Notes under the pieces: model-generated
The model's input: only the letters and a program-made list of their open reading frames with translations
What the model was told of the DNA's origin: nothing
Databases searched by the model: none
Shown here: piece after piece, positions 1 through 64,000 of the stretch
Numbering within the stretch: the stretch's first letter is position 1
Layout: every line of letters begins with the position of its first letter
Translations under genes and position numbers: made by a program
NCBI GenBank assembly: GCA_905182135.1
Contig: CAJJAG010000001.1
Span: 186,001-250,000 of the forward strand
Length of the DNA: 64,000 bases
Source: an uncultured Acidimicrobiaceae bacterium
GTDB lineage: Bacteria; Actinomycetota; Acidimicrobiia; Acidimicrobiales; UBA10347
Direction of reading: 5' to 3'

Positions 1-2134
1 AGAGCTTCAGATCAGGCTTCCATGATCGGAAGAGCTCTGCGGTTTCTCCGGCCCCGGTCAAGATCACGCCATCCACCGATGTGATGAGGTGCTGACCCAC
101 CTCGTTCTCAGGCGTTCGCACGAACTGCAACACGTCTCGCGGAACGCCAGCAGCCCAACAGGCCTCAGCAACAACCTCGGCACAGCGTGCAGTCTCGGGT
201 GCGGGTTTAAAGATCACAGCATTTCCGGCGGCAAGACTCGACATGACGCCGCCGGTTGGGATCGCGACCGGAAAGTTCCATGGCGGAATCACCCCGACCA
301 CACCGAGTGGAGTGAACGAGATGCCGTCATGAAGATCAAGCTCGAGCGCTCGATCGCCGTACCAGCGGGCGAAGTCGATGGCTTCTGCCACCTCTCCATC
401 GGCCTCAGCGAACGTCTTGTTTGCCTCCCTCATCATTGTCGAGATCAATTGACCCCGACGCGTCGCCAACTCGTCCCCGACCCGATGCAACATCACTTGC
501 CGATCAGCTAAGGACGTGTTCGACCAGTCGGTCGATGCGATTTTCGCGACCAAAAGTATGTCGTCGGCCGCCTCGATCGACTCGGTTACTGACGCAGCAA
601 TTGGTTCTGCTGGCAGAGCGCACACCGCATCGATCCAGGCACGATTCACCGACAAGACCGGGTCGGTCTCAGGTTCATTGAGGAACGGTTCGCCAATCAC
701 ATATGCAGCATTGGCTGGTGCATTCCGGTCTTGGCTTCGCCGGGGCCCGGTGTGGATCCTGGATCGGAGCGCCAATGCATCGCGAAAGATCTGTTCTTGC
801 TCGTCGAAGGCTGCTGACTGTGGGGTCAGGTCGAAAAGGTGACGAAGGAAATTGTCATCCGACGCATTTTCTTCGAGCCGTCGGAACAGATAACTGATCG
901 CGACATCGAAATCCTGATGGCGCACGGCTGGTGTGTACAACAACATGAGCGACGCGTTGTTGGTGGCTTCGGCAACAGTGGCGGCTTGCGCCGGTGCCAT
1001 ACCCTGGAGCATCTCGAATTGCACTCGTTCGGCGACACCTCGCTGTTCGGCCAGCAAGTGGGTCCAGGCAACATCGAACAAGTTGTGGCTTGCCAGGCCA
1101 AGGTGCACACCGGTCATTCGCTCGGGGTGCAGCAACCAGTCGAGGCATCGTTTGTAATTCGCATCTGCCTCGACCTTCGAACCGTAGGGGGCCTGCGTCC
1201 AGCCATGCATGGCGGCATCAACCTTCTCCATGGCTAAATTCGCGCCTTTTACCAAGCGGATCTTCACCTGCCCGCCTCCGTCATCATGACGCTTGTTCGC
1301 CCAGTCGACAAGGCGCTGCATCGCCGGAAATGCATCCGGAAGGTACGCCTGTAGAACGATTCCCGCATCGACACCGAGGTACGACTCCTCGCCAAGAACC
1401 GTCATGAAGGCATCGAGGGTCAGGTCGAGGTCGTGGTACTCCTCCATGTCAAAATTCACGAACGTCGGCGGCTGCACCGACGATGCCTTGTCGACCAACA
1501 AGCGCAGGCGTTCGGTAACTCGATGCAAACTATCGGCGTAGGCGAAGTGATTTAGTTGCGACGCAACAGCCGAAATCTTCACCGACACGTAGTCGATGTC
1601 CGGTTGGTCGAGAAGGCCAAGCAGTTCGTCGAGACGTCGTTGCGCCTCACGCTCGCCCAGTACCGCCTCACCCAAAAGGTTCACGTTGAGCGCGTAGCCG
1701 TCGGTCCGCTTTGCTGCGAGGTGTGTCTCGAGCTTGTCACGCTCCGCCGGCGCGACGAGGTGGCCCACGATGCTTCGCATTCGACGGCGCGCCAACGGCA
1801 TGACGAGTGCCGGTAAACGGGGTGCAAGCACCGCACCTGCGCGAAGCAACACCTTGTCGAGCGGCGACAAGAAGTCCGGCAAGGTCGACGTCCCAACGAT
1901 CGACGCCAGCTGGGCAGCGGCCACCCCGTTGTTGTCTGGACGCACGACCCGGTCGACGAATTGCATGACAAAGGCAACGCCCTCAGCGTCGGTCACCACA
2001 CCCTTGAACTGCTTCATGGTCGCTCGGTCAGCTCGCGTTTCGAGTTCCTCGGCACGGCGAAGCCAAGATCGAACCAGGTCAACTGCAGAGTCGGCAAGCC
2101 TCTCGGCATCAACAGCATCGAACGAACAGGTCAT
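1..2134 (-). CDS. putA: Bifunctional proline dehydrogenase / delta-1-pyrroline-5-carboxylate dehydrogenase (PutA-like), 3' end cut by window
   Basis: The frame stays open from an ATG at 2134 to the left edge, about 711 codons. The first ~430 residues match the FAD-dependent proline dehydrogenase barrel (VNLLGEAVLGEREAQRRLDE, KIRLVKGANLAMEK, and RVQFEMLQGMA near its end). From ~residue 500 an aldehyde dehydrogenase domain follows, with VVGVIPPWNFPVAIPTGG and AAGNAVIFKPAPETARCA. Proline is oxidised to P5C and then to glutamate. The catalytic Cys region lies beyond the window. A PAS-AraC regulator starts 52 bp away on the other strand and is its likely controller. Family assignment is firm; the start is the first ATG in frame and no strong ribosome site was seen. 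Confidence 0.9.
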   Translation of the reverse strand, partial: MTCSFDAVDAERLADSAVDLVRSWLRRAEELETRADRATMKQFKGVVTDAEGVAFVMQFVDRVVRPDNNGVAAAQLASIVGTSTLPDFLSPLDKVLLRAGAVLAPRLPALVMPLARRRMRSIVGHLVAPAERDKLETHLAAKRTDGYALNVNLLGEAVLGEREAQRRLDELLGLLDQPDIDYVSVKISAVASQLNHFAYADSLHRVTERLRLLVDKASSVQPPTFVNFDMEEYHDLDLTLDAFMTVLGEESYLGVDAGIVLQAYLPDAFPAMQRLVDWANKRHDDGGGQVKIRLVKGANLAMEKVDAAMHGWTQAPYGSKVEADANYKRCLDWLLHPERMTGVHLGLASHNLFDVAWTHLLAEQRGVAERVQFEMLQGMAPAQAATVAEATNNASLMLLYTPAVRHQDFDVAISYLFRRLEENASDDNFLRHLFDLTPQSAAFDEQEQIFRDALALRSRIHTGPRRSQDRNAPANAAYVIGEPFLNEPETDPVLSVNRAWIDAVCALPAEPIAASVTESIEAADDILLVAKIASTDWSNTSLADRQVMLHRVGDELATRRGQLISTMMREANKTFAEADGEVAEAIDFARWYGDRALELDLHDGISFTPLGVVGVIPPWNFPVAIPTGGVMSSLAAGNAVIFKPAPETARCAEVVAEACWAAGVPRDVLQFVRTPENEVGQHLITSVDGVILTGAGETAELFRSWKPDLKL

Positions 2135-2186
2135 CCCTCCATCGTGCCTGGGCGCAACGGTTGAGTCTTGTACGATTCGGCGCAAG

Positions 2187-2954
2187 ATGACCGCTGAACC
2201 AAACAACGAGAAGCGAACGGCAGTGTTTCCGTGTCAGGCCGAACTCATTGCGCTATTCGAGACACTGGTCAATGTGATGTTCTCGGTGAAAGATCTCGAC
2301 GGGCGATATGTCGAAGTAAATTCTGCGTTCGTACGGCGAACGGGAACACGGTCGAAACGCGAAGTGATCGGAACCAAAGCGTCCGACCACTTCGTTGAGG
2401 CATTGGCGAACCGCTACGAGGAACAGGATCGCGAGGTGTTCGAAACTGGCGAACCGCTCGTTGATCAACTCGAGTTGATACGAGGGCTCAATGGTGATCT
2501 CGGTTGGTATCTCACCACCAAGCTTCCCGTCGCTAACCAGGCTGATCGCTCCACCTTGGTCGGGGTCGTCTCGGTGAGCCGCGATCTGCACGCACCGAGT
2601 ACGGAGAACATCTCCCTCGAACGTCTGCAGCATGTCGTCGCTCACGTGCGAGCAAATCTACAAAGCACGATCAGAGCGTCCACGATGGCCGAGGTCGCTG
2701 CGTGTTCCGAATCGCAACTCGAACGTCGTATGCGGAAAGTTTTTGGGCTGTCCGCTACCCAGTATGTCCTGCGTGTCCGGGTCGATGCTGCGGCCAAACT
2801 CCTGATCGAAACCGACACGCCCCTCGCCGAGATCGCCACGACCTGTGGCTTCTACGACCAGCCGAACTTCACGCGGCGTTTCGCCAGGCTGACCAACGCC
2901 ACTCCAGCGCAGTTTCGCTCTGAGAACCGACGGGCGACCGACGAAACCACCTGA
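2187..2954 (+). CDS. PAS domain-containing AraC-family transcriptional regulator
   Basis: 255 aa from the ATG at 2187; the frame is open further upstream but that part lies antisense to putA and is not protein-like. Residues ~15-125 form a PAS-like sensor (MFSVKDLDGRYVEVNSAFV, then GWYLTTKLPV). Residues ~140-250 form an AraC double helix-turn-helix ending in the typical FYDQPNFTRRFARLTNATPAQF. It is divergent from putA with a 52-bp gap, so it probably senses a small ligand or redox state and controls proline catabolism. The classic actinobacterial putA activators are PruR-type, so this control is inferred from position only. Confidence 0.85.
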   Translation: MTAEPNNEKRTAVFPCQAELIALFETLVNVMFSVKDLDGRYVEVNSAFVRRTGTRSKREVIGTKASDHFVEALANRYEEQDREVFETGEPLVDQLELIRGLNGDLGWYLTTKLPVANQADRSTLVGVVSVSRDLHAPSTENISLERLQHVVAHVRANLQSTIRASTMAEVAACSESQLERRMRKVFGLSATQYVLRVRVDAAAKLLIETDTPLAEIATTCGFYDQPNFTRRFARLTNATPAQFRSENRRATDETT

Positions 2955-3078
2955 ATCGGAGATGTCAGCCGCTCAGCACAACTACTGAGTCACCAAAGGA
3001 CCTGAACAACCGTCCCTAATTCTCCGATATGGCACAGGGTCGGGTTCGCAGTCGAACTCGATGACCGGCCGGGCTAGG

Positions 3079-3912
3079 TCAACGAAGCGCTGAAGCGAGG
3101 GGTTCGAGCCGGCTGGCGTCCATGGGCCCACGCATGGACCAGACCACAATGTCGACACCGACGTCGAAGAAGCTGGCTGCCTGGTCGGCGAGCGCAGCAG
3201 GATCGCTGTCGGTATCAAAACCAAGGTGGATCGACCGGGCAATCTCAGATTGATCGCGGCCAACTCGTTCGCAGTGGTGACGAAGTACACCGTCGAGCTC
3301 CAACCATGCCGCTGCATCATCAGGGAAGGTCATGTCCCACTGGTCTGCGAAGCGAGCGACGGTACGCAATGTGCGTACGCGTCCTTTGCCACCAATCACC
3401 ATAGGGATCTTCGACTGCACTGGCTTGGGCTCACACCAGGCTCCGGCCAACTCGTAGTAGTTGCCGGAGAAGTTTGTTTCCTGGTTCGCGAGTAGCGAGA
3501 CGATGACTTCCATGCCTTCTTCGAAACGATCCGAACGCTCACGCAACGTGCCCAGCGGGATGCCATAGGCCTCAGACTCTTGAAAATTCCAGCCGGCACC
3601 CATCCCAAGCTCGAAGCGGCCACCCGAGATGTGGTCGAGCGTCGCAGCCATGTTGGCCGTAACAGCTGGATGGCGATGGTGCATGCCATTCACCATCGCT
3701 CCAATGCGAATCCTACTTGTCGCCTGGGCGAGAGCGCCGAGCATCGTCCAGCCCTCCAGATTTGGGCCATCGAACGGCTCAGCTAGTGGGTAGAAATGGT
3801 CCCAGTTCCAGGCCGACTCGAAGACGTCGATTTCGTCGGCGGTCTTCCAGACATCAAGAAACTCACCCCACGTCGCATGATGTGGTGGCGTTTTGATCGC
3901 ATGCTTTCCCAC
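3079..3912 (-). CDS. LLM-class F420-dependent oxidoreductase
   Basis: 277 aa. The GTG at 3912 is preceded by AAGGAGA at a 5-nt distance, which fixes the start. The sequence has the luciferase-like TIM barrel pattern: FESAWNWDHFYP near the N-terminus, SRIRIGAMVNGMHHRHPAV, the GRFELGMGAGWNFQESEAYG stretch and IPMVIGGKGRVRTLR. These are typical of F420H2-dependent members in actinobacteria. The substrate cannot be told. It stands between the PAS-AraC gene and a short ORF/DHA2 transporter pair on the same strand. Confidence 0.88.
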   Translation of the reverse strand: MGKHAIKTPPHHATWGEFLDVWKTADEIDVFESAWNWDHFYPLAEPFDGPNLEGWTMLGALAQATSRIRIGAMVNGMHHRHPAVTANMAATLDHISGGRFELGMGAGWNFQESEAYGIPLGTLRERSDRFEEGMEVIVSLLANQETNFSGNYYELAGAWCEPKPVQSKIPMVIGGKGRVRTLRTVARFADQWDMTFPDDAAAWLELDGVLRHHCERVGRDQSEIARSIHLGFDTDSDPAALADQAASFFDVGVDIVVWSMRGPMDASRLEPLASALR

Positions 3913-4066
3913 TGATGTCTCCTTACGTCGTCGAGGTGTCAGGTTCCGGTGAGAGGGTAGACCAATCTTATTTCTTGGGGTCCACGATCGCGTGATTCGA
4001 CAGCCTGTAATGCTCCGCCACCTCGGCCGTCACGACCCTATGGTGCACAGCAACGTTGACGTCACT

Positions 4067-4189
4067 TCACTTGACGCCAAGCTCGACGACCTTGACATCA
4101 CCGCAGCCGAACGAACCGGGTGCGACGCGCTCTTTATCAACCAAGACGAAGCTCTCGGCCGCGACCACTGTGGTTTCGGGTTCACTCAT
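4067..4189 (-). CDS. Small ORF coupled to the DHA2 transporter, with in-frame TGA then continued coding-like sequence
   Basis: An ATG lies 6 nt after the transporter stop codon and opens a 40-aa frame that ends at TGA (4067-4069). The same frame then runs another 32 codons to TAA at 3968-3970, ending AEVAEHYRLSNHAIVDPKK, which looks like real protein. I do not recognise the family. It may be a short gene truncated by a recent nonsense change, or a 72-codon remnant. No SECIS-like hairpin or Cys-type context was seen at the TGA. Confidence 0.3.
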   Translation of the reverse strand: MSEPETTVVAAESFVLVDKERVAPGSFGCGDVKVVELGVK

Positions 4190-4195
4190 TTTGGA

Positions 4196-5596
4196 TTAAT
4201 CGCCCAACAATGAAGGCTTGTAGTACCGCAGCAATATCAACGGGCTAATGCTCATGACTGCGACCATCGACCACCAGCCCATGCGGAACTCCTCGATCCG
4301 TTCGCCGATCGCGGCGTTGCCGATCATGGCAGTGGTAATCGCTACACCGAACGCGGCGAATGCAGCGCGGGCCGTATTGAACGCAGCGTTGGCCGCCCCG
4401 AGTTGTTCTAACGGCACGTCTCGAAGCGCCGCTGCGTTTGCAGGCCCGAGCATGAATCCCATGCCGATGCCGATCGACAACGTTCCGGGCAAGAACGCTC
4501 GCACATAGATTTCGTCGGGCCGAAGGCGCCACGCCATCCATGCTGTTCCGAGTGTGGCAAGCGTGGCGCCAAGAATCAGTAATTCGCGGTAACCATGCCG
4601 GTCCACCAGAACGCCAGCCAGCGGCGCACAGATCACCAAAGCCAGCGGGCCTGGTGTCATCGCAAGGCCAATTTCAAGGTTGGAGTATTGCCAAACGTCG
4701 TTCAGAAACAGCGGGTAGAGGAACCAGGTCGCAGCGGTCGACATCGACATCAGTGCGCTGGCTGCAGTAACGACTCGGAACGACGGGATCTTGATGAGTT
4801 CAAAGTTCAGCAACGGCTCGTCATGGCAACGCGACGATCTGACAAAGACGACGCCTCCGATTAGGGCAACAAGGGATACCGCCAAGATCCGGCCATCAAC
4901 CCATCCCCACGCCCGACCCTGCACAATCACAAAGGTGGCTCCGCCGACCGCAAGAGTGCCCGTCACAGCCCCCAACAAGTCCAGCGGCGGCGGTCGCTCT
5001 GTGACACTGTCATCAGCCATGAACCTGGCAGCCAGGACCATGCCCGCAACAGCGATGGGCACGACGACTGCAAAGACGACGCGCCAGCTGGAGACCTCGA
5101 GAAGCCCCGCTGCCACGGTCGGCGCCGCAGCAGCCCCAAGCACCCCCATTGATGACCACAGCGATACAACCGCGCCGTGCTGATGCTTGGGGTAAAGAGG
5201 AAGCACGGCCGCCAGCGACGACGGAATAACAAGAGCGACGCCAAGCGCCTGAACCACGCGAGCAGCAATCACCAAATTGATGCTGGGTGCAATCGCCGAG
5301 AGCGCTGCTCCAATGGCGAACACGCGTAGTCCAATTACGAAGACTCGACGTCGGCCGATTCGATCGGCCAACCGTCCGCCAAGGAGCATGAAAGTCACCT
5401 GGGTAACGGCAAAGGCCGAGATAACCCATGCAATGTGGGTCAATCCAACTTCAGGAAACTCCTCTTCGAGCACCGGGATAGCGATGTTGGTTGCCGTGCC
5501 GACAAACGCAGCGAGAAACATCGCCGTCGCTGCAATAGCCAGCGCCACCCGGCGGCGGCGTTCTGAAATTTCGGGCGGCTTCGTTTCCCCCGCCAT
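4196..5596 (-). CDS. MFS transporter, DHA2 (EmrB/QacA-like) family
   Basis: 466 aa from the ATG at 5596 (a TTG at 5623 would add nine residues). The protein is highly hydrophobic with about 14 predicted membrane segments. It carries the motif A region LGGRLADRIGRRRVFVIG between segments 2 and 3 and the motif C-like GAAAAPTVAAGLLEVSSWR. These are hallmarks of proton-driven drug or metabolite exporters in the cytoplasmic membrane. The substrate is unknown. The only same-strand partner close by is the short ORF directly downstream. Confidence 0.88.
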   Translation of the reverse strand: MAGETKPPEISERRRRVALAIAATAMFLAAFVGTATNIAIPVLEEEFPEVGLTHIAWVISAFAVTQVTFMLLGGRLADRIGRRRVFVIGLRVFAIGAALSAIAPSINLVIAARVVQALGVALVIPSSLAAVLPLYPKHQHGAVVSLWSSMGVLGAAAAPTVAAGLLEVSSWRVVFAVVVPIAVAGMVLAARFMADDSVTERPPPLDLLGAVTGTLAVGGATFVIVQGRAWGWVDGRILAVSLVALIGGVVFVRSSRCHDEPLLNFELIKIPSFRVVTAASALMSMSTAATWFLYPLFLNDVWQYSNLEIGLAMTPGPLALVICAPLAGVLVDRHGYRELLILGATLATLGTAWMAWRLRPDEIYVRAFLPGTLSIGIGMGFMLGPANAAALRDVPLEQLGAANAAFNTARAAFAAFGVAITTAMIGNAAIGERIEEFRMGWWSMVAVMSISPLILLRYYKPSLLGD

Positions 5597-5794
5597 CGTT
5601 GCTGTTGCTTCTTCGATTGGCAAACGCTACCGGCCCGCAGCTAGGCCGAAGTAGCCAGTTCCCGTGTTAGCCAAGAGTGGCTGTATGCAGGTCGTCGGCG
5701 ACCGCCAGATCGCCGGTGTAACCACCGGCCCGGATGGTGTCCATTTAGGCCTGGCGTAATTCTGGCGTCTCCGGAGGCGGGATCAAGTGTGTGA

Positions 5795-6304
5795 GCACCA
5801 GGTTCGGAGCTTGCGTCAGCTGGGGTCGACACCACGCGCGATCAACTTCCGCTAATCCTGTTGTCGTTGCTGACCCACCCAGAGCAATATCAACAGCTTG
5901 CCGACAACCCGAGCATGGCATTAGCCGCCGTCGACGAGGAGATGCGGTACTCGCCGCTCCCCTGGCTTCTTCCGCACACAGCGATGCACGACGTCCACTA
6001 CCACGGCATCGACTTCGAGGCGGGCGACACCGTGCTGGTTCTGGTGCTAGCTACCAACCGAGACCCGAGTGTGATGACCGAACCACAACGTTTCGACATT
6101 GCACGGCAGCGTGTTCGCAACTTCAGTTTTGGGCAGGGTGCTCATGCCTGCCCTGCCGCTCAACTAGCGCGCATCGAAATGGCCATCGCTCTGGAACGTC
6201 TGGTCACTCGGACAACGCTGCGCCTGGTCGAAGCGCCGACCCTCACCGCGTCGGGAAAGGGTCGTATCCCGACATCATTGCTCGTCGAGGTGACCAAGCA
6301 CTAA
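5795..6304 (+). pseudogene. Cytochrome P450 remnant (I-helix to C-terminus only)
   Basis: The frame begins after a TGA at 5792-5794 and at once shows the P450 I-helix oxygen-binding motif AGVDTT, followed by LLTHPEQYQQLADNP, the ExxR helix (EEMRYSP), NRDPSVMTEPQRFDIAR and the haem-thiolate region FSFGQGAHACPAAQLAR. About 160-170 C-terminal residues remain of a normal ~400. The N-terminal half, including helices B-H, is absent and no matching frame was found in the 170 bp upstream. A TTG at 5861 could start a 147-aa product, but it would lack the I-helix. The Cys ligand is kept; the position after it is Pro where Gly is usual. Confidence 0.8.
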
Positions 6305-6352
6305 GGCGTGACATATAGCAAGGGTCAGACCACTGATACACCCGTTGAAGGA

Positions 6353-7084
6353 CTAGCTGGTCATGGCGCCATCAACAACAAACTCTTGGCCGGTGCAATA
6401 ACTGGCATCGTCAGAAGCCAAGAACAGCACAAGCTTGCCGACTTCATCGGCTGACGCAACCCGGCCAAGTGGAATGCGGGACTCGATGTTGTCGCGCATC
6501 GGGCCAAACTCGTCGAGCATGTTTGTATCGATGATTCCGGGGTGCACCGAGTTCACTCGCACGCCCGAAGGCGCTAGCTCAATCGCTGCGGACTTGGTCA
6601 TGCCGCGCACGGCCCATTTCGATGCCGAATAGGCATGCGCCACCGACGCTCCTCTCATACCGGCAATCGACGAAATGTTGATGATGCTGCCAGAGCTGTT
6701 GGCCTGCATAGCCGGAGCCGCCGTTCGCATACCAAGAAACACACCCGTCTGATTGATGTCTATCATTTGTTGCCACATCGCAAGCGACGTCTCGATCAGA
6801 CCGACCATGCGGAAGATGCCCGCATTATTCACCAGAATATCGAGGCGTCCATGCAGCGCCACGATGGTTTCAACGACGCTGTTCCAGTCATCTTCTGAGA
6901 CAACATCGTGATGCAAGAACTCGCACGCAGCCCCAAGCCGTTCAGCAGTTGCCCGCCCCTCGGCGTCGAGCACATCGGTGATCACCACTTGAGCGCCAGC
7001 CTTCACGAACAGCTCCGCTTCGGCCGCACCCTGGCCTCGGGCGCCTCCAGTGATCAGTGCCACCTTGTCGTCGAGTCGATTCAT
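6353..7084 (-). CDS. SDR family NAD(P)-dependent oxidoreductase
   Basis: 243 aa from ATG 7084, with GGGGGAG 7 nt upstream; the longer open frame upstream is not protein-like. Classical SDR features are present: TGGARGQG cofactor loop at residues ~12-19, NNAG (~88), the catalytic Ser in INISSIAG, Tyr-x-x-x-Lys in YSASKWA, and PG after it (VHPGIIDTNM). It probably oxidises or reduces a hydroxyl/keto group of a steroid, terpene or short fatty acid type substrate (3-alpha/20-beta-hydroxysteroid dehydrogenase-like), but the substrate is inferred only from family resemblance. It stands alone between two gene remnants. Confidence 0.9.
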   Translation of the reverse strand: MNRLDDKVALITGGARGQGAAEAELFVKAGAQVVITDVLDAEGRATAERLGAACEFLHHDVVSEDDWNSVVETIVALHGRLDILVNNAGIFRMVGLIETSLAMWQQMIDINQTGVFLGMRTAAPAMQANSSGSIINISSIAGMRGASVAHAYSASKWAVRGMTKSAAIELAPSGVRVNSVHPGIIDTNMLDEFGPMRDNIESRIPLGRVASADEVGKLVLFLASDDASYCTGQEFVVDGAMTS

Positions 7085-7263
7085 GTCATGTCTCCCCCGT
7101 AGGTCTGGGCTGTCGCCAGTATGTGTACGCCTAAGTATCGACCGCATCGTTGCGGCAAACCCAATGGTCGTGGACGAATCTGGATTGCCGGCGCAACTTG
7201 GCTATCTCCTCGACACCTCGAACAGCGAGAATCACATAACCCGACGTTCGGCAACAGTCACAA

Positions 7264-7784
7264 AGCGAGACAACCACGACCCTCAATGTTCGCCAGTTAT
7301 CCGGGGCGCTCGGCGCCGAGGTGCGGGGCATCGACTTGTCCGATCCGAATATCGATTCGGCAATCTCTGGCACACCGACTTCACGAACCTTCCTCGGCCC
7401 TCGCTTGCAAATGCCTTGTACAGCATCGAGGTGCCAACCCACGGGGGTGACACCTTGATCGCCAGCACCTGCGCTGCATTCGAGGGCTTGTCTGAGGGCA
7501 TGAAAGACATGTTGCGCGGCCTGAACGCGGTGCACGACTTCTCCGAGAAATATAAGCGAGACTTGGCTGACCAAACGGAGCGCAACGCAGGTGTTGCTCG
7601 TAACGACAGCAGCGAGTACCTCGACGCTGAACTCGAAGTCGTCCATCCCGTCGTTCGATCCCACCCGGCGACCGGGCGTGAGTCGTTATCTGTCAACGGC
7701 GGATTCACCTTGCGTTTCAAGGATATGACGCCAGAAGAAAGCCAGCCGCTACTCAACCTCCTCTACCGCCACTGTGAGCGGCCA
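7264..7784 (+). pseudogene. TauD/TfdA family dioxygenase remnant with internal deletion and lost C-terminus
   Basis: An N-terminal piece in one frame (LSGALGAEVRGIDLSDPNID, to about 7366) abuts a second piece in another frame that starts WHTDFTNLPRPSLANALYS and ends near RHCERP at 7784. About 60 residues that normally link these parts are missing, and the final ~40 residues with the distal Fe-binding His and the 2-oxoglutarate Arg are gone. The HxD iron half-motif is still there. The convergent ligC gene begins 25 bp further on. An intact paralogue-like gene is at 50779-51615. Confidence 0.82.
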
Positions 7785-7809
7785 TTCCCCTGGCTGGCGA
7801 TCATCATGG

Positions 7810-8754
7810 TCAGACGTGCAACTGTTGCTCGAGCGCGTGGAGATGGCGATAGCAGCTGATGACCTGGCTGACCGACGACTTTGGTTCACGGCCTTCGGTG
7901 ATGGCAGAGATGAACTCGCGAGATTCAAGTTCGATACCGTTCATCGACACGTCAATCCGAGAGACGTCGATCGGCTCGCCTCGCCCGTCGACCAGGTCGT
8001 CGTAGCTGGCGACATAGGTGCCGGTGTCGCCGATGTAGCGGAAAAACGTGCCAAGTGGTCCGTCGTTGTTGAATGACAGCGACAAGCTAAGCAGTGACCC
8101 GCCCGAGGTCTTCATCTGGATCGACATGTCCATTGCAATACCCAGATCAGGATGCAGCGGGCCCTCGAGAATGTTCGCGGCAACGATCTCTTCGCCGGTT
8201 TGATAGGCGAACAAATCGATGGTGTGGGCTGCGTGATGCCACAGCAGATGGTCGGTCCAGGTTCGTGGTTCGCCCAGGGCGTTCCTGTTGGCGCGGCGAA
8301 AGAAGAAGGTCTGCACATCCATCTGCTGAATCGAGAACTCGCCAGCCTGGATCTTGTTATGGACCCATTGGTGCGATGGGTTGAAACGGCGCACATGGCC
8401 GACCATGCAGACCTTGCCGGTGCGCTGTTGTGCATCGACAACGGCCTCGGCATCAGCCAAATTATCAGCCAAGGGGATCTCGACCAGCACATGTTTACCG
8501 GCTTCCAAGCACGCGATCGCCTGCGAAGCATGCATCTGCGTCGGTGTCGCCAATATGACCGCATCTACCTCATCGAGGGCCAACACGTCGGCGAGATTAT
8601 CGGACCAATGTTCGATGCCATACTCACGCGCAACGCTCTGCTGCGTGCCGCCAGGACGGTCAACGATCGAGGTCACCTCGGCTCCGTCGATCAGCTGAAT
8701 GGCGGCGAGGTGCTTGCGGCCGAATGCACCTGCACCGGCAAGAGCCAACTTCAT
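7810..8754 (-). CDS. ligC: 4-carboxy-2-hydroxymuconate-6-semialdehyde dehydrogenase (Gfo/Idh/MocA family)
   Basis: 314 aa; the second of two adjacent ATGs (8754) has the better 5-nt distance from AGGAG. The N-terminal Rossmann motif is LALAGAGAFGRKHL, followed by ILATPTQMHASQAIACLEAG and VLVEIPLADN, where LigC has Ile in place of the usual EKP Lys. The C-terminal half contains FRRANRNALGEPRTWTDHLL and FNNDGPLGTFFRYIGD, near-diagnostic for LigC. It oxidises the protocatechuate 4,5-ring-cleavage product (hemiacetal form) to 2-pyrone-4,6-dicarboxylate with NAD(P)+. The product is the substrate of LigI, encoded 2.5 kb away. Confidence 0.93.
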   Translation of the reverse strand: MKLALAGAGAFGRKHLAAIQLIDGAEVTSIVDRPGGTQQSVAREYGIEHWSDNLADVLALDEVDAVILATPTQMHASQAIACLEAGKHVLVEIPLADNLADAEAVVDAQQRTGKVCMVGHVRRFNPSHQWVHNKIQAGEFSIQQMDVQTFFFRRANRNALGEPRTWTDHLLWHHAAHTIDLFAYQTGEEIVAANILEGPLHPDLGIAMDMSIQMKTSGGSLLSLSLSFNNDGPLGTFFRYIGDTGTYVASYDDLVDGRGEPIDVSRIDVSMNGIELESREFISAITEGREPKSSVSQVISCYRHLHALEQQLHV

Positions 8755-8790
8755 CATGTCTCCTAGTGTCCTGTCCGGTTATAAGCGAGG

Positions 8791-9206
8791 CTAGAACAAT
8801 CCATTGTCATTGGCCGAGGTCTCGGGGAGGACCTGTAACACGTCCCAGTGCTCAACGATCTTGCCGTTGGTGTCCAGACGAAAGATAACAATGCCCGCGT
8901 AGTCGTCAGAACCCGGCCATGTCTGCAGCCGGCCATGTCTGCAGCCGGCCATGTCTGCAGACAGTGCAACACCACGAATTCACCCTCGGCGATGACGCGC
9001 TTGAACTCAACGTGTTTGCCCGCATGCTCTGCCGCCATCTGGTCGAAATAGTCGATGAAACCTTGGGGAACGTCGGTCACGTGCGGGTTGTGCTGGATGT
9101 AGGTGTCGCCCACATGCCGTTCGACCGCTTCGCCAGGCTTGCACTGATTGAACATCACGTCGCAGAACGCAAGGACGTTCCGCTTGATCGCCTCACGATC
9201 ACTCAT
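8791..9206 (-). pseudogene. SnoaL-like / NTF2-fold protein, frameshifted by a 16-bp tandem triplication
   Basis: From ATG 9206 the first ~85 residues follow the SnoaL-like family (NVLAFCDVMFNQCKPGEAVE, YIQHNPHV). At 8913-8960 three copies of a 16-bp unit add 32 bp over a single copy and shift the frame, so the product as written ends in unrelated sequence at 8763. With one copy the frame continues [31 protein letters not shown] and stops at 8791, giving 127 aa, which is the normal family length and ending. It lies directly upstream of ligC on the same strand (their ends are ~35-40 bp apart). Its role in the pathway is unknown. It may be a true mutation, a phase-variable gene or an assembly artefact. 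Confidence 0.8.
8913..8960. repeat. Three perfect tandem copies of a 16-bp unit inside the SnoaL-like gene
   Basis: Unit CCGGCCATGTCTGCAG at 8913-8928, 8929-8944 and 8945-8960, all identical. Because 16 is not divisible by three, one or four copies keep the reading frame and two or three break it. Confidence 0.97.
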
Positions 9207-9312
9207 CACCGGAACCTAGTGCTACCCATCACATCCGCCGAGCACGCCGAACGGAGTTCGCTGTCGTAGTATCCGGACCCATGATGCGTCCGGCGATACC
9301 TCTCGTGCAACC

Positions 9313-10083
9313 GTGACTGCGCCTATCACCAGCACCCATCCAATCAGGGAAGCGCGCTACGCAGCCAACTGCAAGGCCCGACTCGATGCCGACGGGGCAC
9401 TCGTGCTCGATGACTTCTTCTCGGCTGCGGTGATCAAACAGGTCGTCACCCAAGCTCTCGAACAACGCGACCACGTTTTCTATGCCGGGTCGACCCACAA
9501 CGTCTACCTGACCAACGCAAACCCCGAACTCGCCGACGACCACCCATTCAACCGTCAAGTAGCGAGCAGCAAGGGCTTGATCGCCGACGATCAGATCGAC
9601 AGCGATTCACTACTGCGAGACGTGTACGACGACCCGGTATTTCGCAGCTTCCTTGCCGGTGTGCTCGGCATCGACAGCGTGCACCCCTACGCCGATGACC
9701 TCTCATCGATCAACGTTCACTTCGCCAGCGCTGGGCAAGAACTTGGGTGGCATTTCGACAACTCGGCGTTCGCCGTGACCTTGCTGTTGCAGGCACCCCA
9801 GGCCGGAGGCGTCTTCGAATATGTGCCGGCCGTGCGTAATGCTGACGCCGGCGACATGGCCTATGAACGTGTTGGCGCCGTACTCGACGGAGACGAGACT
9901 GTCCGAGAACTCGACTTCAGCCCGGGCGCCCTGGTGCTATTTCGCGGACGCAACGCAATGCACCGAGTTACGCCTGTCGAGGGCGACATTACCCGGTTGC
10001 TCGTCGTGTTCGCCTATAACGAACAGCCAGGCGTCACGTTGTCTGAATCAGCACGCGGAACCTTCTACGGTCGCATGGCCTAG
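9313..10083 (+). CDS. 2-oxoglutarate/Fe(II)-dependent oxygenase-like protein
   Basis: 256 aa from GTG 9313. After a variable N-terminus, the double-stranded beta-helix core has HFDNSAF (HxD iron ligands near residue 154) and the distal region GALVLFRGRNAMHRVTP with the third His (near residue 218), followed by RLLVVFAYNEQPG. This fits the 2OG-Fe(II) oxygenase group found in actinobacteria (HalD/ArpA-like). The substrate is not clear. It is divergent from the SnoaL-like/ligC pair and 100 bp upstream of ligU, so it may be co-transcribed with the lig genes, although no known 4,5-cleavage step needs such an enzyme. Confidence 0.8.
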   Translation: MTAPITSTHPIREARYAANCKARLDADGALVLDDFFSAAVIKQVVTQALEQRDHVFYAGSTHNVYLTNANPELADDHPFNRQVASSKGLIADDQIDSDSLLRDVYDDPVFRSFLAGVLGIDSVHPYADDLSSINVHFASAGQELGWHFDNSAFAVTLLLQAPQAGGVFEYVPAVRNADAGDMAYERVGAVLDGDETVRELDFSPGALVLFRGRNAMHRVTPVEGDITRLLVVFAYNEQPGVTLSESARGTFYGRMA

Positions 10084-10183
10084 CGAGCTCCTGTGCTGTT
10101 TGGGCCACACCGGGCGAGAAGCTCTTGCACCGTGCGCCAGACATGATCTCGACAATTCCGGTGAGGTTTGACAGACTGCGTCG

Positions 10184-11272
10184 GTGACAACTGGCGTCCC
10201 CTGCATGATCTTGCGTGGTGGCACGTCCAAAGGTGCCTACTTCCTGGCCAGCGACCTCCCGCCCGCACCGCCCGAGCGTGACCTGCTGCTGCTTCGCATC
10301 ATGGGGTCACCCGATGCCCGCCAGATCGACGGCATCGGTGGCGCACACCCGCTGACATCCAAGGTGGCGGTCGTCGCCCCCTCCGCCAGTGCCGACGCTG
10401 ATGTCGACTACCTGTTTCTGCAGGTAGGTACCGATGAACCGCTCGTGTCTGACCGCCAGAACTGCGGCAATCTGCTGGCTGGCGTTGCGCCGTTCGCCAT
10501 CGAGCGAGGCTTGGTCGATGCTGCGGCTGATGGTCTAGTCACCGTCCGGATCAAAATGCTGAACACCGGCTCGATTGCAACAGCCCGCCTGGAAACGCAG
10601 GCTGGTCTACCAATCTACGAGGGCGTCACGACGATCTCCGGCGTACCCGGCGCTGCCGCCGCAATTGCACTCGACTTCGAAGACATTGCCGGCAGCTCGA
10701 CCGGCGCATTGTTGCCAACCGGAAACAGAGTCGACGACATCCATGGTGTCGCCAGCACGCTCGTCGATAATGGCATGCCCGTTGTGGTGATGGCAGCCTC
10801 TGCCTTAGGCGTATCCGGTTATGAGACGTGCGCGGAACTCGAACAGAACGCAGCGCTCCGCACAAAGCTCGAAGCCATCCGGTTAGAGGCAGGCGTTCGG
10901 ATGGGCTTAGGCGACGTGAGCCAGACAACCATTCCAAAACTGACGATTGTGTCGCCTCCGCAGAGCGGCGGCCATCTCAACACACGAACCTTCATTCCTC
11001 ACCGGTGTCATGATGCGATCGGCGTGTTGGGTGCGGTGTCAGTCTCCACTGCGGCGTTGCTTCCCGGTTCACCCGCCTATGCCCTTGTTGACCAACTCAG
11101 CAACGATGTCGCGACCGACAGTCTCGTGCGCCTTGAACACCCGACGGGTGTCTTCGAGGCCGTTGTCGAAATTGTTCACACAGCCAGCGGCGAGATGACC
11201 GTCAAACGAGCTGGCATCATTCGCACCGCCCGCAAGCTCATGGATGGCATCGTGTTCCCTCGAAGCGAATAA
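10184..11272 (+). CDS. ligU: 4-oxalomesaconate tautomerase/isomerase (PrpF family)
   Basis: 362 aa from GTG 10184. The start VPCMILRGGTSKGAYFLASD and the later QNCGNLLAGVAPFAIERG are typical of the PrpF/LigU/GalD isomerases, which have two diaminopimelate-epimerase-like domains. Its position directly before ligI and beside ligJ and ligK supports isomerisation of 4-oxalomesaconate between LigI and LigJ. LigU (1,3-allylic isomerase) and GalD (tautomerase) cannot be separated by eye; the protocatechuate context favours LigU. The stop is 9 bp before the ligI GTG, so the two are very likely one transcript. Confidence 0.87.
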   Translation: MTTGVPCMILRGGTSKGAYFLASDLPPAPPERDLLLLRIMGSPDARQIDGIGGAHPLTSKVAVVAPSASADADVDYLFLQVGTDEPLVSDRQNCGNLLAGVAPFAIERGLVDAAADGLVTVRIKMLNTGSIATARLETQAGLPIYEGVTTISGVPGAAAAIALDFEDIAGSSTGALLPTGNRVDDIHGVASTLVDNGMPVVVMAASALGVSGYETCAELEQNAALRTKLEAIRLEAGVRMGLGDVSQTTIPKLTIVSPPQSGGHLNTRTFIPHRCHDAIGVLGAVSVSTAALLPGSPAYALVDQLSNDVATDSLVRLEHPTGVFEAVVEIVHTASGEMTVKRAGIIRTARKLMDGIVFPRSE

Positions 11273-11281
11273 GGCGGCACC

Positions 11282-12190
11282 GTGACGATCATCAATCCTC
11301 CACACGACTTTCCACTCGAGCGGACCGTGCCAGGACCGATACCCCAGGCGAGTGCGCCGACAGTTGCCGCTCCTCCGCCGTTGGCATGCGATGCCCACTG
11401 CCATGTCTTTGGGCCGGCCTCGCAGTTTCCGTTCTCGCCGGCACGCACCTATACGCCACCTGATTCTGGCATCCATGCCTTCCAGGCACTACAGAAGCGG
11501 ATCGGGCTTGAACGTGCCGTCTTTGTTCAGGCGAGCTGCCATGGCACCGACAATTCAGCGATGGTCGATGCTATTCAACGAGGTAACGGACGTTATGCGG
11601 GTGTCGCCATGGTCGATGCCTCGATCACCGACGAGGATCTTGCGCATCTTCATGCGAACCAGGTGCGCGGCACCCGATTCAACTTTGTTGCCCATCTCGG
11701 CGGGGCGCCCAACCTCGACGAGTTCTGGACGGTCGTGCACCGAGTCGCCGAACTCGGCTGGCACATTGTGCTCCACTTGGATGCCAAGGACTTCTCGCAG
11801 TACGACCACCTGCTCGACGAGATGCCTGTGCCGTACATCATCGATCACATGGCTCGAATTCCAGCACAGGACGGCGTCGATCAACTGCCATTCCAGCAAC
11901 TGCTTGAGCGACTGCGCACAGACGAGAAGTGCTGGGTAAAGATCTCGTGTGCTGAACGCTTAACCAAAGGCAAGGTCGCTCCGTTCGACGACGTTGTTCC
12001 TTTCGCCGAGGCGATCCTGACTACCGCCCCAGACCGCACGCTATGGGGCACGGACTGGCCACATCCGAACATGCAGACCATGCCCGACGAGGGCCATCTA
12101 CTCGACCTGCTAACACAGTTCGCTCCCGACCAAACGCTGCGCGACCAAGTACTGGTCGATAATCCGCAGGCGCTCTACGACTTCCACTAG
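11282..12190 (+). CDS. ligI: 2-pyrone-4,6-dicarboxylate lactonase (amidohydrolase family)
   Basis: 302 aa from GTG 11282. It has the amidohydrolase HxH motif (CDAHCHVFGPASQFPF), AVFVQASCHGTDNSAM, VRGTRFNFVAHLGGAPN, the conserved IIDHMAR and the final Asp in LWGTDWPHPNM. These match LigI, which opens the pyrone ring of PDC to 4-oxalomesaconate; this family works without a tightly bound metal. It follows ligU by 9 bp and is convergent with ligK. Length fits the family (~295-300). Confidence 0.93.
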   Translation: MTIINPPHDFPLERTVPGPIPQASAPTVAAPPPLACDAHCHVFGPASQFPFSPARTYTPPDSGIHAFQALQKRIGLERAVFVQASCHGTDNSAMVDAIQRGNGRYAGVAMVDASITDEDLAHLHANQVRGTRFNFVAHLGGAPNLDEFWTVVHRVAELGWHIVLHLDAKDFSQYDHLLDEMPVPYIIDHMARIPAQDGVDQLPFQQLLERLRTDEKCWVKISCAERLTKGKVAPFDDVVPFAEAILTTAPDRTLWGTDWPHPNMQTMPDEGHLLDLLTQFAPDQTLRDQVLVDNPQALYDFH

Positions 12191-12253
12191 CCACACAACA
12201 GCCACACCTGGGTCCGCTACCAGGGGCACTGCGCCGATCGACCGAGACGGCCG

Positions 12254-12955
12254 CTAGATGCGGTCGATGTACTCGACGCCGAGTTCGACCAGCTTGGGGC
12301 GCAGGCCGTAGAAGTCGACACCGAGTTCGCCAGCTTCAAGCTTGGAGCGGGTCGCTTGTTCATTGCCAACGCGCGCGAGTGCACGTTCGAGAGCCCAGTC
12401 GGCCTCAGCCCGATTGACCAGAACTACGCCGTCGTCATCGGCGCAGATGACGTCACCTGGCGTAATAATTATGCCGCCAATCGTAATCGGCACGTTCACT
12501 GAACCAGGGGTCGCCTTGACGGTGCCTTGGACCGAGATGTGTCGAGTCCAGACCGGAAAACCCATGGCACGCAAGTCCGCCGTATCGCGCACTGCGGCGT
12601 CAGTGACCAAGCCACGCACGCCTCGCGCTATGAGCGACGTGGCCAATAGATCGCCAAACATGCCATGAGTCGACGGCGCCGTCGTCGCAATAACCAACAC
12701 ATCACCTGGCTGGCAGACCTCGATAGAAGCGTGCACCATCATGTTGTCGCCTGGGTGGCTCAGCACAGTTACCGCCGAACCTGCAATACGCGCATCTTGC
12801 TGGATGGGACGTAGGTCAGGTCCCAGATACCCGCGACGGCCGATCGCCTCGTGGACCGTCGCCGTGCCAATTGGCGCCAAGCCACCAACCGTGGCCGGGT
12901 CGGCGCGATCAATCTGACGAACCACGACATGTCGAGCGAAGTTCTCGTCAGTCAT
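12254..12955 (-). CDS. ligK: 4-carboxy-4-hydroxy-2-oxoadipate aldolase / oxaloacetate decarboxylase (RraA-like)
   Basis: 233 aa. The ATG at 12955 overlaps the ligJ stop in ATGACTGA, so translation is coupled and this start is preferred over TTG 12961. RraA-fold features are GTATVHEAIGRRGYLGPD, GDNMMVHASIEVCQPGDVLV, GLVTDAAVRDTADLRAMGFP and ICADDDGVVLV, with the Arg-Asp pair for Mg2+ and substrate binding. It splits 4-carboxy-4-hydroxy-2-oxoadipate into pyruvate and oxaloacetate, ending the 4,5-cleavage route. Confidence 0.93.
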   Translation of the reverse strand: MTDENFARHVVVRQIDRADPATVGGLAPIGTATVHEAIGRRGYLGPDLRPIQQDARIAGSAVTVLSHPGDNMMVHASIEVCQPGDVLVIATTAPSTHGMFGDLLATSLIARGVRGLVTDAAVRDTADLRAMGFPVWTRHISVQGTVKATPGSVNVPITIGGIIITPGDVICADDDGVVLVNRAEADWALERALARVGNEQATRSKLEAGELGVDFYGLRPKLVELGVEYIDRI

Positions 12956-13979
12956 TGCCAAGCTCCAATCGGGGGAAAACCTTCAGTGCATTGCTCTCGA
13001 AGATGACACGTTTCGCTGCATCATCGAGAGCGACACCATCAACCATTGCATTGTCAACATAGATCTTGGTGTCGTCGTAGTAATTCCCCGTGTCAGGATC
13101 GATACCCCGAACAGCGCCAACCATCTCGGACGCAAACAACACGTTCTCTGTGGGTACGACATCGAGCAGCAGATTGATCCCGGGCTGGTGGTAAACGCAC
13201 GTGTCGAAATAGATGTGGTCGAGCAGGCCATCAAAATCCCACCCCTGGTCGGCAGCCATTCCCTTGAATCTTCCCCAGTGATAAGGAACAGCACCTCCGC
13301 CATGAGGGATAATCCACCGCAAGCCAGGAAAGTCAGCCATGAAACCCGAGCTCAGCGCCTGCATAAATGCCGTCGTGTCCGCACCCAGGTAATGCGAGCC
13401 GGTAGTAAAGAAGTTGTCGTTACATGCAGCCGACACATGAATCATGCCCGGCACATCGAGCTCGCACATCTTCTCCCACAGCGGCCACCAGTACGAGTCG
13501 TACAGCGGCGGCCCCGTCCAGAACCCACCACTGGGATCGGGATTAACATTGCAACCAATGAACCCCATCTCGCTGACGCACCGTTCCAATTCGCGCACCG
13601 AACTGTCGATCGCTACACCCGGCGACTGCGGCAGCTGACACACCGGAGTGAAGTTCTCCGGATACAGATCACACACCCGACGAACGAGTTCATTTTGGTG
13701 TTCGGACCAGAACCTAGACGTGTGTTCATTGCCAATGTGGTGCGCCATCCACGACGCCCGTGGCGAAAAAATCGTCAGATCAGAACCTCGTTCGCGCTGC
13801 AGTTTGAGCTGGGCAGACTCGAGGCTCTCGATGATCTCATCGTCTGAGACGGCCAGATCGCCTTTCTCGCCGACGAAGGCCGAGTCAGCGGCGACAGCGA
13901 CTTTCTGAGCGTCGCGCCACGCGCCCACTCCGGGCGGCGTCGTCGTGTAGTGCCCATGGCAATCGATGATCCGCTGCAT
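12948..13979 (-). CDS. ligJ: 4-oxalomesaconate hydratase (amidohydrolase family)
   Basis: 343 aa from ATG 13979. The N-terminal metal motif is IIDCHGHYTTTPPGVGAWRD; further family marks are TIFSPRASWMAHHIGNE, GFIGCNVNPDPSGGFWTGPP and WIIPHGGGAVPYHWGRFKG. It hydrates 4-oxalomesaconate to 4-carboxy-4-hydroxy-2-oxoadipate, the substrate of the overlapping downstream ligK. It is divergent from pobA across 173 bp, which must hold the control region for both directions. Confidence 0.93.
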   Translation of the reverse strand: MQRIIDCHGHYTTTPPGVGAWRDAQKVAVAADSAFVGEKGDLAVSDDEIIESLESAQLKLQRERGSDLTIFSPRASWMAHHIGNEHTSRFWSEHQNELVRRVCDLYPENFTPVCQLPQSPGVAIDSSVRELERCVSEMGFIGCNVNPDPSGGFWTGPPLYDSYWWPLWEKMCELDVPGMIHVSAACNDNFFTTGSHYLGADTTAFMQALSSGFMADFPGLRWIIPHGGGAVPYHWGRFKGMAADQGWDFDGLLDHIYFDTCVYHQPGINLLLDVVPTENVLFASEMVGAVRGIDPDTGNYYDDTKIYVDNAMVDGVALDDAAKRVIFESNALKVFPRLELGND

Positions 13980-14152
13980 TCGTTGGTTCCGCTTCCGTTC
14001 GTTGCATGGCCGAGTGCTGACTAAGGTCAGGCAATTCTAGGGATTGTTCACAGTCCTGTCGATTGCGCTGACATAGTGCTGGCTTTGTCCCACCCAGGGT
14101 CAGGCAGCCATCGCTCACATCAGCGCCCACTCAGTTCACAAGGATGAAACGT

Positions 14153-15319
14153 ATGAGAACGCAGGTCGCGATCATCGGTGCTGGACCAGCTGGGTCATTG
14201 CTGTCGCTTCTACTGAAGCGCCACGGCATCGACTCTGTCGTAATCGAGCGCCAAACGAAGGACTATGTTCTCGAACGGATCCGCGCTGGGATCCTCGAAT
14301 GGACGAGCGTCGAGATCCTGCGAGCCGCAGGCCTTGGGCAACGGCTCGATGTTGAAGGGCATGTGCATAACAGCGTCAAACTCGCATGGCGGGCTGAAGA
14401 AATGCTGTCAGTCGACTTCGAGCGACTCGCCGGCAAACCAATGATGGCGTACGGCCAGACCAAGGTGCAGCAAGACCTCTACGCAGCGGCCGAAGCCGAA
14501 GGCGTCTCCATCATCTACGGCGCTACCGATGTCGACATCCACGATGTCACCAGCGACCGCCCCTGGATTACGTTCACGGCCAACGGCGAGTCAGAGAGAC
14601 TGGACTGTGACTACGTGGCTGGCTGCGACGGCCAACACGGCATCAGCCGCACCGCAATCCCCACTTCGATCACAACCGAGTACGAGCGGGCCTATCCCTT
14701 CGGCTGGCTCGGCATCCTGTCCGAGACACCGCCGCTGCCTCACCTGCTGTATGCAAACCATGAGCGCGGCTTCGCCTTGTGCTCAGAGCGCAACCCCATG
14801 CTGAGCCGCTACTACGTGCAGTGCCCACTCGACGACAGTGTCGAGGACTGGTCAGACGATCGATTCTGGTCCGAGTTGCTTACACGGCTGCCAAAGTCCG
14901 AAGCCGATGCCATCGTGACGGGACCTTCCATCGAGAAGTCAATCGCACCGCTGCGCAGCTATGTACTGGAGCCAATGCAATACGGCCGGTTGTTTCTGGC
15001 TGGCGACGCCGCACACATCGTGCCTCCGACCGGCGCCAAAGGACTAAACCTGGCGATCTCCGACGTGCACTATCTGTCCGAAGCCTTCGCCGCGGCCTAC
15101 AACGGGTCAGCCAACAAGCTTGCTGCCTATTCGACAACGGCACTCGCACGAGTGTGGGGCTCAGTCAGATTCTCGTGGTGGCTGACGGTGCTGCTGCACC
15201 GCTTCCCCGACCAGTCCCCATTCGAACAACGAGCTCGTGAAGAGGACCTGAACTATCTCGCTGGTTCTGAAGCTGCGCAGACATCGTTCGCCGAACAATA
15301 CGTCGGACTTAATCTGTGA
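14153..15319 (+). CDS. pobA: 4-hydroxybenzoate 3-monooxygenase (FAD-dependent)
   Basis: 388 aa. ATG 14153 is 8 nt after AAGGA and is preferred to ATG 14144, which is too near. The Rossmann motif is VAIIGAGPAGSLL, followed by ERIRAGILEW, the DG motif in VAGCDGQHG and the GD motif in RLFLAGDAAHIVPPTGAKG. These match PobA, which hydroxylates 4-hydroxybenzoate to protocatechuate using NAD(P)H and O2. The gene leads pobA-ligA-ligB, joining ring hydroxylation to ring cleavage in one transcript. Confidence 0.93.
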   Translation: MRTQVAIIGAGPAGSLLSLLLKRHGIDSVVIERQTKDYVLERIRAGILEWTSVEILRAAGLGQRLDVEGHVHNSVKLAWRAEEMLSVDFERLAGKPMMAYGQTKVQQDLYAAAEAEGVSIIYGATDVDIHDVTSDRPWITFTANGESERLDCDYVAGCDGQHGISRTAIPTSITTEYERAYPFGWLGILSETPPLPHLLYANHERGFALCSERNPMLSRYYVQCPLDDSVEDWSDDRFWSELLTRLPKSEADAIVTGPSIEKSIAPLRSYVLEPMQYGRLFLAGDAAHIVPPTGAKGLNLAISDVHYLSEAFAAAYNGSANKLAAYSTTALARVWGSVRFSWWLTVLLHRFPDQSPFEQRAREEDLNYLAGSEAAQTSFAEQYVGLNL

Positions 15320-15346
15320 GCTGCCCATCTAACTTTGGAGACACCA

Positions 15347-15745
15347 GTGGGTCTTGATAAGCCGTACCTCGACATCCCCGGCACGACCGTGTTCGACACC
15401 GAACAGGCAGCAGCCGGTTACTGGTTGAATCAGTTCTGTATGTCGCTGATGAAAGTAGAGAACCGTGAGCGGTTTCTCACTGACGAGCCTGGCTATCTCG
15501 ACGAATGGGCCATGACAGGCACGCAGAAGCAGGGTGTGCTCGATCGTGACTTCAACGGACTAATTGCGCTGGGCGGCAACATCTATTTCCTGGCCAAGAT
15601 CGGGGCGACCGATGGCCAAAGCTACGTTCAGATCGTGAGTTCAATGACCGAAAATGACGCAATTGCTCACGCAGAGATGATGGTTAATGGCGGGCGTTCC
15701 CCCGACGGGAACCGCTATCTACACGAGTGGGAGAACCGGGTATGA
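15347..15745 (+). CDS. ligA: Protocatechuate 4,5-dioxygenase alpha (small) subunit
   Basis: 132 aa from GTG 15347, with GGAG 6 nt upstream; this start gives GLDKPYLDIPGTTVFD, as in LigA. Other family marks are GYWLNQFCMSLMKVENRERF and LGGNIYFLAKIGATDGQ. LigA covers the active site of LigB and has no metal of its own. The TGA overlaps the ligB ATG (ATGA), which fits the alpha2beta2 complex made in equal amounts. Confidence 0.93.
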   Translation: MGLDKPYLDIPGTTVFDTEQAAAGYWLNQFCMSLMKVENRERFLTDEPGYLDEWAMTGTQKQGVLDRDFNGLIALGGNIYFLAKIGATDGQSYVQIVSSMTENDAIAHAEMMVNGGRSPDGNRYLHEWENRV

Positions 15746-16605
15746 GCGCACGAATTACCGGCGCTGTCTTCACCAGTCATGTGCCTGCAATCGGCGTGGC
15801 TATGGATCTGGGAAAAACCGCCGAGCCGTATTGGCAGCCCCTCTTCACTGGCTACGAACCGGCCCGCTCCTGGATTCAGGACAACCCACCCGACGCTGTG
15901 ATCCTGGTCTACAACGATCACGCCAACGCGTTCGGGCTCGACATGGTACCCACGTTCGCTCTCGGCATGTCAGCCAGCTACGAACCCGCCGACGAAGGCT
16001 GGGGTCCGCGACCTGTGCCGTCGGTGAAAGGGCATCCGGCACTGTCGGCCCACATCGCACACTCGGTCATTCAGCAGGACTTTGACCTGACCTTGGTGAA
16101 CAACATGCCCGTCGACCATGGCTTGACGGTTCCGCTGTCCATCATGTTCGGCCAACCTGATGCCTGGCCCTGTCTGGTAATTCCGCTGGCAATAAACGTG
16201 GTGCAGTACCCGGTGCCGTCGGGCCGCCGCTGCTTGGAACTCGGCAAGGCCATCCGTCGCGCCGTCGAAAGTTTTGATGACGACCTGAACGTGCAGATCT
16301 GGGGCACCGGCGGCATGAGCCACCAGCTACAGGGGCCTCGAGCAGGACTCATCAACACAGACTTCGATAACGCGTTCCTCGATCGCATCGTGACCAACCC
16401 CGAAGCGCAGGCGGCCATGCCTCACGTCGACTATGTGCGCGAAGCAGGCAGCGAGGGCATCGAGCTCGTGATGTGGCTGGTCGCTCGCGGCGCACTCGCT
16501 GATATGGCCGGCGGGCTGCCACCCCGGGAAGCGCACCGGCTCTATCACGTGCCCGCCAGCAACACGGCCGTCGGCCAACTCATCCTGGAAGAAGCCACCG
16601 ACTAA
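15742..16605 (+). CDS. ligB: Protocatechuate 4,5-dioxygenase beta (catalytic) subunit
   Basis: 287 aa from ATG 15742. The extradiol class III (LigB) fold is shown by FTSHVPAIGVAMDLGKT and VYNDHANAFGLD, which supply the two iron-binding His residues, by WGTGGMSHQLQGPRAG with the catalytic His, and by the Glu ligand in REAGSEGIELVMWL. The enzyme opens protocatechuate between C4 and C5 to 4-carboxy-2-hydroxymuconate semialdehyde, which LigC oxidises. Its ATG overlaps the ligA stop. Confidence 0.94.
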   Translation: MSARITGAVFTSHVPAIGVAMDLGKTAEPYWQPLFTGYEPARSWIQDNPPDAVILVYNDHANAFGLDMVPTFALGMSASYEPADEGWGPRPVPSVKGHPALSAHIAHSVIQQDFDLTLVNNMPVDHGLTVPLSIMFGQPDAWPCLVIPLAINVVQYPVPSGRRCLELGKAIRRAVESFDDDLNVQIWGTGGMSHQLQGPRAGLINTDFDNAFLDRIVTNPEAQAAMPHVDYVREAGSEGIELVMWLVARGALADMAGGLPPREAHRLYHVPASNTAVGQLILEEATD

Positions 16606-16630
16606 CGCACCTGCACCAGTACACCTGTGT

Positions 16631-17131
16631 TCAGGCCCAGCGGTTGTGGACGATCAGATCGTCGAGTGCGACGCGAGTGCGCTTCAGCGGGCTATCCGGA
16701 TGATCCTGCACGGGATAACCGAGCGTGATCACCATGCGCATATCCCAGTCGTCGGGTAAACCAACGGCAGCCCGCGCCTTATCGCTGTGTTGCAGTGTGA
16801 CCGGACAGGTGCCGACACCCTCTGCATGAGCGGCGATCATCATGTTCTGAGCTTGACGGCCAACATCAAAGAGGCGCAATTCTGCGACGGGTGACGCAAA
16901 CCCGACAATTGCGGCCGAGCTGCCGATCCAAGACGAGAACTCGCCGGCCTCAACCAGGGAATCCTGGACCGCCTGGTCAGTGACCAAGACAAGGCGGTTG
17001 GCTTCAACATTCTTAGCGCTGCCAGCCATACGGCCCGCCTGCAAGATGCGATGCATCACATCGTCAGCGATCGGCTGGTCGGTATAGACCCGAAGGTCGC
17101 GCTTGGAGATAATTGCTTCGTACGGCGTCAT
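16631..17131 (-). CDS. Nitroreductase family protein
   Basis: 166 aa from ATG 17131; the longer frame upstream is not protein-like. The start MTPYEAIISKRDLRVYTDQP and the GRMAGSAKNVEANRLVLVTD stretch fit the FMN-binding nitroreductase fold, as does AAHAEGVGTCPVTLQHSDKA. At this size it is a compact member that probably forms a dimer around FMN and uses NAD(P)H. The substrate is unknown. It is convergent with ligB and followed upstream by a membrane protein gene on the same strand. Confidence 0.85.
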   Translation of the reverse strand: MTPYEAIISKRDLRVYTDQPIADDVMHRILQAGRMAGSAKNVEANRLVLVTDQAVQDSLVEAGEFSSWIGSSAAIVGFASPVAELRLFDVGRQAQNMMIAAHAEGVGTCPVTLQHSDKARAAVGLPDDWDMRMVITLGYPVQDHPDSPLKRTRVALDDLIVHNRWA

Positions 17132-17216
17132 GAACACAGTCTCGCATTCTGGACACCCATCGTTTGACCCATGACCACTAAATCTGACAATCAAGACTCC
17201 ACGAAGACCCAGCGGA

Positions 17217-17954
17217 CTAACAGGCCGGTGGCGATGTGATATCCAGGGTGAAGCAGAGGCCACAGTGGGAACAGGCGTGCGTTGTCGATAGCACCGACGT
17301 CGCCATCGCTGACCCACACGCTGGGCAATACATGCCGCCGCTTTGCACCAACGACGTCGCGGCTGCGGGAGTACCGGACGGCTTGCGGCTTTCGATCACC
17401 GCGCCGGTAAGCACAATGATCGTGGCCGTCGCTAGCACAACGCTGAGCACGGCATAGACCTGACCCAGGTCGCCGGCCTCGGCAACGATCACCCCAATCG
17501 TTATGCCAGCGAGTAGTGCCACCGTTGCGTATGCGACTAGCCGGGCGGTCGAGAATACCCCTGCTAAACGAGGGACGGCCAGCACGCTGGCGTAGGTCGC
17601 CGCCAAACCAAGCGTCAGGACTATAAAGGTTGACTTCAACACGAATTTGCTAGCAGAGCTCGGTTCGACCCAGATTAAAAAAATGAACACGCCAAACGCA
17701 ATACACGACAATGCGGCGCCGACGTACGGGAGCTGCATCAGCCTGTCTCGCTCGAGCGCCACCGCATTCGCAGCAATCGTGAGGCACCCTGCGGTCAACA
17801 GCAACGTGGTGCCAACTACCTGCCAATTAAAGTCACCGGCTGCGCCCAGAATCGCAGCAATAGCAACCAGCGCGTTAACCACGAGTAGTCCGAGAAACGC
17901 CCGCATCGCCATCTTGGAAACGCCTTTAGCCAGCCAAAGCTCAGATGCCGTCAT
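17217..17954 (-). CDS. Integral membrane protein with C-terminal zinc ribbon
   Basis: About 245 aa if started at ATG 17954; an ATG at 18080 or 17912 is also possible, and no clear ribosome site decides. Seven or so hydrophobic segments run from FLGLLVVNALVAIAAILGAA to VVLATATIIVLTGAVI. The last 40 residues carry YCPACGSAM and HACSHCGLCF, a four-Cys zinc-ribbon pattern on the presumed cytoplasmic side. No family was recognised. The longer start would add a CDRCG pair at the N-terminus, so that choice matters for metal binding. Confidence 0.6.
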   Translation of the reverse strand: MTASELWLAKGVSKMAMRAFLGLLVVNALVAIAAILGAAGDFNWQVVGTTLLLTAGCLTIAANAVALERDRLMQLPYVGAALSCIAFGVFIFLIWVEPSSASKFVLKSTFIVLTLGLAATYASVLAVPRLAGVFSTARLVAYATVALLAGITIGVIVAEAGDLGQVYAVLSVVLATATIIVLTGAVIESRKPSGTPAAATSLVQSGGMYCPACGSAMATSVLSTTHACSHCGLCFTLDITSPPAC

Positions 17955-18107
17955 CCCGCAACGATCGCACAGCGATGGCAAGTCCGCCAGAGGAGAACCC
18001 CCTCGCTGTCTTCTAGAGCGTCGCCCAAAGCGAGGAATGGAATTACTCGATTCAACATTCTTGGCCGGCCCCAGCGCCACAATCGCCCGACTCTCATGCG
18101 GAATCCC

Positions 18108-18494
18108 TCAGGTCCCGCTGACGTATACCCACAAGCCATCAACTCGGACGAACGAGCTGCGCTCGTGCAATTCGAGATTTTCGCTGCTGCGAGAGAACCG
18201 CGCCCGGAACTCGACAACACCGATGCTGTCCAGCGCTGCACCTGACTCGGTATGGACTATCTCAAGACCCAGCCATTCGATGTTGTCGTCAAAGTCAATA
18301 GCAGCGGGAGAGGTGTCCGGGTGCCAGCTGACCTGCAGGAACGAACGATCATGCAGCACATACGCCGAGTAACGGGCCCGCATCAAGCCTTCCGCCGTTG
18401 TGCCAAGGCCTGCGCCACCCAGATGTATTCTCCCGCAATGATCTGCGTATGGTGCCGCAAATCCACATGGGCACACACCGCTATCTTTCGCCAT
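18108..18494 (-). CDS. YchJ-like (UPF0225) SEC-C motif protein
   Basis: 128 aa from ATG 18494. The N-terminus has the zinc-binding SEC-C-like pattern VCPCGFAAPYADHCGRIH, followed by LMRARYSAYVLHD and SWHPDTSP, which are typical of the YchJ family; the C-terminal half is an NTF2-like fold ending ERSSFVRVDGLWVYVSG. The molecular role of this family is not settled. It is followed on the same strand by the zinc-ribbon membrane protein. Confidence 0.85.
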   Translation of the reverse strand: MAKDSGVCPCGFAAPYADHCGRIHLGGAGLGTTAEGLMRARYSAYVLHDRSFLQVSWHPDTSPAAIDFDDNIEWLGLEIVHTESGAALDSIGVVEFRARFSRSSENLELHERSSFVRVDGLWVYVSGT

Positions 18495-18724
18495 GATTGC
18501 TCCCAAGACAGGCCGCTTTGGCTTCGAAATCTCTTATGAGTCAACCAGAGCGCCGTCACCATGACTACCGCTGGCTCACAACGCTTCTCGCTGTTGCCAA
18601 CCTGCGGACGTGTCGCCCGCGCGATGTTGATTGATGTCCAAAGCCCAACTAAATAGCTGGGTGGAAACCAACACTGGCCGCTCCTTTTGAGAGCTCCGAT
18701 AGCGAATCGCTTGTTGGGAACTAG

Positions 18725-19378
18725 CTAACCAGCCAGTGGCGAGGCCAGGCGCGCTGTGACCGCACCGCGTATCTGAGCATCGAATGAGGCGACATGGTCA
18801 TTAACCAACGATGCGGCAATATCGCTGTCACCAGATCGCAGCGCATTCAGGATGGCAATGTGTTCTTCGACTGCATGACCAGGATCGGCCACGTCAGCTA
18901 AGTACAGATGCCACAGCCGGTCACTTTGCGCATAGAGCATGTCGAGCGTGTCGATCAGGAAGCGATTGCCAGCGGCCTGCCACATCAACTCATGGCACGT
19001 TCGGTCGATGGCAAGGAGTTCGGCGCCGTCGCTGGCCCCGGCCGTTCGATCGAGGGCCTCCTCCATTGCCTCCCACGAATCGTCAGTCCCTCGAAGCGCA
19101 GCAAGCCGAGCGGCATACGGCTCGAGCACACTGCGGGTTTCAAACAACATCGAGAGTTCGCCCACATCGATGCCCGTTACGAAGATTCCTTGACGCGGAA
19201 CGACGTTCACAAAGTGCTCGCGCTCGAGCCGTTGCAATGCTTCACGAATCGGCGTCCGACCAATGCCAAGCTGGTCTTGCAGATCGTCTTCACGCAACAC
19301 ATCACCCGGGACAAAGTCAAGCCGCACGATCATCGATCGGAGCTGGGTGTAGGCCTCTTCGCTCAGTGATCTCGTCAT
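18725..19378 (-). CDS. GntR-family transcriptional regulator (FCD subgroup)
   Basis: 217 aa from ATG 19378. The winged helix comes first, with LREDDLQDQLGIGRTPIREA and LEREHFVNVVPRQGIFVT, then an all-helical FCD effector domain (FETRSVLEPYAARLAALRG, the DRTCHELMWQAAGN metal-binding His and a late EEHIAILNALRSGD). FCD domains often bind a metal and a carboxylate ligand. It is divergent from the FAD/GcvT-etf operon, and the near-perfect inverted repeat at 19518-19547 between them is its probable operator, so it likely represses that operon until substrate is present. Confidence 0.9.
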   Translation of the reverse strand: MTRSLSEEAYTQLRSMIVRLDFVPGDVLREDDLQDQLGIGRTPIREALQRLEREHFVNVVPRQGIFVTGIDVGELSMLFETRSVLEPYAARLAALRGTDDSWEAMEEALDRTAGASDGAELLAIDRTCHELMWQAAGNRFLIDTLDMLYAQSDRLWHLYLADVADPGHAVEEHIAILNALRSGDSDIAASLVNDHVASFDAQIRGAVTARLASPLAG

Positions 19379-19517
19379 GGCATATCCATCGCGTCTGTTC
19401 GCGTCCTTAGGGGGGCCGGTCGGGCAATTCGCTTTCGCTGTCTGAGTTTCACACGATCACATTCCCGGCAAGTTTTGGGGGTTGCCTGTGACACATAGGC
19501 AATCTAAGCTTACTCTT

Positions 19518-19547
19518 GATACATGAGTGATATATCACACGTGTATC
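19518..19547. promoter_or_regulatory. Probable GntR operator: 30-bp inverted repeat
   Basis: Arms GATACATGAGTGATA and TATCACACGTGTATC match at 13 of 15 positions with no spacer; the centre is the perfect TGATATATCA. It lies in the 252-bp gap between the divergent GntR gene and the FAD/GcvT operon. Confidence 0.72.
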
Positions 19548-19630
19548 AGAAACTCAATGCAGGGGCCACTCCTCATACGAACTGATCAGTGGATCGCCAG
19601 CTTTTATCCCTTCTTCTTTTGGAGATTCAC

Positions 19631-22168
19631 ATGAGTGACTTCCCCGCCTCAGCAAAAGTCGTCATCATCGGCGCTGGCATCGTCGGCAACTGCCTGGTCG
19701 GCCATCTGGCTCGCCTGGGCTGGACCGACATGGTCTTGCTCGAAAAGGGCCCGCTTCCGAACCCTGGAGGTTCGACCGGTCACGCGTCGAACTTCATCTT
19801 CCCGGTTGATCACAACAAGGAAATGGCGCTGCTTGGCGTGCAAAGTGCAAACCAGTACCGCGATATGAACCTGAGTGTCGACTCCGGAGGTATCGAGGTT
19901 GCTCGCACCCAAGAGCGAATGAACGAACTCGACCGCCGCATGACCTCGGCCAAAGCATGGGGGGTCGAAGCCGAACTGCTAACCCCTGCCCAGGTCAAAG
20001 AACTCGTCCCATTTATCAACGACGATGTCATCCTGGGCGGCTTCCATTGTCCCACCGTGTCGGTGGTCGACTCGCTCGAGACCGGCACTGTCATGCGAAA
20101 AGAGGCCATCGAAACGGCCGGCCTTCAGGTATTCGCTAATACCGAGGTGCTCGAGATGCTGACCGAAGACGATCCGGTTCCAGGCATGAAGCGCATCACC
20201 GGCGTCGTCACCGACAAAGGCACGATCGAAGCTGAGTATGTCGTCATCGCCTGCGGTGTTTGGTCGAACCGCATCGCCAACATGGCTGGCACCTACATCC
20301 CCCTAGTTCCCGCAGTGCACCAAATGGCCGATGTCGGCCCCATGGACGTTCTGGTCGAAACCAACAACGAAATCGGCTACCCGATCGTTCGCGACATGGA
20401 CACATTCTGTTATGAGCGCCAGTCAGCCGGTTCGATGGAAGTCGGCTCGTACGGTCATCGCCCGATCTTGCACCACCCCGACGAGATCCCATCGAACGAA
20501 GAAGCCGCACTCTCTCCGACTGAGATGCCTTTTACCATTGACGACTTCGACCAGCAGATGGAAGAAGCCATCGAGCTCATGGACATGCTCGGTGATGCCG
20601 AGATCAAGTACGCCATCAATGGTCTGCTCTCGCTGACCCCCGACGCCATGCCATGTCTTGGCGAGCTCCCCGACGTGCGCAATCTGTGGTCAGCGGCTGC
20701 TGTGTGGGTCAAGGAAGGACCAGGCATGGCCCAGGTCGTGGCCGAGTGGATGACCTATGGCTACCCACGTGTCATCGACCCGCACGCCAGTGACATCGCC
20801 CGCTTCTACGACGACGAAAAGAACGACGAGCACATCTGGGCTCGTTCTGCCGAACACTTCAACAAGACCTATGGCATCGTGCACCCATCCGAGCAGTGGG
20901 AATCACAACGCGGTCTCAAAGAATCAAGCCTGAAGGCCATCACCGACGCTGCTGGTGCCGAATACTTCACCGCTCGGGTATGGGAACGCCCGCACTGGTA
21001 CAGCAGCAATGCTGACTTGCTCGAGAAGTACGGCCTGAGTGAACGCGAGGTCGAATGGGACAACCGTTGGTGGTCACCACTGATCGATGCCGAGCACATG
21101 AACCTGCGCGAGAACGCCGGGATGATCGACCTGACCGCTTTCCAAATCTTTGACCTGACCGGCCCTGGCGCAGTCGGCTTCGCCGAGTACCTGTCGGTGA
21201 ATAAGGTCGACAAGCCTGTCGGCACCAGCACCTATACACCATGGCTAAATCATGACGGCGGCTTCCACAGCGACCTGACCATGTTGCGCCTTGGCGACGA
21301 TCACATCCGAGTCGTGACGGGTGCCTTCGACGGTGGCCGCGACGAGGCATGGATCAAGAAGTACATGCCGACTGATGGCTCAGTCAGTGTTGCTAACCGC
21401 ACCGAAGACTACGTGACGATCGGCCTTTGGGGGCCAAATGCTCCAGCCATCTTGAGCCAGATCACCGACGCCGACCTGAGTCACGAAGGCTCGCCATACG
21501 GTTCGGTTCGCTCAATTTCCCTTTCTCTAGGTGACGCGGCTGGTGTCGAGGTCGACATATTCCGCATCAGCTATGTCGGCGACACTGGCTGGGAGATCTA
21601 CATCCCCTGGGTACAAGGCCCGCAGGTATGGGAAGCAATCGCCGCTGCCGGCGCAGAGCACGGACTCCGACCCACGGGTGCTGGTGTCTACGCCGTTGGT
21701 GGCCGTGTCGAAAAGGGCTACCGACTGATGGGTGCTGAGCTCGAAAGCGAATACAACCCAGTCGAAGCTGGGCTGGCTCGCCCCAAGGTAAAAGCGGCCG
21801 ACTTCATCGGTAAAGAGGCCTACCTGGCCGCCCGGGAAAAGGGCCCTGACGCGATCATGTGCACCTTGGCAGTCGAGGACAACACCGATAGCCAGGGCCG
21901 CAAGCGCTTCATCCAAGGTGGCAACGCTCCCATTCTGACCAACGATGGCGAACGCATCCTGGACAGCCACGGCCGAGTCAGCGTCGTGACCACAGCAGGT
22001 AACGGCCCGAGCTATGGCAAGTACCTATGCCTGGGTTATCTGCCGACCGAACTCGCCGAGATAGGAAACACTTTCAAGGTCATGTACATGAACGAACTAT
22101 TCCCCGTGACCGTCGTAGCCACCACAGGCTCCGCCTTTGACCCCGACGACACTCGCCTCAAGGGCTAG
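19631..22168 (+). CDS. FAD-dependent dehydrogenase with GcvT domain (dimethylglycine/sarcosine dehydrogenase-like)
   Basis: 845 aa from ATG 19631, with GGAG 7-8 nt upstream. Residues ~8-390 are a DAO-type FAD domain (VVIIGAGIVGNCLVGHLARL); GGSTGHASNF holds a His where dimethylglycine dehydrogenase binds FAD covalently. A short middle domain (ERPHWYSSN) leads to a GcvT-type folate-binding barrel from ~460 (EHMNLRENAGMIDLTAFQIF, GDTGWEIYIPW) and a C-terminal GcvT cap. Such enzymes N-demethylate methylated glycines, pass formaldehyde to tetrahydrofolate and electrons to ETF. Both ETF genes follow at once, which strongly supports this. The exact methylated amine is unknown. Confidence 0.87.
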   Translation: MSDFPASAKVVIIGAGIVGNCLVGHLARLGWTDMVLLEKGPLPNPGGSTGHASNFIFPVDHNKEMALLGVQSANQYRDMNLSVDSGGIEVARTQERMNELDRRMTSAKAWGVEAELLTPAQVKELVPFINDDVILGGFHCPTVSVVDSLETGTVMRKEAIETAGLQVFANTEVLEMLTEDDPVPGMKRITGVVTDKGTIEAEYVVIACGVWSNRIANMAGTYIPLVPAVHQMADVGPMDVLVETNNEIGYPIVRDMDTFCYERQSAGSMEVGSYGHRPILHHPDEIPSNEEAALSPTEMPFTIDDFDQQMEEAIELMDMLGDAEIKYAINGLLSLTPDAMPCLGELPDVRNLWSAAAVWVKEGPGMAQVVAEWMTYGYPRVIDPHASDIARFYDDEKNDEHIWARSAEHFNKTYGIVHPSEQWESQRGLKESSLKAITDAAGAEYFTARVWERPHWYSSNADLLEKYGLSEREVEWDNRWWSPLIDAEHMNLRENAGMIDLTAFQIFDLTGPGAVGFAEYLSVNKVDKPVGTSTYTPWLNHDGGFHSDLTMLRLGDDHIRVVTGAFDGGRDEAWIKKYMPTDGSVSVANRTEDYVTIGLWGPNAPAILSQITDADLSHEGSPYGSVRSISLSLGDAAGVEVDIFRISYVGDTGWEIYIPWVQGPQVWEAIAAAGAEHGLRPTGAGVYAVGGRVEKGYRLMGAELESEYNPVEAGLARPKVKAADFIGKEAYLAAREKGPDAIMCTLAVEDNTDSQGRKRFIQGGNAPILTNDGERILDSHGRVSVVTTAGNGPSYGKYLCLGYLPTELAEIGNTFKVMYMNELFPVTVVATTGSAFDPDDTRLKG

Positions 22169-22169
22169 T

Positions 22170-22200
22170 AATTGTTGACACCGCTGAGGAGTCAACAATT
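22170..22200. promoter_or_regulatory. Perfect 10-bp inverted repeat between the dehydrogenase and etfB
   Basis: AATTGTTGAC (22170-22179) and GTCAACAATT (22191-22200) are separated by 11 nt, directly after the dehydrogenase stop and 18 bp before etfB. The stem is AT-rich and not followed by a T run, so an RNA processing hairpin or an operator is more likely than a terminator. Confidence 0.6.
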
Positions 22201-22218
22201 TGTAACAAAGGAACGTTT

Positions 22219-22986
22219 ATGAACATTCTTGTCTGCGTCAAACGAGTCCCGGCACCGGGCTCGAAGATCAATGTGACCAGCGATGGGATGGCAGTTGATG
22301 CTGCGCATCTGGGTTTCACGACAAGCCCACACGAAGAGTGTGCGCTCGAAGAAGCGGTGCAGATCACCGAGCGTGACGGTGGCCAGGTCACCGTGCTGAC
22401 GCTTGGCCCGGTTGAAGCCGAAGAGCAGCTTCGTTACGCCGCCAGTGTTGGTGCGCACAAAATCATCCTGGTACCAACCGATGGTTCAGCGTGGGATCCC
22501 CAACGCACTGCATCTGCGTTGACCGAAGCGATTCAAACCGCCGAAGAAGCCAACAATCAACCGTTCGAGCTGATCCTGTTCGGTAACGAAAGCGCCGATT
22601 CCGGTGGTTTCCAAGTTGGTGTGCGTGTTGCCCACAAGCTTGGCCGTCCGATCGTAAATGCCATCAAGGGGATCGACCCTAGCGACTGCGCCGTAACTGC
22701 CCGTCGAGAGATCGATGCTGGCTTCGAGGTTTACAACGTTCCGACACCGGCTGTATTAGGCGTGAAGGAGGGCATCAACCTCCCCCGCTACCCGACCATG
22801 AAAGGCCGCCTCGCCTCAAAGAAGGCTGAGCTGACCAACGCCGAGATTACCGCCAAAGCTGGCGGCCAGACCCTAGTGAGACTTCACCGCCCAGCTGAAC
22901 AGGCCAGTAACACCGAGATCCTGGGCACAGACGAATCAGCTGCCGTAGCCATCGTCGACATTCTCGAAGAAATTGGGGTCTGCTGA
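22219..22986 (+). CDS. etfB: Electron transfer flavoprotein beta subunit
   Basis: 255 aa from ATG 22219, with AAAGGA upstream. It begins MNILVCVKRVPAPGSKINVT, has SPHEECALEEAVQI, the nucleotide-binding stretch LILFGNESADSGGFQVGVRV and the ETF signature region VPTPAVLGVKEGINLPRYPT. EtfB binds AMP and, with EtfA, accepts electrons from the upstream dehydrogenase for delivery to the quinone pool. Its stop overlaps the ATG of a 37-codon ORF (TGATG). Confidence 0.95.
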   Translation: MNILVCVKRVPAPGSKINVTSDGMAVDAAHLGFTTSPHEECALEEAVQITERDGGQVTVLTLGPVEAEEQLRYAASVGAHKIILVPTDGSAWDPQRTASALTEAIQTAEEANNQPFELILFGNESADSGGFQVGVRVAHKLGRPIVNAIKGIDPSDCAVTARREIDAGFEVYNVPTPAVLGVKEGINLPRYPTMKGRLASKKAELTNAEITAKAGGQTLVRLHRPAEQASNTEILGTDESAAVAIVDILEEIGVC

Positions 22987-23099
22987 TGCTGCTCGTTCGA
23001 GTCCTCCGACCTCTCATGCATAAATTAATGAACCAGGCCGTCTCCACTCTCTCAGTCCAGGCTGAAACTCGTCGCCCCTCGCTGGCTGGTGGTTTCTGA
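22986..23099 (+). CDS. 37-codon ORF exactly bridging etfB and etfA
   Basis: The ATG shares its A with the etfB TGA, and its own TGA shares its A with the etfA ATG, giving TGATG joints at both ends. The product begins MLLVRVLRPLMHKLMNQAVS and ends RRPSLAGGF; it is basic, with a short amphipathic or hydrophobic start. No homologue is known to me. It could be a real small protein of the ETF operon, or only a means of keeping ribosomes coupled from etfB to etfA. Chance is possible, but both joints plus an uninterrupted frame make it worth listing. Confidence 0.4.
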   Translation: MLLVRVLRPLMHKLMNQAVSTLSVQAETRRPSLAGGF

Positions 23100-24079
23100 T
23101 GTCTCTGCTAGTTGTCTTGGACCACGACCGTGGCACATGGTCAGAAGCCAACGACGAGGCAATGACTGCGGCCCACACGTTGGCCGCCGACATGGGCGTG
23201 CAGATCGATGTCGCTCTCGTCGGCGATGGAGCCCTGGACCTGTCGGGTCAGGCCAGAGCGGCCGGCGCTGCGGTGGTTCACGTCGCTAACCACCCCATGC
23301 TGACCGACTTTGGTCCCGAGGCCGTGGGCGAGACCATCGTGCAGCTCATCGGCGCTGCATCACCGGATGCCGTCATGGCCGTCGGGACGAGTCGTGGCAA
23401 CGAGATCTTGGCGCAGATAGCGGCCCGCATGGACCTTCCGTTCGTGGCGAACTGCATGAGCGTCACTCCTGGCGACGGCGCCTGGTCAATAACACGCATC
23501 CAGTGGGGCGGTTCGCTTCTCGAAGACACCACACTCGTAACAGACGGGCCGAAGCTGCTGACCTATGGCCACCATGCCGTCCTCGCAGAGGCCGCGCCCG
23601 CACCGGGTGCTGGCATCGTCGAGGAGTTCACGCCTGACCTCGACGGCTCTCTGGCTAGGACCATCGTTGTTGACCGCGATGTCCAACAGGCTGGTGTCAC
23701 ATTGTCGACTGCTTCGGTAGTGGTGTCCGGTGGCCGCGGCGTTGGTTCGGCCGAAGGTTTCGAGCAACTCGAAGAGCTCGCTGACCTACTGGGCGGCCGA
23801 GTTGGTTGCTCACGCGCTGTGACCAACCTTGGCTGGCGCAACCACACAGACCAGGTCGGTCAGACCGGCACTCGCATCGCCCCCGAGATCTACATTGCGA
23901 CTGGCATCAGTGGCGCAATCCAGCACTGGGTCGGCGCCATGGCCAGCAAACGAATTTTGGCGATTAACATCGATGCCGAGGCCAACATGGTCGTCAAGGC
24001 TGACTATGCCGTGATCGCAGACCTCCACAAAGTCGTTCCCGCCATCACCGCCGAGATAAAACGCCGCAAAGGCCTCTAA
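23099..24079 (+). CDS. etfA: Electron transfer flavoprotein alpha subunit
   Basis: 326 aa from ATG 23099. The N-terminal domain (SLLVVLDHDRGTW) is followed by the conserved FAD-binding C-terminal domain: VVSGGRGVGSAEGFEQLEEL, GCSRAVTNLGW, QVGQTGTRIAPEIYIATGIS and HWVGAMASKRILAINIDAEA. It forms the FAD-carrying half of ETF with EtfB. It is the last gene of the operon and ends 15 bp from a convergent gene. Confidence 0.95.
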   Translation: MSLLVVLDHDRGTWSEANDEAMTAAHTLAADMGVQIDVALVGDGALDLSGQARAAGAAVVHVANHPMLTDFGPEAVGETIVQLIGAASPDAVMAVGTSRGNEILAQIAARMDLPFVANCMSVTPGDGAWSITRIQWGGSLLEDTTLVTDGPKLLTYGHHAVLAEAAPAPGAGIVEEFTPDLDGSLARTIVVDRDVQQAGVTLSTASVVVSGGRGVGSAEGFEQLEELADLLGGRVGCSRAVTNLGWRNHTDQVGQTGTRIAPEIYIATGISGAIQHWVGAMASKRILAINIDAEANMVVKADYAVIADLHKVVPAITAEIKRRKGL

Positions 24080-24094
24080 TCTGCTCGACTCGAA

Positions 24095-24988
24095 CTACTC
24101 GGCAAGCACAGACCCAAACAAGCTGCCAGACGGCGAAACAAGCAAACAGAACGCCTCGTCCTGTCCAGTCGTAGCGCTATTGACCTGTTTGATCAGTCCG
24201 TCAGCGGGGACGACGATCGAGCCATCGCTCATATGGTCAGACCCAAGAATCTTGGCAAGTTCAAGGTCGCAATTAGCTAGCGCGGAACTGTCGTCCAAGC
24301 CGGCCGGAAGCTGCGCATATGCCTGGGCGTCATGCAGTCCCGCACAGTCTTGATCGGCGCCCAGATCTTCGAAGCAGTCTCCCAATTCCACCTGAGATAA
24401 TGGGGTGGTCTTTGAACCGGCAACCGCACCGATGATTCCCACTAGGCCGATCACTCCTGCCAGAATCCAGCGCCATGAAAGGCCCCGCCGCTTCGCTGCT
24501 TGGGAAGCTGGTGATCCGGGCGGTTGCAGCACGCTCTGAGCCTGAGTTGGTCGAAAGACTGGCGGTAGCGGCTGCGCCGAACCTGGGGGCACAGGTGCCA
24601 TCCGGTCCTGAGACCGAACAGGCCCCATCGGTGGCGCCATCGGAGGTGTCGCTGGAATTGGCGCACCACGCAGACCAGCCGGAGTGGGCGCAACGAGCGG
24701 CTCGCTCGCGTCTCTGCTGTCTGACCGATCGTTGCTCCAGAGATCGGCAGAGCGTCTGCGAAGCAGCAATTCCGACGAGAGCAATTCTGACGAAGGCGAT
24801 ACTGAGGTGTATGACCATGCAGACGGGTCACTCGACGCACCGTGCTGAGTCGACGCCGATTGCGGCGCTAATCCCAACTCCTGGGCTGATGTCCCGCCCC
24901 GGCTTTTATCAAGGAAAGGCACAGCAAACACCTCGCGTGCCTGGCGGATCAGTTCGTGTGAGGTGAGTTCCGGTTTGTCCTGCGACAT
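24095..24988 (-). CDS. Single-pass membrane protein with proline-rich cytoplasmic part and extracytoplasmic domain
   Basis: 297 aa from ATG 24988. Residues 1-170 are low-complexity and rich in Ser, Pro and Ala (PPMAPPMGPVRSQDRMAP). A single membrane segment, WRWILAGVIGLVGIIGAVAG, follows near residue 175. The ~110-residue outer part has four Cys (GDCFEDLGADQDCAGLHDAQ, NCDLEL, FCLLVS), likely two disulfides, resembling actinobacterial septum-formation-like domains. The function is unknown. It is convergent with etfA. Confidence 0.7.
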   Translation of the reverse strand: MSQDKPELTSHELIRQAREVFAVPFLDKSRGGTSAQELGLAPQSASTQHGASSDPSAWSYTSVSPSSELLSSELLLRRRSADLWSNDRSDSRDASEPLVAPTPAGLRGAPIPATPPMAPPMGPVRSQDRMAPVPPGSAQPLPPVFRPTQAQSVLQPPGSPASQAAKRRGLSWRWILAGVIGLVGIIGAVAGSKTTPLSQVELGDCFEDLGADQDCAGLHDAQAYAQLPAGLDDSSALANCDLELAKILGSDHMSDGSIVVPADGLIKQVNSATTGQDEAFCLLVSPSGSLFGSVLAE

Positions 24989-25255
24989 ACGAACAGATCC
25001 TTTAGTTACGTCTTCGTAGAGGGCACGCCCGCCGCTCTCAGCTTAGGTTCACGATGCACCTGGCCAACACCACTTGTTCATCAATGCACCATGCCAGGAG
25101 ACCTAAACAGACAGTACGACCTCGCCTGGGCCATTCTTCTATGAGCAAGTTCTACGTGTCGGGGAACGGCCATCAGTTCTTAGAGCGTTCGTCGTCGAGC
25201 GTCAGCGCACGGCTACAAAATGAGCACAGTGCCCATGTATGACTAGGGTTCGGGC

Positions 25256-25621
25256 ATGAACGACGATGCGTTAGCAAGAGAAGAACAGAGATGGGCAGCG
25301 CTAATCAGCAATGACTTCGAGGCCCTTGACTCTCTAGTGCATGCATCGTTGACTTATACGCACTCGAACGCGGCCGTTGACACCAAAGAGAGCTGGATCA
25401 GGTCAGTGACCAGCGGCTTCGTTGACTACCGCTCGGTCGAACGCGAAGACGTTGCGATCATTAGCTCCGGATCGACGGCGGTGATCACAGGCAAGGCGAC
25501 CTTCATTGTTGGTGTGCAAGACAACGAGATCACTATCGTCGCCCGGTTCACTGCGGTATGGGTCAACGAAGATGACCGCTGGCAGTTCTACGCCTGGCAG
25601 AACACACCAATCCCGGGCTGA
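25256..25621 (+). CDS. NTF2-like / DUF4440-type small protein
   Basis: 121 aa from ATG 25256. The pattern REEQRWAALISNDFEALDSL, then a Thr-His pair (LTYTHSN) and the ending RWQFYAWQNTPIPG are typical of DUF4440-type NTF2-fold proteins, which are small cone-shaped barrels acting as enzymes or binding proteins. No substrate can be assigned. It stands alone; the 267 bp upstream hold no convincing gene. Confidence 0.72.
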   Translation: MNDDALAREEQRWAALISNDFEALDSLVHASLTYTHSNAAVDTKESWIRSVTSGFVDYRSVEREDVAIISSGSTAVITGKATFIVGVQDNEITIVARFTAVWVNEDDRWQFYAWQNTPIPG

Positions 25622-26094
25622 CCTAACAGCTATAGGTTGAGACCCATACGGTTGAGTTCTTGCTGGAGTGTGCCTTCGATGTGGAACCTGCTCTTGGTCA
25701 GGGCCTTGCCAACCTGGCGGGCGAGTTTGCGGTATCGGGTGAGGACAGTAGGGCCCGTTCGTTACAACGTATGGCTGTTCGTTCAACCGTGGGTCGCCAT
25801 GTAATCGGTATGAGCCTCGACGGTCTAGGCCCGACGGCTGAATCGAAAAAATCGAACAGTCGGTCATAACCGTGCGCTCATAGTCGTACTTCGTCGCCTC
25901 TACCGGACATGTCTCAGCCAACCCATGCACGGACAGAATCCATGCATCTCGGTTTAGACCGCGAACGGGTCGCCCTGCAAAGCAAGGTCCATGAGGCTCG
26001 CATCAGTACTGTTCGCCGGAGCGATGTCGACCATCATCTCAATGCTGGCACTCAGCCCGACTAGCGCCGAAGCAGCGGCAGTAGCCTGACCAAG
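25622..26094. other. 473-bp gap with a possible gene remnant on the minus strand
   Basis: No intact gene is visible. On the minus strand, a frame ending at a TAG just after 25630 reads LTRYRKLARQVGKALTKSRF and then HIEGTLQQELNRMGLNL; it looks coding but is blocked by stops within about 40-60 codons upstream. It may be the 3' end of a decayed gene. The rest shows nothing I can name. Confidence 0.35.
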
Positions 26095-27279
26095 ATGAGT
26101 ACGGACACGAGCGTCGAACCCGCTGCGTCATCGCAGCAGGTCATCCGAATTTTCTCGATCTTGTCGGCCTCCCTCGCTGCCGGCTATGGGGTTTTGTTCA
26201 CGATGGGTGGCGACTTCCGTGATGAGTACGGAATCAGTGAAACCACCTTTGGCTTTATCATTGGCATCGGCTTCTTGTTGTCATTCTTTTCACAGATATG
26301 GATCGGGCCATACGGTGACCGTGGTTATGCCCGCCAAATGGTGTTCGGCGGCGCACTGGTAAATGCAGCAGGCCTGCTCATGATGGGCTTCGGCACATCA
26401 GCAACCGTCATCATCGCCGGACGAGTCATTTCTGGATTGGCTATCGGCGCCGCAGGCCCAGCAATCAAGCGCATCGTGGTCATTGGATCAGGCCCCAATT
26501 TGGGGCGCAACTTAGGGCGTCTGTTCTCGGCTGACGTCTTCGGGTTTGCGATAGGTCCAGTAATCTCGGCCATCCTCGTCGGGCCCTTCGGCATCGCTGC
26601 GCCGTTCATCGTTATTTCAGCGGCGACGGTCGTAGTTGTGCTCCTGTCGTTGCGACTTCCTATCGAGACCAAAAGCGATGGTGCTGTCGATCGCAAACGG
26701 TTTGCGTTCGACCTGCTGCTCTACCGCCCGTTCGCCGGGGCCGTAATGCTTGGCGTCGCCGCGTTCGTGATGATCGGCGCCTTCGATGTGCTGTGGGATC
26801 TGGTGCACACCGATCTCGGAACCGCCGATTGGATGGCCAACCTTGGCATCGCGTTGTTCGCGATCCCGTTGGTTCTGTTGGGCCCAACAGCGGGCAAACT
26901 CGCGCAGCGAATCGGCCCCTTCATCATCGCCGCCACAGGCATGCTGGCGGCCGTTTTCTTCTTTGGTATATACGGCCTACTCACCGTTGGAGGAGCAATC
27001 TTCGCGGTGACCATGGTCCATGCGGTGACCGACGGTCTGACATTTGCAGCGAGCGGCGTTGCGGTCGGTATGACCGCGCCCGAAGAACGTCAGGCTGGGG
27101 CACAAGGCGTGCTTGGCGGCATGCAATCACTTGGCGCAGGAATCATGGCGCCCATCGCTGGCTGGCTCTACGAGACCCAGGGGCAACGCACCACGTATTG
27201 GGTCGCTGGTGGGCTGATCTTGTTGCTCGTGGTTGGCGGAATCATGCTCGCACGACCCGCGCTGCGGCTGAAGGCCTGA
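26095..27279 (+). CDS. MFS transporter
   Basis: 394 aa from ATG 26095, with about 12 hydrophobic segments. The segment 2-3 loop has SQIWIGPYGDRGYARQMVFG (MFS motif A-like, D-R-G) and the second half repeats it weakly as LGPTAGKLAQRIGPFIIAAT. It probably moves a small molecule across the cytoplasmic membrane by proton coupling. The next gene starts 2 bp after its stop, so the two are co-transcribed. Confidence 0.87.
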   Translation: MSTDTSVEPAASSQQVIRIFSILSASLAAGYGVLFTMGGDFRDEYGISETTFGFIIGIGFLLSFFSQIWIGPYGDRGYARQMVFGGALVNAAGLLMMGFGTSATVIIAGRVISGLAIGAAGPAIKRIVVIGSGPNLGRNLGRLFSADVFGFAIGPVISAILVGPFGIAAPFIVISAATVVVVLLSLRLPIETKSDGAVDRKRFAFDLLLYRPFAGAVMLGVAAFVMIGAFDVLWDLVHTDLGTADWMANLGIALFAIPLVLLGPTAGKLAQRIGPFIIAATGMLAAVFFFGIYGLLTVGGAIFAVTMVHAVTDGLTFAASGVAVGMTAPEERQAGAQGVLGGMQSLGAGIMAPIAGWLYETQGQRTTYWVAGGLILLLVVGGIMLARPALRLKA

Positions 27280-27281
27280 CC

Positions 27282-28061
27282 ATGGCTGTTGTAATCGCTA
27301 CATGGAACGTGCAGTGGCAGTTCAACGAATGGGAAGAGCGACAACCAGCCATCGCAGCTGTACTCGGTGATCTTGATGCTGATGTCATCATGTTGCAGGA
27401 ATCTTGGCGAGGTCAGGTTGACCGATTGGCTGACGAGCTCGGCTTCCATCACATCTGGGCAGGTCATGATCCCCGCGGCGACTACGAGCGTTCGATGGGC
27501 AATGCAATTCTGAGCCGCTGGCCGATCCAGACCAACGCCCATCGGTTCCTCGCCGATGCGAAGGGCCGCGAGTACCGCACCATCGTGTTTGCCCGCATCA
27601 AGACCCCATTCGGGACCCTGCCTGCATTCACCACCCACCTCGATCATCACTTCGGCCAATCAGCCACTCGCTCATCACAGCTCGCCGCTGCCTCGGAATT
27701 CATCGAGATACATGCCAGCGGCGATCTCCCTCCGATCCTGACCGGCGACCTGAACGCCGTTCCTGAAAGTGATGAGATCCGTAAGCTCACCGGTCGCTCA
27801 ACGCCCTATGTCGACGGGCGGATCTGGACCGACGCCTGGGAACAAGTTGGCGACGGCCCCGGCATCACTTGGTCCAATACCAATCCCTACATCAACAACT
27901 CGGCGTGGCCGAACCGGCGGCTGGACTACGCTCTGATCGGCTGGCCCCGAGAAAATCGGCCGGTCGGCAATCCAACTCGAGCCTGGATGTTCGGCATTGA
28001 ACCTATCGACGGCATCGTCGCCAGCGACCACTACGGCCTCGCCGTTGAGATCCACACGTAG
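27282..28061 (+). CDS. Endonuclease/exonuclease/phosphatase family protein
   Basis: 259 aa from ATG 27282, 2 bp after the MFS stop; open frame upstream belongs to an overlap with the MFS gene and is not real. Key EEP motifs are ATWNVQW (metal/substrate Asn), IMLQE (metal Glu), TTHLDHH, TGDLNAVPES (catalytic Asp-Asn) and the final SDHYGLAVEI. The fold hydrolyses phosphodiesters in nucleic acids, lipids or sugars. No signal peptide is seen, so it should be cytoplasmic. Confidence 0.87.
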   Translation: MAVVIATWNVQWQFNEWEERQPAIAAVLGDLDADVIMLQESWRGQVDRLADELGFHHIWAGHDPRGDYERSMGNAILSRWPIQTNAHRFLADAKGREYRTIVFARIKTPFGTLPAFTTHLDHHFGQSATRSSQLAAASEFIEIHASGDLPPILTGDLNAVPESDEIRKLTGRSTPYVDGRIWTDAWEQVGDGPGITWSNTNPYINNSAWPNRRLDYALIGWPRENRPVGNPTRAWMFGIEPIDGIVASDHYGLAVEIHT

Positions 28062-28262
28062 ACAGCGTTCCGTCGCTCCGGGCGTCATCCGAAAGGGCGA
28101 CCTACTCGGTTGGGTTGCTAAGTAATCTCCAACGAGCATTGATTTGCCCCTCTGCAGCTTCGGCTCGAAGCTGACCAGCGCGTGGAAACCAATCCACGAA
28201 ATCGACCGATAGGGGAGACAGTTCGAATGCTAAATCGGCACTACTCGCACACACTGCTCGAG

Positions 28263-29393
28263 CTAGCCAGCCTTGGGTTCACGAGGTAGACCGAGGAGGC
28301 GTTCGCCGATCAGGTTGCGCTGAATCTCACTGGTGCCGCCAGCAACCCGCATGCCTGGCGCATACAGAAAGTCTTCGGCCACTTGCTCATCGGCCAAGAC
28401 CGTCGCTGCTGGCCCCATGCCATCGAGCCGCGCTCGAGTACGTTCGGTCGAAAATTCAGTGTTGCCAAGCTTGACCAATGGTCCGAGTTTCGGATCGCCC
28501 TCGCTGCGATCAAGCAGCTGGCGCAGCGCCCCCGCTTTGACTCGGGTTCGCATGATTCGATCTCGGTGCACGGGGTCGGTGCTGTCATCGATCGTGTCGA
28601 TCAGCCGTTGGGTGGCACGCTCGAGGCCAATTCCAGCTGCACCTACTTCGGCTCGCTCGTCACCGAGCACCGACGTGGCAACACCCCAGCCGCCGTGCAG
28701 GGGCCCAAGCAGATCGGCCTTGGCCACCGGTGCGTCGTCCAGGAAGACCTCGCAGAACTCGTGATCTCCGGTCATCTGCTTAAGTGGCCGCACATCAATA
28801 CCTGGGCCGTGCATATCGAACAGGAAGAAGGAAATGCCGCTGTGGCCCGGTTCTTCCGGATTGGTGCGGGCCAGCAGAATTCCGTGATCGGCTAGTTGCG
28901 CTGTCGAGGACCACACCTTTTGCCCACTAACCTGCCATTCGTCGCCATGGTCCTCGGCCCTGGTCGAGAGGCTGACCAGGTCGGACCCACTGCCTGGTTC
29001 GCTGAAGAGCTGACACCACAGAATCTCGGCTGCCAGGGTCGCTCGGAGATACTTCTGCTTCTGCTCTTCGGTGCCGTACTTAAGGATCGCTCCGCCGGCC
29101 AGCACGAAACCCTGAAAGTTCATGTATGGCGAGATTTCGGCACGAGCGCACTCTTCGCTCCAGACCAACCGGAACTCAGGGCCATAGCCCTGGCCGCCGT
29201 ACTCCTTTGGCCATGACACCCCGGCGAAACCGCTGGCAAACATGTGTTGTTGCCAGGCCTTAGCTTCGTCGTACATGGCCGGGGGCATGATCGCCCCAAA
29301 AGCGCGGCAGGCAATGCCATCGGTCTTCGCTTCGCTGATGAAGTCGGCTGCCCGACGCCGAAACTCGTCGATGGTTGGAGCGTCAGGTGCCAT
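28263..29393 (-). CDS. Acyl-CoA dehydrogenase family protein
   Basis: 376 aa from ATG 29393. Standard features are GFAGVSWPKEYGGQGYGPEF, the FAD-contact stretch LWCQLFSEPGSGSDLVSLST, VSGQKVWSSTAQLADHGILL and the C-terminal RVAGGTSEIQRNLIGERLLG. It catalyses alpha,beta-oxidation of an acyl-CoA with electrons to ETF. In actinobacteria similar proteins often act in sterol or branched-chain breakdown as heteromers, but no partner subunit is adjacent here. It is divergent from the siroheme operon. Confidence 0.92.
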   Translation of the reverse strand: MAPDAPTIDEFRRRAADFISEAKTDGIACRAFGAIMPPAMYDEAKAWQQHMFASGFAGVSWPKEYGGQGYGPEFRLVWSEECARAEISPYMNFQGFVLAGGAILKYGTEEQKQKYLRATLAAEILWCQLFSEPGSGSDLVSLSTRAEDHGDEWQVSGQKVWSSTAQLADHGILLARTNPEEPGHSGISFFLFDMHGPGIDVRPLKQMTGDHEFCEVFLDDAPVAKADLLGPLHGGWGVATSVLGDERAEVGAAGIGLERATQRLIDTIDDSTDPVHRDRIMRTRVKAGALRQLLDRSEGDPKLGPLVKLGNTEFSTERTRARLDGMGPAATVLADEQVAEDFLYAPGMRVAGGTSEIQRNLIGERLLGLPREPKAG

Positions 29394-29512
29394 AACGAAA
29401 CGCTAGTCGTTACATACGTCACGTCCCTTTTTGGGAGAAACCGGTTGCGTCGCGGCTTCTGGCGGAATAGGTTCACGAGCTAATCCCGACTAACCCGATC
29501 GGAATTATAGAG

Positions 29513-29534
29513 TATGTCCGTACAAATGGACATA
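29513..29534. promoter_or_regulatory. Inverted repeat upstream of the siroheme/sulfite reductase operon
   Basis: TATGTCC (29513-29519) and GGACATA (29528-29534) form perfect 7-bp arms with an 8-nt spacer, ending 21 bp before the preferred GTG start. A regulator binding site for sulfur or nitrogen control is likely; the regulator is not in the window. Confidence 0.5.
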
Positions 29535-29555
29535 AACATCTGGGAGACCTGCACC

Positions 29556-30269
29556 GTGACAGCCCATGCCAACCTCCAAAATTCGTACCCGGTGCAACTA
29601 CGCATTAAGGGGCGCCAAGCCCTTGTTGTTGGTGCAGGCAATATTGCTGTGCGCAAGATCCAAGGGCTGTTGCGAGCTGGCGCTGATGTCACTGTCATCG
29701 CTCCATGGATCCATCCCCTCATCTCTGCGCTGCCCGTTGACATTGTCGAACGCACATATCTCGATGGCGAAGCGGGTAACTACCAACTGGTCATCACCTG
29801 CACCGATGACCGGCTTGTGAATCGCCAGGTGTTCCGGGACGCCGATGCAGCGGGGGTGTGGGTGAACTCGGCTGACGATCCCGTGAACTGCAGCTTCATC
29901 CTTCCTGCCGTCGCCCGTCAGGGTGATCTGACCCTGACCATCTCGACCAACGGTAAGAGCCCCGCCATGGCTACATGGCTGCGCCGTAAGTTCGAGGCCG
30001 AGTTCGATGAACGTTATGACCGCTTGATGGACCTGCTCGTCGAGGTCCGCGCCGAAGCACGTTATGTGCTGGGCACGAGCGAGGTCGCAGGATGGAACGA
30101 GGCGCTAGACGACGGCATCTTTGAACTCGTGGCTTCCGGCGAGGTCGACGCAGCTCGCCAGCAGCTCCGGTCAAGCATCGGTCTCGATGCGCACCCTGCC
30201 CCACCAACCAGGTCTTCTGTGCTCCGTGCCAACGGGTCGGCGAACCTTGAGCCGAAGGTCACAGCATGA
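29556..30269 (+). CDS. Precorrin-2 dehydrogenase / sirohydrochlorin ferrochelatase (CysG N-domain, Met8-like)
   Basis: 237 aa from GTG 29556, with GGGAG about 10 nt upstream; an ATG at 29514 would start inside the inverted repeat and is less likely. The NAD-binding motif is RQALVVGAGNIAVRKIQGLL, then VNSADDPVNCSFILPAVARQ and TLTISTNGKSPAMATWLRRK, typical of the siroheme synthase N-terminal domain. It oxidises precorrin-2 and inserts iron to give siroheme. Its stop overlaps the ATG of the methyltransferase gene (ATGA). The product serves the sulfite/nitrite reductase two genes on. Confidence 0.92.
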   Translation: MTAHANLQNSYPVQLRIKGRQALVVGAGNIAVRKIQGLLRAGADVTVIAPWIHPLISALPVDIVERTYLDGEAGNYQLVITCTDDRLVNRQVFRDADAAGVWVNSADDPVNCSFILPAVARQGDLTLTISTNGKSPAMATWLRRKFEAEFDERYDRLMDLLVEVRAEARYVLGTSEVAGWNEALDDGIFELVASGEVDAARQQLRSSIGLDAHPAPPTRSSVLRANGSANLEPKVTA

Positions 30270-31150
30270 CGGTGCATCTTGTCGGGGCTGGCCCTGGTGA
30301 TCCTGAACTGATCACCGTCAAGGCAGCGCGCTTGCTCGGCCGGGCCGATGTTGTGGTCTATGACCGTCTGGTCTCCGCCGAAATCCTGGCGATGGCTGCG
30401 CCATGGGCCGAGCTCATCAACGTCGGCAAGGACCCCAACGGCGAGCGGACAACACAGGACCAGATCAACGCCATCCTGATCCACCGCGGCCGCCAGCACG
30501 ACACCATCGTGCGGCTAAAGGGTGGTGACCCGTTCGTGTTTGGCCGCGGCGGCGAAGAGGCCATTGCACTCGAGACTGCAGGTATATCCGTTGCTGTCGT
30601 CCCTGGCATCACCTCGTCGATCGCCGGCCCAGCGTTGGCCGGTATCCCGGTTACGCACCGCAATGTTTCGAGCGCCTTCACCGTCGTGACGGCCCACGAA
30701 GACCCCAACAAGGCCGATGGGCTGAACTGGCAGGCACTTGCGCAGCTGAACACCACGCTCGTTGTGCTGATGGGCGCTCGTCGAACGGTTCAGATTCGCG
30801 AGCGTCTTCTGGCAAGTGGCATGAGCCGCGACACGCCTGTCGCGATCATCTACTCCGCCAGCACACCTGACCAGACCGTGGACCGGCTGCCCTTGCACCG
30901 CCTCGGTGAATACCCCGTGCCCAACCCCGCCGTCATCGTCATTGGTCAGGTCGCAGCCGCATCTGTCATCACCGGATTACCCGGAAGAGATCTAACCGAG
31001 ACGGACCACCTAGGCGCCAAGGACGACCCACAGACAAGACAAAGTCCCCGGGACCGTCGACCCGCACAGCTCACGAAGGATTTTGGCCGAGGAACGAGTC
31101 CAAAATCCGGACTACCCGGACTACCTATCGTTCAAGGAACAACCTCATGA
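30266..31150 (+). CDS. cobA: Uroporphyrinogen-III C-methyltransferase with unusual C-terminal tail
   Basis: 294 aa. It begins VHLVGAGPGDPELITVKAAR and has YDRLVS, the VRLKGGDPFVFGRGGEEA SAM-binding loop, VVPGITSSIAGPALAGIPVT and VVLMGARR, all standard for SUMT. It makes precorrin-2 for siroheme. The core ends near residue 240 (VIVIGQVA); the remaining ~54 residues are charged, low in hydrophobics and not typical of the family. They are partly encoded by two tandem copies of CCGGACTAC (31107-31124). The start overlaps the upstream stop, and its own stop overlaps the ATG of the reductase gene. Confidence 0.92.
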   Translation: MTVHLVGAGPGDPELITVKAARLLGRADVVVYDRLVSAEILAMAAPWAELINVGKDPNGERTTQDQINAILIHRGRQHDTIVRLKGGDPFVFGRGGEEAIALETAGISVAVVPGITSSIAGPALAGIPVTHRNVSSAFTVVTAHEDPNKADGLNWQALAQLNTTLVVLMGARRTVQIRERLLASGMSRDTPVAIIYSASTPDQTVDRLPLHRLGEYPVPNPAVIVIGQVAAASVITGLPGRDLTETDHLGAKDDPQTRQSPRDRRPAQLTKDFGRGTSPKSGLPGLPIVQGTTS

Positions 31151-32946
31151 CACTCACCGAAACCCGCCCATTCCAGCCCACGCCTCATGTGGCTGACGCT
31201 GGCATTCGGGCTGACATTGATAAGTTCCGCGACATGCTGACTGGTTATCGAGCGGGGACCGTCGACGATGACGTCTTCCGCGTCTTCCGCCTGACCAACG
31301 GCATCTATGGGCAGCGCCAAGGTGGTGAGAATCACATGGTTCGCGTCCGTGTCCCCTATGGCAAAGTGTCAGCCGACCAGCTCGACATGTTGGCCATGGT
31401 CGTCGAGAAATACAGCCGAGGATGGGGCCACATCACGACCAGGCAGAACCTACAGATGCACTATGTGCAGCTCGACCAGATCCCGGAAGTACTCGAACAT
31501 CTAGGGTCGGTCGGCTTGACCAGCCGTGAGGCATGCGGCGACACCGTGCGCAATGTGCAGGGCTGCCACCTGGCCGGAGCGTGTCCATTCGAAGTTCTCG
31601 ACATCACGGCGTGGGCTGACGCAACGAACAACTATCTGCTGCGCAACCCCATCGGTCAGCGGCTGGCTCGCAAGTTCAAGATCAACTTCTCTGGGTGCGA
31701 AACTGACTGCGGCCAGGCCATGTTCAACGACGCCGGTGTGATCGCTACAACCCGCAGGCTCGACGACGGTTCTATCGAAGCTGGCTTCCGGATATACATC
31801 GCAGGTGGCTTGGGAGCGAACCCCCACGCTGCGCTTGCACTGGAAGATTTCACGCCACGCGAACTACTGCTTCCGACGATCGAGTCCATCCTGCGGGTGT
31901 TCGAGCAAACCGGCAATCGCGACAACAAGCTACGAGCGCGAATGAAGTGGGTTGTCGACGAACTCGGTTTCGACGAGGTGCAGCGCCGCGTGCTGACACA
32001 GCGTCATCTATTACCAGCTTCGGCAACCTGGCCTGGAGGCATCCCCGAGGAAGTAGTCCTCTATGGCGACGCTCCAGCCGGGCGCGACATGACCCAGCAG
32101 GCAACACCCGTCGGGCACGGCGTGTCGGTCGGCTTGGGCGGAAGTTCGCCCTACGGGCGATGGGAGTCAGCCAACGTCGTCCGAGGCATCGCCAAATCGA
32201 CTGTGTCGGCCTATGCCTGGTGCCGTCTGGGCGACATCACCGCAGCCCAGTTCCGAGGCGTGGCGCAGATCATTCGCGACTTCAAGGTTGACGTGCGGGT
32301 ATCGAACCGGCAGAACTTCGTGGTCCGTGGGCTCAGCGAAGGCCAGCTTCCCTCGCTCTATGAACGGTTAGCAGAACTCGACATGGCCCAGCCTGGCGCA
32401 GAGCTAAGCCGAGACGTCGTGTCGTGCCCTGGCGCCGACACCTGCGGACTCGCCGTGACACAGTCACGTGGCCTCGCTGATGCCATTGGTGCCCAACTCG
32501 AGGCCGAGGGTTTGGCCGAAGTCGGCGGTGTACGCATCAACATCTCTGGCTGTATGAACTCGTGTGGGCAACACCACATCGCTGACATTGGCTTCTTCGG
32601 AATCGAGCGCCGCGCTCATGGCCAGCCAGCTCCTGGGTATCAGATGTTGCTCGGCGGCTTCGTCGGTCAAGAGACGATCCATTTCGGTGACAAGGCACTG
32701 CGACTGCCTGCGAAGACGGCACCTGAGGCAGCCGCCCGAGTCCTTCGACGCTTTACCGACGAACGAGATGCCGGCCAGTCCTTCCGTAGCTGGATGGACC
32801 GCGTCGGCGGCGCCCGCGAGATCGCCAAGGGTCTCAAGGATCTCGATCTCTTCCCCAAACTCGATGTGGACCCCAGTTTCTACGTCGACTTCGACGAGAC
32901 CGGGCCATACGTCGCCGAAATCGGCATCAGTGAATGCGCTACCTGA
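31147..32946 (+). CDS. Ferredoxin-type nitrite/sulfite reductase (siroheme, 4Fe-4S)
   Basis: 599 aa from ATG 31147. It has two pseudo-symmetric ferredoxin-like and siroheme domains: GWGHITTRQNLQMHYVQL near residue 95, ACGDTVRNVQGCHLAGACPF, and in the second half CPGADTCGLAVTQSRG plus INISGCMNSCGQHHIADIGF, which supply the four Cys for the coupled 4Fe-4S/siroheme centre. It reduces sulfite to sulfide or nitrite to ammonia with six electrons. The DUF4202-MetZ neighbours favour sulfite. It overlaps the cobA stop by 4 bp. Confidence 0.92.
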   Translation: MTLTETRPFQPTPHVADAGIRADIDKFRDMLTGYRAGTVDDDVFRVFRLTNGIYGQRQGGENHMVRVRVPYGKVSADQLDMLAMVVEKYSRGWGHITTRQNLQMHYVQLDQIPEVLEHLGSVGLTSREACGDTVRNVQGCHLAGACPFEVLDITAWADATNNYLLRNPIGQRLARKFKINFSGCETDCGQAMFNDAGVIATTRRLDDGSIEAGFRIYIAGGLGANPHAALALEDFTPRELLLPTIESILRVFEQTGNRDNKLRARMKWVVDELGFDEVQRRVLTQRHLLPASATWPGGIPEEVVLYGDAPAGRDMTQQATPVGHGVSVGLGGSSPYGRWESANVVRGIAKSTVSAYAWCRLGDITAAQFRGVAQIIRDFKVDVRVSNRQNFVVRGLSEGQLPSLYERLAELDMAQPGAELSRDVVSCPGADTCGLAVTQSRGLADAIGAQLEAEGLAEVGGVRINISGCMNSCGQHHIADIGFFGIERRAHGQPAPGYQMLLGGFVGQETIHFGDKALRLPAKTAPEAAARVLRRFTDERDAGQSFRSWMDRVGGAREIAKGLKDLDLFPKLDVDPSFYVDFDETGPYVAEIGISECAT

Positions 32947-32998
32947 CCGCGCTCGTACAGGATTTGTGCACCTGGGGTCAGACCCCCTGGCAGCAGCG

Positions 32999-33598
32999 AT
33001 GAATCCCCAGTTGGCATCGACGATTGCGGCAATCGACGACGCAAATCGTCAGGACCCCAACAACCTTAATGGGCAGCCCCTTGCCATGGTTCAAGGTCAG
33101 GCGGGCAGCCGATGGCTGGATGAACTATGTGCCACCCCACGCGATGAGTTGCGGCTGGCGGTGCGGGCCCACCATTTGCGCCGATGGGAGTTGAAGCGCG
33201 TCGACTATCCCGAAGGCCGTTCGGGATACCTGCGGTGGCGCCGAGCGAACAAAGCTCACCAGGCAGACTCCCTTGCGTCGCTAATGCAGGAAGATGAATG
33301 GCCCGAATCGTCGATCGAACTCGCCCGGTTGCTGCTCGGGCGCACCAAGCTGCGCACTGACCTAGATACCCAAACACTCGAAGACGCTGCATGCCTTGTC
33401 TTTTTGGAAACCCAGTTCGAAGCCATGACAGAGCGCACCGAACACAAACACCTGGTTTCGATCGTTGCCAAGACACTGAACAAGATGAGTCCCGGAGCGG
33501 TTATACTGGCCGGTTCAATCGGCCTCTCGACCACATCCCGGGCCCTTTTGGCCGATGCTTTTGCATCAGTAGGTGACGAGGTTCTTGATGACGACTGA
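32999..33598 (+). CDS. DUF4202 domain-containing protein
   Basis: 199 aa from ATG 32999, which gives the usual family start (LASTIAAIDDANRQDPN); in-frame GTGs at 32966 and 32930 are possible. Conserved DUF4202 marks are VRAHHLRRWELKRVDYPEGR, GYLRWRRANKAHQ and LVFLETQFEAMTERTEHKHL. Several His, Arg and Asp positions hint at a metal-dependent helical HD-like fold, but the function is unknown. Its regular place next to sulfite reduction genes, here too, suggests a role in sulfur assimilation. It overlaps metZ by 11 bp. Confidence 0.87.
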   Translation: MNPQLASTIAAIDDANRQDPNNLNGQPLAMVQGQAGSRWLDELCATPRDELRLAVRAHHLRRWELKRVDYPEGRSGYLRWRRANKAHQADSLASLMQEDEWPESSIELARLLLGRTKLRTDLDTQTLEDAACLVFLETQFEAMTERTEHKHLVSIVAKTLNKMSPGAVILAGSIGLSTTSRALLADAFASVGDEVLDDD

Positions 33599-34772
33599 AC
33601 GCGAACTTCACGAGGCCACCCTGCTCGTACGCGGCGGATTGCAGCGAACAGGTTTCGACGAGACCGCCGAGGGCCTGTTCCTTACGTCGGGTTATGTCTA
33701 CAGCAGCGCGGCCGAGGCCGAGGCTGCCTTTGCTGGTGAACACGACCGCTATATCTACTCTCGCTACGGCAACCCGACTGTTTCTATGTTCGAGGAACGA
33801 TTGCGCCTGATCGAAGGCGCCGAATCCTGCATGGCCACAGCAAGTGGCATGGCTGCGGTGTTCGCATCACTCGCTTCGTTTGTCTCTGCAGGCGACAAGG
33901 TCGTGGGTTCTCGGGCGTTGTTTGGCTCTTGCCACGTGATCATGAGCGAGATTCTGCCTCGGTTTGGTGTCGAGACCATCCAGGTCGATGGCACCTCGCT
34001 CAACGAGTGGGAAGAAGCACTTGCCGGGGGCGCACGGGCCGTCTTTCTGGAGACGCCGTCAAACCCTGGGCTCGAGATCATCGACCTCGCGGCGGTGTCC
34101 GAGATGGCTCACGCCGCCGGCGCCCTCGTGATCGTCGACAACGTGTTCGCCAGCCCCATCCTTCAGAAGCCACTCGACTTTGGTGCTGACGTCGTCGTCT
34201 ACTCGGCAACCAAACACATCGACGGACAGGGCCGCGTCCTTGGTGGCGCCGTGCTCAGCACCAAGCAGTTCGAGACGGACTATCTAAAGCCGTTCACTCG
34301 CCACACCGGGCCAAGCCTCAGTCCGTTTAATGCGTGGGTCCTCGTCAAGGGACTCGAAACTCTTCGTCTTCGAGTCGACGCTATGAGCCGCTCGGCGCAA
34401 ACATTGGCTGAGCAACTCGAACAGCACTCGGCAATTGCCCGCGTCGGCTATCCAATGTTGGCATCGCACCCGCAGTTCGAACTGGCGAAACGGCAAATGA
34501 GCGCTGGCGGCACGATCCTGACGATCGATGTCGGCAACAAACAAAACGCCTTCGCGTTCATGGACGCTCTACAACTATTCGATATCTCGAACAACGTCGG
34601 CGACTCTAAAAGCCTGGCCACACACCCGGCCACCACCACGCACCGCCGTATCGGGGCCGAGGGCCGAGCGCTCGTTGGTATCGGCGATGGCATGATCCGG
34701 CTCAGCATCGGTCTCGAAGACCCACAGGATCTCTACACCGACCTCGACACTGCCCTCACCCACCTCCCGTAG
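33588..34772 (+). CDS. metZ: O-succinylhomoserine sulfhydrylase
   Basis: 394 aa from ATG 33588. PLP fold type I, Cys/Met metabolism family: YIYSRYGNPTVSMFEERLRL, MATASGMAAVFASLASFVSA, FLETPSNPGLEIIDLAAVSE, the PLP Lys in VYSATKHIDGQGRVLGG and SLATHPATTTHRR. The RGG/Q start and the length fit MetZ rather than MetB. It makes homocysteine from sulfide and O-succinyl- (or O-acetyl-) homoserine, consuming the sulfide made by the reductase two genes upstream. It ends the operon. Confidence 0.9.
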   Translation: MTTERELHEATLLVRGGLQRTGFDETAEGLFLTSGYVYSSAAEAEAAFAGEHDRYIYSRYGNPTVSMFEERLRLIEGAESCMATASGMAAVFASLASFVSAGDKVVGSRALFGSCHVIMSEILPRFGVETIQVDGTSLNEWEEALAGGARAVFLETPSNPGLEIIDLAAVSEMAHAAGALVIVDNVFASPILQKPLDFGADVVVYSATKHIDGQGRVLGGAVLSTKQFETDYLKPFTRHTGPSLSPFNAWVLVKGLETLRLRVDAMSRSAQTLAEQLEQHSAIARVGYPMLASHPQFELAKRQMSAGGTILTIDVGNKQNAFAFMDALQLFDISNNVGDSKSLATHPATTTHRRIGAEGRALVGIGDGMIRLSIGLEDPQDLYTDLDTALTHLP

Positions 34773-35175
34773 GCGCACCTTTTGTCGGGGGCTAGGCACA
34801 AAAACGCACGCTATCCCGCACAGATCAAGCGGTTCAGATGGCGGGGACATCGTGCCAAACTCATGGCCCCAATCCCGGTCCAACCGCCTAGCGACGAACT
34901 CGATCTCACTAGAGACGTTCGACTTTTATCAGTTCTGGTCAGCCACTCGAGCGCGATGGTGAATCAAAGCGTGTGCGGCAATACCAAACCGTTCGCGGTG
35001 GCTGGTGTGGATGATGACCACCGACCTGCCTTGATACGGCTCGGACATAGACGGCGCAGGCAAAAACGGATTCTGTTCGCACAAGCTGATCGCTAGCGCG
35101 GCCGGTCTCGCCCACTCGCTGTGCTCCATCTGAGGCCCGCCCCGAGACAGTTCGTAGACCAGTAGGGTCCGCACC
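34773..35175. other. 403-bp gap; one unrecognised minus-strand ORF
   Basis: A minus-strand frame of 82 codons (34929-35177, starting MVRTLLVYELSRGGPQMEHS) is open but shares its start with the divergent F420 oxidoreductase start and has no ribosome site I can support. No RNA gene or clear terminator is visible. Confidence 0.3.
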
Positions 35176-36084
35176 ATGGATATCGGAATCAATGGCTCTG
35201 GCCTTCTTGCCAACCCTGCACTCGGCGCTCTCAACGCCGACCTCGCTTCGGCCGAAGACGATAATTTTGCGTCATATTGGCTGGCTCAGACTGGTGGCGT
35301 CGATGCACTCACTGTTTTTGCCGCCCGCGGCGCAACCGGATCCGACATGAAGCTGGGCACCGCCGTTATCCCTACCTGGACAACCCATCCACAGGTCTTG
35401 GCAGGCCAAGCAATGACGACCCAGGCCGCTATCGACGGTCGATTGGTGCTGGGCCTTGGACTGGCACACGAACCATCGGTCACAGGTCGATGGAAGATGA
35501 AGTGGGAACGTCCCGTCCGCCAAATGATGGACTTTCTCGATGTGCTACAGCCACTCATAAGCGACGGCATCGTGGATCACGACGGCCACTTCTGGAGCTA
35601 CGAGGGTGCTATGCCATTGCTCGACACTCCGACCCCCAAGGTCATGATCGCTGCACTCGGCGAGCAGATGCTCAAGCTGGCGGGTGCACGCACCGACGGC
35701 ACGATCCTGTGGTGCGTTGGCCCGAAGACCATCGCCAACCACATTGCCCCTGTAATTAATGCAGCTGCCGACAAGGCCGGGCGCGACAAGCCCTCCATCG
35801 TGTGTTCGATCCCGGTGTGGGTGACCGACGAACCAAAGCCAGCGCGCGACTTTCTGGGCCAAATCTTGTCGATCTATGCCGAACTTCCTAGCTACCGACG
35901 CATGCTCGATATCGAAGGCCTACACGGACTCGGTGAGCTCTCACTCGTTGGCACCGAAGCTGAAGTTACCGAACGCATCGCCGAGATCGCAGTATCTGGC
36001 GCCACTGATTTCACAGCGGTGCCCATGGGCGGGAATCCTGACGAGATCGAGCGCACTCGCGAAGTCCTTCGCATCGCCCGCTAA
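35176..36084 (+). CDS. LLM-class F420-dependent oxidoreductase
   Basis: 302 aa from ATG 35176. The luciferase-like barrel shows SYWLAQTGGVDALTVFAARG, KLGTAVIPTWTTHPQVLAGQ, RLVLGLGLAHEPSVTGRWKM, PTPKVMIAALGEQMLKLAGA and DGTILWCVGPKTI, typical of F420-dependent members such as the MSMEG_4879/Rv-type group. The substrate is unknown. It is a single gene with no same-strand partner within 200 bp. Confidence 0.9.
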   Translation: MDIGINGSGLLANPALGALNADLASAEDDNFASYWLAQTGGVDALTVFAARGATGSDMKLGTAVIPTWTTHPQVLAGQAMTTQAAIDGRLVLGLGLAHEPSVTGRWKMKWERPVRQMMDFLDVLQPLISDGIVDHDGHFWSYEGAMPLLDTPTPKVMIAALGEQMLKLAGARTDGTILWCVGPKTIANHIAPVINAAADKAGRDKPSIVCSIPVWVTDEPKPARDFLGQILSIYAELPSYRRMLDIEGLHGLGELSLVGTEAEVTERIAEIAVSGATDFTAVPMGGNPDEIERTREVLRIAR

Positions 36085-36117
36085 GCCAGCGCTGCTGTTC
36101 CGCTCCTGGAGCACTGC

Positions 36118-36243
36118 CTAGCGTTCGTCAAGAACAGGTTTCGCGCTCACCTCGAACTCGGCCCCAACTCCATCGCGCCGCACCATCGGGACACCGTGAT
36201 GATTGCTGACGGGGAAACCACCGCCGCAGCCGCCAGTTCTCAT
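36118..36243 (-). CDS. Possible 41-aa ORF, unrecognised
   Basis: ATG 36243 opens a frame beginning MRTGGCGGGFPVSNHHGVPM and ending in TAG at 36118, with composition like a real protein. There is no clear ribosome site and no family was recognised. It may be a gene remnant in the 220-bp gap before the PhyH gene. Confidence 0.2.
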   Translation of the reverse strand: MRTGGCGGGFPVSNHHGVPMVRRDGVGAEFEVSAKPVLDER

Positions 36244-36304
36244 GATCAAACGCAATAGTCTGCACGGGTTTCCCTATCAGGCAGCCGCGATCTAGCCTCT
36301 GGCC

Positions 36305-37108
36305 ATGGATATTAGCGACGAACAGATCAAGCAGTACTGGGCCGATGGCGCCACCGTGCTGCGCGACGTGATCAGTCCTGAGTGGCGTGAGCGTCTTGCC
36401 GCTGCCATCGAGCGTGACATCGCCGAACCGGGCCCGTTCGACCATTCCTACGACGTCGCGGGAGGCAGGTTCCACGGCAACCTTCGTGTCTGGCAAGACG
36501 ACGCTGACTTCGCAGCGTTCTGCCTGGATTCACCAGCGGTCGAGATCGCTCAAACGTTTCTACGAGCGACACGACTGAACTTGCTCTATGACCAATTATT
36601 CGTCAAAGAAGCCGGTGCTGATCACCGCACACGTTGGCACAACGACCAGCCCTACTGGCCGGTGTCAGGACGAGACGTGATCTCGGTTTGGGTGGGCTTG
36701 GACCACACAACCGCCGAGAACGGTCGGCTCGAATTCGTACGCGGCTCACACGAATGGGACAGGTGGTTTCAGCCCGAACCATTCGGGCCAAATAGTGGCA
36801 ATAGTGCCTACGACCAAAACCCTGACTACGAGAAGATGCTCGACATCGAAGCCGATCGGGATGCGTACGACATCATCACCTGGGACATCGAACCCGGCGA
36901 TGTCTATGTATTCAGCGCGATGACCGCCCATGGAGCGCCAGGCAACGCCACCACCGATCAACGACGTCGGGGCTACACAGTTCGCTACTGCGGCGACGAC
37001 GTTTTCTATGACCCTCGTGTCGGTATCAGCGCTCCCGTTCTGGTTGACGGTTTACTCGCTGGCGACCGTCTTGATTCTGAGCAATGTCCACTGGTGTATG
37101 CCGCGTAG
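36305..37108 (+). CDS. Phytanoyl-CoA dioxygenase (PhyH) family protein
   Basis: 267 aa from ATG 36305. The PhyH jelly-roll has RTRWHNDQPYWPVSG with the HxD iron ligands, DVISVWVGLDHTTAENGRLE and VRGSHEWDRWF, and the distal SAMTAHGAPGNATTDQRRRG with His and the 2-oxoglutarate Arg. It should hydroxylate an unknown small substrate using Fe(II), O2 and 2-oxoglutarate. It stands 58 bp upstream of the MoxR operon but is not obviously part of it. Confidence 0.88.
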   Translation: MDISDEQIKQYWADGATVLRDVISPEWRERLAAAIERDIAEPGPFDHSYDVAGGRFHGNLRVWQDDADFAAFCLDSPAVEIAQTFLRATRLNLLYDQLFVKEAGADHRTRWHNDQPYWPVSGRDVISVWVGLDHTTAENGRLEFVRGSHEWDRWFQPEPFGPNSGNSAYDQNPDYEKMLDIEADRDAYDIITWDIEPGDVYVFSAMTAHGAPGNATTDQRRRGYTVRYCGDDVFYDPRVGISAPVLVDGLLAGDRLDSEQCPLVYAA

Positions 37109-37166
37109 CAACCAAGGCCCGCTGGCGCATACCGCACGCCGGACTTAGCCCTGTAACCTCCACGCC

Positions 37167-37901
37167 GTGACCTCTACTGCGATGCCACTGCGACGCCTCG
37201 CAGTCTTCGCCGCGGGCGCACTCGGACTGCTCGTACTCGTCGCTGTTGCGAGCAATGCAGAGCAGTTCACCTTGGGGGAAACCGGCACGCCTCCAGGTCG
37301 AAACGTGCTGGCCATTGAAAGCGGCTTGTCGCCGGGCGAATCCGATGCGGCCGATATCGCAAACCCAATCGACATTCCGGAATCTGTCGTCATCGCACTC
37401 ACCGTTGTGCTCGGCATCGGATTGCTCTATCTGTTGTCTCGACAGCGGTTCTCGTTCCGGTTCCGTAGGCCATCGATCAACCTGACTCGAAGTGCTGCCG
37501 CCGAGATCACCGAAGAAGAGCAGGCCGAACAAATTGCCGACTTCGCGCGGGACCTGATTGACGAACTCAACGATGGCGACAGCCCCCGCTATGCAATTCA
37601 ACGTGCCTATGCGGCGGTCGAGACCGGCTTCGGAGCTATCGAGCTCACCCGCAAAACCGCCGAGACCCCCCTGCGTTACCTCGACCGGATCTTCGGCCGC
37701 CACGCCCGCGTGAAACAACCGCTTGAGAATCTGACGCATCTGTTTCAGCGAGCCCGATTCTCGTCAGAGCCAATCGACGAAGAAATGCGAGCCTCCGCCA
37801 TCGAAGCACTCACCGAGATCCGCGACTACTACACAGCAATTTCGTGGAAGCGGATCAGCAATCGCCGAACCGGGCGAGCGAAGTCTGGAACCGAATCATG
37901 A
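37167..37901 (+). CDS. DUF4129 domain-containing membrane protein
   Basis: 244 aa from GTG 37167. An N-terminal segment (LAVFAAGALGLLVLVAVASN) leads to an outer loop, a second membrane helix (VVIALTVVLGIGLLYLLS) and a cytoplasmic DUF4129 domain (GDSPRYAIQRAYAAVETGFG, TPLRYLDRIFGRHARVKQPL). DUF4129 proteins go with MoxR ATPases and DUF58 proteins. Its TGA overlaps the next ATG (ATGA). The cluster's function is unknown; envelope or complex assembly is the usual suggestion. Confidence 0.82.
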   Translation: MTSTAMPLRRLAVFAAGALGLLVLVAVASNAEQFTLGETGTPPGRNVLAIESGLSPGESDAADIANPIDIPESVVIALTVVLGIGLLYLLSRQRFSFRFRRPSINLTRSAAAEITEEEQAEQIADFARDLIDELNDGDSPRYAIQRAYAAVETGFGAIELTRKTAETPLRYLDRIFGRHARVKQPLENLTHLFQRARFSSEPIDEEMRASAIEALTEIRDYYTAISWKRISNRRTGRAKSGTES

Positions 37902-38272
37902 CCGGCTTACTCACGGCTGCAGCGATTATCGCAACGCTCACGCTGCTCGTGTCCGCTACCAGAACCGGCTCACAAGTCACCGCTGCTGATCAGAACAAAC
38001 GCGGCACATGGGGTATCGCCCATTGGCACTCGCAGCGCAACCGAAACTTGAACCCGCACGAACGCCGGTGGCAGACAACGCTGCTTTCTGGCAAAGACAA
38101 CTCGTCGCGTTGGGACACGGCGACTAACGAGGTCGCAGCCCTCGAGCGTCTGCGTGGTATCGCCCCGTCCGGTCCCGCTCCGACCTCCCACAATCATCAG
38201 TGGATCGAGGCCACCATCGCCATCCTCGAAGCATCTATTAATGACTCAACAACACCAGGAGACCCTGCGTAA
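37898..38272 (+). CDS. Small membrane-anchored protein of the MoxR cluster
   Basis: 124 aa from ATG 37898, overlapping the DUF4129 stop. One N-terminal hydrophobic helix (GLLTAAAIIATLTLLVSATR) is followed by a polar domain with ERRWQTTLLSGKDNSSRWDT. No known family. Its stop shares bases with the moxR ATG (TAATG), so the set is translationally coupled from the DUF4129 gene through moxR. A role as an accessory part of the MoxR/DUF58 system is inferred from position. Confidence 0.7.
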   Translation: MTGLLTAAAIIATLTLLVSATRTGSQVTAADQNKRGTWGIAHWHSQRNRNLNPHERRWQTTLLSGKDNSSRWDTATNEVAALERLRGIAPSGPAPTSHNHQWIEATIAILEASINDSTTPGDPA

Positions 38273-39252
38273 TGACAGCCCACACGGCGAGCGATGTAGC
38301 TCGCTATGGAACGGCCATGCTCGATGAGCTCGAAAAGGCAATCGTTGGAAAACGAGACGTCCTAAAGCTCCTGCTCACCGGAATCTTCGCGAGCGGCCAT
38401 GTGCTATTCGAAGACGTACCCGGATTGGCAAAGACTCTCATTGCTCGTTCGATCGCTCAGGTCGCTGACTTGGACTTCTCTCGTGTGCAGTTCACCCCTG
38501 ACCTCGTACCAGGTGACATCACTGGCTCGACGTTGTTCGAAGCCGGAAGTGCATCAGGCACGTTTAAGCCTGGCCCCGTGTTCGCGAACCTGGTCCTCGG
38601 TGACGAGATCAACCGGGCTCCCCCAAAGACTCAATCTGCTGTACTTGAAGCAATGGAAGAACGACAGGTGACGGTCGACGGTACGAGCCATCCGTTGCCC
38701 ACTCCATTCATCGTTATCGCAACCCAGAACCCCATCGAATCCGGTGGGACCTATCCCCTTCCCGAAGCCCAGCTCGACCGGTTTCTACTACGCCTCAACG
38801 TTGGCTACCCCGACGTAGCTGCCGAGACCGAAATCCTCATGCGCCGCGCCGGTCGTGGGCACGAGCAAGTTGACCTAGAACAAGTCATCGATGCGCAGAC
38901 ACTTCGCGAGCTACAAGTCGTTGTTGAGGCCGTGCAGGTCGAGCGCAGCGTTGCGCAGTACATGGTCGAACTGGTGACATCGACACGTGACTCGGGACGT
39001 ACCGACGCAGGCGCCAGTCCTCGTGGATCGCTGGCCTTGCTTCGAGCATCTCGGGCATGGGCGGCGCTCGATGGTCGCAGTTTTGTCACGCCCGATGACG
39101 TGCATGCGATTGCAGTCCCCGCATTGGCGCACCGGCTGATCTTGAAGCCTGACGAATGGCTCCGTGGGGTAACGGGGGCCGACATCGTCGACTACTGCAT
39201 GAACACCGTGGCCATGCCTGAGTCACTCATTGCAACCGACACTGAGGCCTGA
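38272..39252 (+). CDS. MoxR-family AAA+ ATPase
   Basis: 326 aa from ATG 38272. It has the MoxR variant of Walker A (HVLFEDVPGLAKTLIARSIA), Walker B (VLGDEINRAPPKTQSAVLEA), sensor 1 (PFIVIATQNPIESGGTYPLP) and the arginine-finger helix EAQLDRFLLRLNVGYPD. The lid domain follows, with SPRGSLALLRASRAWAALDG. MoxR ATPases are chaperone-like and act with VWA/DUF58 proteins. The ATG is coupled to the upstream stop. Confidence 0.95.
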   Translation: MTAHTASDVARYGTAMLDELEKAIVGKRDVLKLLLTGIFASGHVLFEDVPGLAKTLIARSIAQVADLDFSRVQFTPDLVPGDITGSTLFEAGSASGTFKPGPVFANLVLGDEINRAPPKTQSAVLEAMEERQVTVDGTSHPLPTPFIVIATQNPIESGGTYPLPEAQLDRFLLRLNVGYPDVAAETEILMRRAGRGHEQVDLEQVIDAQTLRELQVVVEAVQVERSVAQYMVELVTSTRDSGRTDAGASPRGSLALLRASRAWAALDGRSFVTPDDVHAIAVPALAHRLILKPDEWLRGVTGADIVDYCMNTVAMPESLIATDTEA

Positions 39253-39254
39253 CG

Positions 39255-40613
39255 TTGGCGCAGGAGTCCCTACCGGACGTGCTTGAGGGGCCATCGACTT
39301 CAGTCAGGCTCACCGGCAACCGTGAACTGGCTCGGCGTTTGCCGCTGTTCGACGTGTGTGGTTTGATCGCCCTTGCTGGGCTGGTCACTGCAATCGCGTT
39401 CCGGCGACCCGACGTCTTGGCCTTGACCACGCCCTTCGTTGTCGCGATTGCCGCTGCGTTAGCCCTGTGGCGGCCAGTTGACGGCGTGGTCAAGATTCGT
39501 GCCGATCGCACACGCATCGTCGAGGGCGAAGACGTCACGATCCTGGTCGACATCACAAGCCCTAGCGGAATCGGCCGAGTCGAAATCGAGCTGGAACCAA
39601 GTGATCGGCTGGTTGCCGTCGGATCGCTTCGAGCCGTAACGACCGTGAAGTCGAACTCGACGACAACACTTGCGTTCACCGTGCGCGCCAGCGACTGGGG
39701 CGTCGCCAAGATCGACAAGCTGACGGTCCGGGTCTGCGACCGTTTCGCCATGTTCGGCGGCGAACTCGATGCCCGAGCCGACACGACGGTCACGATCGGG
39801 CTGCCCGAAGATCGCATCTCGGCATCGCTCGAGGCCGAACGCTTCCGCAGCATCGTCGGCAGCCACCTCAGCAACGATCGCGGACAAGGCATGGAGATCG
39901 CTGATATTCGGCCATTCCAACCAGGCGACTCGACGCGCAACATTAACTGGCGAATCAGCAACCGACGCCAAGAGCCATGGGTCACCCTCCGTCACCCCGA
40001 CCGTTCCACCACCGTCGTCATCATCGTCGATGCCCATGATGGCGAGAATGACGAACAGCGAATGACCCAGCGGCGTTCGGTCAGCGCCGCGATGTCGTTG
40101 AGTCGCGGCCATCTGGCCCTGCATGATCGTGTCGGGCTACTCGTTGTAGGCCACACCGTGCAGTGGTTGCCTCCCAAGCTGGGACGTAACCAACTGTTTC
40201 AAATCGCCGACCGTCTCGTCGCTGTCAGCAATGCTCCAGAAGCCAGTCGGCGCATGTATCGACCGCCTGCTGTCTCAACCATTCCGAACAATGCAATCGT
40301 GGTCGCTGTGTCACCGTTACGAGATCCGCTAATGGTTTCGCTCGTCGCCGAGATCCGCAGCCGCGGCAACCCAGTTTCAGTATTGGTCCCCCAGACCGAA
40401 CAAGCGCGGTCGTCGCGCAGGCGCCTTCGAATTACCAATCGCACAACAGAACAAGCTCGCCGACTCGCCGCCGTGGAACAAAAGATCGGTGTGCAATCGC
40501 TGCGCGAACGAGGCGTCGGCATCGTGGCGTGGGCACCCGATGAACCCGTAATCACCGTGATCGACTCGGTTCGTCAACTGCGCCAGGCGATGGCTCGAGG
40601 TCGATCGTGGTAG
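39255..40613 (+). CDS. DUF58 domain-containing membrane protein
   Basis: 452 aa from TTG 39255, 2 bp after the moxR stop. Two hydrophobic segments near residues 35-75 are followed by a beta-rich region, then the DUF58 core DIRPFQPGDSTRNINWRISN and a VWA-like MIDAS start (TVVIIVDAHDGEND). DUF58 proteins are the standard partner of MoxR. The order DUF4129, small protein, MoxR, DUF58, membrane protein suggests one functional unit at the membrane. Confidence 0.88.
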   Translation: MAQESLPDVLEGPSTSVRLTGNRELARRLPLFDVCGLIALAGLVTAIAFRRPDVLALTTPFVVAIAAALALWRPVDGVVKIRADRTRIVEGEDVTILVDITSPSGIGRVEIELEPSDRLVAVGSLRAVTTVKSNSTTTLAFTVRASDWGVAKIDKLTVRVCDRFAMFGGELDARADTTVTIGLPEDRISASLEAERFRSIVGSHLSNDRGQGMEIADIRPFQPGDSTRNINWRISNRRQEPWVTLRHPDRSTTVVIIVDAHDGENDEQRMTQRRSVSAAMSLSRGHLALHDRVGLLVVGHTVQWLPPKLGRNQLFQIADRLVAVSNAPEASRRMYRPPAVSTIPNNAIVVAVSPLRDPLMVSLVAEIRSRGNPVSVLVPQTEQARSSRRRLRITNRTTEQARRLAAVEQKIGVQSLRERGVGIVAWAPDEPVITVIDSVRQLRQAMARGRSW

Positions 40614-40623
40614 TGGAGTCAGC

Positions 40624-41196
40624 ATGTTGACCTGGCATATTGATCGCTTCTTCCGCGCCGGACCGCTGTGCGCGCTCGTGACCTTGGTTCTGCCGATGGC
40701 GATGGCAGCATTCGTGAACTCGCAAAGCTCCGAGGACAATATCTTGGGCATCCTGCTTGTCGCGTCGGGAGTCATCTTCATCGGCAGCCTGATCGGGTCG
40801 GCATTAGCCAGCGGATTCGGCGCCGTCTTATTCAGCCTGGGAACTACTGTGGCCGAGGTACCCGTATTAATCATGGTGGCAGTCGGTATCAGCCTCTACA
40901 CCACGCTTGTGATCCATGATTTGTCTGGTTCCTTCCACCGCGGCCCGCGTGTCGCCCGAGCGATATGGCGCAACACTTCGCTGACCACACTCGTTGTCAC
41001 AGCTACCAGTACGGCTTCATTCGCACTCGTATACTTTGTCGCCAACCTGACCACCTGGCAGAGCATCGTCGTGCCCTTTGGTGTCGCCGCAATCGGTTTC
41101 GCCGCCAAACTTGCCGCCGACTCACACCAAACATTCGGTCGTCAACTCACCGCCAAGCGGCGTTCTCAGTCTGACGCCGACAACCCAGTTTCTTGA
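40624..41196 (+). CDS. Integral membrane protein, last gene of the MoxR cluster
   Basis: 190 aa from ATG 40624, 10 bp after the DUF58 stop. About five hydrophobic segments are seen, including FIGSLIGSALASGFGAVLFS and TLVVTATSTASFALVYFVAN. No family was recognised. Spacing and strand put it in the MoxR operon. It is convergent with the SMP-30 gene. Confidence 0.72.
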   Translation: MLTWHIDRFFRAGPLCALVTLVLPMAMAAFVNSQSSEDNILGILLVASGVIFIGSLIGSALASGFGAVLFSLGTTVAEVPVLIMVAVGISLYTTLVIHDLSGSFHRGPRVARAIWRNTSLTTLVVTATSTASFALVYFVANLTTWQSIVVPFGVAAIGFAAKLAADSHQTFGRQLTAKRRSQSDADNPVS

Positions 41197-41243
41197 ACCG
41201 CGTCAGGGCTACTCCGTCACCACAACTCGCCTAAAGATTCCCC

Positions 41244-42092
41244 TTAGACAGTGGCCAACGGGGTTGGAAGCCCTTGGACTCCGGGCACGGTATGGAAAAT
41301 GGTGCCTCGCCGGCTCTCATCATCGAGGTTGTCTGCGGTAACGATGTACATATCAGCCAGGTCAGGGCCGCCAAACGCAACGCTCGTTACCCACCGAGCA
41401 GGAATCAGAATTTCGTCGAGTTCTTCACCGGTTGGTGAAAGCTTGACCACTCGACGCCCACCGACGTGTGCGACCCAAAGATTGCCGTCGACGTCGACGC
41501 ACATGCCATCGGGAACACCTCGTTCGAAGCTTGCTTCAGCAATCACACTGCGGTTCGTGGGGACGCCCCTCGCGGCGTAGTCGTGCGTGATCACGCAGCG
41601 ACCGGTGCTGTCGCAGTGGTACATGGTCATCTGATCAGGCGAGAAGCCGATGCCGTTGCTCAGGCCAACCCCGCCATAGAGCTGCGTCGCGGGTCCGTCG
41701 TGCTCAATCCGCCAACACTCACCCGGTACGCGTTCGCCTTTTAGAACTGCTGGGTCCGAGCGAATCGACCCGACCAGGACTCGGCCATCGGCATCGGCAT
41801 GACAATCATTGAAAGCAAGGACACCGTCGAGACTAAGCAGTAGTCGCATTTCACCGTCGTTCCAATGGGCAACGGTCGGTCCTGTGACGACAAGGCCACC
41901 ATCACGGTGAAGCAACAACCCACCTACTGACTCGCGTGAAGAAATGAGGGTGTCGATATCACCGTTTGGGGCGCGCTTGAAGACACCACCATCGACGACA
42001 TCAGTGAAAAACAGGTTGTTCTCACTATCGACTCGTGGTCCTTCGACCAGTCCAAACCCCCATGCAAGCGTCGCTAATTCCATACAGGCCAT
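41244..42092 (-). CDS. SMP-30/gluconolactonase-like protein
   Basis: 282 aa from ATG 42092 (ATG 42083 also possible). The six-bladed propeller pattern shows LVEGPRVDSENNLFFTDV with the metal-binding Glu, AFNDCHADADGRVLVGSIRS, GLSNGIGFSPDQMTMYHCDS with the Asn/Asp ligands, and PDGMCVDVDGNLWVAHVGGR. Such enzymes hydrolyse sugar lactones or related esters using a divalent metal. Substrate unknown; it has no operon partner. Confidence 0.88.
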   Translation of the reverse strand: MACMELATLAWGFGLVEGPRVDSENNLFFTDVVDGGVFKRAPNGDIDTLISSRESVGGLLLHRDGGLVVTGPTVAHWNDGEMRLLLSLDGVLAFNDCHADADGRVLVGSIRSDPAVLKGERVPGECWRIEHDGPATQLYGGVGLSNGIGFSPDQMTMYHCDSTGRCVITHDYAARGVPTNRSVIAEASFERGVPDGMCVDVDGNLWVAHVGGRRVVKLSPTGEELDEILIPARWVTSVAFGGPDLADMYIVTADNLDDESRRGTIFHTVPGVQGLPTPLATV

Positions 42093-42179
42093 TGTGGCGC
42101 AGCGGCCGACGCTGATGACAACTACACCGAGGCCATCTCCAAATAAAGGCGCGTTCCTCTACCTAGTACGGTCGGCTAG

Positions 42180-42727
42180 ACGAGTCTCACCGACAGAATC
42201 AGTGCGCAGACTTTACGCAGTTTCGAGAGGGCCGAAGTGCGCACGGTCGTGTTTACTGGCGAAGGTGACGCATTCTGCGCCGGGATCGACCTTGGCTTCC
42301 TCGAGTCCATTCCGGCCAAAGAGCGCGGCATCAAGGTGCCCACAATGACCGCCGACGGGTGGTGGAACATCACCGCTTGCCCAAAGCCCGTAACCGCCGC
42401 TTGCGATGGGCCCGCTGTCAGTATGGGCGCTGAATGGACGAGTCACAGCGACGTTCGTATTGCTAGCAACCGAGCCCGGTTCGCCTGTAATTTCGCACAC
42501 CGTGGGCTGGTACCGGACACCGGAGCCGGGTCCTGGCTCCTTCCCCGCCAGGTCTGCCTGCAGCCAGCGCTGCGACTGCTCTTCTCGGGCGCATGGCTAC
42601 TGCTGTCGAAGCGTTCGAACTCGGCTATATAAGCCAGGTCGTCGAATTTCACCGGGCGTTAGGCCCAAACGCCCGCCGTTCAGATCGCAGGCTTCTAGAG
42701 CTCACTGGATCGTGTCAGGGCATCTGA
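42180..42727 (+). pseudogene. Enoyl-CoA hydratase/isomerase remnant, truncated and frameshifted
   Basis: After a TAG at 42177 the frame reads LTDRISAQTLRSFERAEVRT and VVFTGEGDAFCAGIDLGF, the crotonase oxyanion-hole region, then TACPKPVTAACDGPAVSMGA and RARFACNFAHRGLVPDTGAG. Near 42590 the frame shifts and continues as MATAVEAFELGYISQVVEFH before losing similarity. The first ~25 and last ~60 residues of a normal protein are missing. An intact crotonase gene begins 52 bp downstream. Confidence 0.82.
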
Positions 42728-42778
42728 TCGGTGACGATTCACTTCGTCTGCGCCCACGGGTCGTTTACGCTCACGGGT

Positions 42779-43657
42779 ATGACAGAACCGGTGCTGTACG
42801 AAGAGCGCGATGACATTGCCATCATCACGCTGAACCGACCCCACAAACGTAATGCGTTGAACGAAGCCGTCATCCAGGGAATCGCTGACGGAATTGATGC
42901 CGCCACCAAGTCAGCCGACGTAGCCGCCATTGTCCTGCGCGGTGCCGGCGGCACGCTGACTGCCGGCTACGACTTAGGCGCAACTGCCGACGAGTCTGAC
43001 TATGTCGGCTGGACAACGCCATACGGCGCCAAGGGACCAAAGCCCCGGGAAGGAGCTTGGGATCCGGTGCGCGACTACCAGTTCATGAACAATAATGTCC
43101 AGCGGTTCATGAAAATTTGGGAATGCCCCAAGCCTGTACTCGGCGAGATCACCGGATGGGCAGTCGGCGGAGCCACCGACATGGTGCTGTGTTGTGACCA
43201 GCTCTACATGGCCAACGATGCTCATATTGGCTATGCCCCGAGCCGAGTCTTCGGCACGCCCACCACCATGATGTGGATGTATCGACTCGGCCTAGAACAC
43301 GCCAAGCAGTTCCTGCTCACCGGCCGCGCAATCGATGCCGAAACTGCATACCGGATCGGTCTCGTGGCCCACGTTGTAGCGCCCGAAGATCTTGCAGCGA
43401 CGATCGAGGCCGACGCACAACGCTTCAGCCACATCCCGGCGAACCAACTCGCCTTGAACAAGATGCTGATCAACCAAGCCTTCGAAAATATGGGCCTGCG
43501 AACCTCACAGATGATGGGCACCTTCTTCGACGGTGTCACCCGCCATACCGAAGAAGCTCTGCTGTGGGCTGAAGATCTGCAAGAACGTGGCGTCCGGCCG
43601 GTCGTTGCCGACCGCGACCATCCGTGGCAAGACTACGGGCAGCGGCCCAAGGGCTAA
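42779..43657 (+). CDS. Enoyl-CoA hydratase/isomerase (crotonase) family protein
   Basis: 292 aa from ATG 42779; an earlier in-frame start (42731) adds non-conserved residues. Crotonase marks are IAIITLNRPHKRNALNEAVI, VLRGAGGTLTAGYDLGATAD (first oxyanion loop) and CPKPVLGEITGWAVGGATDM (second). The long insert rich in Gly, Pro and Trp after the first loop, and the C-terminal RHTEEALLWAEDLQERGVRP, are shared with actinobacterial members of uncertain substrate. It acts on a CoA thioester; the reaction is not defined. Confidence 0.87.
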   Translation: MTEPVLYEERDDIAIITLNRPHKRNALNEAVIQGIADGIDAATKSADVAAIVLRGAGGTLTAGYDLGATADESDYVGWTTPYGAKGPKPREGAWDPVRDYQFMNNNVQRFMKIWECPKPVLGEITGWAVGGATDMVLCCDQLYMANDAHIGYAPSRVFGTPTTMMWMYRLGLEHAKQFLLTGRAIDAETAYRIGLVAHVVAPEDLAATIEADAQRFSHIPANQLALNKMLINQAFENMGLRTSQMMGTFFDGVTRHTEEALLWAEDLQERGVRPVVADRDHPWQDYGQRPKG

Positions 43658-43764
43658 CCCGGGTAGTCCGGGTTTCACTTCGTCCCTCACCAAAACCCTG
43701 TTTTCGAGTTCCAAGACCAAAAATCCCGGCCATTTCCTGCGACCCCCAATAGTCCGGGTTTCAC
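43656..43764. repeat. Intergenic hairpin and 15-bp direct repeat after the crotonase gene
   Basis: AACCCGG-GTAGT-CCGGGTT (43656-43674) forms a 7-bp hairpin that includes the crotonase stop. TAGTCCGGGTTTCAC occurs at 43664-43678 and again at 43750-43764. The core GTAGTCCGG is the complement of the repeats in the cobA tail at 31107-31124. The hairpin may act as a terminator; the shared core suggests a dispersed genomic repeat. Confidence 0.6.
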
Positions 43765-43839
43765 CAAATGTGTACCCGTCCACGCTTACCAAGGTTCTGG
43801 ATCTGAGTCGAAGGGGGTGGGGGCACTAGGTTGATGCGG

Positions 43840-45015
43840 CTAGGCGAAAATGGGGTTTGGGCCGTCGGAGTCTCGGTGCAGCGCTGCGCTCACGCCATCG
43901 ATCACCGCCTGCATATTCGCTCGGTGTTCACCGATTCGCCGATGCAAGATGCGAGGCTCCTTATCGGGCATCGACGCAATCGCATGGCTGATACCTGATG
44001 GGCCCGGCCCAAGCTTGACGCTATAGCGAAGACGGGTTGCACCAGCGATACGAGTCATCTCGAAAAGCCAACGGGCGCCCGGGTTATCGGCGTCAGATGT
44101 GACCCAACCAAATTCGCTGTGTTCCTGGTAATGGTTGATGAAACACGGCACGTCCCATTCGCCTATTGCGTCATGCTTGTTCGAGCCAATGAACTGCGCA
44201 CCCAATGCAGGACCATCGGCGCCACCAGCCCAGCGGGCTCCGACGAATTCGGCACTGAACTGGGCACCGAAATTGATATCGGTGACCAGATCCCAGACGT
44301 CAGCAATCGGCGCCTTGATGTCGGCTTCGACGACACACCCCGGGCCGTCGCCAAGACAGGCCGGATCACTTGGACCGGTCTCCCAGGTATGTGCGTACTG
44401 ATCGATGAATGTGACCTGGCGAGCCGGGTAGCGAGGCGCCTTCTTGAAATCCTCGCCGGTGTACCACGCGACGGGGATCATCGCTATCTGTGTACTGGTC
44501 TCGGGAACACCCAGTACTTCGCGAAGTTCATCGCGTTTCCCCAGGATCGCTGTGGTCCAGGCTGTACCCAGGCCTCGAGCCCGCGAGGCAACACAGAAGC
44601 TCCATACCGATTGAATAACCGAGTCGAATAGACCAGGGCGACCGCTGCCATCATGCACACCCATAATAGTGGGAATCACGATGGCGGGTACTTCGGCGAG
44701 ATGTTCTGCCAGGTGGGCTGCCGAGTTCATAACCCGTTCTTGTGGGTGGCCCGTACCGGCAATTTTGTCGCGAGCCCCAACCATGAATTCGCCGCCGGTC
44801 GCCATATAAAGCTCGGCTAGTTGAGCCTTGATCTTGGGATCGCGTACAACAATCCACCGTCGGCTGCCCTGGTTGCCACCAGATGGTGCCTGCTCAGCCA
44901 CGTCAATGCAGTCATAAATCATCTGATTATCAACAGGCCGCTCTAAATCGAGCCGCACGCGCACGGCCCGAGTCGTGCTCAATGCGTGGTCAACTGATGA
45001 CACATCAATATCCAT
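43840..45015 (-). CDS. Nitroreductase-SRPBCC fusion protein
   Basis: 391 aa from ATG 45015. Residues 1-~200 are a nitroreductase domain (TTRAVRVRLDLERPVDNQMI, EQAPSGGNQGSRRWIVVRDP, RGLGTAWTTAILGKRDELRE). Residues ~235-385 are an SRPBCC/polyketide-cyclase domain (VVEADIKAPIADVWDLVTDI, FEMTRIAGATRLRYSVKLGP). The first binds FMN; the second forms a hydrophobic pocket that may hold the substrate. The frame across the join is continuous, so this is a true fusion. The reaction is unknown. Confidence 0.85.
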   Translation of the reverse strand: MDIDVSSVDHALSTTRAVRVRLDLERPVDNQMIYDCIDVAEQAPSGGNQGSRRWIVVRDPKIKAQLAELYMATGGEFMVGARDKIAGTGHPQERVMNSAAHLAEHLAEVPAIVIPTIMGVHDGSGRPGLFDSVIQSVWSFCVASRARGLGTAWTTAILGKRDELREVLGVPETSTQIAMIPVAWYTGEDFKKAPRYPARQVTFIDQYAHTWETGPSDPACLGDGPGCVVEADIKAPIADVWDLVTDINFGAQFSAEFVGARWAGGADGPALGAQFIGSNKHDAIGEWDVPCFINHYQEHSEFGWVTSDADNPGARWLFEMTRIAGATRLRYSVKLGPGPSGISHAIASMPDKEPRILHRRIGEHRANMQAVIDGVSAALHRDSDGPNPIFA

Positions 45016-45151
45016 AACCGTCCCTGTTTCTGCCTGCGACCTTGCCACGACACTACGTCGAAGTCCACTTATGGTCCGAAAATAGCCGTGCAGCCGCAAT
45101 CAATCTGGTTGGTATCTTGGTCGGTCTCGCAATGGGCCCTACTCTCAACCC

Positions 45152-46291
45152 ATGTTGCATGGAGGCACCAAAGTGCGCAGCGCATTCTTGCAACGGCTAC
45201 CCCTCTACATCGGTGGCTTCATGGGACCGTTCGGAACGGTCGTCATCGTGCCAATGTTTCCTGAACTCCGCGCCGAATTCGATGCATCGTCGAGTGCCGT
45301 CAGCCTGGGGTTCAGCCTCTACCTGATTCCATTCGCTGCGTTACTGCTGGTTTCAGGAACGCTGGGCGAGCGTTGGGGCCGACGACGAACGGTGAGAGGC
45401 ACCTACCTGCTGTACGCAGTCGCCAGCATCGGGTGTGCCCTCGCTCCGACCCTCACTGTCTTCATTGTGGCTCGGGCCCTCCAGGGTGTCGCCAACGCCT
45501 TCATCACCCCACTTCTTTTGGCAGGGCTGGCCGAGACGGTTCCTGCCGAACGCTTCGGCCGCCAGGTTGGAATCTACTCAAGCTTCCAGGCATTCGGCGG
45601 CGGGTTGGGGCCTATCGTCGGCGGCATCGCAGCCGACACCAACTGGCGCTATGCATTTTGGGGCACCATGGCGGTCTCGCTCGTACTTGCCCTCGCCCCG
45701 CCCACTGGCGAGGCCCCACGCGATGCTGCAGCGCCTAGCCTTCGCCCCCTATTAACCGGCCGCATGATCGCACTTAGCGTCGCCTTCCTTTTCGCTGCCG
45801 CCGGACCAGTAGGTATCAGCGTGCTCGTTGGCGTCGCTGCTCGCGATGTCCTCGAACTATCAGGGACGGCGACGGGCCTCGTGTTGTTCGGTGGAGCGAT
45901 GAGTGCCTTGGTCCTCGGCCCGACCTGGGGCCAGGTACTTGACCGATTCGGTGCACGAGCCGTTGGATTGGCAACCGCCACTGCTGCCACACTGTTTGCG
46001 GGCTTGCCGTCGCTTGCTGACAACGGCTGGACGCTCGCGATCATCTGGATTATCGCCAGCGCCGCTATCAGCGGTGTCATCGTCGTGTTTCAAGCATTGG
46101 GAGCGTCGATCATGCCCGAAAACCGGGGTGGCGCTCTCTCGTTCATGCTGTCATTCCGGTTCGTCGGCCACGCCGTGGGACCAATACTGTTCATCCCGCT
46201 CATCGACTGGTCGGTACGAGGCGCGTTCTTCATGGCGGCGGGTCTTGGCCTGGTCACCACTGCTGTTATCGGCACCTTTCGCGATGCCTAA
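45152..46291 (+). CDS. MFS transporter
   Basis: 379 aa from ATG 45152 (GTG 45173 is an alternative that begins nearer the first helix). About 12 hydrophobic segments; motif A is GTLGERWGRRRTVRGTYLLY and the segment-5 motif is GGGLGPIVGGIAADTNWRYA, as in drug/proton antiporters. Divergent from the nitroreductase-SRPBCC gene with a 136-bp gap, so it may export or import the same compound. Confidence 0.87.
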   Translation: MLHGGTKVRSAFLQRLPLYIGGFMGPFGTVVIVPMFPELRAEFDASSSAVSLGFSLYLIPFAALLLVSGTLGERWGRRRTVRGTYLLYAVASIGCALAPTLTVFIVARALQGVANAFITPLLLAGLAETVPAERFGRQVGIYSSFQAFGGGLGPIVGGIAADTNWRYAFWGTMAVSLVLALAPPTGEAPRDAAAPSLRPLLTGRMIALSVAFLFAAAGPVGISVLVGVAARDVLELSGTATGLVLFGGAMSALVLGPTWGQVLDRFGARAVGLATATAATLFAGLPSLADNGWTLAIIWIIASAAISGVIVVFQALGASIMPENRGGALSFMLSFRFVGHAVGPILFIPLIDWSVRGAFFMAAGLGLVTTAVIGTFRDA

Positions 46292-46411
46292 ACGCTGCTA
46301 ACTCGTACAGGCTCTAACACGCCTGGGCTTACGTACCAGTGTCATGGACGGTGTTAGGTAGAGCGCTATCTCAAAACATTGGACTGACCGATGCGACACT
46401 GCAGCCACGCT

Positions 46412-46466
46412 AGGCAGCACCGACCTGAGGCAGCACCGACCCGAGGCAGCACCGACGCTAGGCAGC
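46412..46466. repeat. Tandem repeat, 16-bp period, at the 3' end of the thioredoxin-fold gene
   Basis: AGGCAGCACCGACCTG, AGGCAGCACCGACCCG and AGGCAGCACCGACGCT (46412-46459) are followed by a partial fourth unit that overlaps the stop codon of the minus-strand gene. Confidence 0.95.
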
Positions 46467-47036
46467 GATGAGTTCGTTGATTCGGGCAGTCAGGCCTTCG
46501 AGCCCCAGAGGCCCGATATGACTCTCGATAGTTCCGTCATTGTTGATGAAGACGAATGACGGCTGGGACGTGATCCTAAACTCGCGCCAGATCTCGATAT
46601 CCGGATCAGCAATGTGCTCGAACGCGTCGACGCCGCGGTCGGTGATCCATTGCTGGAACGTGTCGGCATCGTCACGACCAGCAACGCCGATCATGGTGAC
46701 ATCATCTGCAAACAATTGTTGAACCTCTGCGACCGCAGGAGCTTCTAGGATGCAGGTCGCTCACCAGGGCGCCCAGAACCATAGAACTACGTCTTGGCCC
46801 TCGAATGACCCGAAGTCGATCTGACCGCCGGTCACGGTTGTCGCCACACGTGAGGGTTCAGCGGTGGCTTCCTCGATAGGGGCAGCTTGGTCTGCTTCTT
46901 CTGCCGGGGCTGAGGCGGCACCTGCGGTGTCGCCTGAGCTACCGCCACAGCTGGTGGCAACTATGGCGGTCACAGCCAGAGCCACGAACAAGCTTCGTAA
47001 CTTCTTTGAGGCCCGGAGCATCATGAACAAGAGCAT
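46458..47036 (-). CDS. Predicted selenoprotein: thioredoxin-fold (TlpA-like) lipoprotein with UxxC active site
   Basis: 192 aa if the in-frame TGA at 46761-46763 is read as selenocysteine (residue 92). The start is one of three near Met codons (47036, 47024, 47021). The N-terminus is a lipoprotein signal (KKLRSLFVALAVTAIVATSC, lipid-modified Cys then GGSSGD) and an acidic linker. The thioredoxin fold begins GGQIDFGSFEGQDVVLWFWA and PW, then TGA, Ala-Thr-Cys, ILEAPAVAEVQQLF and FRITSQPSFVFINNDGTIES with the cis-Pro. The normal motif is WAPWCxxC, so TGA takes the place of the first catalytic Cys. The frame is intact on both sides, and a hairpin follows the TGA at once. A Cys-to-stop mutation is the alternative. 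It likely acts outside the membrane, with copper genes upstream. Confidence 0.78.
46729..46760 (-). promoter_or_regulatory. Candidate bacterial SECIS hairpin directly after the in-frame TGA
   Basis: Reading the minus strand, GCGACC follows the TGA immediately and pairs perfectly with GGTCGC 20 nt later; past a single bulged T, GCA pairs with TGC, giving a 9-bp stem. The apical part (13 nt) can form a further short helix around nt 15-21. Bacterial SECIS elements sit in the coding region right after UGA and often carry a bulged U. It also encodes residues 93-103. Confidence 0.65.
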
Positions 47037-47092
47037 ATGGCGAGTTGTACGGGCCTGTCCGTCACCCTGATTAACGACGGAGAAACTCACAC

Positions 47093-47122
47093 TTCGGTCC
47101 TTGATTGCAATCAAGGACCGAA
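47093..47122. promoter_or_regulatory. 30-bp perfect palindrome upstream of the selenoprotein gene
   Basis: TTCGGTCCTTGATTG and CAATCAAGGACCGAA are exact reverse complements with no spacer. The site lies 57 bp before the ATG at 47036, in the 227-bp gap after the HMA-cupin gene. An operator for a dimeric regulator is the best reading; an RNA hairpin that ends or protects the upstream transcript is possible, but no T run follows. Confidence 0.8.
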
Positions 47123-47263
47123 ATCGGCCCATCAATGATCTGTGGCCCTCACTGTCCACCGCTGTTGGCAGCCCTAGCAACATCGACTGGCCGCCAGCGA
47201 CTGCGTCAACCGAGCGGCGCTGCGCTGCTTGTACCAAGGGGCTTCGTTATTCAGCCATGCCAG

Positions 47264-47749
47264 TTATCGGTCGAGAAGTTCGACCTCGACAAAGGCAACC
47301 GTTGTGTCGCCGTCGTTAGCCACATTGTGTGCCACGCCCTTGCCCCGCTGGTAGGACACACCGATCGTTATCGGCGCGACAGCGCTGGTGTCATCAGTTT
47401 CAATGGTGAGCTCACCATCGGTGACGGGGACCACCACATAGTCAAATGCGTGCACATGAGGGCCAGTCTCGGTTCCAGGCGGGAAGGTCCACTTAGTAAC
47501 CCGAACAACACCATCATCGAGCTGTTGTTCAGCCGCTGCGGCCCCTCGTTGTCGAGATGCGTCGTAGCCGGCCTCGTCGATGGCCCGAAGAATCGCAATG
47601 CTCTCACCACCTATAACAGTCACAAGTTTTGCATCGACGTCAACATCGATCGACGTCACACCAGGAACCTGGTCGAGTTCGGCAGTAATTGCGTTCACAC
47701 AGTGCTCGCAGCTGATCTCTGGCACGGAATACATCATTGGTGAAGCCAT
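47264..47749 (-). CDS. Heavy-metal-associated (HMA) domain fused to a cupin domain
   Basis: 161 aa from ATG 47749. Residues 1-65 are an HMA copper-chaperone fold with the metal motif ISCEHCVNAITAELDQVPGV. Residues ~80-160 form a cupin (RVTKWTFPPGTETGPHVHAF, DYVVVPVTDGELTIET, then RGKGVAHNVANDGD), with the His-x-His and later His as metal ligands. It follows copA by 45 bp. A chaperone that passes copper to, or senses it through, the cupin is plausible. I know of no well-described protein with this order of domains. Confidence 0.85.
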   Translation of the reverse strand: MASPMMYSVPEISCEHCVNAITAELDQVPGVTSIDVDVDAKLVTVIGGESIAILRAIDEAGYDASRQRGAAAAEQQLDDGVVRVTKWTFPPGTETGPHVHAFDYVVVPVTDGELTIETDDTSAVAPITIGVSYQRGKGVAHNVANDGDTTVAFVEVELLDR

Positions 47750-47794
47750 AACTCGTTCTTTCTTGGGAGACAATGAGAATGGAAATGCTGGCGG

Positions 47795-50008
47795 TTACAA
47801 GGTAATGGCACGGTACCCAGTAAAGCGGCGCAGTCTCAAGCTATTGCTGACCACGAAAAGCGATGAGATGCCCATTGCGCCCGCTGCAATCATGGGATTC
47901 AGCACACCGAATGCTGCGAGCGGGATCGCAGCCGCGTTGTAAGCGAACGCCCAGAACAGATTGCCCTTGATGGTGCTGAGAGTTCGGCGGGCCAAGGCAA
48001 TTGCGTCGGCTACTGCTCGAAGATCGCCGCTCACCACGGTCAGATCCGATGCCTGAATAGCTATGTCGGTGCCCGTACCTACAGCGATGCCGATGTCGGC
48101 TTGGGCCAGCGCAGGTGCATCGTTAATACCATCACCGACCATGGCCACCCGATGGCCCGCTGCTTGCAGTCGTTTGATTTCATCGACCTTGCCACTCGGT
48201 AAGACTTGGGCGATGACATGGTCGACACCGACGGCGGCACCAACCTGGTCTGCGGCTCGCTGGTTGTCTCCGGTGAGTAATGTGACTTTCAAACCCTGTT
48301 CGTGGAGAGCCGCTACTGCTGCTGCACTTGTGTCTTTCAGCGTGTCGGTTACGACAAGCACACCCTCGGCTTGTGTACCTCGACCAACCAGTACTGCTGT
48401 TGCACCGGTGGCTTCGGCTTGTTCGGCCAACGCCTCAACACCATCCGGGACCGTCTCGAACAGCAGACGACGGCCTACCCGCACTTGCACTCCGTTGACC
48501 AACCCTGTCACGCCATACCCCGCTCGTGACTCGAAGGCTTCCACAGAGCGCAGGTCTGTGGAAGCCTTCGAGCCAGGCCCCACTGTTCCCGTTGCGATCG
48601 CTTGAGCGATGGGGTGCTCCGAAAAGGTCTCAAGCGAGGCCGCTAGTACCAGTAGTTCGGCTTCATCGGCGTGACTCAGTGCAGGTACGTGAACGCCGAC
48701 CAACTGCATTTTTCCTTCGGTGATCGTGCCAGTCTTATCGACGACGACAACGTCGATATCTCGAGTATCTTCCAGGACCTCACCGCCCTTAATGATCACG
48801 CCAAGCTGTGCACCTCGGCCAGTCCCAACCATGATGCCCAACGGTGTCGCCAACCCCAGTGCGCAGGGGCACGCGATGATCAGCACCGCTACAGCCGCAG
48901 TGAATGCGTCATCTGCCCCGTGACCTAGCCCAAACCACGCAATCAGCGTGAGAAGAGAAGCAGCGATGGCAACCGGAACAAAGACTGCCGAGACCCGGTC
49001 GGCCAGGCGTTGCACATTGGCGCGACTTCCCTGGGCCTGATCGACCAACATGATGATTTGAGCGAGCGCTGTCTCAGAGCCAACGCGAGTTGCTTCAACC
49101 GTCAACGTGCCATTGGTGTTGATCGTGGCTCCGATGACCTCGTCGCCAACATCAACATCGACAGGCACTGGTTCACCCGTCACCATTGCCATGTCAACAG
49201 CGGAGCTCCCTGCGACGACTACCCCATCGGTTGCGAGCTTCTCGCCGGGACGAACAATGAACCGCATACCAACAACCAGGTCATCGAGCCGGATTTCACG
49301 ACCGTCTTCAAGCCGAGCTGTGCTGGCGCCGAGGTCCGCAAGCGCACGAATTGCATCACCGGACCGCCGGGTTGCCCGAAGTTCGAACCACTTGCCGAGG
49401 AGAATCAATGTGACGATTACTGCGCCCGTCTCGAAGTAGATGTGTCCGCCACCGACATCCCCCACAAGCACGACTGCAGACCACGTCCATGCAGCCGACG
49501 ACCCCATTGAGACCAGCGTGTCCATGGTTGTGGCACCGTGGCGAAGGTTCATAGCCGCAGAGCGATGGAATGGCCAGCCACACCAGAACACAACCGGTGT
49601 GGCCAACGCTGCCACGATCCATGTCCATCCAGTAAAATGTAAGGGCGAAGCCATCGTGATCGCCATAGCCGGAACGGCAAGCACAATGCCGACGATCAAG
49701 CGACGCCGCAGGTCCGCCTCGCGCCGATCACCCGCGTCATCCGCGTCGGTCTGATCAATCACGGCATATCCCAGACCATCTATTACGTCGGCGACCTGGG
49801 TATCGGTCACGTCGGCATTACGCATCATGGTCGCTCGCCCAGTGGCGAAGTTCACCTGCACATCAGAAAGCCCGTCTAACTTTGCGAGCTTGCGCTGAAT
49901 CCGGTTTGCGCAGGCTGCACACGTCATGCCGTCAACCATCAACTCAGATCGTTCGGTCGCTATGGCCCGAGCGCTCTCGGCCTGCGGATTTGAGAGGGGT
50001 GATGTCAC
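47795..50008 (-). CDS. copA: Copper-translocating P1B-type ATPase
   Basis: 737 aa from GTG 50008. It has an N-terminal HMA domain (LMVDGMTCAACANRIQRKLA), eight membrane helices, the TGEPVPVDV actuator motif, the CPC metal site (VLIIACPCALGLATPLGIMV), the phosphorylation site DKTGTITEG, the SEHPIAQAI nucleotide-binding His-Pro and MVGDGINDAPALAQADIGIA; helix 7-8 residues YNAAAIPLAAFGVL complete the Cu+ pattern. It exports Cu+ from the cytoplasm. The MerR gene upstream and the promoter at 50016-50046 point to copper induction. With that promoter the transcript would start at or near the GTG, so it is probably leaderless. Confidence 0.95.
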   Translation of the reverse strand: MTSPLSNPQAESARAIATERSELMVDGMTCAACANRIQRKLAKLDGLSDVQVNFATGRATMMRNADVTDTQVADVIDGLGYAVIDQTDADDAGDRREADLRRRLIVGIVLAVPAMAITMASPLHFTGWTWIVAALATPVVFWCGWPFHRSAAMNLRHGATTMDTLVSMGSSAAWTWSAVVLVGDVGGGHIYFETGAVIVTLILLGKWFELRATRRSGDAIRALADLGASTARLEDGREIRLDDLVVGMRFIVRPGEKLATDGVVVAGSSAVDMAMVTGEPVPVDVDVGDEVIGATINTNGTLTVEATRVGSETALAQIIMLVDQAQGSRANVQRLADRVSAVFVPVAIAASLLTLIAWFGLGHGADDAFTAAVAVLIIACPCALGLATPLGIMVGTGRGAQLGVIIKGGEVLEDTRDIDVVVVDKTGTITEGKMQLVGVHVPALSHADEAELLVLAASLETFSEHPIAQAIATGTVGPGSKASTDLRSVEAFESRAGYGVTGLVNGVQVRVGRRLLFETVPDGVEALAEQAEATGATAVLVGRGTQAEGVLVVTDTLKDTSAAAVAALHEQGLKVTLLTGDNQRAADQVGAAVGVDHVIAQVLPSGKVDEIKRLQAAGHRVAMVGDGINDAPALAQADIGIAVGTGTDIAIQASDLTVVSGDLRAVADAIALARRTLSTIKGNLFWAFAYNAAAIPLAAFGVLNPMIAAGAMGISSLFVVSNSLRLRRFTGYRAITL
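48530..48572. repeat. Perfect 18-bp inverted repeat inside copA
   Basis: CTCGAAGGCTTCCACAGA (48530-48547) and TCTGTGGAAGCCTTCGAG (48555-48572) flank a 7-nt loop. It codes for the variable stretch between SEHPIAQAI and AGYGV in the nucleotide-binding domain and leaves the frame intact. Confidence 0.95.
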
Positions 50009-50015
50009 ACCCTAA

Positions 50016-50046
50016 GGATAAAGCTTCCACTCAACTGGAATGTCAA
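50016..50046 (-). promoter_or_regulatory. MerR/CueR-type promoter-operator for copA
   Basis: On the minus strand TTGACA (50046-50041) and TTATCC (50021-50016) are 19 nt apart, the long spacer typical of MerR-activated promoters, and the spacer holds the dyad TTCCA-GTTGAG-TGGAA. It sits between the MerR gene and copA. The predicted start of transcription is close to the GTG at 50008. Confidence 0.8.
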
Positions 50047-50069
50047 GGGTGACGAGGGTCTCATTCAAC

Positions 50070-50477
50070 TCACGGGAACACCGACCCGGCAATCACCTGG
50101 CACCGATTGGGGTCTGTGCATGCACCAGGATCAAGCGAGCGCGCCCGTCTTGCCAACTCGCTGAGCACAACCCGCGCCGACTTCAGCCGTTCAACCTGAT
50201 CGTCGATGTCCGCTAGGTGCCGCTCTAGCAGCGCTGTGGTGTGACCACAGGAGCCTTCGCCCGCTTCCTTCAGCTCAAGAACCGACGCTATTTCCCCCAA
50301 GGACAGACCCGTCGCCTGCGCATCGCGAATGAACATCAGCCGTTCAGTTACACCACCGCCATAATCGCGATAACCCGCTGTTGTACGCGGAGGTTCGGCC
50401 AGAAGACCAATCGACTCGTAGTAGCGGATCGTCTTGGTCGAGACATGGGTTTGGGTAGCGAGTTCGCCGATGCGCAT
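50070..50477 (-). CDS. MerR-family metal-responsive regulator (CueR-like)
   Basis: 135 aa from ATG 50477. The N-terminal winged helix is MRIGELATQTHVSTKTIRYY with ESIGLLAEPPRTTAGYRDY, then the dimer helix (LLERHLADIDDQVERLKSAR) and a C-terminal metal loop with two Cys (GACTDPNRCQVI), as in Cu+/Ag+/Au+ sensors. A further Cys-His pair lies at SCGHTTALLERHL. It is followed by copA with a MerR-type promoter between, so copper-activated control of copA is very likely. Confidence 0.9.
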   Translation of the reverse strand: MRIGELATQTHVSTKTIRYYESIGLLAEPPRTTAGYRDYGGGVTERLMFIRDAQATGLSLGEIASVLELKEAGEGSCGHTTALLERHLADIDDQVERLKSARVVLSELARRARSLDPGACTDPNRCQVIAGSVFP

Positions 50478-50632
50478 TACTCGACACTAGGGATTTCACC
50501 CTGATGGATCAACACTGGATTAAAAGGATGAAAATTAACTCTTAAGACAAATAATTAAGTCGCAATAAATCTCACGCCCTCGGCATCCACTCGTCTAATG
50601 CGTGTTATCCACGTGCTCACACCGTCCGTAGT

Positions 50633-50710
50633 GACTATTGCCCGTCTTGACTATTGCCCGTCTTGACTATTGCCCGTCTTGACTATTAGCGGTTTGACTA
50701 TTAGCGGTTT
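50633..50710. repeat. Compound tandem array in the gap between the MerR and TauD genes
   Basis: Three copies of GACTATTGCCCGTCTT (16 bp, 50633-50680) are followed by two copies of GACTATTAGCGGTTT (15 bp, 50681-50710). The units share GACTATT. The rest of the 301-bp gap is AT-richer and holds no gene I can support. Confidence 0.95.
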
Positions 50711-50778
50711 GGTGGCAACTCGTATCGTCTCGATACTGGTGAACAACCAACTCGGCCTCTGAACGCCTCCGCCTCGGG

Positions 50779-51615
50779 TTACGACGGGACATCGCCGCAG
50801 ATGGTGATGCGACGCATCTGTCGCCTCTGACCCGCATAGTCGTGGAGGGCGAAATGCTGCACGCTGCGGTTATCCCACATCGCCAACGACCCCCGTTCCC
50901 ACCGGAAACGACAGGTAAAACGTTCATGGACTGCGTGATCGAACAAGAACCCCAAAAGCGCTTCTGATTCGTTTCGACGCAAGCCGCGGATGCGACTCGT
51001 GAACGCGCGATTCACATAGAGGCCCTTGCGGCCATTCTCGGGGTGTGTCCGAACGACCGGGTGTTGTACCTCGTTTGCCGCAAGGTCAGCATTCTTTGTA
51101 CGCATCGCTTGCGACCGAGTCGAGATACCCCCTTCTTGATATTGCGAGCCAGCCGAATGCACCGCCACGAGGCCATCGAGCATGCCCTTCATCGTGTCGC
51201 TTAGCGCATCGTACGCAGCGTGCTGGTTAGCAAAAAGAGTGTCACCGCCCGCAGCGGGTACGTCGATAGCAAAGAGTATTGATCCCAAATCAGGCTCGGG
51301 CAGGAAGGTCACATCAGCATGCCACCCACCGCCAAAGTTCAATACGTCGTCGGGCATGGTCAAAATGTCGAGGACTTCAGGATGCTCGTCAGTGCCATAC
51401 ACGAACGGGTGTTCATCGAGCTCGCCAAATCGTCGACCGAAAGCCATCTGCTGTTCAGCGTCGAGGTCCTGATCTCGAAAAAACAACACATGGTGAGTCA
51501 CAAAGGCCAATCGGATCGCTTCGACAGTCGCTTCGTCGAGTGGCTCAGCAAGGTCAATTCCGCAAACAACGGCGCCCAAAACGCCCGAGATTGGTTCCAC
51601 ATCAAGTTGCACCAT
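50779..51615 (-). CDS. TauD/TfdA family Fe(II)/2-oxoglutarate dioxygenase
   Basis: 278 aa from ATG 51615. It has [40 protein letters not shown], the HxD iron motif in [37 protein letters not shown], and the C-terminal [20 protein letters not shown] with the distal His and 2-oxoglutarate Arg ([13 protein letters not shown]). It hydroxylates a small substrate such as a sulfonate or aryloxyalkanoate; which one is not known. It is divergent from a SnoaL/LimA-like gene across 46 bp. Confidence 0.92.
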
Positions 51616-51661
51616 GGACCAACAGTACCGCCCGTCTGAGCAGCCGCTTAATGTGGCGGTC

Positions 51662-52042
51662 ATGACTCCAAGTGAAACCGTGACCGCCTTTATTCAGGCG
51701 ATCGAGCGGCTCGACATCGACGGCGCAGTAGCCATATTGTCCGACGACGTCTTATACGAGAACGTTCCAATGAATCCAATCGCTGGTCGCGAGGGTGTCC
51801 GAGCAGCACTCGCAGGTTTCTTGGGCTCCGCCAGCCAGGTCGCATGGCCCGTCAGTTCGCAGTTCGAGCACGGCAATCGGGTTGTCAACGAACGGGTCGA
51901 CCGTTTCAAGATTGGTGAGGGCTGGCTCGAGATGCCGGTAGCTGGTTTCTTCGACGTGAATGACCAGGGATTGATCACGCTATGGCGCGACTATTTTGAC
52001 CTTGCGACCTACACCGACCAGATGGCTGCGCTTCGCCCATAA
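51662..52042 (+). CDS. SnoaL-like / limonene-1,2-epoxide hydrolase-like protein
   Basis: 126 aa from ATG 51662. The start [20 protein letters not shown], the [20 protein letters not shown] stretch and [20 protein letters not shown], then [10 protein letters not shown], match the limonene-epoxide hydrolase group of the NTF2 fold, including the Asp-Arg-Asp type residues (DRF, RDYFD). It may hydrolyse an epoxide, but related proteins have other tasks. The short divergent promoter region is shared with the TauD gene. Confidence 0.83.
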
Positions 52043-52411
52043 TTTCATCACATCGCTGGCGACCCATGCCCTCGTTGAGCCACTCAGCTGACCCTCGATG
52101 CGTATCGCCGGTCAGTCAATGATGAGGCCGAAACCTTTGACGTTGCGTGCTAAAGCGAGACCCGCCCCAGCAAAACCGTTCCCAATGATGCTGCCGACAA
52201 TAATGTGTGCACTGGAATCGTGCACCGCACGGGGATTAGACCGGCCGAACATTAACGGGACGAAGCCAGTCTGCACGAGACAAACGACTCAAAACGGCTG
52301 GATGGACCCACCTCTGCGTTGCGAGCAAGCGGTGTCACCATCTGCGACTGAATCAGATGACGACACCGTCTAACTCTTGCATTACAGGCGGTGTCTAAGC
52401 GGCGTCAGCAC
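52043..52411. other. 369-bp gap with a possible minus-strand remnant
   Basis: A minus-strand frame ending near 52120 reads FVPLMFGRSNPRAVHDSSAH then IIVGSIIGNGFAGAGLALAR and VKGFGLIID. It looks coding but is only ~55 codons long, has a stop upstream and belongs to no family I know. Nothing else is visible. Confidence 0.3.
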
Positions 52412-53860
52412 TCAGCCGGCATCGACGTGATTCCAACCAGATACAGACTTCACTTCGCAGAATTCTTCGATGCCCCATTCGCCGCCCTCGCGACCATTGC
52501 CAGACTGGCCGTAGCCGCCGAATGGTGCGCCAGCGCCGCGCGCTAGACCGTTCATCTCGACCATGCCGGATCGCAGTTGACGGGCGACTCGGCGAGCCTT
52601 GTCGTTGTCTTGCGTCTGCACATAGTTCGTCAGGCCATACGGCGTATCGTTTGCAATCGCCACAGCTTCTTCTTCGGTGTCGAACGGCGTTATTGAAAGA
52701 ACCGGTCCAAAGATCTCTTCTCGAGCGATCGTCATGTCGGGGTCCACGTCGGCGAAGACTGTCGGCTTCACGAAATAACCACTTTCGTGACCCTCGGGGC
52801 GACCAGTTCCACCGGCAACCAAGCGAGCACCTTCGGATTCGCCTTTGGCAATGAGCGCCTGGATCTTGTCCCACTGCACTTTGCTCACAACAGGGCCGAT
52901 ATGGCGGCCTTCGTTGCTAGCAATATCAACAGCAGTTTTCTCGGCAACATCTTTCGCCATCGCTACAGCCTGGTCATAGAGCGGCCGCTCGACAAGCATG
53001 CGAGTTGGCGCGTTACATGACTGGCCACTGTTGTTGAAACACTGTCGCACGCCTCGAGTGACGGCCTTATCGTCGGCGTCGGCGAAGATGATGTTCGCTC
53101 CCTTGCCGCCAAGTTCAAGTGCAACCCGCTTAACCGAATCGGCAGCATTCTTGGTGATGGCTACTCCAGCGCGAGTCGAACCAGTGAAGGACACCATGTC
53201 GACATCGGGATGGCCGGACAACTGTGTGCCGACACCCGGGCCATCACCCTGGACCATGTTGAACACACCTGCTGGGAAGCCAGCTTCGTCGACCATCTCG
53301 GCAAAAAGCGCTGAGCTCAATGGTGCGACTTCACTTGGCTTGAGCACCATGGTGCAGCCAACACCGAGAGCGGGAGCCACCTTGAGGGCGACCTGATTCA
53401 TGGGCCAATTCCACGGCGTAATCAAGGCGGCCACACCTACGGGTTCATACAAGATGGCGTTGTCGGGCGAACGATCATTGAGCGGACGCTCAAAGTCGAA
53501 CGCCTGCAATGCCCGAATGATGTTCTTAATATGGGCGCCTCCGGCACCAACCTGCGCAGTCTGAGCGAGCGCAATCGGCGCACCCATTTCCATCGAGATT
53601 GCTTCAGCCATCTCGCCACTACGAGCCGTGTAGACCTCGAGCAACTTCTCGAGCAGCGCAATCCGTTCGTCCTTGGGAGTCATGCTCCACGGCACGAACG
53701 CCGCCTTGGCTGCGGCGACGGCTGCATTGGTGTCGGCCTCACCCCCCAAAGAGATCGTGGCACAAACCTGCTCGGTCGATGGGTTGATGACTTCAAAGTC
53801 GTTGGCTTCTGCAGGGGTTACCCACTGGCCGTTTATATAGAAATTGCGGCGATCGATCAT
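52412..53860 (-). CDS. Aldehyde dehydrogenase family protein
   Basis: 482 aa from ATG 53860. Standard features are the AALITPWNWPMNQVALKVAP strand, CTMVLKPSEVAPLSSALFAE, SFTGSTRAGVAITKNAADSV, the general-base Glu in LELGGKGANIIFADADD and the catalytic Cys in NNSGQSCNAPTRMLVERPL, with EEIFGPVLSI near the end. It oxidises an aldehyde to the acid with NAD(P)+. The TetR-type gene 196 bp upstream on the same strand is its likely regulator. Confidence 0.93.
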   Translation of the reverse strand: MIDRRNFYINGQWVTPAEANDFEVINPSTEQVCATISLGGEADTNAAVAAAKAAFVPWSMTPKDERIALLEKLLEVYTARSGEMAEAISMEMGAPIALAQTAQVGAGGAHIKNIIRALQAFDFERPLNDRSPDNAILYEPVGVAALITPWNWPMNQVALKVAPALGVGCTMVLKPSEVAPLSSALFAEMVDEAGFPAGVFNMVQGDGPGVGTQLSGHPDVDMVSFTGSTRAGVAITKNAADSVKRVALELGGKGANIIFADADDKAVTRGVRQCFNNSGQSCNAPTRMLVERPLYDQAVAMAKDVAEKTAVDIASNEGRHIGPVVSKVQWDKIQALIAKGESEGARLVAGGTGRPEGHESGYFVKPTVFADVDPDMTIAREEIFGPVLSITPFDTEEEAVAIANDTPYGLTNYVQTQDNDKARRVARQLRSGMVEMNGLARGAGAPFGGYGQSGNGREGGEWGIEEFCEVKSVSGWNHVDAG

Positions 53861-54056
53861 CGTGCTCTCCTGGGTTATGTTCGGGCGTTCCGGACCCTGC
53901 CATTGTGGTCGGCGCACGCACAACGCGTGGTATTTAACCGTCACGTTCTCGTCCTAGATGAAGAACGTCCCTGTGCAGAACCAAGCGCCTCGGACAGTCA
54001 GCAAGTCCAAGGCTTCATCGAAGATCCGCAGCGATGTAGCAGTTTCTTGAGATGAC

Positions 54057-54725
54057 CTAGGAATCCGATGGAATCTGGACCTGGAGATAGGCACATACCG
54101 AAGCGATCGCTTCGCCTATGAACTCTTCGTCAGATTGAGTCCCAAAACCGGTTGGTTCACCACGTTCGTGCATGCGTACCCGCATCATGGATCCCAACTG
54201 GTCGAGCACAAAAGAGACAGCAAGCGAAGGGTCAGCATGCCCAATCTCATCAACGCGGTTCAGTAATAGTTCACCAAGGCCTACTTCACGTTGCACCCGC
54301 AGCTTGAGCATCTCGTCATGAATTTGAGACTCAGCTTGACCAAGTGCGACTGCGGACCGAGACCGCCTGGGAAGTTCCCGATCGTTGTGCATTGTTAGCT
54401 CGAGATAACCGAGCAAGATGTCACCAATCGTCGCACCGGCCCAACGGTTCAGTTCAAGACCGCGCCTGTTCGTCTCTGCAAGTTCTGTCGCATACCGCTC
54501 GAACAGCGCGAATTGAATCGCTCGCTTGTCGCTGTAGTGGTGATAAAACGCGCCAATAGAACATCCTGCTGCGGAAGAAATACCAGAGATCGTGGCCCCA
54601 CCGGTGCCGTGCTTAGCAAAGAGTTCCTCGGCGGCATCGAGGAGTGCTGCCTGCGTCTTACGGCTCCGGTCCTGTTGACCCTCACGAACCCAATGCAGAT
54701 CAGACACCCACTTACTTTCCTTCAT
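54057..54725 (-). CDS. TetR-family transcriptional regulator
   Basis: 222 aa from ATG 54725, with a strong GGGAGGTGAA site in front; this start is better than the upstream one. The N-terminal helix-turn-helix is LLDAAEELFAKHGTGGATIS and GISSAAGCSIGAFYHHYSDK, followed by an all-helical ligand-binding domain. It lies upstream of the aldehyde dehydrogenase gene on the same strand. The ligand is unknown. Confidence 0.9.
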   Translation of the reverse strand: MKESKWVSDLHWVREGQQDRSRKTQAALLDAAEELFAKHGTGGATISGISSAAGCSIGAFYHHYSDKRAIQFALFERYATELAETNRRGLELNRWAGATIGDILLGYLELTMHNDRELPRRSRSAVALGQAESQIHDEMLKLRVQREVGLGELLLNRVDEIGHADPSLAVSFVLDQLGSMMRVRMHERGEPTGFGTQSDEEFIGEAIASVCAYLQVQIPSDS

Positions 54726-55026
54726 TTCACCTCCCGTGATCGTCATAATGTTCTGCAGCCCCCTGTCGCATTGTTAGAGAGACTAACCGATACGTGATAC
54801 TTGACTCCCATTCACACGTGGGTAGGCGTCTGTCAAACAGACATCGAATACGGTGCACGCCATTGAGTGGTTCGTCGATATACGGGGTGCGTGAGCTCTG
54901 TGTCGACGCTGCTGAATCAGCGGCAGGCATCGGTGCTGTTCAACAGCGGCTCGGCGTTGCGCTGGCAGTTGCCAACGAGGCGAGCGGTTCATAACTAGCC
55001 ATGGCGTTCTGCGTCATACTGCATGT
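54726..55026. other. 301-bp intergenic region between TetR and M20 genes
   Basis: No gene, RNA or strong repeat is visible. It must hold the divergent promoters of the TetR gene and the M20 peptidase gene. Confidence 0.4.
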
Positions 55027-56397
55027 ATGGCAACGCCGATCGACACGCTGACCAACGAGACCGTGGACCTGCTGCAGCAGATGATCCGCAACCAATGCGT
55101 AAACGAGGGCACACCTGAGTCAGGTCATGAGGACCGCAACGCTCGCCTAGTGCGCGACGAACTCGATGGACTTGGGATCGACTTCCAAACATTCGAACCG
55201 GAACCAAATCGGACCTCGCTGATCGCTCGTTACGAAGGCACCGACCCGAATGCGCCCTCGTTGTGCTTAATGGGCCACACCGATGTTGTTCCGGTCAGTC
55301 CCGAGGGCTGGGACAACGACCCGTTCGGCGGCGAACTCATCACCAGTGCCGATGGGACTCAAGAAGTGTGGGGGCGCGGCGCCGTCGACATGTTGAACGT
55401 GACGTCATCGATGCTCGTGGCATTCCGCGAGATTGTGCGGTCAGGCAAGCGGTATCCGGGCGACATCATCTACTTTGCCGTCGCCGATGAAGAAGCAGGC
55501 GGTGTGCTCGGAGCCAAGCACATCATTGAGAACGACTGGGACGCCATTAAGTCCGACTACGTGCTCACCGAGTATGGGGGTACCCCATCGTTCACCGACG
55601 ACGGAACAACCGTGTTGCTCACCAACGGTGAGAAGCGCGGCGCCTTCCGCCATCTCGAGATCGCAGGCTCCCCCGGACACGGGTCTATGCCGTATGCGAC
55701 CGACAATGCACTCATTAAAGCCGCGAAGATCGTGGCCCGCATGTCCGAGTACAAAGTCGCTCCGAACATCGACGAGATGTTCCGCGATCGGGTCCGTTCG
55801 CTTGGCTTTGATGCCGAGACCGAACGTCGCCTGCTCGACCCAGCACATATTGATGACGTACTTGCCGAGCTGCCGTTAGGCATGGCGCGCAATCTTCATT
55901 CGTGTTGCCAGATGTCCTTCAGTCCCAACGTGTTAAACAGCGGCGATAAGGACAATACCGTCCCTGATCATGCTGATCTTATGGTCGACATCCGCATGCT
56001 TCCCGGCGAGGACGATGACGACGCCGACCGCCGTCTCCGCGAGATCATTGGCCCTGACTTGCTTCCGTCTGTGACCATTCACCGAAAGTACGATGACGAA
56101 AAACGCGGCCCAGCCATGTCATCGACCGACACGCCATTGTGGTCGGCGCTGACCGACGCCATCCAGATCGCGTACCCCGATGCCCGGGTCGTGCCCTCAA
56201 TCGTGACCGGCGGAACCGACGCCCGTTTCTTCCGTGCCCGAGGCGTGCCGGCCTACGGCGCCGGCTTGCTGAGCAACAAGGTCTCATTCGCCGAATTCCA
56301 GAATCGCTTCCACGGCAACAACGAACGCATCGATATCGAGTCGCTCAAGCTCACCACAGAACTTTGGCTCAACGTGTGCGAGCGTCTGTGGATCTAG
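55027..56397 (+). CDS. M20/M25/M40 family metallopeptidase
   Basis: 456 aa from ATG 55027. The di-zinc site is visible: LCLMGHTDVVPVSPEGWDND (first His and Asp), WGRGAVDMLNVT (bridging Asp), VADEEAGGVLGA (catalytic Glu and ligand Glu), and a late NRFHGNNERI His. The lid domain has RHLEIAGSPGHGSMPYATDN. It hydrolyses a dipeptide or N-acyl amino acid in the cytoplasm. A single gene between divergent and convergent neighbours. Confidence 0.9.
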   Translation: MATPIDTLTNETVDLLQQMIRNQCVNEGTPESGHEDRNARLVRDELDGLGIDFQTFEPEPNRTSLIARYEGTDPNAPSLCLMGHTDVVPVSPEGWDNDPFGGELITSADGTQEVWGRGAVDMLNVTSSMLVAFREIVRSGKRYPGDIIYFAVADEEAGGVLGAKHIIENDWDAIKSDYVLTEYGGTPSFTDDGTTVLLTNGEKRGAFRHLEIAGSPGHGSMPYATDNALIKAAKIVARMSEYKVAPNIDEMFRDRVRSLGFDAETERRLLDPAHIDDVLAELPLGMARNLHSCCQMSFSPNVLNSGDKDNTVPDHADLMVDIRMLPGEDDDDADRRLREIIGPDLLPSVTIHRKYDDEKRGPAMSSTDTPLWSALTDAIQIAYPDARVVPSIVTGGTDARFFRARGVPAYGAGLLSNKVSFAEFQNRFHGNNERIDIESLKLTTELWLNVCERLWI

Positions 56398-56585
56398 CGG
56401 TTTCCCGTCCTGTCGATCGCTGCGCCATGAAGCACGCCGGCGGGGTCAGTCCCACCTTGCCCGATCCCGGCTCGGCAGATACTCCACCGGGCTACACCTA
56501 CGCCTAGCGAGTGAACAACGGGGTATCTCGACTCGGATCTAGCTTGCTCAGGTTCTCATTTCCTCCAAACCCTGCTGGGTGTTGA

Positions 56586-58529
56586 TCAGCGAGCGGCCAA
56601 CGCTAATCGGCTGATGTCGCGCATCATGGCGCCGATCTCGTAGTCACGTGGCGTGTAGATCCGGTCCACTCCTGCAGCGCGCAAGGCGTCGTGATCTTCG
56701 GCGGGGATGATCCCACCCACGATGATCGGAACGTCCACACCCACCGCCTTGAGCTCAGCGACAACCGCCGGAACCAGCTCAACATGACTACCGGATAGCA
56801 CCGACAGGCCAATGAGGTCGACATCCTCGTCGCGCGCTGTGGCCGCTATCTGGGCTGGCGTGCGGCGGATCCCTTGATAGACAACCTCCATGCCGCTGTC
56901 CCGAGCGGCAAGTGCAATCTGTTCGGCGCCGTTTGAATGGCCGTCCAACCCTGGTTTCGCTATCAGCACTTTGGGCGGTCCATCGGCCAGGCTCTGGTGA
57001 AAACTGGCCAGCTCACCGAGCAGCGCAGAACCAACCGCCGAGGCATTCCCAACCCCGGTTGGACCCTGGTATTCGCCGAACACATCGCGGAGAACATTGG
57101 CCCATTCGCCTGTCGTAACTCCGGCCCTGGCGCATGCAATTGTCGCGCCCATGATGTTCTCGGTGCTGTTCGCCACTCGCCGCAGCTCGGTCATTGCCGC
57201 GTCAGCTGCTTCACCATCGCGAGTAGACCGCCACGCCTGCACGTCGGCCACGAGCTCTCGCCCAACCTGCGGGTCAACGCGCAAGATCGACTCGGATCCA
57301 CCCAACGACGAAGGTTCTGTTTCCCTGAAGTCATTTCGACCAACGACGGTGATTTCTCCGGTCTCGATCGAGCGCACCCGGCGGGCATTCGACTCAACCA
57401 GTGCACGCTTCATGTCTTCGATCGAGGCGAACGCTCCTCCGCTATCGATGATCCCATTCAGCTCGGTCCACGCCTGGTCCATCAACTCAGCTGTCAACCC
57501 TTCGACCACGTGGGACCCGGCGAAGATGTCGTCGTACTCGAGTAGATCAGTTTCAAACGCCAACACCTGCTGCATGCGCAGCGCCCACTGCTGATCCCAC
57601 GGGCGCGGAAGGCCAAGTGCCTCATTCCACGCTGGCAATTGCAGCGAGCGCGTACGGGCATCCTTAGACAATGTGACGCCCAGCATTTCGAGCACGATCC
57701 GTTGCACATTGTTCTCTGGCTGTGACTCGGTGAGACCCAGCGAGTTGACCTGGACGCCGTACCGGAAACGTCGCTGTTTAGGATCGGTTACGCCATAACG
57801 CTCACGCGTGATCTGTTCCCACATCTGCGTGAACGCCCGCATCTTGGCCGTCTCTTCGACGAAGCGGATACCAGCGTTCACGAAGAACGACACGCTGCCG
57901 ACTACCTGGCCAAAGGCATCCGCCTTGACCTGACCGCTCGCCTGTACGGCGTCCAACACGGCAATAGCGTTCGCCAACGCAAACGACAATTCCTGGACAG
58001 GCGTAGCGCCAGCCTCCTGCAGGTGATAGCTGCAGATATTGATCGGGTTCCAATGCGGAACCTCTGCTGCGCAGAAGGCAATCATGTCCACGATCAATCG
58101 CAAGCTTGGTTTCGGCGGGAAGATGTAGGTGCCCCGGCTCAAGTACTCCTTGACGATGTCGTTCTGGGTAGTCCCCCGCAGCTCAGACCGAGGGACGTCC
58201 TGCCCTTCCGCGTTTGCGATGTGCAGCGCAAGTAACCACGACGCGGGCGCATTGATCGTCATCGACGTATTCATCTGCCCGACAGGGATCCCATCGAGCA
58301 GCGTCTGCATATGCCCCAAGTGCACGACTGGCACTCCCACCTTGCCGACCTCGCCAGTGGCAAGCACATCGTCAGGGTCATAACCCGTCTGCGTCGGCAA
58401 GTCGAAGGCAATGGACAAACCGGTCTGGCCCTTTTCAAGATTGCTGCGATACAGCGCATTCGATGCTTCCGGTGTGGAGTGACCCGCATAGGTCCGCATC
58501 ATCCATGGCCGGTCCTTGTCGCGTGTCAC
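56586..58529 (-). CDS. Ethylmalonyl-CoA mutase-like / MeaA-type B12-dependent mutase
   Basis: 647 aa from ATG 58529. The barrel begins WMMRTYAGHSTPEASNALYR and SNLEKGQTGLSIAFDLPTQT, with GTTQNDIVKEYLSRGTYIFP and WNPINICSYHLQEAGATPVQ. The C-terminal B12 domain has the DxHxxG motif in KPGLDGHSNGAEQIALAARD and SGSHVELVPAVVAELKAVG. A single chain with both domains, and this motif set, fits ethylmalonyl-CoA mutase (ethylmalonyl-CoA pathway) or the MeaA group better than the two-subunit methylmalonyl-CoA mutase. No ccr or other pathway gene is in the window. Confidence 0.85.
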   Translation of the reverse strand: MTRDKDRPWMMRTYAGHSTPEASNALYRSNLEKGQTGLSIAFDLPTQTGYDPDDVLATGEVGKVGVPVVHLGHMQTLLDGIPVGQMNTSMTINAPASWLLALHIANAEGQDVPRSELRGTTQNDIVKEYLSRGTYIFPPKPSLRLIVDMIAFCAAEVPHWNPINICSYHLQEAGATPVQELSFALANAIAVLDAVQASGQVKADAFGQVVGSVSFFVNAGIRFVEETAKMRAFTQMWEQITRERYGVTDPKQRRFRYGVQVNSLGLTESQPENNVQRIVLEMLGVTLSKDARTRSLQLPAWNEALGLPRPWDQQWALRMQQVLAFETDLLEYDDIFAGSHVVEGLTAELMDQAWTELNGIIDSGGAFASIEDMKRALVESNARRVRSIETGEITVVGRNDFRETEPSSLGGSESILRVDPQVGRELVADVQAWRSTRDGEAADAAMTELRRVANSTENIMGATIACARAGVTTGEWANVLRDVFGEYQGPTGVGNASAVGSALLGELASFHQSLADGPPKVLIAKPGLDGHSNGAEQIALAARDSGMEVVYQGIRRTPAQIAATARDEDVDLIGLSVLSGSHVELVPAVVAELKAVGVDVPIIVGGIIPAEDHDALRAAGVDRIYTPRDYEIGAMMRDISRLALAAR

Positions 58530-58730
58530 GGCTTCATTGTGCCTTGTGAGTGAGGCCGAGCTTTAGAAAACAGGCGCGAGATCTCCAAGGGCTACCTGCC
58601 GCACCTCAAACAAGTCTCTTCTTGTTGCAATCTAAAAGTTTCGAGACCGCAGCGAGCAGTGACAACTAGCCGCCGAAACAGCGGTGCGCATTTTCGACAC
58701 CCTGCCACACGCATCGGCCATACTGCGTTG

Positions 58731-59285
58731 ATGACAAAGGCTGCATTCACAAAAAAGTCACGCCCAGCTGGACTCGTCATCACACCGGGAGCCAGCGCAG
58801 ATCGCGACCACGCAATGCTGTTGGCCATCGAACACGGCATCCCCGAACTGCCAGTCTTGCGGTTGACACTTGCCACCACCAGCGTGCCAAATGCGGTTAA
58901 GAAGATCATCGAAGCCGGCCTTAACTTCGCCGACGAAATCGGCGTCAACCCGAACAAGCTGGCCTACGGAGGCCGTAGCTTTGGGGGTCGTGCATGTTCG
59001 GTCGCTGTAGCCGAAGGCCTCGCTGCAGCGGCACTTGTGCTTTTGTCGTATCCCTTGCACCCACCTGGAAAGCTTGACAAGCTCCGCGTAGGTCACTTCC
59101 CTGCCATTGGAGTACCGACACTGTTGGTATCTGGCGAGAAGGACCCGTTCGGTAAACCCGACGAGTTTGCTGCCCACCTGTCTGCCATTGCTGGCCAAAC
59201 AACAATGGCTTGGGTCCCCGGCAATCACTCACCCAAGGGGAACGACGAGATAGTTGAAATAGTCCGTTCGTATCTCAAGTACTGA
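58731..59285 (+). CDS. Small alpha/beta-hydrolase (dienelactone hydrolase/KANL3-Tex30-like)
   Basis: 184 aa from ATG 58731; earlier in-frame sequence is not conserved-looking. It has LVITPGASADRDHAMLLAIE (oxyanion region), the nucleophile-elbow region KLAYGGRSFGGRACSVAVAE (Gly-x-Ser-x-Gly), the acid in LLVSGEKDPFGKPDE and the final His in VPGNHSP. The short length fits the Tex30/KANL3 group. Substrate unknown. It is convergent with the esterase gene. Confidence 0.8.
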   Translation: MTKAAFTKKSRPAGLVITPGASADRDHAMLLAIEHGIPELPVLRLTLATTSVPNAVKKIIEAGLNFADEIGVNPNKLAYGGRSFGGRACSVAVAEGLAAAALVLLSYPLHPPGKLDKLRVGHFPAIGVPTLLVSGEKDPFGKPDEFAAHLSAIAGQTTMAWVPGNHSPKGNDEIVEIVRSYLKY

Positions 59286-59359
59286 TCCTGGACATCACAC
59301 ACAAAGCCAGCGTCAGGGAAGCGGTCGACACTGAGCGAAGCTGCTGAGACAAGCGAACA

Positions 59360-60331
59360 CTAGCTAGCGGATGCGGATCCAGTCTCGAACAACCAACGCA
59401 GCGACTCGCCAAATGCGGCTCCAGCGTGGCGCAGATTGTGGCCACCGGTACCGAACTCAAACCGGATGTCATATCCGGCGAATTTCAACGCAGCAGCGAC
59501 CTGCTGGTTAGCTAGCGACCAACTACCAAAGACGATGTCGGCATCGTTCTCGCCGCTCTGCATGAACACTCGAATTTGGCGGCGTTTGGTTGACCTAATC
59601 AGGTATGGCCATGCATGGCCACCGCGAATATTCACGAACGAGCCACAGTGACTCAGCACCAGCCCAAACTGGTCCGGACGATGCCATGCCGCCGTCCATG
59701 CACAGATACCGCCGCTCGAAATACCGGCGACTCCCCTGCGGGAGGGATCGACGGTGATTGCTCTGCCCAGATGATCCTGCACGAACGGTATGACCTCGTC
59801 GACCAGCAGCGATACGTAACGATCAGTCATCGAGTCATATTCGATGCTGCGCTGCCGCAAAGCCCTTGGGTCTCTGTTCATTTCCCACAGCGACGTGCTC
59901 GGGGGCACGTCGCTGGCCCGACCGGGCGTGACGAATACGCCGACTATCGGCCCCACCGTTCCATCTGCGTTCACCGCATCGAGCACGCGCTGAGCGCGCA
60001 CTGGCCCCTCGGCGTCCAGGTAACGGTTGCCGTCGTTGAACACCAACAGTGCTGGCGACGCTGCACCGGCTAGCTCGTCAGGGCAGACGATCCACAAATC
60101 TCGCACCGTGTTTGGATAGACCGCGCTCGATCGCCAGTCCGGGAAATAGCTGACCGAGCTGCGGGTCGGCCCTTCTGCCACGGCCTCAACGCACGGCTGG
60201 TAGGCCGTGTCACCGGGTGTATCGAGCGCCTTGATAATTTCGTCGTTGTGGCGACCGTTAACCACCGCTCCACCGTGAACATCGGTGAAGTTCTGATGCA
60301 GGCCAAACCGTTGATACGTCTCAAGATCCAC
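59360..60331 (-). CDS. Enterochelin-esterase-like alpha/beta-hydrolase
   Basis: 323 aa from GTG 60331. The fold is shown by LWIVCPDELAGAASPALLVF and NDGNRY, IVGVFVTPG, a nucleophile elbow GVAGISSGGICAWTAAWHRP, the acid region RVFMQSGENDADIVFGSWSL and the final His in FGTGGHNLRHAG. This is the esterase D/Fes-like pattern. There is no signal peptide. The substrate is unknown; siderophore hydrolysis cannot be claimed, as no siderophore genes are near. Confidence 0.83.
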   Translation of the reverse strand: MDLETYQRFGLHQNFTDVHGGAVVNGRHNDEIIKALDTPGDTAYQPCVEAVAEGPTRSSVSYFPDWRSSAVYPNTVRDLWIVCPDELAGAASPALLVFNDGNRYLDAEGPVRAQRVLDAVNADGTVGPIVGVFVTPGRASDVPPSTSLWEMNRDPRALRQRSIEYDSMTDRYVSLLVDEVIPFVQDHLGRAITVDPSRRGVAGISSGGICAWTAAWHRPDQFGLVLSHCGSFVNIRGGHAWPYLIRSTKRRQIRVFMQSGENDADIVFGSWSLANQQVAAALKFAGYDIRFEFGTGGHNLRHAGAAFGESLRWLFETGSASAS

Positions 60332-60691
60332 TTGCCGACCGTAGCCGGGCGCAGTGATCTAGGTCGATGACGCCGGCGATGGGCTAACCGGCAACCACGA
60401 CGATTTAGTCATGACCCTCGAAGGTGAACCAATCGCTCGTGTTAGGAGCGACCTGAGTTGGCATGCACCAAGCCAGTATGCGAAAAGACTCGTTCCAGAT
60501 CGAAACGCACTAGGTCGGCCTGAATCAACACCCGCCAAGTTGACAGGCCGACTGCAGAAACGAGTCCTGACTTCCCGCGACTACCCCAACCTCTGTTTCA
60601 TGGCAAAGGTTGCCCACAGGTTTTGGCCCAAGGTGACCGCGGCGTGCCAGGAATCGTATGATCGGGAGATCTGAATGATTGGAGATCAGTG
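60332..60691. other. 360-bp gap without a recognisable gene
   Basis: Between the divergent esterase and Ldh-family genes. An 87-codon plus-strand frame at 60411-60674 has no family resemblance and no ribosome site. GGAG at 60681-60684 serves the Ldh-family gene. Confidence 0.4.
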
Positions 60692-61693
60692 ATGTCGACC
60701 GTGGCACTAACCGAACTGGAAATCCATGGTTTGGCGCGCAGTTGCCTGCTGGTTAACGGCTGTGACGAGGCCAACGCCGCTGCAGCAGCCCGCACGATCA
60801 GTTCAGCCGAGCGGTCCGGGGCTATCTCCCATGGGCTGTTTCGGTTACCGGGTTATGTCGCATCCCTGCGGAGCGGCAAGGTAAATGGGCACGCAGTTCC
60901 TCGTGAAGAACAGCTGACCAGCGCAGCGATCCGGCTTGACGGCGACCGAGGCTTCGCTCCGCTGGCGATTGAGTACGGCACGCCGCTGATTGTCGACGCT
61001 GCGAGAGATTCCGGTGTCGCCGTGCTACTCATTCGCAACAGCTTCCACTTCGCAGCGCTATGGCCTGAGGTCGAAGCACTCGCAGCGCATGACCTGGTGG
61101 GCCTAGCGTGCACAGTACACACGCCGATGGTTGCGCCGTTCGGAGCGAAGAAAGCGTTCTTCAGCACCAACCCGATCGCGTTCGCTTATCCCCGTCCTGG
61201 TCGCGACCCGTACGTGTTTGACATGGCCACAGCAGCCAAGGCCGCTGGCGACATCGGCATCGCCGCCCGCGACGACCATGAGCTACCGACCGGCACCGGC
61301 CTCACTGCCGACGGCAATCCAACAACCGATGCCAAAGAGGTCCTTGACGGCGGTGTGATCCTGCCCTTTGGCGGCTACAAGGGCTCGGCAATCGCAACGA
61401 TGATCGAACTGCTTGCAGCCGGGCTGGTCGGCGACTACTTCAGCTACGAGGCAGTGAAGGCCGATAATCGAGACGGTGGCCCCGCAATCGGCGGCGAGTT
61501 CATTCTGGCCATGTCCCCCGAGGTCCTGAGCGGGCCGGGGTGGGCCGAACACAGTGATGCCTTTCTCGCCGAACTCGAGAACATGCCCGGCGTGCGCCTT
61601 CCCGGGCAGCGCCGGTTTGCTGCTCGGCTTTCGGACGAACCAATCCACGTCAATGCTGAACTCGTCGACACGCTGCAATCAATGCTCATCTGA
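60692..61693 (+). CDS. Ldh family (malate/L-lactate dehydrogenase type 2) oxidoreductase
   Basis: 333 aa from ATG 60692, with GGAG 7 nt upstream. The fold is marked by SAERSGAISHGLFRLPGYVA, FAPLAIEYGTPLIVDAARDS, LLIRNSFHFAALWPEVEALA (active-site His) and VAPFGAKKAFFSTNPIAFAY with the NAD(P)-binding loop; LPFGGYKGSAIATMIELLAA is also typical. Family members reduce 2-oxo acids or cyclic imines such as piperideine-2-carboxylate, or oxidise sulfolactate and ureidoglycolate. Which of these applies is open. It is 210 bp upstream of the molybdenum hydroxylase genes. Confidence 0.9.
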   Translation: MSTVALTELEIHGLARSCLLVNGCDEANAAAAARTISSAERSGAISHGLFRLPGYVASLRSGKVNGHAVPREEQLTSAAIRLDGDRGFAPLAIEYGTPLIVDAARDSGVAVLLIRNSFHFAALWPEVEALAAHDLVGLACTVHTPMVAPFGAKKAFFSTNPIAFAYPRPGRDPYVFDMATAAKAAGDIGIAARDDHELPTGTGLTADGNPTTDAKEVLDGGVILPFGGYKGSAIATMIELLAAGLVGDYFSYEAVKADNRDGGPAIGGEFILAMSPEVLSGPGWAEHSDAFLAELENMPGVRLPGQRRFAARLSDEPIHVNAELVDTLQSMLI

Positions 61694-61903
61694 ACTAGCC
61701 AGACGACTGCACTTAAGCGCCATTAGTAACTACTATCCGCAAACGAAGCAACACACCGACCCGACCTCATACCAGAACACGTCTCAAGTCAGCCTCAACG
61801 AGACAACCCAAGAACCAGCTTGAGACACGTACTAGGTACAAGCCTCAAGTGAGGGTTAACCGATCGACTCAGTCGTCTTAGCTGACCGCCTAGGGGTAAC
61901 CAC

Positions 61904-62773
61904 GTGAAGAATCCACCGTTCAACTATCACCGGCCAGCCTCGGTCGACGAGGCACTCGCGTTGTTGACCGAACACGGCGACGAGGCCAAGGTCCTTGCTG
62001 GTGGCCAGAGCTTGCTGCCAATCATGGCGCTGCGTCTGGGCCGGCCCGAGCATGTGATCGATATCGGTGCGATCGACGAGTTGAAGTCAATCAGTGTTGG
62101 TGGTGGCATCACGATCGGAGCGATGGTCCGCCACGCCGAAGCCGAAAAATCGGCCGAAGTCGCCGAACAGACACCGCTTATCACCGCTGCGCTCCCTTAC
62201 GTGGGTCACCGAGCGATCCGTAATCGCGGCACGGTCGTTGGCAGCATCGCTCATGCCGATGGCGCTGCCGAGATGCCTGCGGTTTGCCTGGCAATCGGGG
62301 CCACAATGCACATCGCATCGTCAACCCAAACCCGCCAGGTCGCCGCCGCCGACTTCTTCCAAGGATTCTTCACGACCTCGATCGAAGCCAACGAGTTGCT
62401 CACCGCTGTTCACTTCCCAGCTCAAAGCACTAGCGCCGGAAGCACAGTCGTCGAAATTAGCCGCCGTCACAGTGACTACGCCATGTGCGGCCTGGCCTGC
62501 ATGATCGATGCGCCTGACGGAACCATCGTGTCGGCAGCATTGTCGTTCTTCGGTGTAGCCAGCGCAGCGGTGCGTGCAACCGAAGCCGAGGCTGCCCTGG
62601 TCGGCAAGGCCCCCAACAACGAAACCTTTGCCGCTGCTGCAACGATCGTCAGCAACACTTTGGCTCCTGACGATGACATTCACGCCACTGCTGCCTATCG
62701 ACGTCATATCGCAGGCGTACTTACCCGCCGCGGTCTAGCCGAGGCCACCAGCCAAATCGGGATTCGCGCATGA
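61904..62773 (+). CDS. Molybdenum hydroxylase FAD-binding (medium) subunit, CoxM-like
   Basis: 289 aa from GTG 61904. The start PPFNYHRPASVDEALALLTE, the FAD pyrophosphate loop AKVLAGGQSLLPIMALRLGR, the second FAD motif IRNRGTVVGSIAHADGAAEM and the C-terminal DDDIHATAAYRRHIAGVLTR are characteristic. It passes electrons from the 2Fe-2S subunit to the acceptor. Its TGA overlaps the next ATG. The enzyme may be a CO dehydrogenase form II or another aldehyde/purine/aromatic hydroxylase. Confidence 0.92.
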   Translation: MKNPPFNYHRPASVDEALALLTEHGDEAKVLAGGQSLLPIMALRLGRPEHVIDIGAIDELKSISVGGGITIGAMVRHAEAEKSAEVAEQTPLITAALPYVGHRAIRNRGTVVGSIAHADGAAEMPAVCLAIGATMHIASSTQTRQVAAADFFQGFFTTSIEANELLTAVHFPAQSTSAGSTVVEISRRHSDYAMCGLACMIDAPDGTIVSAALSFFGVASAAVRATEAEAALVGKAPNNETFAAAATIVSNTLAPDDDIHATAAYRRHIAGVLTRRGLAEATSQIGIRA

Positions 62774-63312
62774 GTCTTCCATCCGCGACAACACCTGCCG
62801 GTGAAACGCTCGCCATCAACGTCACAGTCAACGGCACACTCCTGAGCCTGAACGTCGAGCCTCGTCACTCACTCGCCGACGTGATCCGCGAGGACATCAG
62901 TCTCACCGGCACCCACCTGGGCTGCGAACACGGCGTGTGCGGTGCTTGCACGATCCTGCTCGATGGCGAGCCGTCACGAGCATGCCTGATGCTTGGCGTA
63001 CAGGCCGATGGCGCGGACGTTGTAACCATCGAAGGCTTGGCCAATAATGACGGAACTATGCATCCGGTGCAGCAGGCGATGTACGAGGCCATGAGCTTTC
63101 AGTGCGCCTTCTGCACACCTGGGTTCCTGATGAGCACGATTGCGCTGCTTCGGGACAACCCGAGCCCATCGGAAGTCGAAATCCGTGAGGGACTTAGCGG
63201 CAACCTCTGCCGTTGCACCGGCTATCAGTCCATTGTTGATGGTGTGGAAACCGCAATACGCCTTATCGCCAGCAACAGCGCCGGAATCGACCCTGTGGGA
63301 GAACCCACATGA
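62770..63312 (+). CDS. Molybdenum hydroxylase 2Fe-2S (small) subunit, CoxS-like
   Basis: 180 aa from ATG 62770. Two 2Fe-2S clusters are marked: [20 protein letters not shown] near residue 55 (plant-type) and [20 protein letters not shown] with [16 protein letters not shown] (four-helix domain). It shuttles electrons from the molybdenum site to FAD. Overlaps of 4 bp on both sides show tight coupling with the medium and large subunits. Confidence 0.94.
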
Positions 63313-64000
63313 CCGATATACCGGACCGCCAGACGTCTGGGCTCGGCTTTGTCGGACAACGGGTCAAGCGCGTCGAAGACGAGCGTTTCCTGATCGGTGA
63401 AGGTCAGTTTGTCGCCGACCTGAACCCCAAAGGGGTGCTTCACGCCGCTTTCCTCCGCAGCCCGTTCGCCCACGCAACGCTCAACTCAATCGATGTGTCG
63501 ACGGCAGCGGCGCTCCCTGGCGTTGCCCGGGTCTTCACCGCTGCCGAGCTGAACGCGGTAACAAACTCATTCCCCCCGCTCTTCATGATCGAGGGTCTCT
63601 ACACCCCGTTGTACAAATGCATGAGTGAGGACAAGGTCCGCCATATCGGAGATCCTGTTGCGCTGGTCTTGGCCGAATCTCGCTACATCGCTGAGGACGC
63701 TCTCGAACTGATTGAGGTTGAGTACCACGAACTCCAAGCGACCGGCACGATCGACCAGGCGCTTGCTCCGGGTCGGGAACAACTGTGGGACCGTGCCGAC
63801 GGCAACATCCTGGGTGACATCAGTGCCGACTTCGGTGACGTTGCAACAATTTTTGCCGACGCCGATCGAGTGATTACACGGACCTTCAACTGCCCTCGGC
63901 AAACGAACCAACCCATGGAGACACGCGGCAGTGTGGTCATTGTTGACCCTGCGACCGGTCACCTCGAAATTCATAACACGTCTCAGGCTCCACACTTCCT
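63309..64000 (+). CDS. Molybdenum hydroxylase large subunit (CoxL/XdhA-like), cut by window end
   Basis: The ATG at 63309 overlaps the small-subunit stop, and the frame is open to the window end (230 codons). FVGQRVKRVEDERFLIGEGQ and FVADL, HAAFLRSPFAHATLNSIDVS, HIGDPVALVLAESRYIAEDA and RQTNQPMETRGSVVIVDPAT are the start of the molybdopterin-cytosine-dinucleotide domain. The active-site loop that tells CoxL form I (AYRCSFR) from other types lies beyond the window, so the substrate cannot be given. Confidence 0.92.
   Translation, partial: MTDIPDRQTSGLGFVGQRVKRVEDERFLIGEGQFVADLNPKGVLHAAFLRSPFAHATLNSIDVSTAAALPGVARVFTAAELNAVTNSFPPLFMIEGLYTPLYKCMSEDKVRHIGDPVALVLAESRYIAEDALELIEVEYHELQATGTIDQALAPGREQLWDRADGNILGDISADFGDVATIFADADRVITRTFNCPRQTNQPMETRGSVVIVDPATGHLEIHNTSQAPHF

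Follow-up and report, generated by a model that had tools for sequence, protein, structure and literature searches.

Does the TGA codon that interrupts a predicted thioredoxin-fold lipoprotein gene in an uncultured Acidimicrobiaceae bacterium encode selenocysteine (Sec), and how might the product relate to the copper-export genes beside it? The window analysed here is a 64,000-nucleotide stretch of DNA (contig CAJJAG010000001.1, positions 186,001 to 250,000), in which the gene occupies positions 46458-47036 of the minus strand. Comparative sequence analysis indicates that it almost certainly encodes a selenoprotein thiol-disulfide oxidoreductase with Sec at the UGA codon 46761-46763. The features of the locus are listed below.

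46458..47036, minus strand: predicted Sec-containing DsbF/TlpA-like lipoprotein gene, approximately 189-192 codons with one in-frame TGA (PF00578, 3.8e-14; PDB 3ios, 1.6e-24)
46761..46763, minus strand: in-frame UGA, predicted to be read as selenocysteine, at the first UxxC position (TGA at the identical site in 30 WAPWU genes)
46940..47036, minus strand: predicted lipoprotein signal peptide and lipobox, from a candidate start (lipobox Cys invariant in the homologue alignment)
46722..46743, minus strand: putative SECIS hairpin, with GGUC as apical loop (46731-46734), 26 nt behind the UGA (comparison across homologues)
47264..47773, minus strand: HMA-cupin fusion, on the same strand as the Sec gene and separated from it by 227 bp on the upstream side (also beside the Sec gene in sister genome G001)
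47795..50008, minus strand: CopA-type heavy-metal P-type ATPase (family match), listed as a neighbour
50070..50477, minus strand: MerR-family regulator (family match), a neighbour

Translation of the window confirmed, as the preliminary description had claimed, that this minus-strand frame is broken by a single codon, the TGA at 46761-46763, which occupies the place of the first active-site residue in a TlpA/AhpC-TSA lipoprotein. The 100 intact codons that it had described behind the TGA were counted and are exactly 100, ending at the stop codon TAG 46458-46460; they encode a cis-Pro loop (TSQP) and a C-terminal helix. Under the usual ORF rules the gene is split into two false ORFs (46761-47237 and 46458-46715), again as described. 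Three ATG codons are candidate starts (47036, 47024 and 47021), and no clear Shine-Dalgarno sequence was seen before them. The N-terminal part of the protein contains a lipobox (...VATSC, followed by GGSS), and the active-site stretch reads WFWAPW-U-ATC-ILEAPAVAEV. The PF00578 (AhpC-TSA) match of the read-through protein spans both sides of the TGA and reaches 53.1 bits against a gathering score of 26, with UxxC present; the Redoxin and Thioredoxin families are matched as well. Both sequence and fold support the description of a lipid-anchored UxxC thioredoxin, while its mass, given as about 19 kDa, is corrected to a computed mature mass of about 17.3 kDa before lipid. Rfam and ARAGORN runs on the window itself returned no matches. 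Short direct repeats (GTCGGTGCTGCCT...) are found at 46411-46463, immediately 3' of the stop codon.

The AlphaFold model of the protein has a pLDDT of about 94 or more in the domain, from residue 61, and places position 88 directly before helix 89-104. By sequence and fold combined, the best solved matches are Mycobacterium tuberculosis DsbF (3ios; E 1.6e-24, rmsd 0.9 A, 36% identity) and MPT53/DsbE (1lu4). These proteins share with the window protein the fold, the WFWAPWxxxC motif, the cis-Pro and an extracytoplasmic location, but carry Cys at the attacking position, where the window protein has a predicted Sec with a SECIS element. Since its motif is UxxC and not CxxC, the window protein is best described as a Sec relative of DsbF rather than as DsbF. 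The TlpA/ResA/CcmG thiol-disulfide reductases likewise share the fold and membrane anchoring on the outside, but they too have Cys at this position, and the window protein falls below their curated cut-offs; in rhizobia, TlpA is involved in copper-site maturation. The UGC-containing TlpA family (NF041054, WAxxUGC_long) has a ResA/TlpA-like Sec thioredoxin fold in common with it, but the window protein scores only 31 bits against a cut-off of 300 and its motif is UxxC, not UGC. No NCBIfam model matched the Sec protein over its own cut-off, and the Sec lineage of the window matches no curated family.

Selenoproteins of this kind are known: reviews (PMC13188914, PMC1794560) include both UxxC/UxxU proteins of PF00578, termed Prx-like thiol:disulfide oxidoreductases, and TlpA-like selenoproteins with UxxC or UGC. 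The expectation that the protein would be unusual was therefore too strong: UxxC/UxxU selenoproteins of the fold are in the literature, and here they form an order-wide family. The Prx-like selenoproteins (table in PMC13188914, earlier list in PMC1794560) resemble the window lineage in having PF00578 as best Pfam match, UxxC, a bSECIS behind the UGA and UxxU forms, the last in its sister lineages. Their examples are mainly deltaproteobacterial, whereas the window lineage is actinobacterial and DsbF-like. Our literature search did not find this actinobacterial lineage of Sec proteins described, and found nothing relevant on selenoproteins in Acidimicrobiia.

The TGA is conserved well beyond the window. 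Four of the five sister genomes of the genus (G001, G002, G003 and G005) retain it in a WAPWU gene, with identities to the window protein, by search, of 70% in G001, 50% in G002 and 52% in G003. The best match in the fifth (G004) is a WGVHUGRC relative that also has TGA there. In the G005 copy, both active-site residues are encoded by TGA (WAPWUPFU); at this locus (L022/L131, G005:C360:2667-2987), the two TGA codons lie 9 nt apart and a single GGUC hairpin follows. A search of 397 genomes of the order gave matches at 1e-12 in 198, and nearly all of the best matches have one TGA, with about a score having two. The TGA is found at the WAPWU site in approximately 25 further genomes from other families, representing at least four families of the order. 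That sister genomes and the wider order have the codon at the identical site means that it is not there by chance. Elsewhere in the actinobacteria, the best 80 named homologues all have Cys (WFWAPWC), in a set for which one search pattern used had a Cys codon at the active site. A comparison of the window gene with its G001 counterpart gives a dN/dS of 0.10 for the part after the TGA, which indicates purifying selection. This is the opposite of the pattern of Cys-bearing sister homologues with a decaying second half that had been named as the sign of a nonsense mutation. Bootstrap trees recovered a single origin of Sec in only 52% of cases.

A hairpin behind the UGA provides the signal expected of a bacterial SECIS element. 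Its position is fixed at +20 to +41 from the UGA in WAPWU genes, the apical GGUC is present in 30/30 of them, and 29/30 form 7-8 of the 8 stem pairs; the GGUC loop with the four inner pairs was sought in 95 Cys homologues and found in none. Both sides have undergone changes in five of the eight stem pairs. Covariation scores 0.275, compared with 0.121 after shuffling, and 0/500 shuffles reach 0.275, although the sequences are related and the shuffles are uncorrected for kinship. The covariation is lost when the partner is slid by 1-3 columns. Silent codon choice is frozen in the Sec genes (Val GTC 30/30, Ala GCG 28/28, Pro CCT 20/21), whereas codon choice varies at these positions in Cys homologues; between the window and G001, pS is 0.15 in the frozen hairpin codons and 0.70 farther downstream. 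Some genes have paired stem changes that also alter the peptide (EAPAVAE to EAGAVAS).

We built a covariance model of the SECIS from 27 genes, with the window and G001 left out. It recognised the hairpin at the window UGA with 52.1 bits (E 4.6e-13), the next match scoring 13.7 bits (E 0.038), and also matched the Sec genes of sister genomes; the maximum in seven genomes with a Cys best homologue, five of them without selA, was 21.6 bits. Published bSECIS criteria specify a small apical loop with a G in its first two positions, 16-37 nt after the UGA, on a stem of 4-16 bp with an MFE of -7.5 kcal/mol or lower. The GGUC loop, the 26 nt spacing and the seven pairs with one mismatch of the window hairpin all fit, and its MFE of -7.1 kcal/mol is just outside the limit, within which other copies fall. 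Taken alone, the window hairpin is not better than codon shuffles (p 0.44), and folding the full 71 nt that follow the TGA with RNAfold gave no structure signal (z 0.84). Applied by set, the codon-shuffle test showed excess structure for the Sec genes as a whole (Fisher 1.8e-6) and no such excess for the Cys genes (0.23). The SECIS signal thus becomes visible only in a comparison of the local hairpin among homologues.

The source genome also encodes most of the machinery for Sec insertion. The genes selA (386 bits against a cut-off of 268) and selB (291 against 242) are adjacent (L001), SelB carries the winged-helix domain PF09107, and a tRNA-Sec with anticodon UCA (TCA in DNA) scores 69.7 bits against a cut-off of 47. 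Of the components that the preliminary description had linked to this reading, selA, selB and tRNA-Sec were thus recovered and selD was not: it had no match over cut-off in the source assembly, which comprises 2.36 Mb in 8 contigs and is 60% complete, or in G003. It is over cut-off in the other four of the five sister genomes (G001, G002, G004 and G005). The selD genes of three sister genomes (L143, L144 and L145) themselves contain an in-frame TGA. tRNA-Sec is over cut-off in five of the six genomes of the genus, and selA was found in all 28 examined genomes with a Sec gene of the family (27 over cut-off, with a partial match in G001) versus 5/10 genomes with a Cys best homologue (Fisher P 5e-4).

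Machinery genes, conservation of the TGA in homologues, selection downstream of it and a covarying SECIS together support the claim that Sec is encoded at this codon. An altered genetic code or general read-through, with TGA as an ordinary residue, would account for a frame that is open once TGA is counted as a sense codon, but we consider it very improbable and rejected it: the MerR, ALDH and SelA genes of this genome terminate in TGA, the codon stands in for Cys and not Trp, and the SECIS is specific to Sec genes, being absent from the Cys homologues and Cys-only genomes examined. Least probable of all, to the point of being negligible, is a recent stop codon in a decaying Cys gene, a pseudogene reading to which the Cys of all 80 listed homologues from other actinobacteria and the missing selD of the source assembly would be favourable, but which we rejected because the TGA is common to four sisters and some 25 genomes of other families, the downstream half is under purifying selection and the hairpin is conserved and covaries.

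The preliminary description had also linked the protein to copper handling. Five of 31 top-listed Sec genes (from 24 genomes) are located 10 kb or less from a heavy-metal ATPase against 0.28 expected (P 1e-5), a count which includes the discovery case and from which contig ends hide some neighbours. CopC or CopC-CopD genes occur near three of the order's Sec genes, and the HMA-cupin gene stays beside the Sec gene in G001 (L128:8954-9508). The copper association of Sec genes is therefore recurrent and above chance, but it is seen in a minority of loci, and that part of the claim which concerned the export genes themselves did not extend to G001, in which CopA and MerR are absent between the HMA-cupin gene and the next conserved gene. 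At the loci retrieved from sisters G002 and G003 we saw no copper genes, a metal ATPase within 10 kb is lacking at most loci of other families, and a conserved operon of the Sec gene with copper genes, the criterion for a copper-handling TlpA-like protein, was not found. With the recurrence on one side and these loci on the other, we give an even chance to the alternative that the neighbours are accidental and the Sec gene has no connection with copper. A role of the Sec protein in thiol protection or repair near copper-export genes, in some species including the source, is a tentative proposal to which we assign somewhat less weight.

The product would be a DsbF/MPT53-type (TlpA-like) thiol-disulfide oxidoreductase that is anchored by lipid and acts outside the cytoplasm. 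SelB and tRNA-Sec would insert Sec at UGA 46761-46763, directed by the SECIS hairpin 26 nt downstream. We infer that the selenolate, at the N-terminus of helix 1, may attack substrate disulfides or other oxidised thiols outside the membrane, after which the resolving Cys of WAPWUxxC would close a selenenylsulfide that would need re-reduction from the membrane side. Net reduction or isomerisation is probably the direction of the reaction, and we favour it over net oxidation. Sec lowers the redox potential, which favours reduction or thiol exchange, and a weakly matched DsbD/CcdA-like membrane gene precedes the Sec gene by 64 bp in G080 and is close to it in G218. Alternatively, the protein could act in net oxidation, forming disulfides in exported proteins in the manner of M. 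tuberculosis DsbE/DsbF and regaining its oxidised state from a quinone-linked partner. We regard this as unlikely, even though the nearest solved relatives are DsbF and MPT53/DsbE, and these Cys relatives are reported to promote oxidative folding in vitro (PMC3853704). Membrane proteins with an NPCGFxLLPAY motif and weak DsbD/CcdA-like family matches lie directly upstream of, or close to, the Sec gene at L194:4678-5703 and L193:4049-5083.

The window gene is one of several predicted Sec forms in the order, which include WAPWUxxC, WGxHUGxC, WAPHUPTC and UxxU, often with several per genome. The source genome has a second predicted Sec lipoprotein, WAPHUPTC (C6:365724-366107; L045/L138), whose group has its own hairpin with an AGUUN loop, farther from the UGA than the GGUC hairpin and likewise covarying (0.506 versus 0.141). 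These observations raise the possibility, which we judge to be about evenly balanced, that the order has built a large set of Sec-containing extracytoplasmic thioredoxin-fold lipoproteins into a selenium-dependent envelope redox system that lies outside curated family models and has one branch tied to copper export. If so, the envelope redox chemistry of these bacteria would depend on selenium. Annotation pipelines split such genes into false ORFs, and an order-wide selenoprotein class in uncultured actinobacteria is therefore likely to go unnoticed. The SECIS, with its fixed spacing, GGUC loop and pairing-forced peptide changes, offers a sharp search model for further genes, and the Sec/Cys split inside a single order turns the question of why some lineages retain Sec into a testable one. 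A third Sec group, WGxHUGxC, was observed in the sister genomes (L023, L024 and L025).
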